Shown: piece after piece, positions 1 to 64,000 of the stretch | Layout: the number at the start of each line of letters is the position of its first letter | How positions within the stretch are numbered: position 1 is the stretch's first letter | Notes under the pieces: generated by a model | What the model was told of the DNA's origin: nothing | Seen by the model: the letters and a program-made list of their open reading frames with translations, nothing else | Databases searched by the model: none | Program-made: the position numbers and the translations under genes | From: Aristolochia californica | Lineage: Eukaryota > Streptophyta > Magnoliopsida > Piperales > Aristolochiaceae | DNA: 64,000 nt | Direction: 5' to 3' | Assembly (NCBI GenBank): GCA_029961685.1 | Contig: JARWKL010000015.1 | Coordinates: 14,196,801-14,260,800 of the forward strand

Positions 1-712
1 TTTTAGATATTAGGTTAGGCAATCATTGGAAGAGGGGGGGGCAAGGTATTTTTGGCTGAGTGTTGACTCCCAAACCTTTAGTCATTCCTAACAAAAATTC
101 TAGCCATTGCACATCATTAATCAATAAAAATATTTACGATGATCTATGACCGTTAGGTCCACTTTTTGTAAAATAGGAAAAAAGTGGGTTGTGTGGCTAT
201 GGTAAATACCCCACCGCATGTTAACTTGAGAATTTAATTTTTCTTCTCCTTGAAATTTTTGGATCATTAGGTCATTTGCATCTTTAACATGTTTCAGGCA
301 TGCATATCCACATTTAAAACATGATAGGATCAATTTGAATTCACTTTCTTATAAAATTCCACCAAGCTATTAGGGGTTGTACTAGTGGAATTTCCCAAAC
401 ATGGATAACAAAACTTTGGTGTTCATTTTCAGTGCATGAAATAATTTTCTTCACTTAGTTTTCAATTTTTTGCAGACATAAACTCTAAAATTTTCATTTT
501 GTGTGATCTATTTGCCTTATCTTTTTGTTTAAGAGAAAAATGGGAGAGTGAAAACTCAATTTTTGATTTGAAAAACAATGAACATCCAAAATAGAAATGG
601 ACAAATGCTGAGAGAGATAATTCCAAAAAGTATCTATGATTTTTAAGGATTGTAAACTCTTTTAGTTTTTTATATATTAGGTTTTGCAATCATAAGAAAA
701 GAGAGGGGGGCA

Positions 713-747
<35 letters not shown>
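713..747 (+). repeat. Expanded G tract (35 G)
   Basis: Uninterrupted Gs at the monomer position that normally holds about 5-7 Gs after GCAATCATCGGAAAAG. Confidence 0.9.
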
Positions 748-748
<1 letters not shown>

Positions 749-3700
749 GTTGCATTTTTAACTGAGTGTTGACTCCCAAACCATAAGTCATTTCTAACAA
801 AAATTATAGTCATTACACATCATTAATTGATCAAAAAAATTATGATGATCTATGATTGTTAGGTCCGCTTTTCATAATATAGGCAAAAAGTGGGATGTTT
901 CTTTCTGATAAATATTCCTCCACACTTTTACTTGAGAATTTAATTTTTTCTACAGTTTTAAATTTTTGGATCTTTAGGTCATTTGCATCTTCAACATGTT
1001 TAAGGCATGCATATCATCATTTAAAACATGTTAGGATCAATTAGAAATCACTTTCTTATAAAATTCCACCAAGCTATTAGGGGTTGTACTATTGAAATTT
1101 CGCAAACATGGATAACAAAACTTTGGTGTTATTTTTTAGTGCATGAAATAATTTTCTTCACTTACATTTCATATAATTTTCAATTTTTTACATCCAAAAA
1201 CTCTAAAATTTTCATTTTGTTGTGATCTATTTGCCTTGTCTTTTTGTTTACGAGAAAAATGGGAGAGTGAAAACTCAAGTTTGAATTTGAAAAAAATTAA
1301 CATCCAAAATGGAATTGTACAAATACCGAGAAAGATAATCCCAAAAAGTATATGTCCTTTTTAAGGATTGTAAACAGTTTTAGTTTTTTATATATTAGGT
1401 TTTGCAAACAACGGAAAAGGCGGGGCGAGAAATTTTTAACTGAGTGTTGACATTCAAACCATAAGTCATTTCTAACAAAAATTATGGCCATTACACATCA
1501 TTAATAGATCAAAACATTTATGATCATCTATGATTATTAGGTCTACATTTTCTAAAATAGATAAAACATGGGTTGCTTGGCTCAGCTAAATATCACCCAG
1601 CACGATAACTTGAGAATTTAATTTTTTCTACTCCTTCAAAATTTTTGGATCATTAGGTCATTTGCATCTGCAACATGTTCCAGGCATGCATATCTACATT
1701 TTAAACATGTTAGGATCAATTAGAAATCTCTTTCTTATAAAATTCCACCAAGCTATTAGAGGTTGTTCTCGTGGAATTTCCCAAACACGGATAAAAAAAC
1801 TTTGGTGTTAATTTTTAGTGCGTGAAATAATTTTTTCACTTAGTTCTCAATTTTTTACTAACATAAACTCTAAAATTTTCTTTTTGTTGTGATCAGTTTG
1901 CCTTATCTTTTTGTTTACAAGAAAAATGGGAGAGTGAAAAGTCAAGTTTGGATATGAAAAAAAATTGAACATCCAAAATGGAAAAGCTCAAATGCTGAGT
2001 GAGATAATTCCAAAAAGTATCTATGATTTTTAAGGATTGTAAACTTTTTTAGTTACTTATATATTAGGTTTTTCAATCATCAAAAAAGGGGGGGCGAGAC
2101 ATTTTTAAGTGAGTGTTCACTCCCAAACCATAGGTCATTTCTAACAAAAATTATAGCCGTTACACATCATTAATCAATCAAAATATTTATGATGATCTAT
2201 GACTGTTTGGTCCTCTTTTTGTAAAATTGGCAAAAAGTGGGTTATTTGGCTGTGGTAAATATTGCACCGCACGTTAACTTGAGAATTTAATTTTTTCTAC
2301 TCTTTAAAATTTTTGGATCATTAGGTCATTTGAATCTTCAACATGTTTTAGGCATGCATATCCACATTTAAAACATGTTAGGATCAATTAGAAATCTCTT
2401 TCTTATAAAATTCCACCAAGCTATTAGGGGTTGTACTAGTGGAATTTCCTAAACATGGATAACAAAACTTTGGTGTTCATTTGTAGTGTGAGAAATACTT
2501 TTGTTTACTTACATTTATTATATTTTTCAATTTTTAGTATACATAAACTCTAAAATTTTAATTTTGTTGTGATCTATTTGCCTTACCTTTTTGTTTACGA
2601 GAAAAATGGAAGAGTGCAAACTCAAGTTAGGATTTAAAAAAAGATTGAACATCAAAAATGAAAATGCACAAATGCTAAGAGAGATAATTCCAAAAAGTAT
2701 CTGTGATTTTTAAGGGTTGTAAACTCTTTTAGTTTTTTATATATTAGGTTTTGCAATCATCAGAAAAGGGGGGACGAGGCTATTTTAACTTAGTGTTGAC
2801 TTCAAAACCATAAGTCATTTCTAACAAAAATTATAGTAATTACACATCATTAATCGATCAAAACATTTACGATGATCAATGTTTATTTGGTCCGCTTTTT
2901 ATTAAATAGGCAAAAAGTGGGTTGTTTGGCTCTTGTAAATATCCCACCACACGTTTACTTGATAATTTAAAATTTTCTTCTTGTTGAAATTTTTGTATCA
3001 TTAGGTCTTTTTGATCTTCAACATGTTTCAGCCAAGCATATCCAAATTTAAAACATCTTAGGATCAATTAGAAATCTCTTTCTTATAAAATTCCACAGAG
3101 CTATTAGGGGTTGTACTAGTGTAATTTCCCAAATCATGGATAACAAAACTTTTGTGCTCATTTTTAGTGCGTGAAATAATTTTCTTCACATAAACTTTTT
3201 GTAGTTTTCAATTTTTTGCATACATAAACTCTAAAATTTTCAATTTGTTGCGATCTTTTTGCCTTTTTTTTTGTTGACAAAAAAAAAAGGGAGAGTGAAA
3301 ACACAAGTTCGGATTTGAAAAAAAGTTGAACATCCAAAATGCAAAATGCACAAATGCAAAGAGAGATAATTCCAAAAAGCTTCTGTGATTTTTAAGGATT
3401 TTAAACTCTTTTAGTTTTTTATATTTTAGGGTTTGCAATCGTCGAAAAAGGGGGGACAAGGCATTTATACCTTAGTGTTAACTCCCAAACCATACGTCAT
3501 TTCCAAAAAAATTATAGTCGTTACATATCATTAATCGATCAAAACATTTACGATGATCTATGACTGTTAGGTCCGCTTTTTTGAAAATAGGCAAAAAGTG
3601 GGTTGTTTGGCTCTGGTAAATATCCCACCGCACATTAACTTGAGAATTTAATTTTTTCTACTCTTTGAAATTTTAGGATCATAATGTCATTTGCATCTTC

Positions 3701-4204
3701 AACATGTTTCTGCCATTCATATCCACATTTAAAACATGTTAGGATAAATTATAAATCTCTTTCTTATAAAATTCCACCAAGCTATTAGGGGTTGTTCTAG
3801 TGGAATTTCCCCAAACATGAATAACAAAACTTTGGTGTTCATTTTTAGTGCATGAAATAATTCTCTTCACTTAGCTTTTTTATATTTTTCAATTTTTTTC
3901 ATACATAAACTCTAAAATTTTCATTTTTTTGTGCTCTATTTGCTTTATCTTTTTGTTTACGAGAAAAATGGGAGAGTGAAAACTCAAGTTTTGATTTGAA
4001 AAAAAAAAGTACATCCAAAATGGAAATGCACTAATGCTGAGAGAGATAATTCCAAAAAGTATCTGTGATGTTTAAGGATTGTAAAATCTTTTAATTTTTT
4101 ATATATTAGGTTTTGCAATCATCGAAAAACGGGGGACGAGGCAGTTTTAACTGAGTGTTGACTCGCAAACCATAAGTCATTTCTAACAAAAATTATAGCC
4201 GTTA

Positions 4205-4276
4205 CACATCATTAATCGATCAAAAAATTTATGATGATCACACATCATTAATCGATCAAAACATTTATGATGATCA
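4205..4276. repeat. 36-bp tandem duplication inside a monomer
   Basis: The stretch starting CACATCATTAATCGATCAAA occurs at 4205 and again at 4241, a perfect period of 36 bp apart from an A/C difference. Confidence 0.9.
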
Positions 4277-7200
4277 ATGTTTATTAGCTCCGCTTTTTTA
4301 AAAATAGGCAAAAAGTGGGTTGTTTGGCTTTGGTAAATATCCCACCACACGTTAACTTGAGAATTTAATTTTTTCTTCTTGTTGAAATTTTTATATCATT
4401 AGGTCTTTTTGATCTTCAACATGTTTCAGCCATGCATATCCAAATTTAAAACATCTTAGGATCAATTAGAAATCTCTTTCTTATAAAATTCCACACAGAT
4501 ATTAGGTGTTGTACTAGTGTAATTTCCCCAATCATGGATAACAAAACTTTAGTGTTCATTTTTAGTGCGTGGAATAATTTTCTTCACATAAACTTTTTGT
4601 AGTTTTCAATTTTTTGCATACATAAACTTTAAAATTTTCAATTTGTTGTGATCTTTTTGCCTTTTTGTTTTTATGACAAGAAAAATGGGTGAGTGAAAAC
4701 ACAAGTTTGGATTTGAAAAAAAGTTGAACATCCAAAATGCAAAATGCACAAATGCAGAGAGAGATAATTCCAAAAAGTTTCTGTGATTTTTAAGGATTGT
4801 AGACTCTTTAATTTTTTTATATATTAGGGTTTGCAATTGTCGGAAAAGGGGGGACCAGGCATTTATACCTTAGTGCTGACTCCCAAACCATACATCATTT
4901 CCAAAAAAAATTATAGCCGTTACACATCATTAATTGATCAAAATATTTACGATGATCTATGATTGTTAGGTCCGCTTTTTGTAAAATAGGCAAAAAGTGG
5001 GTTGTTTGGCTCTGGTAAATATCCCACCGCACATTAACTTGAGAATTTAATTTTTTCTACTCCTTGAAATTTTAGGATCATAATGTCATTTGCATCTTCA
5101 ACTTGTTTCAGCCATGCATATCCAAATTTAAAACATGTTAGGATAAATTATAAATCTCTTTCTTATAAAATTCCACCAAGCTATTAGGGGTTATTCTAGT
5201 GGAATTTCCCCAAACATGGATAAAAACACTTTGGTGTTCATTTTTAGTGCATGAAATAATTCTCTTCACTTAGATTTTTTATAGTTTTCAATTTTTTGCA
5301 TACATAAACTCTAAAATTTTCATTTTTTTGTGCTCTATTTGCTTTATCTTTTTGTTTACGAGAAAAATAGGAGAGTGAAAATTCAAGTTTTGATTCGAAA
5401 AAAAAAATTACATCCAAAATGGAAATGCACTAATGCTGAGAGAGATAATTCCAAAAAGTATCTGTGCTGTTTAAGGATTGTAAAATCTTTTAGTTTCTTA
5501 TATATTAGGTTTTGCAATCATCGAAAAAGGGGGGACGAGGTAGTTTTAACAGAGTGTTGACTGCCAAACCATATGTCATTTCTAACAAAAATTATAGCCG
5601 TTACACATCATTAATTGATCAAAAAATTTACGATGATCTATGATTGTTAGGTCCATTTTTTGTAAAATAGGCAAAAAGTGCGTTGTTTGGCTCTGGTAAA
5701 TATCCCACTGCATGTTAACTTGAGAATTTAATTTTTTCTTCTCGTTGAAATTTTTGGATCATAATTATTCATTTGAATCTTCAACATGTATCAGGCATGC
5801 ATATCCACATTCAAAACATGTTAGGATGAATTAGAAATCTCTTTCTGATAAAATTCCACCAAGATATTAGGGGTTGTTCTAGTGGAATTTCCCAAACATG
5901 GATAACAAAATCTGGTGTTCATTTGTAGTGCGTGAAATAATTTTCTTCACTTACATTTACTATAGTCTTAAATTTTTAGTTTACATAAACTCTAAAATTT
6001 TAATTTTGTTGTGATCTATTTGACTTACCTTTTTGTTTACGAGAAAAATGGAAGAGTGAAAACTCAAGTTTGGATTTAAAAAAAAATTGAACATCCAAAA
6101 TGGAAATGCACAAATGCTGAAAGAGTTAATTCCAAAAAGTATCAGTGATTTTTAAGGATTTTAAAAATTTTTTAGTTTTTTATATATTAGGTTTTGCAAT
6201 CATTGGAAAAAGGGGGTCAGGCATTTTCAATTGTGTTGACTCCCAAACCATAAATCATTTCTAACAAAAAATATAGTTGTTACACATCATTAATAGATCA
6301 AAACATTTATGATGATCTATGATTGTTTGGTCCACTTTTTGTAAAATAGGCAAAAAGTGGGTTGTTTGGCTCTGGTAAATATCCCACCGCGCGTTAACTT
6401 GAAAATTTAATTTTTTCTACTCCTTGAAATTTTTGGATCATTAGGACATTTTCATCTTCAACATGTTTCAGGCTTGCATATATCCACATTTAAAACATGT
6501 TACGATCAATTAAGAATCTCTTTGTTATAAAATTCCCCCAAGTTATTAGGGGTTATACAAGTGGAATTTCCCAAACATGGATAATAAAACTTTGGTGTTC
6601 ATTTTAGTGCATGAAATAACTTTCTTCACTTACGTTTATTATAGTTTTCAATTTTTTGCGTACAAAAACTCCAAAATTTTCATTTTTTTGTGATCTATTT
6701 GCCATATCTTTTTTTTACGTGAAAAATGGGAGAGTGAAAACACAAGCTTGGATTTGAAAAAAAATTGAACATCCAAAATGGAAATGCACAAATGCTGAGA
6801 GAGATAATTCCAAAAAGTATCTATGATTTTTAAGGATGGTAAACTCTTTTATTTTTTTATATATTAGGTTTGGCAATCATTGGAACAGGGGTGCCAGGTA
6901 TTTTTAACTGAGTGTTGACTCCCAAACCATAAGTCATTTCTAAAAAAAATTCTAGCCATTACACTTCATTAACCAATAAAAACATTTACGATGATCAATG
7001 ATTTTTAGGTCCGCTTTTTGTAAAATTGGAAAAGAGTGAGTTGTTTGGCTCCGGTAAATATCCCACCGGAAGTTAACTTGTGAATTTAATTTTTTCTTCG
7101 CCTTGAAATTTGGATCATTAGGTCATTTGCATCTTTAACATGTTTCTCGCATCCATATCCACATTTAAAACATGATAGGATCAATTTGAAATCTCTTTTT

Positions 7201-7555
7201 TATAAAATTCAACCAAGCTATTAGGGGTTGACTAGTGGAATTTCCCAAACATGGATAACAAAACTTTGGTGTTCATTTTCAGTGCGTGAAATAATTTTCT
7301 TCACTTAGTTTTTAATTTTCTGCATACATAAACTCTAAAATTTTCATTTTGTTGTGATCTATTTGCCTTACCTTTTTGTTTAAGAGAAAAATGGGAGAGT
7401 GAAAACTCAATTTTTGATTTGAAAAAAAATTTAACATCCAAAATGGAAACGTACAAATTCTGAGAGAGATAATTCCAAAAAGTATCTATGATTTTTATGG
7501 ATAGTAAACTCTTTTAGTTTTTTATATATTAGGTTTTGCAATCATCACAAAAGGA

Positions 7556-7579
7556 GGGGGGGGGGGGGGGGGGGGGGGG
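7556..7579 (+). repeat. Expanded G tract (24 G)
   Basis: Same monomer position, followed by a further interrupted G-rich stretch to about 7610. This monomer is the long-range duplicate of the one at 677. Confidence 0.9.
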
Positions 7580-10500
7580 AGGGGTGGGGGGTGAAGGGTG
7601 GTGTGGCATTTTTAACTTAGTGTTGACTCCCAAACCATAAGTCATTTCTAACAAAAATTATAGTCATTTGACTTCATTAATTGATCAAAAAAATTACGAT
7701 GATCTATGATTGTTAGGTACGCTTTTCATAATATAGGCAGAAAGTGGGTTGTTTCGTTGTGATAAATATCCCTCCGCACGTTTACTTGAGAATTTAATTT
7801 TTTATACCCTTTGAAATTTTTGGATCTTTAGGTCATTTGCATCTTCAACATGTTTCAGGCATGCATCATCATTTAAAACATGTTAGGATCAACTAGAAAT
7901 CTCTTTCTTATAAAATTCCACCAAGTTATTAAGGGTTGTTGTATTGGAATTTCGCAAACATGGATAACAAAACTTTGGTGTTCATTTTTAGTGCATGAAA
8001 TAATTTTCTGCACTTACATTTCATTAAGTTTTCAATTTTTTGCATACATAAACTCTAAAATTTTTATTTTTTTTGTGATCTATTTGCCTTATCTTTTTGT
8101 TTACGAGAAAAATTGGAGAGTGAAAACTCAAGTTTGAATTTGAAAAAAATTGAACATCCAAAATGGAATTGTACAAATACTGAGAAAGATAATTCCAAAA
8201 AGTATATGTCATTTTTAAGGATTTAAAACTCTTTTAGTTTTTTATATATTAGGTTTTGCAAACAACGGAAAAGGCGGGGCGAGGCATTTTTAACTGAGTG
8301 TTTACACTCAAACCATAAGTCATTTCTCACAAAAATTATAGCCATTACACATCATTAATAGATCAAAACATTTACGATGATCTATGATTGTTAGGTCTAC
8401 TTTTTTGTAAAATAGATAAAACATGGGTTGCTTGGCTTTGGCAAATATCACCCAGCACGTTAAGTTGAGAATTTAATTTTTTCTACTCCTTCAAAATTTT
8501 TGGATCATTAAGTCATTTGCATCTTCAACATGTTCCAGGCATGCATATCCACATTTAAAACATGTTAGGATCAATTAGAAATCTCTTTCTAATAAAATTT
8601 CACTAAGCTATTAGTGGATGTTCTCGTGGAATTTCCCAAATATGGACAACAAAACTTTGGAGTTAATTTTTAGTGCATGAAATAATTTTCCTCACTTTGT
8701 TTTCAATTTTTTACTAACATAAACTCTAAAATTTTCATTTTGTTGTGATCAATTTGCCTTATCTTTTTGTTTACGAGAAAAATGGGAGAGTGAAAACTCA
8801 AATTTGGATATGAAAAAAATTTGAACATCAAAAATGGAAAAGCTCAAATGCTGAGTGAGATAATTCCAAAAAGTGTCTGTGGTTTTTAAGGATTGTAAAC
8901 TCTTTTAGTTATTTATATATTAGGTTTTGCAATCATCAGAAAAGGGGGGCCGAGGCATTTTTAACTGAGGGTTGATTCCCAAACCATAAGTTATTTCTAA
9001 CAAAAATTATAGCCTTTACAAATCATTAATCAATCAAAACATTTACAATGATCTATGACTGTTAGGTCCTCTTTTTGTAAAATTGGCAAAAAGTGGGTTA
9101 TTTGGCTCTGGTAAATATCGCACCGCACGTTAACTTAAGAATTTAAAACTCTCTACTCCTTGAAATTTTTGGATCATTAGGTCATTTGAATCTTCAACAT
9201 GTTTCAGGCATGCATATCCACATTTAAAACATGTTAAGATCAATTAGAAATCTCTTTCTGATAAAATTCCACCAAGCTATTAGGGGTTGTACTAGTGGAA
9301 TTTCCTAAACATGGATAACAAAACTTTGGTGTTCATTTGTAGTGTGAGAAATACTTTTCTTCACTTACATTTATTATAGTTTTCAATTTTTAGTATACAT
9401 AAACTCTAAAATTTTAATTTTGTTGTGATCTATTTGCCTTACCTTTTTGTTTACGAGAAAAATGGAAGAGTGCAAACTCAAGTTTGGATTTGAAAAAAAA
9501 TTGAACATCCAAAATGGAAATGAACAAATGCTGAGAGAGATAATTCCAAAAAGTATTTGTGATTTTTAAGGATTGTAAACTCTTTTAGTTTTTTATATAT
9601 TAGGTTTTGCAATCATCGGAAAAGGGGGGACGAGGCATTATTAACTTAGTGTTGACTTCAAAACCATAAGTCATTTCTAACAAAAATTATAACTATTACA
9701 CATCATTCATCGATCAAAAAATTTATGTTGATCTATGTTTGTTAGGTCCGCATTTTGTAAAATAGGCAAAAAGTGGTTTGTTTGACTCTGGTAAATATCC
9801 CACCACACGTTAACTTGAGAATTTAATTTTTTCTTCTTGTTGAAATTTTTGTATCATTAGGTCTTTTTGATCTTCAACATGTTTCAACCATGCATATCCA
9901 AATTTAAAACATGTTAGGATCAATTAGAAATCTCTTTCTAATAAAATTCCACAGAGCTATTAGGGGTTGTATTAGTGTAATGTCCCCAATCATGGATAAC
10001 AAAACTTTAGTGTTCATTTTTAGAGCGTGAAATAATTTTCTTCACATAAATTTTTTATAGTTTTCAATTTTTTGCATACATAAACTCTAAAATTTTCATT
10101 TTGTTGTGATCTTTTAGACTTTTTTTTTTGTTGACGAGAAAAATAGGAGAGTGAAAACACAAGTTTGGATTTGAAAAAGAGTTGAACATCCAAAATGCAA
10201 AATGCACAAATGTAGAAAGAGATAATTCCAAAAAGTATCCGTGATTTTTAAGGATTGCAAACTCTTTTAATTTTTTATATATTAGGTTTTGCAATCGTCG
10301 AAAAAGGGGGGACAAGGCATTTATACCTTAGTGTTGACTCCCAAACCATAAGTCATTTCTAAAAAAATTATAGCTGTTACACATCATTAATCGATGAAAA
10401 CATTTATGATGATCTATGATTGTTAGGTCCAATTTTTGTAAAATAGGCAAAAAGTGGGTTGTTTGGCACTGGTAAATATCCCACCGCATGTTAACTTGAG

Positions 10501-12313
10501 AATTTAATTTTTCTACACCTTGAAATTTTTGGATCATTAGGTCATTTGAATCTTCAGCATGTTTCAGGCATGCATATCCACATTTAAAACATGTTAGGAT
10601 CAATTAGAAATCTCTTTCAGATAAAATTCCACCAAGCTATTAGGGGTTGTTCTAGTGGAATTTCCCAAACATGGATAACAAAATCAGGTGTTCATTTGTA
10701 GTGCGTGAAATAATTTTCTTCACTTACATTTACTATAGTTTTCAATTTTTAGTATACATAAACTCTAAAATTTTAATTTTGTTGTGATCTATTTGCCTTA
10801 CCTTTTTGTTTACGAGAAAAATGGAAGAGTGAAAACTCAAGTTTGGTTTTGAAAAAAAATTGAACATCCAAAATGGAAATGCACAAATGCTGTGAGAGAT
10901 AATTCCAAAAGGTATCTGTCATTTTTTAGGATTGTAAACTCTTTTAGTTTTTTATATATTAGGTTTTGTAATCATCAGAAAAGGGGGGACGAGGCATTTT
11001 TAACTGAGTGGTTACTTCCAACCCAAAAGTTATTTCTAAGAAAAGATATCGCCGTTCCACATCATTAATCGATCAAAACATTTACGATGATCTATGTTCG
11101 TTAGGTCCGCTTTTTAAAATAGGCAAAAAGTGGGTTGTTTGACCCAGGTAAATATCCCACCGCACGTTGACTTAAGAATTTAATTTTTTCTACTCGTTGA
11201 AATTTTTGTATCATTAGAACTTTTGCATCTTCAACATGTTTCAGGCAAGCATATCCAAATTTAAAACATGTTAGTATCAATTAGAAATCTCTTTCTCATA
11301 AAATTCCACCAAGCTGTTAGGGGTTGTACTAGTGAAATTTCCCCAATCATGGATAAAAAAACTTTGGTGTTCATTTTTAGTGCTCGAAATAATTTTCTTC
11401 ACATAAATTTATTAAAGTTTTCAATTTTTTGCATACATAAAATGAAAAATATCATTTTGTTGTGATCTTTTTACCTTTTCTTTTTGTTGTCGAGAAAAAT
11501 GGGAGAGTGAAAACTCAAGTTTGGATTTGAAAAAAAATTGAACATCCAAAATGGAAATGCACAAAAGCTGAGAGATAATTCCAAAAAGTTTTTGTGATTT
11601 TTAAGGATTTTAAACTCTTTTATTTTTTAATATATAAGGGTTTGCAATCGTCGAAAAAGGGGGGATGAGGCCTTTTTACCTTAGTGTTGACACCCAAACC
11701 ATAAGTCATTTCCAATAAAAATTATAGCCGTCACACATCATTAATCAATCAAAACATTTAAAATTATCTATGATTGTTAGGTCCACTTTTTTTTTAAAAC
11801 ATAGGCAAAAAGTGGGTTGTTTGGGTCTGGTAAATATCCCACCGCACGTTAACTTGAGAATTTAATTTTTTCTACTCCTCAAAATTTTTGTATCATTAGG
11901 TCATTTGCATCTTCAACATGTTTTAGGAATTCATATCCACATTTAAAACATGTTAGGATCAATTAGAAATCTTTTTCTTAAAAAATTTCACCAAGCTATT
12001 AGGGGTTGTACTAGTGAAATTTCCCAAAGAAGGATAACAAAACTTTGGTGTTCATCTTTTTCTTCACATAGTTTTCAATTTTTTTCATTCATAAACTCTA
12101 AAACTTTCATTTTTTGTAATCAATTTACCTTATCTTTTGGTTTACGAGAAAAATGGGAGAGTGAAAACTGAAGTTTGGATTAGAAAAAAAATTGAACATC
12201 CAAAATAAAATGCACAAATACTGAGAGAGATAATTCCAAATAGTATATGTGATTTTTAAGGTTTTTAAACTCTTTTAGTTTTTTATATATTAGGTTTTGT
12301 AATCATTGGAAGA

Positions 12314-12316
<3 letters not shown>

Positions 12317-12353
<37 letters not shown>
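12317..12353 (+). repeat. Expanded G tract (37 G)
   Basis: Lies directly before the first copy of the higher-order repeat block. Confidence 0.9.
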
Positions 12354-12354
<1 letters not shown>

Positions 12355-13694
12355 GGGGGCGGGCATGCTTTTTTAACTAAGTATTGACTTGCAAACAATA
12401 AGTCATTTCTATAAAAAATTAGAGCCGTTACACATCATTAATTGATCAAAACATTACGATGATCTATGATTGTTAGGTCCGCTTTTTGTAAAATACGCAA
12501 AAAGTGGGTTGTTTGGCTTTGGTAAATATCCCTCCGCACGTTAACTTGGGAATTTAATTTTTTCTCCACCTTGAAATTTTGATATAATTAGGTCATTTGC
12601 ATCTTCAACATGTTTCAGGCTTGCATATCATCATTCGAAACATGTTAGGATCAATTAGAAATCTCTTTCTTATAAAATTCCACCAAGCTATTAGGGGTTG
12701 TACTGGTGGAATTTCCAGAACATGGATAACAAAACTTTGGTGTTCATTTTAAGTGCGTGAAATAATTTTCTTCACTTAGTTTTCAATTTTTAGCATACAC
12801 ACACTCTAAAATTTTATTTTTTTTGTGATCTATTTGCCTTCTCTTTTTGTTTACAATCAAAACGGAAGAGTGGAAACTCAAGTTTTGATTAAAAAAAAAA
12901 TTGAACATTCAAAATGGAAATGCACAAATGTTGATTGAGATATTTCCAAAAGGTATCTATGATTTTTAAGGATTGTAAACTCTTTTATTTTTTTATATAT
13001 TAGGTTTTGCAATCATCAAAAAAGGGGGGACGAGGCATTTTTAACTGAGTGTTGACTCCCAAACCATGTCATTTCTAACAAAAATAATACCCATTACACA
13101 TCATTAATCGTTCAAAACATTTACGATGGTCTATGATTGTTAGGTCTGTTGTTTGTAAACTAAGCAAAAAGTGGGTTGTTTGGCTTTGGTAAATATCCCA
13201 CCGCACGTTAACTTAAGAATTTAATTTTTTCTATTCCTTGAAAATTTTGGATCAGTAGGTCATCTGCATCTTCAACATGTTTCAGGCATACATATCCAAA
13301 TTTAAAACATGTTAGGATCAATTAGAAATTTCTTTCTAATAAAATTCCACCAAGCTATTAGGGGTTGTATTGCTGGAATTTCTCCAATCATGGATAACAA
13401 AACTTTGGTGTTCACTTTTAATGCATGAAATAATTTTCTTCACATAAATTTTTTGCATACATAAACTCTAAAATTTTCATTTTTTTTAATCTATTTGCCT
13501 TTTCTTTTTGTTTACGAGAGAAATGGGAGAGTGAAAACTCGAGTTTGGATTTGAAAAAAAATTGAACGTCCAAAATGGAAATGGACAATGCAAAGTGAGA
13601 TAATTCAAAAAATTATAAGTGATTTTTAAGGATTGTAAAGTCTTTTAGTTTTTTATATATTAGATTTTGAAATCATCGGAAAAGGAGGAGCGAG

Positions 13695-16296
13695 GCATGC
13701 TTTTTTAACTAAGTATTGACTTGCAAACCATAAGTCATTTCTATAAAAAATTAGAGCCGTTACACATCATTAATTGATCAAAACATTCACGATGATCTAT
13801 GATTGTTAGGTCCGCTTTTTGTAAAATACGCAAAAAGTGGGTTGTTTGGCTTTGGTAAATATCCCTCCGCACGTTAACTTGGGAATTTAATTTTTTCTCC
13901 ACCTTGAAATTTTGATATAATTAGGTCATTTGCATCTTCAACATGTTTCAGGCTTGCATATCATCATTCGAAACATGTTAGGATCAATTAGAAATCTCTT
14001 TCTTATAAAATTCCACCAAGCTATTAGGGGTTGTACTGGTGGAATTTCCAGAACATGGATAACAAAACTTTGGTGTTCATTTTAAGTGCGTGAAATAATT
14101 TTCTTCACTTAGTTTTCAATTTTTAGCATACATACACTCTAAAATTTTATTTTTTTTGTGATCTATTTGCCTTCTCTTTTTGTTTACAATAAAAACGGAA
14201 GAGTGGAAACTCAAGTTTTGATTTAAAAAAAAAATTGAACATTCAAAATGGAAATGCACAAATGTTGATTGAGATATTTCCAAAAGGTATCTATGATTTT
14301 TAAGGATTGTAAACTCTTTTATTTTTTTATATATTAGGTTTTGCAATCATCAAAAAAGGGGGGACGAGGCATTTTTAACTGAGTGTTGACTCCCAAACCA
14401 TGTCATTTCTAACAAAAATAATACCCATTACACATCATTAATCGTTCAAAACATTTACGATGGTCTATGATTGTTAGGTCTGTTGTTTGTAAACTAAGCA
14501 AAAAGTGGGTTGTTTGGCTTTGGTAAATATCCCACCGCACGTTAACTTAAGAATTTAACTTTTTCTATTCCTTGAAAATTTTGGATCAGTAGGTCATCTG
14601 CATCTTCAACATGTTTCAGGCATGCATATCCAAATTTAAAACATGTTAGGATCAATTAGAAATTTCTTTCTAATAAAATTCCACCAAGCTATTAGGGGTT
14701 GTACAGCTGGAATTTCTCCAATCATGGATAACAAAACTTTGGTGTTCACTTTTAATGCATGAAATAATTTTCTTCACATAAATTTTTTGCATACATAAAC
14801 TCTAAAATTTTCATTTTTTTTTAATCTATTTGCCTTTTCTTTTTGTTTACGAGAGAAATGGGAGTGAAAACTCGAGTTTGGATTTGAAAAAAAATTGAAC
14901 GTCCAAAATGGAAATGGACAATGCAGAGTGAGATAATTCAAAAAATTATAAGTGATTTTTAAGGATTGTAAAGTCTTTTAGTTTTTTATATATTAGATTT
15001 TGAAATCATCGAAAAAGGAGGAGCGAGGCATGCTTTTTTAACTAAGTATTGACTTGCAAACCATAAGTCATTTCTATAAAAAATTAGAGCCGTTACACAT
15101 CATTAATTGATCAAAACATTTATGATGATCTATGATTGTTAGGTCCGCTTTTTGTAAAATACGCAAAAAGTGGGTTGTTTGGCTTTGGTAAATATCCCTC
15201 CGCACGTTAACTTGGGAATTTAATTTTTTCTCCACCTTGAAATTTTGATATAATTAGGTCATTTGCATCTTCAACATGTTTTAGGCTTGCATATCATCAT
15301 TCGAAACATGTTAGGATCAATTAGAAATCTCTTTCTTATAAAATTCCACCAAGCTATTAGGGGTTGTACTGGTGGAATTTCCAGAACATGGATAACAAAA
15401 CTTTGGTGTTCATTTCAAGTGCGTGAAATAATTTTCTTCACTTAGTTTTCATTTTTTAGCATACATACACTCTAAAATTTTATTTTTTTTGTGATCTATT
15501 TGCCTTCTCTTTTTGTTTACAATCAAAAAAGGGAAGAGTGGAAACTCAAGTTTTGATTTAAAAAAAAAATTGAACATTCAAAATGGAAATGCACAAATGT
15601 TGATTGAGATATTTCCAAAAGGTATCTATGATTTTTAAGGAATGTAAACTCTTTTATTTTTTTATATATTAGGTTTTGCAATCATCAAAAAAGGGGGGAT
15701 GAGGCATTTTTAACTGAGTGTTGACGATGGTCTATGATTGTTAGGTCTTTTGTTTGTAAACTAAGCAAAAAGTGGGTTGTTTGGCTTTGGTAAATATCCC
15801 ACCGCACGTTAACTTGAGAATTTAATTTTTTCTATTCCTTGAAAATTTTGGATCAGTAGGTCATCTGCATCTTCAACATGTTTCAGGCATGCATATCCAA
15901 ATTTAAAACATGTTAGGATCAATTAGAAATTTCTTTCTAATAAAATTCCACCAAGCTATTAGGGGTTGTACTGCTGGAATTTCTCCAATCATGGATAACA
16001 AAACTTTGGTGTTCACTTTTAATGCATGAAATAATTTTCTTCACATAAATTTTTTGCATACATAAACTCTAAAATTTTCATTTTTTTTTAATCTATTTGC
16101 CTTTTCTTTTTGTTTACGAGAGAAATGGGAGAGTGAAAACTCGAGTTTGGATTTGAAAAAAAATTGAACGTCCAAAATGGAAATGGACAATGCAGAGTGA
16201 GATAATTCAAAAAATTATAAGTGATTTTTAAGGATTGTAAAGTCTTTTAGTTTTTTATATATTAGATTTTGAAATCATCGGAAAAGGAGGAGCGAG
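13695..16296. repeat. Tetrameric super-unit, copy A
   Basis: Two successive HOR copies (1333 + 1269 bp) form a 2602-bp unit that is repeated immediately downstream. Diagnostic features shared with copy B: loss of two bases in GAAATGGGAGTGAAAACTCG near 14857, GTACAGCTGG at about 14701, TTTTAGGCTTGC near 15280, and a ~63-bp deletion giving GTTGACGATGG near 15720. Confidence 0.9.
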
Positions 16297-18897
16297 GCAT
16301 GCTTTTTTAACTAAGTATTGACTTGCAAACCATAAGTCGTTTCTATAAAAAATTAGAGCCGTTACACATCATTAATTGATCAAAACATTTACGATGATCT
16401 ATGATTGTTAGGTCCGCTTTTTGTAAAATACGCAAAAAGTGGGTTGTTTGGCTTTGGTAAATATCCCTCCGCACGTTAACTTGGGAATTTAATTTTTTCT
16501 CCACCTTGAAATTTTGATATAATTAGGTCATTTGCATCTTCAACATGTTTCAGGCTTGCATATCATCATTCGAAACATGTTAGGATCAATTAGAAATCTC
16601 TTTCTTATAAAATTCCACCAAGCTATTAGGGGTTGTACTGGTGGAATTTCCAGAACATGGATAACAAAACTTTGGTGTTCATTTTAAGTGCGTGAAATAA
16701 TTTTCTTCACTTAGTTTTCAATTTTTAGCATACATACACTCTAAAATTTTATTTTTTTTGTGATCTATTTGCCTTCTCTTTTTGTTTACAATAAAAACGG
16801 AAGAGTGGAAACTCAAGTTTTGATTTAAAAAAAAAATTGAACATTCAAAATGGAAATGCACAAATGTTGATTGAGATATTTCCAAAAGGTATCTATGATT
16901 TTTAAGGATTGTAAACTCTTTTATTTTTTTATATATTAGGTTTTGCAATCATCAAAAAAGGGGGGACGAGGCATTTTTAACTGAGTGTTGACTCCCAAAC
17001 CATGTCATTTCTAACAAAAATAATACCCATTACACATCATTAATCGTTCAAAACATTTACGATGGTCTATGATTGTTAGGTCTGTTGTTTGTAAACTAAG
17101 CAAAAAGTGGGTTGTTTGGCTTTGGTAAATATCCCACCGCACGTTAACTTAAGAATTTACTTTTTCTATTCCTTGAAAATTTTGGATCAGTAGGTCATCT
17201 GCATCTTCAACATGTTTCAGGCATGCATATCCAAATTTAAAACATGTTAGGATCAATTAGAAATTTCTTTCTAATAAAATTCCACCAAGCTATTAGGGGT
17301 TGTACAGCTGGAATTTCTCCAATCATGGATAACAAAACTTTGGTGTTCACTTTTAATGCATGAAATAATTTTCTTCACATAAATTTTTTGCATACATAAA
17401 CTCTAAAATTTTCATTTTTTTTTAATCTATTTGCCTTTTCTTTTTGTTTACGAGAGAAATGGGAGTGAAAACTCGAGTTTGGATTTGAAAAAAAATTGAA
17501 CGTCCAAAATGGAAATGGACAATGCAGAGTGAGATAATTCAAAAAATTATAAGTGATTTTTAAGGATTGTAAAGTCTTTTAGTTTTTTATATATTAGATT
17601 TTGAAATCATCGCAAAAGGAGGAGCGAGGCATGCTTTTTTAACTAAGTATTGACTTGCAAACCATAAGTCATTTCTATAAAAAATTAGAGCCGTTACACA
17701 TCATTAATTGATCAAAACATTTACGATGATCTATGATTGTTAGGTCCGCTTTTTGTAAAATACGCAAAAAGTGGGTTGTTTGGCTTTGGTAAATATCCCT
17801 CCGCACGTTAACTTGGGAATTTAATTTTTTCTCCACCTTGAAATTTTGATATAATTAGGTCATTTGCATCTTCAACATGTTTTAGGCTTGCATATCATCA
17901 TTCGAAACATGTTAGGATCAATTAGAAATCTCTTTCTTATAAAATTCCACCAAGCTATTAGGGGTTGTACTGGTGGAATTTCCAGAACATGGATAACAAA
18001 ACTTTGGTGTTCATTTGAAGTGCGTGAAATAATTTTCTTCACTTAGTTTTCAATTTTTAGCATACATACACTCTAAAATTTTATTTTTTTTGTGATCTAT
18101 TTGCCTTCTCTTTTTGTTTACAATCAAAAAAGGGAAGAGTGGAAACTCAAGTTTTGATTTAAAAAAAAAATTGAACATTCAAAATGGAAATGCACAAATG
18201 TTGATTGAGATATTTCCAAAAGGTATCTATGATTTTTAAGAAATGTAAACTCTTTTATTTTTTTATATATTAGGTTTTGCAATCATCAAAAAAGGGGGGA
18301 TGAGGCATTTTTAACTGAGTGTTGACGATGGTCTATGATTGTTAGGTCTTTTGTTTGTAAACTAAGCAAAAAGTGGGTTGTTTGGCTTTGGTAAATATCC
18401 CACCGCACGTTAACTTGAGAATTTAATTTTTTCTATTCCTTGAAAATTTTGGATCAGTAGGTCATCTGCATCTTCAACATGTTTCAGGCATGCATATCCA
18501 AATTTAAAACATGTTAGGATCAATTATAAATTTCTTTCTAATAAAATTCCACCAAGCTATTAGGGGTTGTACTGCTGGAATTTCTCCAATCATGGATAAC
18601 AAAACTTTGGTGTTCACTTTTAATGCATGAAATAATTTTCTTCACATAAATTTTTTGCATACATAAACTCTAAAATTTTCATTTTTTTTTAATCTATTTG
18701 CCTTTTCTTTTTGTTTACGAGAGAAATGGGAGAGTGAAAACTCGAGTTTGGATTTGAAAAAAAATTGAACGTCCAAAATGGAAATGGACAATGCAGAGTG
18801 AGATAATTCAAAAAATTATAAGTGATTTTTAAGGATTGTACAGTCTTTTAGTTTTTTATATATTAGATTTTGAAATCATCGGAAAAGGAGGAGCAAG
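16297..18897. repeat. Tetrameric super-unit, copy B
   Basis: A 2601-bp repeat of the unit at 13695-16296, with the same set of private variants: the AG loss near 17459, GTACAGCTGG near 17302, TTTTAGGCTTGC near 17881, and the same ~63-bp deletion near 18323. The shared private variants show a duplication of two HOR units together rather than independent events. Confidence 0.9.
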
Positions 18898-21800
18898 GCA
18901 TGCTTTTTTAACTAAGTATTGACTTGCAAACCATAAGTCATTTCTATAAAAAATTAGAGCCGTTACACATCATTAATTGATCAAAACATTTACGATGATC
19001 TATGATTGTTAGGTCCGCTTTTTGTAAAATACGCAAAAAGTGGGTTGTTTGGCTTTGGTAAATATCCCTCCGCACGTTAACTTGGGAATTTAATTTTTTC
19101 TCCACCTTGAAATTTTGATATAATTAGGTCATTTGCATCTTCAACATGTTTCAGGCTTGCATATCATCATTCGAAACATGTTAGGATCAATTAGAAATCT
19201 CTTTCTTATAAAATTCCACCAAGCTATTAGGGGTTGTACTGGTGGAATTTCCAGAACATGGATAACAAAACTTTGGTGTTCATTTTAAGTGCGTGAAATA
19301 ATTTTCTTCACTTAGTTTTCAATTTTTAGCATACATACACTCTAAAATTTTATTTTTTTTGTGATCTATTTGCCTTCTCTTTTTGTTTACAATAAAAATG
19401 GAAGAGTGGAAACTCAAGTTTTGATTTAAAAAAAAAATTGAACATTCAAAATGGAAATGCACAAATGTTGATTGAGATATTTCCAAAAGGTATCTATGAT
19501 TTTTAAGGATTGTAAACTCTTTTATTTTTTTATATATTAGGTTTTGCAATCATCAAAAAAGGGGGGACGAGGTATTTTTAACTGAGTGTTGACTCTCAAA
19601 ACATGTCATTTCTAACAAAAATAATACCCATTACACATCATTAATCGTTCAAAACATTTACGATGGTCTATGATTGTTCGGTCTGTTGTTTGTAAACTAA
19701 GCAAAAAGTGGGTTGTTTGGCTTTGGTAAATATCCCACCGCACGTTAACCTGAAAATTTAATTTTTTCTATTCCTTGAAAATTTTGGATCAGTAGGTCAT
19801 CTGCATCTTCAACATGTTTCAGACATGCATATCCAAATTTAAAACATGTTAGGATCAATTAGAAATTTCTTTCTAATAAAATTCCACCAAGCTATTAGGG
19901 GTTGTACTGCAGGAATTTCTCCAATCATGGATAACAAAACTTTGGTGTTCACTTTTAATGCATGAAATAATTTTCTTCACATAAATTTTTTGCATATATA
20001 AACTCTAAAATTTTCCTTTTTTTTAATCTATTTGCCTTTTCTTTTTGTTTACGAGAGAAATGGGAGAGTGAAAACTCGAGTTTGGATTTGAAAAAAAATT
20101 GAACGTCCAAAATGGAAATGGACAATGCAGAGTGAGATAATTCAAAAAATTATAAGTGATTTTTAAGGATTGTAAAGTCTTTTAGTTTTTTATATATTAG
20201 ATTTTGAAATCATCGGAAAAGGAGGAGCGAGGCATGCTTTTTTAACTAAGTATTGACTTGCAAACCATAAGTCATTTCTATAAAAAATTAGAGCCGTTAC
20301 ACATCATTAATTGATCAAAACATTTACGATGATCTATGATTGTTAGGTCCGCTTTTTGTAAAATACGCAAAAAGTGGGTTGTTTGGCTTTGGTAAATATC
20401 CCTCCGCACATTAACTTGGGAATTTAATTTTTTCTCCACCTTGAAATTTTGATATAATTAGGTCATTTGCATCTTCAACATGTTTCAGGCTTGCATATCA
20501 TCATTCGAAACATGTTAGGATCAATTAGAAATCTCTTTCTTATAAAATTCCACCAAGCTATTAGGGGTTGTACTGGTGGAATTTCCAGAACATGGATAAC
20601 AAAACTTTAGTGTTCATTTTAAGTGCGTGAAATAATTTTCTTCACTTAGTTTTCAATTTTTAGCATACATACACTCTAAAATTTTATTTTTTTTTGTGAT
20701 CTATTTGCCTTCTCTTTTTGTTTACAATAAAAACGGAAGAGTGGAAACTCAAGTTTTGATTTAAAAAAAAAATTGAACATTCAAAATGGAAATGCACAAA
20801 TGTTGATTGAGATATTTCCAAAAGGTATCTATGATTTTTAAGGATTGTAAACTCTTTTATTTTTTTATATATTAGGTTTTGTAATCATCAAAAAAGGGGG
20901 GACGAGGAATTTTTAACTGAGTGTTGACTCCCAAACCATGTCATTTCTAACAAAAATAATACCCATTACACATCATTAATCGTTCAAAACATTCACGGTG
21001 GTCTATGATTGTTAGGTCTGTTGTTTGTAAACAAAGCAAAAAGAGGGTTGTTTGGCTTTGGTAAATATCCCACCGCACGTTAACTTCAGAATTTAATTTT
21101 TTCTATTCCTTGAAAATTTTGGATCAGTAGGTCATCTGCATCTTCAACATGTTTCAGGCATGCATATCCAAATTTAAAACATGTTAGGATCAATTAGAAA
21201 TTTCTTTCTAATAAAATTCCACCAGGCTATTAGGGGTTGTACTGCTGGAATTTCTCCAATCATGGATAACAAAACTTTGGTGTTCACTTTTAATGCATGA
21301 AATAATTTTCTTCACATAAATTTTTTGCATACATAATCTCTAAAATTTTCATTTTTTTTTAATCTATTTGCCTTTTCTTTTTGCTTACGAGAGAAATGGG
21401 AGAATGAAAACTCGAGTTTGGATTTGAAAAAAAATTGAACATCCAAAATGGAAATGGACAATGCAGAGTGAGATAATTCAAAAAATTATAAGTGATTTTT
21501 AAGGATTGTAAAGTCTTTTAGTTTTTTATATATTAGATTTTGAAATCATCGGAAAAGGAGAAGCGAGGCATGCTTTTTTAACTAAGTATTGACTTGCAAA
21601 CCATAAGTCATTTCTATAAAAAATTAGAGCCGTTACACATCATTAATTGATCAAAACATTTATGATGATCTATGATTGTTAGGTCCGCTTTTTGTAAAAT
21701 ACGCAAAAAGTGGGTTGTTTGGCTTTGGTAAATATCCCTCTGCACGTTAACTTGGGAATTTAATTTTTTCTCCACCTTGAAATTTTGATATAATTAGGTC

Positions 21801-24800
21801 ATTTGCATCTTCAACATGTTTCAGGCTTGCATATCATCATTCGAAACATGTTATGATCAATTAGAAATCTCTTTCTTATAAAATTCCACCAAGCTATTAG
21901 GGGTTGTACTGGTGGAATTTCCAGAACATGGATAACAAAACTTTGGTGTTCATTTTAAGTGCGTGAAATAATTTTCTTCACTTAGATTTCAATTTTTAGC
22001 ATACATACACTCTAAAATTTTATTTTTTTTGTGATCTATTTGCCTTCTCTTTTTGTTTACAATAAAAACGGAAGAGTGGAAACTCAAGTTTTGATTTAAA
22101 AAAAAAAATTGAACATTCAAAATGGAAATGCACAAATGTTGATTGAGATATTTCCAAAAGGTATCTATGATTTTTAATGATTGTAAACTCTTTTATTTTT
22201 TTATATATTAGGTTTTGCAATCATCAAAAAAGGGGGAACGAAGCATTTTTAACTGAGTGTTGACTCCCAAACCAAGTCATTTCTAACAAAAATAATACCC
22301 ATTACACATCATTAATCGTTCAAAACATTTATGATGGTCTATGATTGTTAGGTCTGTTGTTTGTAAACTAAGCAAAAAGTGGGTTGTTTGGCTTTGGTAA
22401 ATATCCCACCGCACGTTAACTTGAAAATTTAATTTTTTCTATTCCTTGAAAATTTTGGATCAGTAGGTCATCTGCATCTTCAACATGTTTCAGGCATGCA
22501 TATCCAAATTTAAAACATGTTAGGATCAATTAGAAATTTCTTTCTAATAAAATTCCACCAAGCTATTAGGGTTTGTACTGCTGGAATTTCTCCAATCAAG
22601 GATAAATAAACTTTGGTGTTCACTTTTAATGCATGAAATAATTTTCTTCACATAAATTTTTTGCATACATAAACTCTAAAATTTTCATTTTTTTTTAATC
22701 TATTTGCCTTTTCTTTTTGTTTACGAGAGAAATGGGAGAGTGAAAACTCGAGTTTGGATTTGAAAAAAAATTGAACGTCCAAAATGGAAATGGACAATGC
22801 AGAGTGAGATAATTCAAAAAATTATAAGTGATTTTTAAGGATTGTAAAGTCTTTTAGTTTTTTATATATTAGATTTTGAAATCATCGAAAAAGGAGGAGC
22901 GAGGCATGCTTTTTTAACTAAGTATTGACTTGCAAACCATAAGTCATTTCTATAAAAAATTAGAGCCGTTACACATCATTAATTGATCAAAACATTTACG
23001 ATGATCTATGATTGTTAGGTCCGCTTTTTGTAAAATACGCAAAAAGTGGGTTGTTTGGCTTTGGTAAATATCCCTCCGCACATTAACTTGGGAATTTAAT
23101 TTTTTCTCCACCTTGAAATTTTGATATAATTAGGTCATTTGCATCTTCAACATGTTTCAGGCTTGCATATCATCATTCGAAACATGTTAGGATCAATTAG
23201 AAATCTCTTTCTTATAAAATTCCACCAAGCTATTAGGGGTTGTACTGGTGGAATTTCCAGAACATGGATAACAAAACTTTGGTGTTCATTTTAAGTGTGT
23301 GAAATAATTTTCTTCACTTAGTTTTCAATTTTTAGCATACATACACTCTAAAATTTTATTTTTTTTGTGATCTATTTGCCTTCTCTTTTTGTTTACAATA
23401 AAAACGGAAGAGTGGAAACTCAAGTTTTGATTTAAAAAAAAAATTGAACATTCAAAATGGAAATGCACAAATGTTGATTGAGATATTTCCAAAAGGTATC
23501 TATGATTTTTAAGGATTGTAAACTCTTTTATTTTTTTATATATTAGGTTTTGCAATCATCAAAAAAGGGGGGACGAGGCATTTTTAACTGAGTGTTGACT
23601 CCCAAAACATGTCATTTCTAACAAAAATAATACCCATTACACATCATTAATCGTTCAAAACATTTACGATGATCTATGATTGTTAGGTCTGTTGTTTGTA
23701 AACTAAGCAAAAAGTGGGTTGTTTTGCTTTGGTAAATATCCCACCGCACGTTAACTTGAGAATTTAATTTTTTCTATTCCTTGAAAATTTTGGATCAGTA
23801 GGTCATCTGCATCTTCAACATGTTTCAGGCATGCATATCCAAATTTAAAACATGTTAGGATCAATTAAAAATTTCTTTCTAATAAAATTCCACCAAGCTA
23901 TTAGGGGTTGTACTGCTGGAATTTCTCCAATCATAGATAACAAAACTTTGGTGTTCACTTTTAATGCATGAAATAATTTTCTTCACATAAATTTTTTGCA
24001 TACATAAACTCTAAAATTTTCATTTTTTTTAATCTATTTGCCTTTTCTTTTTGTTTACGAGAGAAATGGGAGAGTGAAAACTCAAGTTTGGATTTGAAAA
24101 AAAATTGAACGTCCAAAATGGAAATGGACAATGCAGAGTGAGATAATTCAAAAAATTATAAGTGATTTTTAAGGATTGTAAAGTCTTTTAGTTTTTTATA
24201 TATTAGATTTTGAAATCATCGGATAAGGAGGAGCGAGGCATTTTTAACAGAGTGTTGACTCCCAAATCATAAGTCATTTCTTAAAAACATTATTGCCGTT
24301 ACACATCATTAATGAATCAAAACATTTACGATGATCAATGATTGTTAGGTCCGCTTTTTGTAAAAAAGGCTAAAAGTGGGTTGTTTGGCTCTAGTAAATA
24401 TCCCACCGCACGTTAACTTGAGAATTTAATTTTTTCTACTTCTTGAAATTTTTTGATCATTAGGTCATTTGCATCTTCAACATATTTCAGGGATGCATAT
24501 CCAAATTTAAAATTTGTTTGGATCAATTAGAAATCTCTTTAATATAAAATTCAACCAAGCTATTAGGGGTTGTACTAGTGGAATATCCCCAAACATGGAT
24601 AACTAGACTTTGGTTTTCATTTTTAGTGCATGAAATAATTTACTTCACTTAGTTTTCAATTTTTAGCAAACATAAACTCAAAAATTTTCATTTTGTTGTG
24701 ATCTATTTGCCATATCTGTTTGTTTACGAGAAAAATGGGGGAGTGAAAACTCAAGTTTGGATTTCAAAAAACATTGAACATCAAAAATGGAAATGGACAA

Positions 24801-25563
24801 ATGCTTAGAGAGATAATTCCAAAAAGTATCTTTAATTTTTAAGGATTTTAAACTATTTTAGTTGTATATATATTAGGTTTTGCATTCATATGAAAAGGGG
24901 GGGCGTGACATTTTTAAATGAGTGTTAACTCCCAAACCTTAGTCATTTCTATCAAATATTAAAGGCGTTACACATCATTAATTGATCAAAACATTTACCA
25001 TGATCTCTGATTTTTAGGTCCGCTTTTTGTAAAATAGGCAAAAAGTGGGTTGTTTGGCTCTGGTAAATATCCCACCGCACGTTAACTTGAGAATTTAATT
25101 TTTTCTACTCCTTGAAATTTTAGGATTATTAGGTCATTTGCATGTTCAACATGTTTCAGGCCTGCATATGCACGTTTAAAACATGTTAGGATCAATTAGA
25201 AATCTCTTTCTTATAAAATTACCCCAAGCTATTAGGGATTGTACTAGTGGAATTTCCCAAACATGGATAACAAAACGTTGGTGTTCAGTTTTAGTGCATG
25301 AAATAATTTTATTCACTTACATTTCAATTTTTAGTCAAACATAAACTCTACAATTTTCATTTTGTTGTGAAATTATTGGCTTATCTTTTTCTTTACCAAA
25401 AAATGGGAGAGTGAAAACACAAGTTTGGATTTTAAAAAATATTGAACATCCAAAAAGAAACGCACAAATGCTGAGAGTGATATATCCAAAAAGTATCTAT
25501 GATTTTTAAGGATTGTAAACTCGTTTAGTTTTTTATATATTAGGTTTTGCAACCATCAGAAAA

Positions 25564-25592
25564 GGGGGGGGGGGGGGGGGGGGGGGGGGGGG
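25564..25592 (+). repeat. Expanded G tract (29 G)
   Basis: Standard monomer position, followed by TGGGGCTGGC. Confidence 0.9.
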
Positions 25593-26806
25593 TGGGGCTG
25601 GCATTTTTAACTGAGTGTTGACTCCCAAACCCTAAGTCGTTTCTATAAAAAATTATAGCTGTTACACATCATTAATCGATCAAAATATTTACGATGGTCT
25701 ATCATTGTTAGGTCCTCCTTTTGTAAAATAAGCAAAAAGTGAGATGTTTGGCTCTGGTAAATATTCCACCGCACGTTAACTTGAGAATTTAATTTCTTCT
25801 ACGCCGTAAAATTTTTGGATCATTAGGTCATATGCATCGTCAACATGTTTAAGGCAAGCATATCCACACATAAAACTTGTTAGGATTAATTAGAAATCTC
25901 TTTCTTGTAAAATTCCACCAAGCTATTCGGGGTTGTACTAGTGGAATTTACCAAACATGGATAACAAAACTTTGGTGTTAATTTTTAGTGCGTAAAATAA
26001 TTTTCTTCACTTACATTTCTTATAATTTTCAATTTTTTACATACATAAACCCTAAAATTTTCATTTTGTTGTGATCTATTTGCCTTATCTTTTTGTTTAC
26101 GAGAAAAATTGGAGAGTGAAAACTCAAATTTAGATTTGAAAAAAAATTGAACATTCAAAATGGAAATGCACAAATGCTGAGAGAGATAATTCCAAAAAGT
26201 ATATGTGATTTTTAAGGATTGTAAACTATTCTTGTTTTTGATATATTGGGATTTGTAATTATCGAAAGAGGGTTGTTTGTCTCTGGTAAATATCCCACCG
26301 CACGTTAACTTGATAATTTATTTTTTTCTACACAGTGAAATTTTTGCATCTTCAACATGTTTCTGGCATGCATATCCAAATTTAAAACATGTTAGGATCA
26401 ATTAGAAATCTCTTTCTTTTAATATTCCACCTAGCTATTAGGGGTTGTACTAGTGGAATTTCCCCAATCATGGATTACAAAACTTTGATATTCATTTTTA
26501 GTGTGTGAAATAATTTTCTTCACATAAATTTATTATTTTTTTCAATACTTATCATACATAAACTTTAAAATTTTCATTTTTTTGTGATCTATTTGCCTTT
26601 TCTTTTTGTTGACGAGAAAAATGGGAGAGTGAAAACTCAAGTTTGGATTTGAAAAAAATTGAACGTCCAAAATGGAAATGCACAAATGCAGAGAGAGATA
26701 ATTCCAAAAAGTATATGTGATTTTTAAGGATTGGGAAATCTTTTAGTTTTTTATATATTAGGTTTAGCAATTGTCGAAAAAGGGGGGCCGAGGCATTTTT
26801 ACTTAA

Positions 26807-26960
26807 GTGTTGACTCCCAAACCATAAGTAATTTCCAACAAAATTTATAGCCGTTACACATAATTAATCGATCAAAACATAAGTGAGTGTTGACTACCAA
26901 AACATAAGTCATTTCTAACAAACATTATTGGCGTTACACATCATTAATCGATCAAAACAT
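26807..26960. repeat. 80-bp partial monomer duplication
   Basis: GTGTTGACT plus the following landmark sequence appears at 26807 and again at 26887. The monomer restarts after ATCGATCAAAACAT at 26880. Confidence 0.85.
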
Positions 26961-27703
26961 TTACCATGATCTATGATTTTTATGTCCACTTTTTGTAAAA
27001 AGGACAAAGTGGGTTGTTTGGCTCTCGTAAATATCCCATCGGACATTAACTTGAGAATTTAATTTTTTCTACACCTTTAAAGTTTTGTATCATTAGGTCA
27101 TTTGCATCTTTAACATGTTTCAGACATGCATATCATCATTTAAAACATGTTAGGATCAATTAGAAATCTCTTTCTTATAGAATTCCACCAAGCTATTAGG
27201 GGTTGTACTAGTGGAATTTCCCAAACATGGATAAAAAAACTTTGGTGTTCATTTTAAGTGCGTGAAATAATTTTATTTACTAAGTTTTCAATTTTTAGCG
27301 TACATAAACTCCAAAATTTTAATTTTGTTGTGATCTATTTGCCTTATCTTTTTGTTTACGAGAAAAATGGGAGAGTGAAAAATCAAGTTTGGATTTGAAA
27401 AAAAATTGAACATCCAAAATGGACAAGCACAAATGTTGGGTGAGATCATTTGAAAAAAGTATCTGTGATTTTTAAGGATTTTAAACTCTTTTAAATTTTT
27501 ATATATTAGGTTTTGCAATCGTCGGAAGAGGGGGGGCGAGGCATTTTTAACTGAGTGTTGACTCCAAAACCATAAGTAATTTCTAAAAAAATTATAGCCG
27601 TTACACATTATTAATCGATCAAAACATTTACGATGATCTATGATTGTTAGGACCGCTTTTTGTAAAATAGGCAAAATGTGGTTTGTTTGGCTCTGGTAAA
27701 TAT

Positions 27704-27970
27704 CCCACCGCACGTTAACTTGAGAATTTAATTTTTTCTACTTCTAGAAATTTTTGGATCATTAGGTCATTTTGATTATCAATATGATTTAGGCATGCAT
27801 ATCATAATTTAAAACTTGTTAGGGTTTAGGTTAAATTTCCCACCGCATGATAACTTGAGAATTTAATTTTTTCTACTTCTAGAAATTTTTGTATCATTCG
27901 GTCATTTGCATCTTCAACATGATTCAGGCATGCATATCCAAATTTAAAACTTGTTAGGATCAATAGAAAT
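27704..27970. repeat. 135-bp sub-monomer tandem duplication
   Basis: CCCACCGCA to AAAACTTGTTAGG occurs twice (from 27704 and from 27839). The join reads GTTAGGGTTTAGGTTAAAT near 27820. Confidence 0.88.
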
Positions 27971-29203
27971 CTCTTTCTTATAAAATTCAACCAAGCTATT
28001 AGGGGTTGTACTAGTGGAATTTCCCCAAACATGGAAACAAAATTTTATTGTTGATTTTTAGTGCGTGATATAATTTTCTTCACTTAGTTTTCTACTTTTT
28101 ACCTACATAAACTCAAAATATTTAAAATTGGTGTGATCTATTTGCCCTATCTTTTTTTTACGAGAAAAATAGGAGAGTGAAAACTCAAGTTTGGATTTGA
28201 AACAAAATTGAACATCCAAATTGGAAATGCACAAATGCTAAGAGAGATAATTCCAAAAAGTATATGTGATTTTTAAGGATTGTAAATTCTTTTAGTTTTT
28301 TATATATGAGGTTTTGCAATCATATGAAAATTGAGGGAGGGGAGGGGAGAGGAGGGGGCGAATTGTGGAGGAATTTTTAAATGAGTTTTGATTCCAAAAA
28401 CATAAGTCATTTCTAACAAAAATTATTGGCATTTACACATCATTAATCGATCAAAACATTTACCATGATCTATGATTTTTAGGTCCGCTTTTTTTATGAT
28501 AGGCAAAAGTGGATTGTTTGGCTCTGGTAAATATCCCTCCTCACGTTAATTTGAGAATTTAATTTTTTCTACCCTTGAAATTTTTGTATCATTAGGTCAT
28601 TTGCATTTTTAACATATTTTAGGCATGCATATCATAATTTAAAACATGTTAGGTCCAATTGGAAATCTCTTTCTTTTAATATTCCACCAAACTATTAGGG
28701 GTTGTACTAGTGGAATTTCCCAAAAATGGATAACAAAACTTTGGTGTTCTTTTTAAGTGCATGAAATAATTTTCTTCACTTAGTTTTCAATTTTTAGCAT
28801 ACATAAACTCTAAAATTTTCATTTTGTTGTGATCTATTTGCCTTATCTTTTTGTTTACGAGAAAAAAGGGAGTGTGAAAACTCCAATTTGGATTTGAAAA
28901 AAAATTGAAAATCCAAAATGGAAATGCACAACTGTTGAGTGAGATAATTCGAAAAAGTATCTGTGATTTTTAAGGATTGTAAACTCTTTTATTTTTTTAT
29001 ATATTCGGTTTTGTAATCATCGGAAGAGGGAGGGGCGATGTATTTTTAACTAAGTGTTGACTCCCACACCATAAGTCATTTCTAACAAAAATTATAGCTG
29101 TTACACATCATTAATCGATCAAAACAGTTACGATGACCAATGATTGTTACGTCCGAGTTTTGTAAAATAGGAAAAAAGTGGGTTGTTTGCCTCTGGTAAA
29201 TAT

Positions 29204-29612
29204 CCCACCGCACGTTAACTTGAGAATTTAATTTTTTCTATTTCTATAAATTTTTGGATCTTTAGGTCATTTGCATCTTCAACATCATTCAGGCATGCAT
29301 ATCATAATTTAAAACTTGTTAGGGTTTTTAGGGTAAATATCCCACCGGACGTTAACTTGAGAATTTAATTTTTTCTGTTTCTAGAAATTTTTGGATCATT
29401 AGATCATTTGCATCTTCAACATGATTCAATTATGAATATCATAATTTAAAACTTTTTAGGGTTTAGGGTAAATATCCCACCGCACGTTTACTTGAGAATT
29501 TAATTTTTTCTACTTCTAGAAATTTTTGGATCATTAGGTCACTTGTATCTTCAACATAATTCAGGCATGCATATCCAAATTTTAAACTTGTTAGGATCAA
29601 TTAGAAATCATT
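29204..29612. repeat. 136-bp sub-monomer tandem triplication
   Basis: Starts at 29204, 29341 and 29476 (periods 137 and 135). The joins read TTAGGGTTTTTAGGGTAAAT near 29320 and TTTTAGGGTTTAGGGTAAAT near 29456. Same unit and same join type as at 27704. Confidence 0.88.
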
Positions 29613-29974
29613 TTTTTAAAAAAATTCAACAAAGCTATTAGGGGTTGTACTAGTGGAATTTCCCCAAACATGGATAACAAAACTTTGTTGTTAATTTTTA
29701 GTGCGTGAAATAATTTTCGTCACCTAGTTTTCAAGTTTTTACCTAAATAAAATAAAGAAATTTAATTTTGTTGTGATCTATTTGCCTTATCTTTTTGTTT
29801 ACGATAAAAATGGGAGAGTGAAAACTCAAGTTTGGTTTTGAAACAAGATTGAACATCCAAAATGGAAATGCACAAATGCTGAGAGAGATAATTCCAAAAG
29901 GTATATGTGATTTTTAAGGATTGTAAACTCTTTTTGTTTTTTATATATTAGGTTTTTCAATCATCTGAAAATAA

Positions 29975-30029
29975 GGGGGGGGGGGGGGGGGGGGGGGGTG
30001 GGGTGGGGGGGGGGGGGGGGGGGGGGGGG
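29975..30029 (+). repeat. Expanded G tract, two runs (24 and 25 G)
   Basis: Runs at 29975-29998 and 30005-30029 are separated only by TGGGGT-like interruptions, the longest G-rich stretch in the window. Confidence 0.9.
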
Positions 30030-30685
30030 AGAATTTTTATGTGAGTGTTGACTCCCAAAACATAAGTCATTTCTAACAAAACTTATTGGCGTTACACATC
30101 TTTAATCGATCAAAACATTTACCAAGATCTATGATTTTTAGGTCTGCTTTTTGTAAAATAGGCAAAAAAGGGTTGTTTGGCTCTGGTAAATATCCCTTCG
30201 CACGGTAACTTGGGAATTTAATTTTTTATACACCTTGAAATTTTTGTGTCATTAGGTCATTTGCATCTTTAACATGCTTCAGGAATGCATATCATCATTT
30301 AAAACATGTTAAGATCAATTAGAAATCTCTTTCTTATAAAATTCCACCATGCTATTAGGGGTTGTATTTGTGGAATTTCCCAAACATGGATAAAAAAACT
30401 TTTTTGTTCATTTAAAGTGCGTGAAATAATTTTCTTCACTTAGTTTTACATTTTTAGCATACTTAAACTCTAAAATTTTAATTTTTTTGTGAACTATTTG
30501 CCTTATCTTTTTGTTTAAGAGAAAAATGGGAGAGTGAAAACTCAAGTTTGGATTTGAAAAAAAATTAAACATCCAAAATGGAAATGCACAAATGCTAAGA
30601 GAGACAATTTGAAAAAGTATATGTGATTTTTAAGGATTGGAAACTCTTTTAGTTTTTTATATATTAGGTTTTGCAATCATCAGAA

Positions 30686-30687
<2 letters not shown>

Positions 30688-30719
<32 letters not shown>
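30688..30719 (+). repeat. Expanded G tract (32 G)
   Basis: In the monomer immediately after the double run; followed by CGGCGGGGGCGAGG. Confidence 0.9.
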
Positions 30720-31429
30720 CGGCGGGGGCGAGGCATTTTTACCTGAGTGTTGACTCCCAAACCATAAGTCATTTCTAACAAAAATTATAGCCGTTACACA
30801 ACATTAATCTATCAAAATATTTATGAGGATCTAAGATTGTTAGGTCCGCTTTTTGTAAAATTGGCAAAAAGTGGGTTGTTTGGCTCTGGTAAAATGTCCC
30901 ACCGCACGTTAACTGGAGAATTTAATTTTTTCTACTTCTAGAAATTTTTGGATCATTAGGTCATTTGCATCTTCAACATGATTCAGGCATGCATATGATA
31001 GTTTAAAACTTGTTAGGATCAATTAGAAATCTCTTTCTTATAAAATTCAACCAAGCTATTAGGGGTTGTACTAGTGGAATTTCCCCAAACATAGATAACA
31101 AAACTTTGGTGTTTATTTTTAATGCGTGAAATTTTCTTCACTTAGTTTTCAATTTTTTACCTACATAAACTCAAAAAATTTATTTTTTTTGTGATCTTTT
31201 TGTTTACAAGAAAAATGAGGGAGGGGTAGGGGGGGAGGAGGGTGGGGGGGATGAGTTTTTAAATGAGTTTTGACTCCCAAACCATAAGTCATTTCTAGAA
31301 ACATTTATTGGCGTTACACGTCATTAATCGATCAAAACATTTACCATGATCTATGATGTTTAGGTCCGCTTTTTTTAAAATTGGCAAAAGCGGGTTGTTT
31401 GGCTCTAGTAAATATCCCACTGCAACTTA

Positions 31430-32760
31430 ACTTGAGAATTTAATTTTTTCAAAACCTAAAAATATTTGTATCATTAGGTCATTTGCAACTTTAACATGTT
31501 TCAGGCATGCCTGTCATCATTTAAAACATGTTAGGATCAAATAGAAATCTCTTTCTTATCAAATTCCCCCAAGCTATTAGGGGTTGTACTAGTGGAATTT
31601 CCGGAACATGGATAACAAAACTTTGGTGTTCATTTTAAGTGCGTGAAATGATTTTCTTCACTTAGTTTTCAATTTTTATCATACATAAACTCTAAAATTT
31701 TAATTTTGTTGTGATCTATTTGCCTTATCTTTTTGTTTACGAGAAAAATGGGAGACTAAAAAATCAAGTTTAGATTTGAAAAAAAATTGAACATCCAAAA
31801 TGGAAATGCACAAATGCTAAGAGAGATAATTCGAAAAAGTATCTGTGATTTTTAAGGATTGTAAACTCTTTTAGTTTATTATATATTAGGTTTTGCAATC
31901 TTCGGATGAGGGGGGGCGACGAATTTTTACCTGAGTGTTGACTCCCAAACCATAAGTCATTTCTAATAAAAATTATAGCCGTTACACATCATTAATCAAT
32001 CAAAATATTTACGATGATCTATGATTGTTAGGTCTGATTTTTGTAAAATTGAAAAAAGTGGGTTGTTTGGCTCTAGTAAATATCCCACCGCACGTTAACT
32101 TGAGAATTTAATTTTTTCAAAACCGAGAAATTTTTGTATCATCAGGTCATTTGCAACTTTAACATGTTTCAGGCATGCCTATCATCATTTAAAACATGTT
32201 AGGATCAATTAGAAATCTCTTTCTTATCAAATTCCCCCAAGCTATTAGGGGTTGTACTAGTGGAATTTCTGGAACATGGATAACAAAACTTTGGTGTTCA
32301 TTTTAAGTGCGTGAAATGATTTTCTTCACTTAGTTTTCAATTTTTATCATACATAAACTCTAAAATTTTAATTTTGTTGTGATCTATTTGCCTTATCTTT
32401 TTGTTTACGAGAAAAATGGGAGACTAAAAAATCAAGTTTAGATTTGAAAAAAAATTGAACATCCAAAATGGAAATGCACAAATGCTAAGAGAGGTAATTC
32501 GAAAAAGTATCTGTGATTTTTAAGGATTGTAAACTCTTTTAGTTTATTATATATTAGGTTTTGCAATCTTCGGATGAGGGGGGGCGACGCATTTTTACCT
32601 GAGTGTTGACTCCCAAACCATAAGTCATTTCTAATAAAAATTATAGCCGTTACACATCATTAATCAATCAAAATATTTACGATGATCTATGATTGTTAGG
32701 TCTGATTTTTGTAAAATTGGAAAAAGTGGGTTGTTTGGCTCTAGTAAATATCCCACCGCA
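31430..32760. repeat. 668-bp single-monomer tandem duplication
   Basis: Two adjacent monomers share private variants 668 bp apart: GGGAGACTAAAAAATCAAG at 31750 and 32418, TTTCAAAACC, CATTTGCAACTTTAACATG, and CTTCGGATGAGGGGGG. The flanking monomers lack them. Confidence 0.85.
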
Positions 32761-35179
32761 CGTTAAATTGAGAATTTAATTTTTTTTACTCCTTGAAATT
32801 TTTGGATCATTAGGTCATTTTCTTGTTCAACATTTTTAAGGCATGCATATCCAAATTTAAAACATGTTAGGATCAATTAGAAATCTCTTTCTTATAAAAT
32901 TCCACCAAGCTATTAGGGGTTGTACTAGTGGAATTTTCCGAATCATGGATAACAAAACTTTGGTGTTCATTTTTAGTGCGTGAAATAATTTTCTTCACAT
33001 AAATTTATTGCATGCATAAACTCTAAAATTTTCATTTTTTGTGATCTATTTGCCTTTTCTTTTTGTTTATGAGAAAAATAGGAGAGTGAAAACTCTAGTT
33101 TGGATTTGAAAAAAAATTTAACATCCAAAATGGAAATGGACAATGCTGAGAGAGATAATTCCAAAAATTATTTGTGATTTTTAAGGATTGTAAACTCTTT
33201 TAGTTTTTTATATGTTAGATTTTGCAATGATCGGAAAAGAGGGAGCGAGGCATTTTTAACTAAGTGATGACTCCCAAATCATAAGTCATTTCTTACAAAA
33301 ATTATAGCCGTTACACATCATTAATTGATCAAAACATTTACGATCATCAATGAATGTTAGGTCCGCTTTCTGTAAAATAGGCTCAAAGTGGGTTGTTTGG
33401 CTCTGGTAAATATCCCACCGCACGTTAACTTGAGAATTTAATTTTTCTACTTCTTGAAATTTTTGGATCATTAGGTCATTTGCATTTTCAACATGTTTCA
33501 GGCATACATATCCAAATTTAAAACATTTTAGGGTCAATTAGAAATCTCTTTCTTATAAAATTACACCAAGCTATTAGGGGTTGTACTAGTGGAATTTCCC
33601 AAAACATGGATAACAAAACTTTAGTGTTCTTTTTTAGTGCGTGAAATAATTTTCTTCACTTAGTTTTCAATTTCTTTCATTCATAAACTCAAAGAATTTA
33701 ATTTTGTTGCAATCTATTTGCCTTATCTTTTTGTCTACGAGAAAAATGGGAGAGTGAAAATTCAAGTTTGGATTTGAAAAAAAATTGAACATCCAAAATG
33801 GAAAAGCACAAATTCTGAGAGAGATAATTCCAAAAAGTATTTGTGATTTTTAAGGATTGTAAACTCTTTTAGTTTTTTATATATTAGGTTTTGGAATCAT
33901 CTGAAAAGGGGGACGAGGCATTTTTAAATGAGTGTTGACTCCCAGACCATAAGTCTATTCAAACAAAAATTATAGGCGTTACACATCATTAATCGATCAA
34001 AACATGTACTATGATCTATGATTTTTAGGTCTGCTTTTTTGAAAATAGGCAAAAGATGGGTTGTTTGGCTCTGGTAATTATCCCACCGCACGTTAACTTG
34101 AGAATTTAATTTTTTCTACTCCTTGAAATTAATGGATCATTAGGTCATTTACATCTTCAACATGTTTCAGGCATGCATATACAAATTTAAAACATGTTAG
34201 TGTCAATTAGAGATGTCTTTCTTATAAAATTACACCAAGCTATTAGGGGTTGTAGTAGTGGAATTTCCCCAAACATGGAGAACAAAATTATCATTTTGTT
34301 GTGATCTATTTGCCTTATCTTTTTGTCTACGAGAAAAATGGGAGAGTGACAACTCAAGTTTGGATTTGAAAAAAAATTGAACATCCAAAATTGAAATGGA
34401 CAAATGCTGAGAGAGATAATTCCAAAAAGTATCAGTGAGTTTTAAGGATTGTAAACTCTTTTAGCTTTTTATATATTAGGTTATGAATTCATTGGAAAAG
34501 GGGCAGTGAAGCATTTTTAACTTAGTGTTGACTCCCAAACCATAAGTCATTTCTAACAAAAATTATAGCCATTACACATCATTAATCGATCAAAACATTT
34601 ATGATGATCTATGATTGTTAGGTCCGCTTTTTGTAAAATAAGCAAAAAGTGGGTTGTTTGGTTTTGCTAAATTTCCCACCGCACGTTAACTTGAGAATTT
34701 AATTTTTTCTATTCCTTGAAATTTTTGGATCATTAGGTCATTTGCCTCTTCAACAAGTTTCAGGCATCCTTATCCATATTTAAAACATGATAGGATATTA
34801 GAAATCTTTTTCTTATAAAAATCCACCATGCTATTAAGGGTTGTAGAAGTGGAATTTCCAAAACATTGATAAAAAACCTTTCATGTTCATTTTTAGTGCA
34901 TGAAATAATTTTACTCACTTACATTTATTATAGTTTTCAATTTTTTGCAAATAAAAACTCTACAATTTTCATTTTTTGTGATTTATTTGCTTTATTTTTT
35001 TTTTTTTACGAGAAAATTGGGAGAGTGAAAACTCAAGTTTGGATTTGAAAAAAAAAATAAACATCCAAAATGGAAATGCACAAATGCTGAGAGAGATAAT
35101 TCTAAAAAGTATCTATGATTTTTAAGGATTGTAAACTCTTCTAGTTTTTTATATATTAGGTTTTGCAATCACCGGGAAA

Positions 35180-35207
35180 GGGGGGGGGGGGGGGGGGGGG
35201 GGGGGGG
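35180..35207 (+). repeat. Expanded G tract (28 G)
   Basis: Standard monomer position. Confidence 0.9.
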
Positions 35208-38200
35208 TGAAGTATTTTTAACTGAGTGTTGATTCCCAAACCATAAGTCATTTCTAACAAAAATTATAGCCGTTACACATCATTAATCGATCAAAACATT
35301 TATGATGATCTATGATTGTGAGGTCACATTTTGTAAAATAAGAAAAAAGTGGGATTTTTGGCTCTGGTAAATATCCCACTGCACCTTAACTTGAGAATTT
35401 AATTTTTCTACTCCCTGAATTTTTGGATCATTAGGTCAATTGCATCTTCAACATGTTTCAGGCATGCATATCCACATTTAAAACATGTTTGGATCAATAA
35501 GAAATCTATTTTTTATAAAATTTCACCAAGCTATTAGGGGTTGTACTAGTGGAATTTCCCCAAACATGGATAACAAAACTTTGGTGTTAATTTTTAGTGC
35601 GTGAAATAATTCTCTTCACTTACATTTATTATAGTTTTCAATTTTTTCCATGCATAAACTCTAAAATTTTCATTTTTTGTGATCTATTTGCCTTATCTTT
35701 TTGTTCAAAGGAAAAATGGGAGAGTGAAAACTCATGTTTGGATTTGAAAAAAAATTGAACATCCAACATGGAAATGCACAAATGCTGAGAGAGATAATTC
35801 CAAAAAGTATCAGTGATTTTTAAGCATTGTAAACTCTTTTACTTTTTTATATATTAGGTTTTGCAATCATTGGAAAAGGGGGAGCGAGGCATTTTTAACT
35901 GAGTGTTGATGCCAAACCATAAGTAATTTCTAACAAAAATTATAGACATTACACATCATTAATCGATCAAAACATTTACGATGATCTATGATTGTTAGGT
36001 CCTCTTTTTGTAAAATAGGCAAAAAGTGGGTTGTTTGGCTCTTGTAAATATCCCACCGCATGTTAACTTGAGAATTTAATTTTTTCAACTCCTTGAAATT
36101 TTTGGATCATTTGGTCATTTGCATCTTCAACATGTTTCAGGCATGCATAACCACATTTAAAACTTGTTAGGATCACTTAGAAATCTCTTTCTTTTAAAAT
36201 TCCTCAAAGCTATTAGGGGTTGTAATTGTGGAATTTTCCAAACATGGATAACAAAACTTTGGTGTTCATTTATAGTGCATGAAATATTGTTCTTCACTTA
36301 CATTTATTATATTTTTCAATTTTTTGCATACATAAACTCTAAAATTTTCATTTTGTTGTGATTAATTTGCCTTATCTTTTTGTTTACGAGAAAAATGGAA
36401 GTGTGAAAACCCGAGTTTGTATTTGAAAAAAAATTGAACATCCATAATGGAATTTTACATATACTGAGAGAGATAATTCTAAAAAGTATCAATGATTGTT
36501 AACTCTTTTAATTTTTTATATCTTAGGTTTTCCAATCATCGGAAAAGAGGGGGTGAGGCATTTTTAACTGACTGTTGACTCTGAAACCAAAAGTCATTTC
36601 TAACAAAAATTACAGCTGTTACACATCATTAATAGATAAAAGCATTTAAGATGATCTATGATTGTTGGGTCCACTTTTTGTAAAATAGGCAAAAAGTGGG
36701 TTGTTTGGCTTTGGTAAATATCCCACTGCACATTAACTTGAGATTTTAATTTTTTCTACTACTTTAAAATTTTGGAGGTCCTTTGCATCTTCAACATGTT
36801 TCAAGCATGCATATTGACATTTAAAACATGTTAGGATCAATTACAAATCACTTTCTTATGAAATTCCACCAAGCAATTACGGGTTGTACTAGTGGAATTT
36901 CTCCACACGCGGATAACAACACTTTGGTGTTCATTTTTAGTGCATGAAATAATTCTCTTCACTTACATTTTTTATAGTTTTATTTTTTTGCAAACATAAA
37001 CTCTAAAATTTTCATTTTGTTGTGATCTATTTGCCTTCTCTTTTTGTTTATGAGAAAACTGGGAGAGTGAAAACACAAGTTTGGATTTGAAAAAGTATTG
37101 AACATTCAAAATGGAAATGCACCAATGCTGAGAAAGATAATTCCCAAAAGTATCTTTCATTTTTAAGGATTGTAAACTCTTTTAGTTTTTTATATATTCG
37201 ATTTTACAATCATCGGAAAAGAGCGGAATATGCATTTTTAACTGAGTGTTGACTCCCAAACCATAAGTCATTTCAACCAAAAATTATAGCCGTTACACAT
37301 CATTAATCGATAAAAAAATTTACGATCATCTATGATTGTTTGGTCCACTTTTTGTAAAATAGGCAAAAAGTGGGTTGATTGGTTCCTGTAAATATCCCAT
37401 CGCATGTTAACTTCAGAATTTAATTTTCTCTACTCCTGGAAATTTTAGGATCAATAGGTCATTTACCTCTTCAACATGTTTCAGGCATGCATATCAACAT
37501 TCAAAACACATTAGGATCAATTAGAAATCTCTTTCTTATAAAATTCCACAAGGCTATTAGGGTTTGTACTTGTGGAATTTCCCCACACGTGGATAACAAA
37601 ACTTTGGTGTTCATTTTAAGTGCATGAAATAATTCTCTTCACTTACATTTATTATAGTTTTCAATTTTTTTCATACATAAATTCTAAAATTTTCATTTTG
37701 TTGTGATCAATTTGCCATATCTTTTTGTTTTCTAGAAAAATGGGAGAGTGAAAACTCAAGTTTGGGTTTGAAAAAATATTGATCATCCAAAATGGAAATG
37801 CAAGAATGCTAAAAGAGATAATTCCAAAAAGTATCTGTTATTTTTAAGGATTGTAAAATTTTTTAGTTTTTTATATATTAGGTTTTGCAATCATCGGAAA
37901 AGGGTGGACGAGGCTTTTTTCACTGAGTGTTGGCTCCCAAACCATATGTCATTGCTAACAAAAATTATAGCCGTTACACATCATTAATCAATCAAAACAT
38001 TTTCGATGATCTATGTTGGTTAGATCTGTTTTTTGTAAAATTGGCAAAAAGTGGGTTGTTTGGCTCTGGTAAAATATCCCACCGCACGTTAACTTGAGAA
38101 TTTAATTTTTTCTACACCTTGAAATTTTTAGATAATTAGGTCATTTGCATCTTCAACATGTTTCAGGCATGCTTATCAACTTTTAAAACATGTTAGGATC

Positions 38201-39442
38201 AATTAGAAATCTCTTTCTTATAAAATTCCACCAAGCTATTAGGGGTTGTACTAGTGGAATATCTCAAACAATGATAACAAAACTTTGGTGTTCATTTTTA
38301 GTACGTGAAATAATTTTATTCACTTACATTTATTATAGTTTTCAATTTTTTTCATACATAAACTCTAAAATTTTCACTTTGTTGTGATCTATTTGCCTTA
38401 TCTTTTTGTTTACGGGAAAAATGAGAGAGAGAAAACTCAAGTTTGGATTTGAAAAAAATATAACATCCAAAATGGAATTGTATAAATATAGAGTGAGATA
38501 ATTCGAAAAAGTATCTGTGATTTTTAATGATTGTAAACTCTTTTAGTTTTTTATATATTAGTTTTTGCAATCATCGGAAAAGGGGGGGCGAGGAATAATT
38601 TTTAGTGCGTGAAATAATTTTCTTCACTTGCATTTATTTCATTTTTCAATTTTTTTGCATACATAAAATACATAAACTCTAAAATTTTCATTTTGTTGCA
38701 TTCTATTCGCCTTACCTTTTTTGTTTACGCGAAAAATGGGAGTGAAAACTCGAGTTTGGATTTGAAAAAAAAATTGGACATCCAAAATGAAAATACACAA
38801 ATGTTGAGTGAGACAATTCCAAAAATTTTCTTTGATTTTTAAGGATTGTGAACTCTTTTAGTTTTTTATATATTAGGTTTTGCAATCATCGGAAAAGAGG
38901 GGGGAAGGGGGGGGGGCGGGTGAGGCATTTTTAACTAAGTATTGACTCCCAAACCATAAGTCATTTGTAACAAAAATTATAGCTGTTACACAACATTAAT
39001 CAATCGAAACATTTACGTTGATCTATGATTGTTAGGTCCATTTTTTGTAAAATTGGCAAAAAGTGGGTTGCTTGGCTCTGGTAAATATCCCACCACTTGT
39101 TAACTTGAGAATTTAATTTTTTCTACTCGAAATTTTTGGATCATTAGGTCATTTGCATTTTCAAGATGTTATAGGCATGCATATCCATGACATTTAAAAC
39201 ATCTTAGGATCAATTAGAAATATTTTTCTTATAAAATTTCACCAAGCTATTAGGCGTTGTTCTAGTGGAATTTCTCACACAAGGATAACAAAACTTTGGT
39301 GTTTATTTTTAGTGCATTGAAATAATTTCCTTCACTTACATTTATTATAGTTGTGAATTTTTTGCATACATAAAATCTAAAATTTTCATTTTGTTGTGAT
39401 CTATTTGCCTGATCTATTTGTTTACGAGAAAATTGAGAGAGT

Positions 39443-39447
39443 GAAAA
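39443..39447. other. Target-site duplication, left copy
   Basis: GAAAA immediately precedes the TG end of the element. The uninterrupted satellite reads GAGTGAAAACTCAAG at this point, so the 5 bp are duplicated from the target. Confidence 0.88.
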
Positions 39448-39875
39448 TGTGACGGTCCCGGATCTGACATGTGGATTCTTTGGGAGGATCTGGGGTCTGC
39501 CACGGGTTACGGGTCTTCCAAGCATTACCGTAGGGTAGTAGGAAGACATGGGGAAGATGAAAACGAAAGATCAAGCCTAAGAGAAGCTTGAAAACCCTAG
39601 AGCTCGTTGAGGAGAACTCTAAGCCTCTTTAAGCTTAATTTAACCTAATTCTTAATACTTCAATGCTTCCTTTTCTCATTACTCTTACCCCTTAAATAGG
39701 ATTCACCCTGTTAGGGTTTAATAAAATATTACAAAAATATCCCTATGAATAAATAATTCCAAAAATATCCCTATTAATAAATAATTCAAAAAATACCCCT
39801 GTGACCTAAAATTGAATTAAAATAAAGTAAATTAAAGAAAACAACTAAAGTAATATTGTTATCGTGTGCATAACA
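39448..39875 (-). repeat. 3' LTR, complete, 428 bp
   Basis: On the minus strand it begins TGTTATGC and ends CGTCACA, a TG...CA structure. The first 205 bp (39671-39875) match the right-hand LTR piece with no indels and six substitutions by eye. The remaining 223 bp (39448-39670) have no partner in the window and would be R plus U5. A TATA-like TATTTAA lies at 39692-39698. Confidence 0.88.
39692..39698 (-). promoter_or_regulatory. TATA-like box in 3' LTR
   Basis: TATTTAA on the minus strand, the counterpart of the box at 42729-42735. From here it would direct transcription leftward out of the element into the satellite. Confidence 0.5.
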
Positions 39876-39889
39876 TTACACCCCCCCGG
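39876..39889 (-). other. Polypurine tract
   Basis: The minus strand reads CCGGGGGGGTGTAA and abuts the LTR start TGTTATG. A G-rich purine run directly upstream of the 3' LTR is the plus-strand primer of LTR retrotransposons. This fixes the element's orientation. Confidence 0.75.
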
Positions 39890-40018
39890 AAGAACGAGTT
39901 TGTCCTCAAGCTCGGAAGTAGTGTCTGTATGCCGACGTCTTCACTAGTGCCCGAGTAGCATCCTCGATAGCCATTTGAGCTGTCTGGACGCCCAAAAACT
40001 GGCGCAAGCATTCCAAGA
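39890..40018 (-). other. Retroelement internal 3' stub
   Basis: A short sequence between the A-rich tract and the polypurine tract. Near its end (about 39885-39945), one frame reads TDTTSELEDKLVLPGG, resembling the extreme C-terminus that Ty3-type polyproteins often carry just before the 3' LTR. Stop codons TAG TGA precede it in this frame, so it is only a remnant. It is probably all that is left of the original gag-pol element. Family assignment is an inference from a very short match. Confidence 0.5.
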
Positions 40019-40035
40019 TTTTTTTATTTTTTTTT
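40019..40035 (-). other. A-rich tract, likely captured poly(A) tail
   Basis: On the minus strand this is nine As, one T, seven As. It lies 54 nt beyond the stop codon of the chimeric frame and exactly between host-derived and retroelement-derived sequence. That is where a poly(A) tail would sit if reverse transcription switched from the element RNA onto a polyadenylated host mRNA. Confidence 0.55.
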
Positions 40036-40089
40036 CAGGTCGAGAGAAAAAATATAAATAATTCTCGTGGACATTCTTCGTTTCGCTGG

Positions 40090-42261
40090 TCAGTAAACAA
40101 ATATCCGATGGCTGATATAGATAGAGCCCATGAAATTAGGGTCTTGCACAATGGTCCCGAGGCCTACGTGGGTCATTGAATGTGCCAGCTGAAAAAGATC
40201 GTGAACCGTCCTTGCCCCTTTACCAACATATTTTTGGACAAGCTCACTACCAATAACACGAATAAAGTAGGCAGCTGGTCTGTTGGCTACAGCTCTAGCT
40301 AAGAGAGCCTTCCCTGTCCATGGAGGACCATAGTAGAGAACTCCCTTTGGTGGGTCAATTCCCAGCTGAACAAACCTATCAGGATGGAGCATAGGCAGCT
40401 CTACCACTGCTCGCATCTTTTCAATCTGCTCCTTACAACCACCAACATCATTGTATGTCACATCAGGCTTTTCTTCAACAGTCATAGTAACACTAGGATC
40501 AATTTTTGGAGGCAAAGGAATCTGAATCTGATATTTGTTGCGGTCAACACCCACGCTCATGCCTTCTTCGATATCTGTTGGAGAAACCTTATCCCCTAAC
40601 CCCACAACCATCTGATTGGACTTGGCTAGCGATTTCAAACCGTCAACAAGCTTGGAAAGATTTGAAGCAACGCTGCATTGGACAGCAACACGCACCATAG
40701 GGGACATAGAGTACTTCCTGGCTCGAATTGGGTGAGCAACTACTTCTTTCGTACCAGTCAAAGTAGCATTAAGGAACTGATCCAATCCAACCAAAGACTT
40801 TGTATGGCCACAAGGAACAACAACATCAGACTCCAGCGCTGTCCCCATCCAAATGATAGTTCTCTGGACGTTGGGTATATATAAATCATTTTGCTGGCCC
40901 GGTGAAAAAGTTGGGCCCATAATGCTAACCATCATACCAGTGCAGACCTTACCAGCAAAGGGACGCCCAAGGGCAATAAATCGACCTTTAGCAGAGGCCA
41001 GAATCATCTGAGAAAAATAAAGGAGAAGTGGACCATCCGGAGCACAATTGCTACCAGGTTTCCCAACTACTGCTACAGTACCACCCGGTAGGTACTCATA
41101 CCCATGATCACCAACCCCTTCAACCATTGCTTGAGCTCCATAGTGACGCACCCAAAACATCTCAGCAGTAGTGCCATTCAGAAATGTGAATGCCTGAGGA
41201 CAGTACCACGTTATGTAGTGAGAAGAGAACTGGCTGTATCCGCCTTGTTCAAGTAACTGTGTTGCACCCTTGAAAGCCTTCACACATTGTATCAGCATGT
41301 CACACGTGGGCCCACGCTCAACATTGCTATTGGTCCACAACACATACTCCACCCGGTCGTATGGGTGAGCCACTGCTTCTGTCCAGGCAAGGTGCACATT
41401 AACCATTTCCCCACTGGCAATAGCCTTCTGTGCAGAACCAAGAAATCTATCTCCATATGTTGCAGAACCAAGAAATGGCAAATTGAACGCACTACCCTGT
41501 GAATCTCCTCTCAAAATAGGGCCATGCGAACTACCTGTTATGATAGCATATATACCACACAACACATTTAACAAGGTCACTGAAAAAAACTTGCATGCAG
41601 TAAGTAGACTAAACTCAGAAAACAATTGGTTCAGCTTCTCATCATCTATGCTATCAACCAGGTTCGTCAAGTACAGGTGCAGCCCTTGGTACTTGTCTCT
41701 AGTCACCTTATAAATCTGCTCAAACCGTCCCTTCAATGTTTGTATCACCTTTGACCTAGCTCCAACAGCTTCAGAAATAAGTTTTTCATCGCCATTTCGA
41801 TTGGTCAAGCTATCAACATTTGCAAACACATTGGCAGTAGTACTGTCAGATTCCACCTTCACATCGGCAACAAGTGCAAGAGGCTTATACGCACTGCTGT
41901 GCACACTAACTTTTTTAAATTTGGCCACTGAACCAAACCCATCAGCATAGACAGCACGCCCATCAGTAGTTTCAGCAGTCAACAGTTTATATTGTGTTGT
42001 TGTCTTGGCACCCGGTTTGGTGCTGGAACCTTGTCCCCCTATTTCTGCCAGGCAAGTGAGACCATCTCTGAGATAAGGCTCAGTTTGAGGCTTGAAACCA
42101 GCACTTAACATCATGGCGGCATTATTGCCATGCCGAGCACATGAAGTAGTTAAAACCTCGTATGCTACCCAAAAGAATTCTATCTCCCTGGGATCCAGAA
42201 AAGGAAACCCTTCCTCTGCAATTTGACAATTCATCTTCGCAAAGGTACTGTACGCATCCAT
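40090..42261 (-). CDS. Chimeric 723-aa retrogene ORF (PABP-GOGAT-EF2-RPT1 fusion)
   Basis: One uninterrupted intronless frame built from pieces of several cytosolic or metabolic host genes. In order: residues 1-175 unassigned; 176-224 like poly(A)-binding protein RRM4; 225-351 unassigned; about 352-404 like the glutamate synthase C-terminal domain; about 405-553 like elongation factor 2 domain II/III; about 552-693 like 26S proteasome ATPase RPT1; 694-723 unassigned. All four recognised pieces are read in their native frame. The ATG at 42261 is the first in frame after a TAA near 42310, with a poor start context (T at -3, G at +4). The stop is TGA at 40090. No piece is a complete functional unit: the EF2 GTPase domain, the rest of RPT1 and nearly all of GOGAT and PABP are missing, and the RPT1 Walker A is altered. 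Expression is possible from the LTR promoter 470 bp upstream, but upstream ATGs would hinder translation. It may be a dead chimera or a young fusion gene; sequence alone cannot decide. Confidence 0.8.
40183..40608 (-). pseudogene. 26S proteasome ATPase RPT1 fragment
   Basis: Residues about 552-693. [67 protein letters not shown] and [15 protein letters not shown] match plant RPT1 (PSMC2 family): the OB-fold region and the first part of the AAA domain. Walker A reads GPPWTGKA instead of GPPGTGKT, and one Met of the usual TMMTVEEKP is missing (in-frame 3-nt loss). Walker B, the arginine finger and the C-terminus are missing because the match ends near residue 693. ATPase activity is therefore not expected. 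Confidence 0.92.
40603..41049 (-). pseudogene. Elongation factor 2 fragment (domain II/III)
   Basis: Residues about 405-553. Recognisable blocks are [85 protein letters not shown] and [18 protein letters not shown]. These follow eEF2 in order and without gaps over about 149 residues, from the end of the GTPase domain region through domain II into domain III. The GTP-binding domain and the diphthamide-bearing domain IV are absent. This is the longest and clearest captured piece. Confidence 0.92.
41050..41208 (-). pseudogene. Glutamate synthase fragment (C-terminal domain)
   Basis: Residues about 352-404 contain [32 protein letters not shown] and [11 protein letters not shown]. The plant NADH-dependent glutamate synthase has the closely similar [28 protein letters not shown] and TVVVLGKTGRN in its glycine-rich beta-helix domain. 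Only about 50 of roughly 2000 residues are present, so it has no enzymatic meaning on its own. Confidence 0.75.
41209..41589 (-). other. Unassigned middle segment of the chimera
   Basis: Residues 225-351, no family recognised. It contains a short hydrophobic stretch ([19 protein letters not shown], residues 225-243) that could be an out-of-frame or UTR translation or a weak membrane segment. It also contains the internal duplication [15 protein letters not shown] (263-277), caused by a 16-bp direct repeat. Motif for searching: [18 protein letters not shown] (303-320). Confidence 0.5.
41590..41736 (-). pseudogene. Poly(A)-binding protein fragment (RRM4)
   Basis: Residues 176-224 include LKGRFEQ, then [18 protein letters not shown] and [18 protein letters not shown]. 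This matches the linker and the start of the fourth RNA-recognition motif of cytoplasmic PABP, where the family has LKGRFEQ, LY(V/L)KNLDD and LFSEFGTITSCK. The RNP2-like LYLTNL is kept. The copy stops before RNP1, so it cannot form a full RRM. Confidence 0.78.
41737..42261 (-). other. Unassigned N-terminal segment of the chimera
   Basis: Residues 1-175. I do not recognise a family. It has no signal peptide and no clear membrane segment. Motifs that could seed a search are [16 protein letters not shown] (residues 22-37) and [18 protein letters not shown] (110-127). It may itself be two or more joined pieces. Confidence 0.5.
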
Positions 42262-42707
42262 AGAAAAACAAACCCACCAAAAAAAAAATTTCCCGATGTC
42301 CCCAAAAAATTAGTTTGACTTTTGGCATCCTCCCAAAAATTTGATCTCGACTTGCATAAACCCAAGCCGAAATTCCCTCATTTGGCCTCTGGTTCGTGGC
42401 TTCCCGAAACAGAGAGCTTGCGTTGCTGATGCTCAGCACCTTGGAGGCTCTTCAGCCGCATGGAACCACCGATTTGAACTAAAAATAGATGGCGTTTCAA
42501 AATCTTACCCCAAATTTCGTTGGATATGGTTCCCCTCTGGGCTTCTGAGGGCAAGGTTGAGGCTGACAAAGAGAATCCGGAAGCCAGAGCCCACCATATT
42601 TGTTTCCGATGGTGCCGACGGAGCCTCCTCCGTGTCCGGTGGCGAAAGGCAAACCTGCGCTAATGTGGCGAATATGGCTGGCACTCGTCGGCCCGTTTCG
42701 ACTGAAT
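42262..42707 (-). other. Leader of the chimeric transcript, origin unknown
   Basis: 446 nt between the LTR piece and the start of the long frame, GC-rich in its outer half and unlike the satellite. It contains several upstream ATGs: a 30-codon upstream frame at 42505-42597, and a 105-codon frame starting at 42439 that overlaps the main start out of frame. I do not recognise the source gene. It could be the 5' UTR or coding sequence of the first captured mRNA. Confidence 0.5.
42505..42597 (-). other. Upstream ORF, 30 codons
   Basis: The first ATG of the predicted LTR-driven transcript opens a short frame starting MVGSGFRILFV and ending in TAA. If the transcript starts near 42707, this uORF precedes the 723-codon frame and would reduce its translation. 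Confidence 0.35.
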
Positions 42708-42912
42708 TTTTCTCATTACTCTTACCCCTTAAATAGGGTTCACCCTGTTAGGGTTTAATAAAATATTACAAAAATATCCCTCTGAATAAATAATTCCAAA
42801 AATATCCCTATTAATAAATAATTCTAAAAATACCCCTGTGACCTAAAACTGAATTAAAATAAAGTAAATTAAAGAAAACAACTAAAGTAATATTGTTATC
42901 GCTTGCATAACA
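42708..42912 (-). repeat. 5' LTR, truncated to 205 bp (U3-like)
   Basis: Matches 39671-39875 base for base in length, with six substitutions counted by eye (about 97 percent identity). It begins TGTTATGC on the minus strand and stops abruptly about 28 nt after the first T of the TATA-like box. The 223 bp that would be R and U5 are missing, and so is a primer-binding site. Confidence 0.88.
42729..42735 (-). promoter_or_regulatory. TATA-like box of LTR promoter
   Basis: TATTTAA in the context CCTATTTAAGGGG on the minus strand. The junction with host-derived leader lies 28 nt from its first T, close to the usual plant TATA-to-start distance. A transcript from it would begin almost exactly at the first captured base. 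Confidence 0.55.
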
Positions 42913-42917
42913 GAAAA
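42913..42917. other. Target-site duplication, right copy
   Basis: GAAAA follows the terminal CA of the element. The satellite then continues CTCATATTTGG in the expected phase. A 5-bp duplication is the usual size for LTR retrotransposon integrase. Confidence 0.88.
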
Positions 42918-43751
42918 CTCATATTTGGATTTGAAAAAAAATTCAACATCCAAAATGGAAAAGCACAAATTATGAGAGAGATAATTCCAAAAAGTATCTG
43001 TGATTTTTAAGGATTGTAAACTCTTATATTTTTTTATATATGAGGTTTTGCAATCATCAGAAAAGCGGAGAGGGGGGGGGAGGCATTTTTATCTGAGTGT
43101 TGACTCCCAAACCATAAATCATTTCTAACAAAAAATATAGTCGTTACACATCATTAATCGATGAAAACATTTATGATGATCTATGATTGTTAGGTCCGCT
43201 TTTTGAAATGTAGGCAAAAAGTGGGTTGTTTGGGTCTGGCAAATATCCCACTGCATGTTAATAAGAGAATTTAATTTTTTCTACTCGAAATGTTTTGATC
43301 ATTCAGTCATTTGCATCTTCTACATGTTTCAGGCATGCATATCCACATTTAAAATATGTTATGATCAATTAGAAATCTCTTTCTTATAAAATTTCACCAA
43401 GTTACTAGGGGTTGTACTAGTGGAATTTCCCAAACATGGATAACAAAACTTTGGTGTTCATTTTTAGTGCATGAAATTATTTTCTTCATTTACATTTTTT
43501 ATAGTTGTCAATTTATTGCATACATAAACTCTAAAATTTTCATTTTGTTGTGATCTATTTGCCTTGGCTTTTTGCTTACAAGAAAAATGGGAGATTGAAA
43601 ACTCAAGTTTGGATGTGAAAAAAAATTGACAACTAAAATGGAAATACACAAATGTGGAGAGAGATAATTCCAAAAAGTGTCTGTGATTTTTAAGGATTGT
43701 AAACTCTTTTAGTTTTTTTATATATTAGGTTTTGCAATAATCGGAAAAGCA

Positions 43752-43779
43752 GGGGGGGGGGGGGGGGGGGGGGGGGGGG
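43752..43779 (+). repeat. Expanded G tract (28 G)
   Basis: Standard monomer position, in the second monomer after the retroelement. Confidence 0.9.
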
Positions 43780-46700
43780 TGTTTTTAACTTAGTGTTGAA
43801 TCCCAAACCATAAATCTTTTCTAACAAAAATTATACCCGTTGCACATCATTAATCGATCGAAAAATGTATGATGATCAATGATTGTTAGCTTGAGAATAG
43901 GCAAAATGTGGGTAGATTGGCTCTGGTAAATATCCCACCACTTGTTAACTAGAGAATTTAATTTTTTCTACTCTTTGAAATTTTTCGATCATTAGGTCAT
44001 TTGCATTTTCAACATGATATAGGCATGCATATCCACCACATTTAAAACATTTTAGGATCAATTAGAAATCTCTTTCTTATAAAATTCCACCAAGCTATTA
44101 GGTGTTGTACTAGTGGAATTTCCAAAACATGGATAACAAAACTTTGGAGTTCATTTTTAGTCCGTGACATAATTTTTTTCACTTACATTTATTAAAGTTT
44201 TCAATATTTTACAAACATAAACTCTAAAATTTTCATTTTGGTGTGATGTATTTGCCTCATCTTTTTGTTTCCACCAAAATGGGAGAGTAAAAACTCAAGT
44301 TTCGATTTGAAAAAAAATTGAACATACAAAATGGAAATGCACAAATGTTGGGAGTGATAATTCCAAAAAGTATCTGTGATTTTTAAGGATTGTAAACTAT
44401 TTTATTTTTTTATCTATTAGGTTTTGAAATCATTTGAAAAATGGGGGGTGAGGCCTTTTTAGCTTAGTGTTGACTCCCAAACCATAAGTTATTTATAAAA
44501 AAAGTTATAGCCATTACGCATCATTAATCAATCAAACCATTTATGATGATCTATGATTGTTAGGTCCACTTTTTTTAAAATAGGTGAAAAGTGGGTTGTT
44601 TGGCTCTGGTAAATATCCCATTGCACGTTAACTTGAGAATTTAATTTTTTCTACTCCTTGAAAATTTTGGGTCATTAGGTCATTTGCATCTTCAACATGT
44701 TTCAAGCATGCATATACACATTTAAACCATGTTAGGATTAATTAGAAATCTCTTTCTTATAAAAGTTCACTAAATTATTAGGGGTTGCACTAGTGGAATT
44801 TTCCAAACATGGATACCAAAACTTTGGTGTTCATTTTTAGAGCATGAAATAATTTTCTTTACTTACATTTATTATAGTTGTCAATTTTTTACATACATAA
44901 ACTCTAAAATTTTCATTTTGTTGTGATCTATTTGCATTGGCTTTTTGTTTACGAGAAAAATGGGAGATTGAAAACTCAAGTTTGGATTTGAAAAAAATTA
45001 AACATCCAAAATAGAAATACACAAATGTGGAGAGAGATAATTCCAAAAAGTGTCTGTGATTTTTAAGGATTGTAAACTCTTTTAGTTTTTTATATATTAG
45101 GTTTTGCAATCATCAGAAAAGCGGGGAGGTGGGAAGGCATTTTTAACTAAGTGTTGAATCCCAAACCATAAATCTTTTCCAACAAAAATTATACCTGTTA
45201 CACATCATTAATCAATCAAAATATTTATGATGATCAATGATTGTTAGGTCCGCTTTTTTTAAAATAGACAAAAAGTGGTTTGCTTGGCTCTGGTAAATAT
45301 CGCACAACTTGTTAACTTGAGAATTTAATTTTTTCTACTCTTTGAAAGTCTTTGATCATTAGGTCATTTGCATCTTCAACATGTTATAGGCATGCATATC
45401 CTCCACATTTAAAACATTTTATGATCAATTAGAAATCTCTTTTTTATAAAATTCCACCAAGCAATTAGGGGTCGTACTAGTGAAATTTCCCAAACATGGA
45501 TAGCAAAACACTGGTGTTCATTTTTTAGTGCGAAAAATATTTTTCTTAACTTACATTTATTATAGTTTTCAATTTTTGGCATACATAAACTCTAGTTTTT
45601 CCATTTTGTTTTGATCTATTTGCCATATCTTTTTATTTGTGAGAAAAATGAGTGAGTGAAAACTCAAGTTTGGATTTGAAAAAAAAAATTAACATCCAAA
45701 ATGGAAATGCACAAATGCTGAGAGAGATAATTCCAAAAAGTATCTGTGATTTTTATGGATTGTAAAATCTTTTAATTTTTTATATATTAGGTTTTGCAAT
45801 CATCGAAAAGGGGGGGCGTGGCATTTTTAACTGAGTGTTTACTCCCAAACCATAAGTCATTTGTAACAAAAAATTTAGCCATTACACATCATTAATCAAT
45901 AAAAACATTTAGGCTGATCAATGTTTGTTAGGTCTGCTTTTTGTAAAATAGGCAAAAAGTGGGTTGTTTGGCTCTGGTAAATATCCCACCACACCTTAAC
46001 TTGAGATTTTAATTTTTTCTACTCCAATAATTTTTTTTATAAATAGGTCATTTGCTTCTTCAACATGTCTTAGGCATCCATATCCACCACATTTAAAACA
46101 TGTTAGGATCAATTATAAATCTCTTTCTTATTAAATTCAACCAAGCTATTAGGGGTTGTACTAGTGGAATTTCCCAAACATTGATAACAAAACTTTGGTG
46201 TTCATTTTTAGTGAGTGAAATAATTTTCTTTTCTTACATTTATTATAGTTTTGAATTTTTTGCATAAATAAACTCTAAAATTTTCATTTTGTCCGATCTA
46301 TTTGCCTTTTCTTTTTGTTTACGAGAAAAATGGGAGAGTGAAAACTCAAGTTTGGATTTGAAAAAATATTGAACATCCAAAATGGAAATGCACAAATTCT
46401 GAGTGAGATAATTCAAAAAAGTATATGTGATTTTTAAGTATTGTAAACTCTTTTAGTTTTTTATATAATAGGTTTTGCAATCATCGGAAAGGGGGGGAGG
46501 GGGAATTTTTAACTAAGTGTTGACTCCCTAACCATAAGTCATTTCTAACAAAAATTATAGCCGTTACACAACATTAATGAATCAACACATTTACGATGAT
46601 CTATGATTGTTAGGTCCATTGTTTTGTAAAATTGGCAAAAACTAGGTTGCTTGGCTTTGGTAAGTATCCCACCACTTGTTAACTTGAGAATTTAATTTTT

Positions 46701-47192
46701 TCTACTCGAAATTTTTGGATCATTAGGTCATTTGCATCTTCAACATGTTATAGGCATGCATATCCACCACATTTAAAACATGTTAGGATCAATTAGAAAT
46801 CTCTTTCTTATAAAAATGCTCCATGCTATTAGAGGTTGTACTAGTGGACTTTCCCAAACATGGATAACAAAACTTTGGAGTTCATTTTTAGTGCGTGAAA
46901 TATTTTCTTCACTTACATTTATTATAGTTTTCAAATTTTTACATACATAAAATCTAAAATTTTCATTTTGTTGTGATCTATTTTCCTTTTCTTTTTGTTT
47001 ACGAGAAAAATGGGAGAGTGAAAACTCAGGTTTGGATTTGAAAAAAAATTGAACATCCAAAATGGAAAGGCACAAATTCTGAGAGAGATAATTCAGAAAA
47101 GTATTTGTGATTTTTAAGGATTGTAAACTCTTATATTTTTTTTATATATTAGGTTTTGCAATCATCAAAATAGTGGGTGTGTGTGGGTGGGT

Positions 47193-47217
47193 GGGGGGGG
47201 GGGGGGGGGGGGGGGGG
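47193..47217 (+). repeat. Expanded G tract (25 G) with GT-rich lead
   Basis: Preceded by TGGGTGTGTGTGGGTGGGTG, so the run sits beside a short GT-rich microsatellite. Confidence 0.9.
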
Positions 47218-50200
47218 AGGTCTCCCAAACCTTAAATCATTTCTAACAAAAATTATTGCCGTTACACATCATTAATCGATCCAAACATTTACAATGATCT
47301 ATGATTGTTAGGTCCACTTTTTGTAAAATAGGAAAAAAATGGGTTGTTTGTCTCTAGTAAATGTCCCACTGCACGTTAACTTGAGAATTTAATTTTTTCT
47401 ATTCCTTGAAATTTTTTGATCATTAGGTCATTTGCATCTTCTACATGTTTCATGCATGCATATCTACATTTTAAACATGTTAGGATCAATTAGAAATCTC
47501 TTTCCTATAAAATTCCACCAATCTATTAGGGGTTGTACTAGGGGAATTTCCCAAACAAAGATAACAAAGGTTTGGTGTTCATTTTTTGTGCCTGACATAA
47601 TTTTCTTCATTTATATTTATTGTAGTTTTCAATTTTTTGCATACATAAACTCTAAAATTTTCATTTTGTTGTGATCTTTTTGCCTTATATTTTTGCTTAC
47701 AAGAAAATGGGAGAGTGAAAACTCAAGTTTGGATTTGAAAAAAAATTGAACATCCAAAATTGAAATGCACAAATTGTGAGAGAGATACTTCCAAAAAGTA
47801 TCAGTGATTTTTAAGGATTGTAAACTCTTTTAGTTTTTTATATATTAGGTTTTTCAATCATTGGAAAAGGGGGGCGAGGCATTTTTAACCGAGTGTTGAC
47901 TCCCAAACCATAAGTCATTTCAAACAAAAATTGTAGCCATTACACATCATTAATCGATCAAAATATTTACGATGATCAATGATTTTTTGGTCCGCTTTTT
48001 TTAAAATAGGCAAAAAGTGGGTTGTTTGGCTCAGGTAAATATCCCACCGCACGTTAACTTGAGAATTTAATTTTTTCTACTCGAAATTTTTGTATCATTA
48101 GGTCATTTGCATCTTCAACACGTTTCAGGCATGCATATCCACATTTAAAACATGGTAGGATCAAGTAGAAATCTCTTTCTTATAAAATTCCACATAGATA
48201 TTAGGGGTTGTACTAGTAGAATTTCCCAAACATGGATAACAAAACTTTGGTGTTCATTTTTAGTATGTGAAATAATTTTCTTCACTTACATTTATCTTAG
48301 ATTTCCATTTTTTTAATACATAAACTCTAAAATTGTCATTTTTTTGCGATCTATTTGCCTTATCTTTTGGTTTACAAAGAAACAATGGGAGAGTGAGAAC
48401 TCAAGTTTGGATTTGAAAAAAAATTGAACATCCAAAATGGAAATGCACAAATGCTAAGAGAGATAATTCCAAAAAGTATCTGTGATTTTGAAGGATTGTA
48501 AACTCTTGTAGTTTTTTATATATTAGGTATTGCAATCATTGGAAAAGTGGGGGCAAGGCATTTTTAACTAAGTGTTGACTCCAAAACCATAAGTCAATTC
48601 TAAAAAAAATTATAGCCGTTACACATCATTTATCGATCAAAACATTTATGCTGATCTATGATTGTTAGGTCAAATTTTTGTAAAATAGGCAAAAAGTGGG
48701 TTGTTTAGCTCTGCTAAATATCCCTCCACACGTTAATTTGCGAATTTAATTTTTCTACTCGAAATTTCGGGATCATTTGGTCATTTGCATCTTAAACATA
48801 TTTCAGGCATGCATATCCACATGTAAAACATGTTAGCATCAATTAGAAATCTCTTTCTTATAAAATTCCACCAAGATATTAGGGGTTGTACAAGTGGAAT
48901 TTCCCAAAAAGTATCTGTGATTTTTAAGGAAAGTAAACTCTTCTAGTTTTTTATATTTTAGGTTTTCTAATCATCGGAAAAGGGGGGGCAAGGAATTTTT
49001 AACTGAGTGTTGATAGCCGTTAAACATGATTAATCGACCAAAACATTTACAATGATTTGTGATTGTTAGGTCCGCTTTTAAAAAAAAAAGGCAAAACATG
49101 GGTTGTTTGGCTACGGTAAATATCCTACCACACGTTAGCTTTAGAATTTAATTTTTCTACTCCTTGAAATTTTTGGATCATTAGGTCATTTGCATCTTCA
49201 ACATGTTTCGGGCATGCGTATCCACCACATTTAAAATATGTTAGGACTAATTAGAAATCTCTTTCTTATAAAATTCCACCAAGCTATTAGGCGTTGTACT
49301 AGTGGAATTTCCCCAACATGGATAGCAAAACTTTGGTGTTCCTTTTTAGTGCGTGAAATAATTTTTTTTCACTTAAATTTATTATAGTTTTTAATTTTTT
49401 GGATACATAAACTCTAAAATTTTCATTTTTTGTGATCTATTTGACTTTTCTTTTTGTTTACAAAAAAAATGGGAGAGTGAAAACTCAAGTAAGGATTTGA
49501 AAAAAAATGAATATCCAAAATGGAAAGACACAAATGCTGAGAGAGATAATTCCAAAAAGTATCTGTGATTTATAAGGATTGTAAACTCATTTAGTTTTAT
49601 ATATATTTTTTTTTGCAATCATCGAAAAAAGGGGGGTGGGAGAGGCTTTTTTAACTGAGTTTTTACTGCGAAACCATAAATCATTTCCAACAAAAATTAT
49701 AGCAGTTACACATCATTAAACGATCAAAAAATTTACGATGATCTATGATAGTTAGGTCCCTTTTTTAAAAAATAGGAAAAAAGTGGGTTGTTTGGCACTA
49801 GTATATACCCCACCGCACGTTAACTTGGGAATTTAATTATTTTTACTCTTTGAAATTTTTGGATCATTAGGTCATTTGCATCTTCAACATGTTTCATGCA
49901 TGTATATCCACTAAAATATGTTAGGATCAATTAGAAATCTCTTTCTTATAAAACTCCACCAAGTTATTAGGGGTTGTACTAGTGAAATTTTCCAAACATG
50001 GATAACAAAACATTGGTGTTCATTTTTAGTGAGTGAAAACTTTTCTTCACTGACATTTATTATAGATTTCTATTTTTTGCATACATTAACTCTAAAATTT
50101 TCATTTTGTTGTGATCTTTGCCTTATCTTTTTGTTTACAAGAAAAATGGGAGAGTGAAAATTCAAGTTTGGATCTGAAAAAAAATTGAACATCCAAAATG

Positions 50201-52893
50201 GAAAAGCACAAATGTCGAGAGAGATAATTCCAAAAAGTATCTATGATTTTTAAGGATTGTAAACTCTTTTAGTTTTTTATATATTAGGTTTTTCAATCAT
50301 CGGAAAATGGGGGCAAGGCATTTTGAACTAAGTGTTGATTCCCGAACCATAAGTCATTTCTAACAAAAATTCTAGCCATTACACATCATTAATTGATCAA
50401 AACATTTATGATGATCTATGATTGTTAGGTCCACTTTTTGTAGAATTGGAAAAACGTGGGTTGTTTGGCATCGGTAATTATCCCACTGCACGTTAACTTG
50501 AGAATTTGATTTTTTCTACTCCTTGAAATTTTTGGATCATTAGGTCATTTGCATCATAAATATGTTTCAGGCATGCATATCTACATTTAAAACATGTTAG
50601 GTTTATTTATAAATCTCTTTCTTATAAAATTCCACCAGGCTATTAGGGGTTGTACAAGTGGAATTTCCCAAACATGGATAACAAAACTTTGGTGTTCATT
50701 TTTAGTGCGTGAAATAATTTTCTTCACTCACATTTATTATAGTTTTCAATTTTTTCCATACATAAACTCTTAAATTTTCATTTTGTTGTAATCTATTTGC
50801 CTTATCTTTTAGTTTACGAGAAAAATGGGAGAGTGAAAACTCAAGTTTGGATTTGAAAAAACATTAAACATCCAAAATGGAAATGCACAAATGCTCAGAG
50901 AGATAATTCCAAAAAGTATCTGTGATTTTTAAGGATTGTAAACTCTTTTAGTTTCTTATATATTAGGGTTTGCAATCATCAGAAAAGAGGGTCGGGGCAT
51001 TTTTAACTGAGTGTTGACTCCCAAACAATAAGTCATTTCTAAAAAAAATTATAGCCGTTACATGTGATTAATCGATCAAAATATTTATGATGATCTATGA
51101 TTGTTATGTCCACTTTTTTTAAAATAGGCAAAAAGTTGGTTGTTTGGGTCTGGTAAATATCCCACTACAGGTTAGCTTAAGGGTTTAATTTTTTCAACTC
51201 CTTGAAATTTTTGGATCATTAGGTCATTTGCATCTTCAACATGCTTCAGGCATGCATATCCACATTTAAAACATGTTATGATCAATTAGAAATCTCTTTC
51301 TTATAAAATTCCACTAAGCTATTAGGGGTTGTACAAGTAGAATTTCCCAAACATGGAAAAAAAACTTTGGTGTTCATTTTTATTGCATGAAATAAGTTTC
51401 TTCACTTACGTTTATTATAGTTTTCAATTTTTTGCATACATAAACTCTAAAATTTTCATTTTGTTGTGATCTTTTGCCTTATCTTTTTGTTTACGAGAAA
51501 ATTGGGAGAGTGAAAACTCAAGTTTAGATTTGAAAAAAATTGAACCTCCAAAATGGAAATACACAATTACAGAGAGAGATAATTCCAAAAAGTATCTTTG
51601 ATTTTAATGGATAGTAAACTCTTTTAGTTTTTTATATATTAGGTTTTGCAATCATCAAAAAACTAAACCATAAGTCATTTCTAATAAAAATTATACCCGA
51701 TACACAACATTAATCGATCAAATCATTTACGATGATCTATGATTGTTAAGTCCATTTTTTGTAAAATAGGCAAAAAGTGGGTTGTTTGGCTTTGGAAAAT
51801 ATCCCACCGCACGTTAACTTGAGAATTTAATTTTTTCTACTCCTTGTAATTTTTGGATCATTTGGTTATTTGTATCTTCATCATGTTTGAGGCATGCATA
51901 TCCACCACATTTACAACATGTTTGGATCAATTAGAACTATCTTTCTTATAAAATTCCACTAAGCTATTAGGGGTTGTACTAGCGGAATTTCCCAAACATG
52001 AATAACCAAACTTTGTTGTTCATTTTTAGTGCTTGAAATAATTTCCTTCACTTACATTTATTATAGTTTTCAATTTTTTGCATACATAAACTCTAAAATT
52101 TTCATTTTTTTGTGATCTATTTGCCTTGCCTTTTTGTTTACGAGAAAAATGGGCGAGTGAAAACTCAAGTTTAGATTTCAAAAAAAATTGAACATCCAAA
52201 ATGGAAATGCACAAATGCTGAGAGAGATAATTCCAAAAAGTATCAATGATTTTTAAGGATGGTAAAATTTTTTAGTTTTTTTTAGGTAAAAAAAAACATT
52301 ACACAACATTAATAGATCAAAATATTTACGATGATCTATGATTGTTAGGTCCACTTTTTGTAAAATAGGTAAAACATGGGTTGCTTGGCTCTGGTAAATA
52401 TCCCACCGCATGTTAACTTGAGAATTTATTTTTTCTACTTCTTCAAATTTTTGGATCATTAGGTCATTTGCATCTTCAACATGGTTCAGGCATGCATATC
52501 TACATTTAAAACAAGTTAGGATCAATTAGAAATCTCTTTCTTATAAAATTCCACCAAGCTATTAGAGGTTGTACTTGTGGAATTTCCCTAACAAGGATAA
52601 CAAAACTTTGGCATTCATGTTTAGTGCGTGAAATAATTTTCTTCACTTAGTTTTCAATTTTTTGCATACATAAACTCTAAAATTTTCATTTTGTTGTGAT
52701 CTATTTGCCTTATCTTTTTGTTTACGAGAAAAATGGGAGAGTGAAAACTCAAGTTTGGATTTAAAAAAAAATTGAACATCCTAAATAAAATGCACAAATA
52801 CTGAGAAAGATAATTCCAAATAGTATCTGTGATTTTCTAGGTTTGTAAACTCTTTTAGTTTTTTATATATTAGGTTTTGAAATCACTGGAAGA

Positions 52894-52920
52894 GGGGGGG
52901 GGGGGGGGGGGGGGGGGGGG
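52894..52920 (+). repeat. Expanded G tract (27 G)
   Basis: In a monomer with the diagnostic TAAAATGCACAAATACTGAG upstream, shared with the runs at 12317, 55598 and 58327. Confidence 0.9.
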
Positions 52921-55597
52921 CTGGGGAGGCATTTTTAACTGATTGTTGACTCGCAAACCAAAAGTCATTTCTAAAAAAAATTACAGCCGTTACACATCTT
53001 TAATCGATCAAAACATATACGATGATCTATGATTGTTAGGTCTACTTTTTTTAAAATAGGAAAAAAGAGGGTTGTTTAGCTCTAGTCAATATCCAACCGC
53101 ATGTTTACTTGAGAATTTAATTTTTTCTACTCCTTAAAATTTTTGGATCATTAGGTCATTTGCATTTTCAACATGGTTCAGGCATGCATATCTACATTTA
53201 AAACAAGTTAGGATCAATTAGAAATCTCTTTCTTATAAAATTCAACCAATCTATTAGGGGTTGTACTAGTGGAATTTCCCAAACATGGATAACAAAACTT
53301 TGGTGTTTATTTTTAGTGCGTGAAATAATTTTCTTCACTTAGTTTTCAATTTTTTGATACATAAACTCTAAAATTTTCATTTTGTTGTGATCTATTTGCC
53401 TTATCTTTTTTTTTATGAGAAAAATGGAAGAGTGAAAACTCAAGTTTGGATTTGAAAAAAAATTGAACATCCAAAATGGAAACGAAAAAATGCTGAGAGA
53501 GATAATTCCAAATAGTATGTGTGATTTTTAAGGATTTTAAACTCTTTTAGTTATTTATATATTAGGTTTTGTATTCTTCAGAAAAGGGGGGCCGAGGCAT
53601 TTTTAAGTGAGTGTTGCCACGCAAACCATAAGTAATTTCTAAAAAAAATTATAGCCGTTACACATCATTAATCGATCAAAAAATTTACGATGTATATGAT
53701 TGTTAGGTCCGCTTTTTTAAAAATAGGTAAAAAATGGGTTGTCTGGCTCTGGTAAATATCCAACCGCACGTTTACTTGAGAATTAAAATTTTTCTACTCC
53801 TTGAAATTTTTGGATCATAAGGTCATTTGCATCTTTAACATGTTTTAGGCATGCATATCCACATTTAAAACATGTTAGGATCAATTAGAAATCTCTACTC
53901 TTATAAAATTCCACCAAGCTATTAGGGGTTGTATTAGTGGAATTTCCGGAACATGGATAACAAAACTTTGGTGTTGATTTTAAGTGCATGAAATATTTTT
54001 CTTCACTTAAATTTCAATTTTTTGCGTACATAAAGTTTAAAATTTTCATTTTTTGTGATCTGTTTGCCTTATCTTTTGTTTACCAGAAAAATGGGGGAGT
54101 GAAAAGTCAAGTTTGGATTTGAAAAAAAATTGAACATCCAAAATGGAAACGCACAAATGTCGAGAGAGATAATTCCAAAAAGTATTTGTAATTTTTAAGG
54201 ATTGTAAACTCTTTTAGTTATTTATATATTAGGTTTGGCAATCATCAGGAAAGGGGGGGCGAGGCATTTTTAACTGAGTGTTGTCTCCCAAACCACAAGT
54301 CAATTCTAACAAAATTAAAGTCGTTACACATCATTAATCTATCAAAACATTTACGATAATCTATGTTTGTTTGGTCCTCTTTATGTAAAATAGGGAAAAA
54401 GTCTGTTGTTTGGCTTTGGTAAATATTCCACCGCTCATTAATTTGAGAATTTAATTTTTTCTACTCCTTGAAATTTTTGGACCATTATTCATTTGCATCT
54501 TCAACATGTTTCATGCATGCATATCCACATTTAAAACATGTTAGGATCAATTATAAATCTCTTTCTTAAAAAATTCCACCAAGCTATTAGGGGTTGTACT
54601 AGTGGAATTTCCCAAACATAGATAATAAAACATTGGTGTTCATTTTTAGTACGTGAAATAATTTTCTTCCCTAACATTTAATATAGATTTGAAATTTTTG
54701 CACGCATAAAATATAAAATTTTAATTTTGTTGTGATCAATTTGCCTTATCCTTTTGTTTATGAGAAAAATGGGATAGTGAAAACTCAAGTTTGGATTTGA
54801 AAAAAAATTCAACATCCAAAATGGAAACGCACAAATGCTGAGAGAGATAATTCAAAAAGTATCTGTGATTTTTAAGGATTGTAAACTCTTTTAGTTATTT
54901 ATATAATAGGTTTTGCAATCTTCAGAGAAAGGGGGGTGAGGCATTTTTAACTGAGTGTTGAATCCCAAACCATAAGTCATTTCTAACGAAAATTATAGCC
55001 GGTACACATCATTAATCGATCAAATCATTTACGATGATCTAGGGTTGTTAGGTCCTCTTTTTGTAAAATAGGCAAAAAGTAGGTTGTTTGGCACTGGTAA
55101 ATATCGCACCACATGTTAACTTGAGAATTTAATTTTTTCTACTCCCTAAAATTTTTGGATCATTAGGTCATTTGTATCTTCAACATGTTTCAGCCATGCA
55201 TATCCTCATTTAAAACATGTTAGGATCAATTAGAAATCTCTTTCTTAGCAAATTCCACCAAACTATTAGGGGTTGTACTAGTCGAATTTCCCAAACTTGG
55301 ATAGCAAAACTTTGGTGTTGATTTTTATTGCGCGAAATAATTTTCTTCACTTATTTTTCAATTTTTTACATACATAAACTCTAAAATTTTCATTTTGTTG
55401 TGATCTATTTGCCGTATATTTTTGTTTACGAGAAAAAGGGGAGAGTGAAAACTTAAGTTTGGATTTAAAAAAAAATTGAACATCCAAAATAAAATGCACA
55501 ATTACTGAGAAAGATAATTCCAAATAGTATCTGTGATATTTTAGGTTTATAAACTCTTTTAGTTTTTTATATATTAGGTTTTGTAATCATTGGAAAA

Positions 55598-55619
55598 GGG
55601 GGGGGGGGGGGGGGGGGGG
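55598..55619 (+). repeat. Expanded G tract (22 G)
   Basis: Same subtype as 52894, four monomers away. Confidence 0.9.
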
Positions 55620-58326
55620 TGGGCTGGGGAAGGCATTTTTAACTAAGTGTTGACTCGCAAACCTTAAGTAATTTCAAAAAAAAATTATAGCCATTACGCA
55701 TCTTTAATAAAAAAAAACATATACTATGATCTATGATTGTTAGGTCCGCTTATTGTAAAATAGGCAAAAAGTGGGTTTTCTGGCTCTAGTAAATATCCAA
55801 CCGCACGTTTACTTGAGAATTTAATTTTTTCTACTCCTTGAAATTTTTGGATCAATAGGTCATTTGCATCTTCAACATATTTCAGGCAAGAATATCCATA
55901 TTTAAAACAAGTTTTGATCAATTAGAAATCTCTTTCTTATAAAATTCCACCAAGCTATTTGTGGTTGTACTAATGGAATTTCCCTAACGTGGATAACAAA
56001 ACTTTGGTGTTAATTTTTAGTGTGTGAAATAATTTTCATCACTTACATTTATTATAGTTTTCAATTTTTTACATACATAAACTCTAAAATTTTCATTTTG
56101 TTGTGACCTATTTTCCATATCTTTTTGTTTACGAGAAAAAAGGGGGAGTGAAAACTCATGTTTGGATTTGAAAAACAATTGAACATCCAAATGAAAATGC
56201 ATAAATGCTGAGAGAGATAATTTGAAAAACTATCTTTGATTTTTAAAGATTGTAAACTCTTTTTGTTTTATATATATTAGGTTTTGCAATATTCGGAAAA
56301 GGGGGGACAAGGCATTTTTAATGGAGTGTCAACTCCCAACCCATAAGTCATTTCTAATGTCGTTACACATCATTAATCAATCAAAATATTTACGATGATC
56401 TATGATTGTTAGGTCTGCTTTTTGTAAAATAGGCAAAAAGTAGGTTGTTTGGCTCTGGTAAATAAGCCACCACACGTTAACTAGAGAATTTAATTTTTTC
56501 TACTCCTTGAAATTTTTGGATCAATAGGTCGTTTGCATCTTCAACATGTTGCAGGCAAGCATATCCATTTTTAAAACACTTTAGGATCAATTAGAAATTT
56601 CTTTCTTACAAAATTCCACCAAGCTACTAGGGGTTGACTTGTGGAATTTGCCAAACATGGATAACAACACTTTGGTGCTTATTTTTAGTGCGTGGAATAA
56701 TTTTCTTCAATTAAATTTATTATTGTTTTCTATTTTTTGCATACATAAACTCTAAATTTTTCATTTTTTTTGTCATCTATTTGCCTTATCTTTTTTTTTT
56801 TACGAGAAAAATGGAGAGAAAAGTAAAGTTTGGATTTGAAAAAAAAATAGAACATCCAAAAAGGAAATGGACAAATGCTAAGAGAGATAATTCAAAAAAG
56901 TATTTGTGATTTGTAAGGACTGTAAAGTCTTTTAGTTTTTTATATATTAGGCTTTGCAATCATCAGAAAAGGGGGGGCGAGGCATTTTTAACTAAGTGTT
57001 AACTCCCAAACCATAAGTCATTTCTAAAAAAAATTATAGCTGTTACACATCATTAATCGATCAAAAAATTTATGATGATCTATGATTGTTACGTCCGCTT
57101 TTTGTAAAATAGGAAAAAAGTGGGTTGTTTGGTTCTTGTAAATATCCCACTGCACGTTAACTTGAGAATTTAATTTTTTCTCATCCTTGATATTTTAGGA
57201 TCATTAGGTCATTTGCATCTTTAACATGTTTCAGGCAAGCATATCCACATTTAAAACATGTTAGGATCAATTATAAATCTTTTTCTTATCAAATTCCACC
57301 AAGCTATTAGGGGTTGTACTAGTGGAATTTCCCCAAACATGGATAACAAAGCTTTGGTCTTCATTTTTAGTGTATGAAATAATTCTCTTGACTTACATTT
57401 ATTATAGTTTTCAATTTTTTGCATATATAAACTCTAAAGTTTTCATTTTGTTGTGATCTATTTGCCTTATCTTTTTGTTTACGAGAAAAATAGGAGAATG
57501 AAAACTAGAGTTTGGATTTGAAAACAAATAGTACATCCAAAATAGAAATACAAAAATACTGAGAGAGATAATTTCAAAAAGTATATGTGATTTTTAAGGA
57601 TTGTAAACTCTTTTAAATTTTTATATATTAGGTTTTGCAATCATCGTAAAAGGGGGGCGAGGCATTTTTAATTGAGTGTTGACTCCCAAACCATAAGTTA
57701 TTTCTAACAAAAATTACAGCTATTACACATCAGTAATTGATCAAAACATTTACGATGATCTATGATTGTTAGGTCCGTTTTTTGTAAAATAGGCAAAAAG
57801 TGGGTTGTTTGGCTCTAGTAAATATCCCACCGCACGTTAACTTGAGAATTTAATTTTTTGTATCAGTAAGTCATTTGCATCTTCAACATGTTTCAGGCAT
57901 GCATAACATCATTTAAAATATGTTAGGATCAATTAGAAATCTCTTTCTTATAAAATTCCACCAATCTATTAGAGGTTGTACTAGTGGAATTTTGTAAACC
58001 CTAAAGTAGGGTAGCAAAACTTCGATGTTCATTTTTAGTTAGTGAAATAATTTTCTTCACTTAGTTTTCAATATTTTGAATACATAAACTCAAAAATTTT
58101 CATTTTATTTCGATCTATTCGCCTTATATTTTTTTTACGAGAAATATGGGAGTGAAAACTCAAGTTTGTATTTGAAAAATAATTAAACATCCAAAATAAA
58201 ATGCAAAAATACTGAGAGAGATAAATCCAAATACTATCTTTGATTTTTTAGGTTTGTAAAGTCTTTTAGTTTTTTATATATTAGGTTTTGTAATCATTGG
58301 AAAACGAGGAGGGGGAGAGGGGGGGA

Positions 58327-58339
58327 GGGGGGGGGGGGG
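58327..58339 (+). repeat. G tract (13 G) in G/A-rich stretch
   Basis: Part of an interrupted G-rich stretch 58308-58339; same monomer subtype as 52894 and 55598. Confidence 0.85.
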
Positions 58340-61024
58340 ATTTTTCAGCTGAGTGTTGACTCGCAAACCATAAGTCATTTCTAACAAAAAAATTATCCGT
58401 TATACATCATTAATCGATCAAAAAATTACGATGATCTATGATTGTTAAGTCCGCTTTTTGTAAAATAGAAAAAGAGTGGGTTGTGTGGCTCTGGTAAATA
58501 TCCAACCGCACATTAACTTGAGAATTTAATTTTTTCTACCCCTTGAAATTCATTAGGTCATTTGCATCTTCAACATGTTTCAGGAAAACATCCACATTTA
58601 AAACATGTCAGGACCAATAAGAAATCTCTTTTTTAGAAAATTCCGCTAAGCTATTAGGGGTTGTACTAGTAATATTTCCCCAAACATGGATAACAAAACA
58701 TTGGTGTTCATTTTTGGTGAGTGAAATAATTCTCTTCACTTACATTTATTAAATTTTTCAATTTATTGCATACATAAACTCTAAAATTTTCATTTTGTTG
58801 AGATCTATTTCCCTTATCTTTTTGTTTATGAGAAAAATGGGAGAGTGAAAACTCAAATTTGGATTTGAAAAAAAATTGAACATCCAAAATGGAAATGCAC
58901 AAATGCTGAGGGAGATAATTCCAAAAAGTATCTATGATTTTTAAGGTTTGTAAACTCTTTTAGTTTTTTATACATTTGGTTTTGCAATCAATAGAAAAGG
59001 GGGGGCGAGACATTTTTAACTGAGTGTTGACTCCCAAACCTTAAGTCATTTCTACCAAAAACTATAGATGTTACACATCATTAATCGATCAAAACATTTA
59101 AGATGATCTATGATTGTTAGGTCCGCTTTTTGTAAAATAGGCAAAAAGTGGGTTGTTTTGCTCTAGTAAATATCCCTCCGGACGTTAACTTGAGAATTTA
59201 ATTATTTCTACTCCTTGAAATTTTTGGATCATTAGGTCATTAGCATCTTCAACATGTTTTAGGCATGCATATCCACCACATTTAAAATGTGTTAGGATCA
59301 ATTAGAAATCACTTTTGTTATAAAATTCAACCAAGCAATTAGGTGTTGTACTAGTGGAATTTCCCCAAACATGGATAACAAAATTTTGGTGTTAATTTTT
59401 AGTGCATGAAATAATTTTGTTTACTTACTTTTAATTTTTGGCAAACATAAACTCAAAAATTTTCATTTTGTTGTCATCTATTTGCCTTTTCTTTTTGTTT
59501 ACGAGAAAAACGGCATACTGAAAACTCAAGTTTGGATTTGAAAATAAATTGAACATCCAAAATAGAAATGCACAAATGTCGAGAGAGATAATTCCAAAAA
59601 GTAACTGTCATTTTTAAGGACTACATAATCTTTTAGTTTTTTATTAGGTTTTGCAATGATCTGAAAAGGGGGGGCGAGGCATTTTTAAATGAGTGTGTAC
59701 TCCCAAACAATAAGTTATTTCTAACAAAAATTATAGGCATTACACATCATTAATCATTCAAAACATTTACCATGATCAATGATTTTTAGGTCCGCCTTTT
59801 GTAAAATAGGCAAAACGTGGGTAGTTTGGCTCTGGTAAATATCCCACCGCACGTTAACTTGAGAATTTAATTTTTTATACTCCTTGAAATTTTTGGATCA
59901 ATAGGTCATTTGCATCTTAAACATGTTTCAGGCATGCTTATCCACATTTAAAACATGTTAGGATCAATTAGAAATCTCTTTCTTATAAAATTGCACCAAG
60001 CTATTAGGGGTTGTACTAGTGGAATTTCCCAAACATGGATAACAAAACTTTCGTGTCGATTTTTAATGCATGAAATAATTTTCTTCACTTACATTTATTA
60101 TAGTTTTCAATTTTTTGCATACATCAACTTTAACAATTTCATTTTTGTTGTGATCTATTTGCCTAATCTTATTATTGACAAAAAGAATGGGAGAGTGAAA
60201 ACTCAATTTTGGATATGAAATAAAATTGAACATCGAAAATGGAAATGCAAAAATGCTGAGAGAGATGATTCCAAAAATTATCTATGATTTTTAAGGATTG
60301 TAAACTCTTTTAGTTTTTTATATATTAGGTTTTGCAATCATCAAAAATGGGGGGGCGAGGCATTTTTAACTGAGTGTTTACTCCCCAAACCATAAGTCAT
60401 TTCTAACAAAAATTATAGCCGTTACACATCATCAATCGATCAAAACATTTATGATGATCTATGATTGTTATGTCCACTTTTTTTAAAATAGGAAAAAAAT
60501 GGGTTGTTTGGTTCTTGTAAATATCACTCCTCTCGATAACTTGAGAATTTAATTTTTTCTACTCCTTGAAATTTTAGGATCATTAGGTCATTTGCATCTT
60601 TAACATGTTTCAGTCATGCATGTCCACAGTTAAAACATTATAGGATCAATTAGAAATATTTTTCTTATAAAATTCCACCAAGCTATTAGGGGTAGTACTA
60701 TTGGAATTTACCCAAACATGGATAACAAAACTTTGGTGTTCATTTTTAGTACCTGAAATCTCTTCACTTACATATATTATAAATTTCAATTTTTTGCACA
60801 TATAAACTCTTAAATTTTCATTTTTTTGTGATATATTTGCCTTATCTTTTTGTTTCGAGAAAAATGGGAGAGTGAAAACTCAAGTTTGGAGTTGAAAAAA
60901 AATAGTGCATCCAAAATGGAAATGCACAAATGCTGAAAGAGATAATTCCAAAAAGTATTTGTTATTTTTTAGGATTGTAAACTCTTTTAGTTTTTTATAT
61001 AATAGGTTTTTGTACATCAAAAAA

Positions 61025-61036
61025 GGGGGGGGGGGG
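61025..61036 (+). repeat. G tract (12 G)
   Basis: Moderate expansion at the standard position, following TACATCAAAAAA. Confidence 0.85.
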
Positions 61037-61705
61037 CTAGATATTTTTAACTGAGTGTTGACACCAAATCATAAGTCATTTCTAACAAAAATTATAGCCG
61101 TTACACATCATTAATCGATCAAACCATTTACGATGATCTACAATTGTTAGGTCCGCTTTTTGTGACACAGGCAAAAAGTGAGTTATTTGGCTTTGGTAAA
61201 TATCCCACCGCACGTTAACTTGAGAATTTAATTTTTTCTTCTCCATAAATTTTTTGGATCCTTAGTCATTTGCATCTTCTACATGTTTTAGGCATGCATA
61301 TCCACCACATTTAAAACATGTTAGGATTAATTATAAATATCTTTCTTATAAAATTCAACCAAGCTATTAGGGGTTGTACTAGTTGAATTTCCAAAAATAT
61401 TAAAAGCAAAAATTTCGTGTTCTTTTTTAGTGCTTGAAATAATTATCTTCACTTAGTTTTCTACTTTTGGAAAACATAAACTCACAAATTTTCATTTTAT
61501 TGTGATCGATTTGCCTTATCTTTTTGTTTACAAGAAAAATGGGATAGCGAAAACTCAACTTTTGATTTGAAAAAATTTTGAACATCCAAAATGGAAATGT
61601 GCAAATGCCAAGAGAGATAATTCCAAAAACTATATGTAATTATTAAGGATTGTAAACTCTTTTAGTTGTTTATATACTAGGTTTTGCAATCATCTCAAAA
61701 GGGGA

Positions 61706-61724
61706 GGGGGGGGGGGGGGGGGGG
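61706..61724 (+). repeat. Expanded G tract (19 G)
   Basis: Standard position, in the monomer following the 12-G tract. Confidence 0.9.
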
Positions 61725-63713
61725 TGGGCGAGGCATTTCTAAATGAGTGCTGACTCCCAAACCATAAGTCATTTCTAACAAAAATTATAGCTGTTACACA
61801 TCATTAATCCATCAAAACATTTACGATGATCTATGATTGTTAGGTCCGCTTTTTAGAAATAGGCAAAAAGTGGGTTGTTTGGCTCTAGTAAATATCCCAC
61901 CGCACAAGAACTTGACAATTTAATTTTTTCTACTCCTTGAAATTTTTGGATGATTAGGTCATTTGCATCTTCAACAAGTTTCAGGCAAGCATATCCAAAT
62001 TTAAAACATGTTACAATCAATTAGAAATCTCTTTCATATTAAATTCCACCAAGCTATTAGGGGTTGTTGAAGTGGAATTTCCTCAATCATTGATAACAAA
62101 ACTTTGGTGTTCATTTTTAGTGCGTGAAAACATTTTCTTTACATAAATTTATTGCATACATAAACTCTAAAATTTTCATTTTGTTGTGATCTATTTTCCT
62201 TTACTTTCTTTTTTTCGAGAAAAATGGGAGAGTGAAAACTCAAGTTTGGATTAGAAAAAAAATTGAACATCCAAAAAGGAAATGGACAATGCTGAGAGAG
62301 ATAATGCCAAAAAACATTTGTGAGTTTTATGGATTGTAAACTCTTTTAATTTTTTATATATTAGATTTTGCAATCATCGGAAAAGGGGGAGCGAGGCATT
62401 TTTAAATGAGTGTTGACTCCCAAATCATAAGTCATTTCTAACAAAAAATATAGCCGTTACACATAATCAATCGATCAAAACATTTATGATGATCTATGAT
62501 TGTGAGGTCCGTTTTTGTAAAATAGGCTAAAAGTGGGTTGTTTGGCTCTGGTAAATATCAAACTGTACGTTAACTTGAGAATTTTATTTTTTTTACTTCT
62601 TGAAATTTTTGGATCATTAGGTCATTTGCATCTTCAACATGTATCAGGCATGCATATCCAAATTGTAAATCTCTTTCTTATAAAATTCCACCAAGCTATT
62701 AGGGGTAGTATTGGTGGAATTTCCCCAAACATGGATAAATAAACTTTGGTGTTCATTTTTAGTGTGTGAAATAATTTTGTTCATTTAGTTTTGAATTTTT
62801 TGCATACATAAACTCAAAAATTTTAATTTTTTTGTCATCTATTTGCCTTTTCTTTTTGTTTTCGTGAAAAATGGGAGAGTGAAAACTCAAGTTTGGATTT
62901 AAAAAAAAATCGAACTTCCAAAATGGAAATGGACAAGTTGAGAGAGATAATTCCAAAAATTATTTGTGATTTTTAAGGATTGTAAACTCTTTTAGTTTTT
63001 TATATATTTTGTTTAACAATCATCGGAAAAGAGGGGAGGGGGGAGGCGCGAGACATTTATAACTGAGTGTTGACTCCCAAACCATAAGTCATTTCTAACA
63101 AAAAAATATAGCTGTTACACATCATTAATCGATCAAAAAATTTATGATGATCTATGATTGCTAGGTCTGCCTTTTGTCAAATAGTAAAAAACTGGGTTGT
63201 TTGGCTCTGGTAAATATCCCACCGCACGATAACTTGAGAATTTAATTTTTTCTTCTCCATGAAATTTTGGATCATTATGTCATTTGCATCTTCTACATGT
63301 TTCAAGCTTGCATATCCACTAGATTTCATACATGTTAGGATTAATTATAAATCTCTTTCTTAAAAAATTCAACCAAGCTATTAGGGGTTGTACTATTGGA
63401 ATTTCCCCAAACATGGATAACAAAACTTTGGTGTTCATTTTTAGTGCGTGAAATACTTTTCTTCACATAGTTTTCAACTTTTAGCAAACATAAACTCACA
63501 AATTTTCATTTTGTTGTGTTCGATTTGCCTTATCTTTTTGTTTACAAGAAAAATGGGGTAACGAAAACTCAACTTTTGATTTGAAAAAAAATTGAACGTC
63601 CAAAATGGAAATTCACAAATGCTGAGAGAGATAATTCCAAAAATTATCTGTGATTATTAAGGATTGTAAACTCTTTTAGTTTTTTATATACTAGGTTTTG
63701 CAATCATCTGAAA

Positions 63714-63752
<39 letters not shown>
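63714..63752 (+). repeat. Expanded G tract (39 G)
   Basis: The longest uninterrupted run in the window, near its right edge. Confidence 0.9.
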
Positions 63753-63754
<2 letters not shown>

Positions 63755-64000
63755 TGCATTTTTAAATGAGTGTTGACTCCCAAACCATAAGTAATTTCTA
63801 ACAAAAATTAGAGGCGTTACACATCATTAATTGATCAAAACATTTACCATGATCATTGGTATTTAGGTCCACTTTTTGAAAAATAGGCAAAAAGTGGGTT
63901 GTTTGGCTCCAGTAAATATCCCACCTCAAGTTAACATGAGAATTTAATTTTTTCTACTGTTTGAAATTTTTCGATCATTAGGTCATTCGCCTCTTCAACA

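Follow-up and report, generated by a model that had tools for sequence, protein, structure and literature searches.

A defective LTR retrotransposon in Aristolochia californica whose long open reading frame very probably derives from at least five host mRNAs

How does an element with the borders of an LTR retrotransposon come to carry, where gag-pol would be expected, one long open reading frame (ORF) that reads as a series of plant housekeeping proteins? The question is raised by a locus on contig JARWKL010000015.1 of A. californica, which we analyzed within a window of 64,000 nucleotides; all coordinates refer to this window. A first-pass annotation had described LTR pieces, a target-site duplication (TSD) and a polypurine tract around a frame of 723 codons, and had named four host genes as its donors.

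The insertion spans positions 39448 to 42912 (3465 bp, minus strand) and forms a single clean insert within a satellite array with units of ∼680 bp, where it is the sole satellite-free stretch longer than 150 bp. Comparison of the sequence with the satellite units identified a 5-bp TSD, GAAAA, at 39443..39447 on the left and at 42913..42917 on the right, and GAAAA likewise occurs at the insertion point in 71 of the 87 satellite places that carry no interruption. The element itself ends in TG...CA, which together with the 5-bp duplication corresponds to an integrase-type insertion. LTRs at both ends and the 5-bp TSD rule out a LINE-type processed retrogene. All features of the element described below lie on the minus strand.

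The position of gag-pol is occupied by the 723-codon ORF (40090..42261). Protein searches recovered each of the four donors named previously and added a fifth, a vacuolar sorting receptor (VSR). All five match within one and the same frame, in line with the earlier claim that the segments are kept in their native frames, and all share the sense orientation. In order along the protein, residues ∼156–232 (41566..41796) match the linker and the start of RRM4 of poly(A)-binding protein (PABP) in PDB and NCBIfam searches, with E values of 1.5e-10 for the whole sequence and 9.8e-6 for the best single stretch against a yeast PABP chain, and 2.1e-6 against TIGR01628. The Pfam family RRM_1 reaches only an E value of 0.18, under the family cut-off, and the PABP assignment is the weakest of the five. 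Residues ∼273–357 (41191..41445, match to ∼361) correspond to the VSR (PDB, 2.6e-32; Pfam VSR_TRX, 4.4e-14), residues ∼358–404 (41050..41190, match to ∼407) to the GXGXG domain of glutamate synthase (Pfam GXGXG, 3.4e-10; PDB, 2e-9), and residues ∼405–551 (40609..41049, match ∼404–553) to eEF2 (sequence search, 3.8e-42). Residues ∼552–696 (40174..40608), found by Pfam and, with an E value of 3.4e-78, by sequence search, represent the 26S proteasome regulatory subunit 7, RPT1, with an altered Walker A region. Chance does not account for five matches that share a frame, of which four are very strong.

Of 3292 protein matches, the 120 that were listed include no single continuous known gene as a source, and none of these 120 spans over 36% of the frame. 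No intron-like insert is found within the donor protein matches. Neighboring matches overlap at three junctions, namely VSR/glutamate synthase (residues ∼358–362), glutamate synthase/eEF2 (∼404–407) and eEF2/RPT1 (∼552–553); the RPT1 match of one search already starts at residue 537, and the top eEF2 match begins at about residue 392, within the glutamate synthase segment. Overlaps of this kind can result from alignments that run past the true junction. A repeat search also revealed a 16-nt exact repeat with 30-nt spacing (41431..41476), which borders the VSR segment and represents an in-frame duplication.

The remainder of the ORF is less readily assigned. For residues 1–155 (41797..42261), codon scores in the ORF frame of 0.098 (residues 1–80) and 0.289 (81–155) resemble those of the known coding segments, and searches returned no Pfam, no NCBIfam and no credible PDB match. 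Designed repeat proteins from PDB were dropped as candidates, since the single repeats in the shown alignments each had an E value above 200; a further PDB search gave only E values of 1.1 and 1.9, and a single-sequence structure model of residues 1–172 was unusable (mean pLDDT 33.6). Residues ∼233–272 (41446..41565) have neither a donor match nor a clear coding signal, with a best PDB E value of 1.5 for residues 222–285. Residues 697–723 (40093..40173) likewise show no clear coding signal, and no donor was recognized for them. Between the 5′ LTR and the ORF lies a leader of 446 bp (42262..42707, GC content 0.49) with no coding signal and no recognized source. Among other searches, an Rfam match was discarded because its 22.5 bits lay below the cut-off of 80, and four pattern matches to viral contigs were all unrelated to the element. 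Scans for bacterial signals, which are not designed for plants, gave promoters about as frequently as in shuffled sequences and seven terminators compared to 3.5 in shuffles.

What kind of element carries this frame? Pfam scans of the ORF and of ten others among the 33 open pieces with at least 45 codons revealed no gag or pol domain, so that an autonomous LTR retrotransposon is rejected and the earlier proposal that host gene sequence has replaced gag-pol is supported, now with at least five donors; a TPR_3 match in the ten pieces (E value 0.22) is at chance level. The flanking structures agree with the first-pass annotation as well. The 3′ LTR (39448..39875) is 428 bp long and ends in TG...CA, and it is preceded by a polypurine-tract region (39876..39889) whose run of seven G lies 5 nt before the LTR. 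Next to it, a short remnant (39890..40017) contains an ELEDK...PGG-like motif in one frame and is probably what is left of the C terminus of a Ty3/Gypsy polyprotein; the remnant has no Pfam match, and from this motif the parent element was probably of Ty3/Gypsy type. An A-rich run between the remnant and the captured sequence (40018..40036) is possibly the trace of an mRNA poly(A) tail.

The 5′ LTR differs from its partner in length. Comparison with the 3′ LTR showed that only 205 bp are present (42708..42912), of which 199 positions are identical (six mismatches, 97%; K2P 0.030), and that the remainder is missing. The 5′ LTR ends 28 nt past the first T of a TATTTAA motif and thus, given the spacing between a TATA box and the U3/R border, appears to consist of about U3 only. 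Within 30 nt of this LTR, the best match to the initiator-Met primer sequence has mismatches at six of 12 positions. Because a primer-binding site for this tRNA, the one included in the search, did not follow the 5′ LTR, we class the element as a defective copy.

Taken together, the locus is very probably a non-autonomous LTR retrotransposon, itself probably derived from a Ty3/Gypsy element, in which a frame reverse-transcribed from fragments of five or more host mRNAs replaces gag-pol. We infer that the frame was assembled by template switching among packaged host mRNAs, a process that fits the common sense orientation of the five segments, the overlaps at three junctions and the integrase-type ends. 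During minus-strand synthesis inside a virus-like particle, reverse transcriptase would first have extended through the 3′ LTR, the polypurine tract and a short end of pol before jumping among co-packaged mRNAs, in the order RPT1, eEF2, glutamate synthase, VSR, PABP and one or more further donors; these jumps could have taken place in one round or in several. The usual second transfer depends on a primer-binding site; lacking one, the minus strand may instead have been linked to plus-strand strong-stop DNA close to the U3/R border. Copying of U3 to its exact end would then yield an integrable DNA with a 5′ LTR of U3 only.

The shortened 5′ LTR could also have arisen after integration, by a deletion that removed R, U5, the primer site and the leader from a once complete 5′ LTR. 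Internal deletions are frequent in LTR elements, and the present leader without recognized source is compatible with such an event, but the break falls approximately at the U3/R border expected from the 28-nt spacing, which would be rare for a random deletion. We regard this origin of the 5′ end as possible but somewhat unlikely.

An alternative history for the frame itself, which we consider rather doubtful, is that of an older replicating lineage that gathered its fragments stepwise and kept the ORF open since the protein or a stop-free mRNA aided its persistence, with the present copy being late and damaged at its 5′ end. The divergence of the segments is indeed unequal: RPT1 shares 89% identity with its lettuce counterpart across 144 amino acids and eEF2 is identical at only 100 of 149 positions to an Arabidopsis eEF2 stretch, with the LTRs differing by 3%. 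Moreover, the ORF is free of stops despite 12 of 145 RPT1 residues that are found in none of 120 homologues, and five donors would share one frame in about one of 81 cases if junction frames were random. However, diverged paralogues of the donors would produce the same pattern, and the lack of stops weighs little: its simulated joint chance for the two measurable donors is 0.075, the figure of about one in 600 runs for the whole ORF at 18% amino acid change is an extrapolation, and the element had been picked out for its long ORF in the first place. The indels seen, a single codon in RPT1, two codons in eEF2 (relative to the Arabidopsis stretch) and the 30-nt duplication, are all multiples of three; because this follows from the open frame, it provides no separate evidence for a stepwise lineage. 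An extended scenario, speculative and decidedly unlikely in our view, would have a lineage serially join at least five housekeeping cDNAs into a new 720-residue protein whose frame was selected while the donors drifted, with the U3-only 5′ LTR perhaps marking a second-strand transfer without a primer-binding site.

Capture of gene pieces at the DNA level, or recombination within the element, is very improbable. Multi-gene chimeras are typical of Pack-MULEs and gene-capturing Helitrons, and a mobile chimera of this kind is what they share with the element described here. These are DNA transposons, though, that often keep introns, carry their fragments in mixed orientation and have other ends, whereas the five donor segments are all in sense with matches free of intron-like inserts, the ends are TG...CA with LTRs and a 5-bp TSD, and no inverted repeats were found with a minimum length of 40 nt or, within 39448–42912, of 14 nt (seed 11). 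An assembly artefact or mis-joined contigs, for which one might think of the hard-to-assemble satellite array, is extremely improbable given that the whole insert is framed by the TSD and paired LTRs and that other monomers carry this site without interruption.

Among known systems, the retrotransposon is best read as similar in kind to maize Bs1, from which it is set apart by a larger number of donors and an unusual 5′ end. Bs1 is an LTR element of ∼3 kb with a 5-bp TSD and a single ORF of more than 700 codons that joins intron-less fragments of three host genes (plasma membrane H+-ATPase, glucanase and xylan hydrolase). Both are small LTR elements with a 5-bp TSD and one ORF of more than 700 codons made of fused host pieces. 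In contrast to Bs1, which retains a piece of gag and complete LTRs, the A. californica element has at least five donors, no recognized gag and a U3-only 5′ LTR. LTR-mediated retroposition in plants, which gives rise to chimeric retrogenes, likewise copies host mRNA by template switching and leaves a TSD, usually with one donor mRNA per event; here, the same proposed process would have chained at least five. Next to these systems, this may be an unusually composite case.

Multi-donor chimeras of this type would be direct records of the jumps of reverse transcriptase among packaged mRNAs, and at the same time raw material for new genes. With five recognized donors in one open frame, the question of whether selection maintains such frames can be addressed, and the shortened 5′ LTR offers a test case for how integrable ends may form without a primer-binding site.

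A satellite array with ~680-bp units makes up almost the whole window, and 39448–42912 is its sole satellite-free gap longer than 150 bp; a single-monomer query matched 114 plus-strand pieces, which together cover 93% of the window. The array (1–39447 and 42913–64000) consists of head-to-tail, AT-rich units with recurring poly-G tracts. Satellite copies listed within 36000–46000 are 61–92% like their reference copies, a local two-copy tandem of 315 bp (38294–38904) disrupts the regular unit spacing, and 135–137-bp tandem amplifications internal to the units lie at 27697–27958 and 29195–29595.

Rejoining the flanks of the gap with one copy of GAAAA gives an unbroken satellite unit. With the rejoined flanks as query, 87 of 107 matching pieces cross the join (best 86–88% identity). 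In a second count, from which the insertion's own-flank matches and near-duplicates had been removed beforehand, GAAAA was present in 71 of 87 distinct join-spanning satellite places (within 26 columns straddling the join); among the listed forms of these uninterrupted places, those with GAAAA carry a single copy. Therefore, the insert is 3465 bp long, starts with TG, ends with CA and has duplicated 5 bp of its target. The exact local string GAAAACTCATATTTG occurs in none of the 87 places, so the satellite unit that was struck was itself somewhat diverged.

As the first-pass annotation had proposed, LTR pieces, a target-site duplication and a polypurine tract surround a 723-codon ORF (40090–42261, minus strand), and its four named host donors were each recovered in one frame by sequence search: PABP (residues about 156–232), glutamate synthase (358–407), eEF2 (404–553; E 3.8e-42) and RPT1 (552–696; E 3.4e-78). 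A vacuolar sorting receptor (VSR; 273–361; E 2.6e-32) is a fifth donor, and all five matches share the single ORF frame. PABP is the weakest (best single stretch E 9.8e-6; Pfam RRM_1 under its cut-off). A search of ~5.8 billion proteins, scoring the 7996 candidates that shared most words and were 0.55–1.75 times the query length, gave 3292 matches; all of the 120 listed align to the RPT1 segment, and none spans more than 36% of the ORF. A full-length relative among the scored candidates should have ranked at the top. The reading as a multi-gene chimera rather than one continuous known gene thus holds among these 120 matches.

Residues 1–155 have no credible match in Pfam, NCBIfam or PDB. A codon-usage score learned from the known donor segments and applied to the ORF frame gives them values similar to those of the segments themselves (0.098 for residues 1–80 and 0.289 for 81–155, against 0.03–0.19 for VSR, glutamate synthase, eEF2 and RPT1 each held out in turn). 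Scores are lower for residues 233–272 (−0.137) and 697–723 (−0.227), and also in the three frames of the 446-bp leader between 5′ LTR and ORF. We prefer this between-segment comparison to the z-values (3.7 and 4.8 for residues 1–80 and 81–155), which are partly inflated because the shuffled letters contain stops.

The 3′ LTR (39448–39875, minus strand, 428 bp) is preceded, in minus-strand reading, by a run of seven Gs. The 5′ LTR (42708–42912, minus strand) comprises 205 bp, differs from the 3′ copy by 6 mismatches (K2P 0.030) and stops 28 nt past the first T of TATTTAA, the rest of the LTR sequence being absent. Since this end lies near the transcription start expected from the TATTTAA spacing, the 5′ LTR is roughly U3 alone. 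A 28-bp tandem repeat of about three copies lies in U3 of both LTRs (39720–39804 and 42757–42841); such repeats can hold promoter elements. With initiator-Met as the tRNA compared, no primer site was found within 30 nt of the 5′ LTR (best 6 mismatches in 12).

The element ends and the target-site duplication suggest that a linear cDNA was the substrate of integrase. In such a cDNA, the minus strand and plus-strand strong-stop DNA would have joined at the U3/R border rather than at a primer-binding site, which best explains why the exact 5′ base of U3 is kept while R and U5 are lacking there. The main alternative is that R and U5 were lost from the 5′ end by deletion after insertion. The segment order implies that minus-strand synthesis would have jumped from RPT1 toward the N-terminal donors. 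Neighboring donor matches share two to five residues (VSR/glutamate synthase about 358–362, glutamate synthase/eEF2 404–407, eEF2/RPT1 552–553), a pattern that microhomology-guided switching would leave; alignment overrun is also possible and is seen in some matches (RPT1 from residue 537, eEF2 in its best match from about 392). At the VSR segment border, a 16-nt repeat with 30-nt spacing is an in-frame duplication. Between the captured part and the element remnant, an A-rich run (40018–40036) may be the trace of a poly(A) tail. The ~130 bp ahead of the polypurine tract encode, in one frame, an ELEDK...PGG-like motif, which presumably resembles a Ty3/Gypsy polyprotein end; Pfam gave no support for it.

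Of the 145 residues of the RPT1 segment, 12 occur in none of 120 RPT1-like proteins used for comparison; the segment also departs from the consensus at 11 of 109 near-invariant columns, two of them within the Walker A motif, and is missing one codon that all 120 have. The eEF2 segment is identical to an approximate Arabidopsis eEF2 sequence at 100 of 149 aligned residues, and the VSR segment to the matched VSR1 chain at 51 of 84. Such divergence in housekeeping proteins, set beside LTRs that differ by just 3%, suggests that a large part of the change predates this insertion or that the donors were diverged paralogues to begin with.

No stop codon interrupts the ORF. Simulated random change of the whole ORF gave a mean of 6.2 stops at 18% amino acid difference (stop-free in ~1/600 runs) and was stop-free in 3.3% at 10%. 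For the two measurable donors simulated jointly (17 changes in RPT1; in eEF2, 40 of the 49 differences from the approximate Arabidopsis sequence), the chance of no stop was 0.075. Selection on the frame is possible.

The close parallel is maize Bs1, a small LTR element whose single long ORF is a fusion of several host cDNAs. The Aristolochia californica element works like Bs1 and has the common feature examined here, host gene fragments in a single frame flanked by LTRs. The two differ in donors, donor number and 5′ end.
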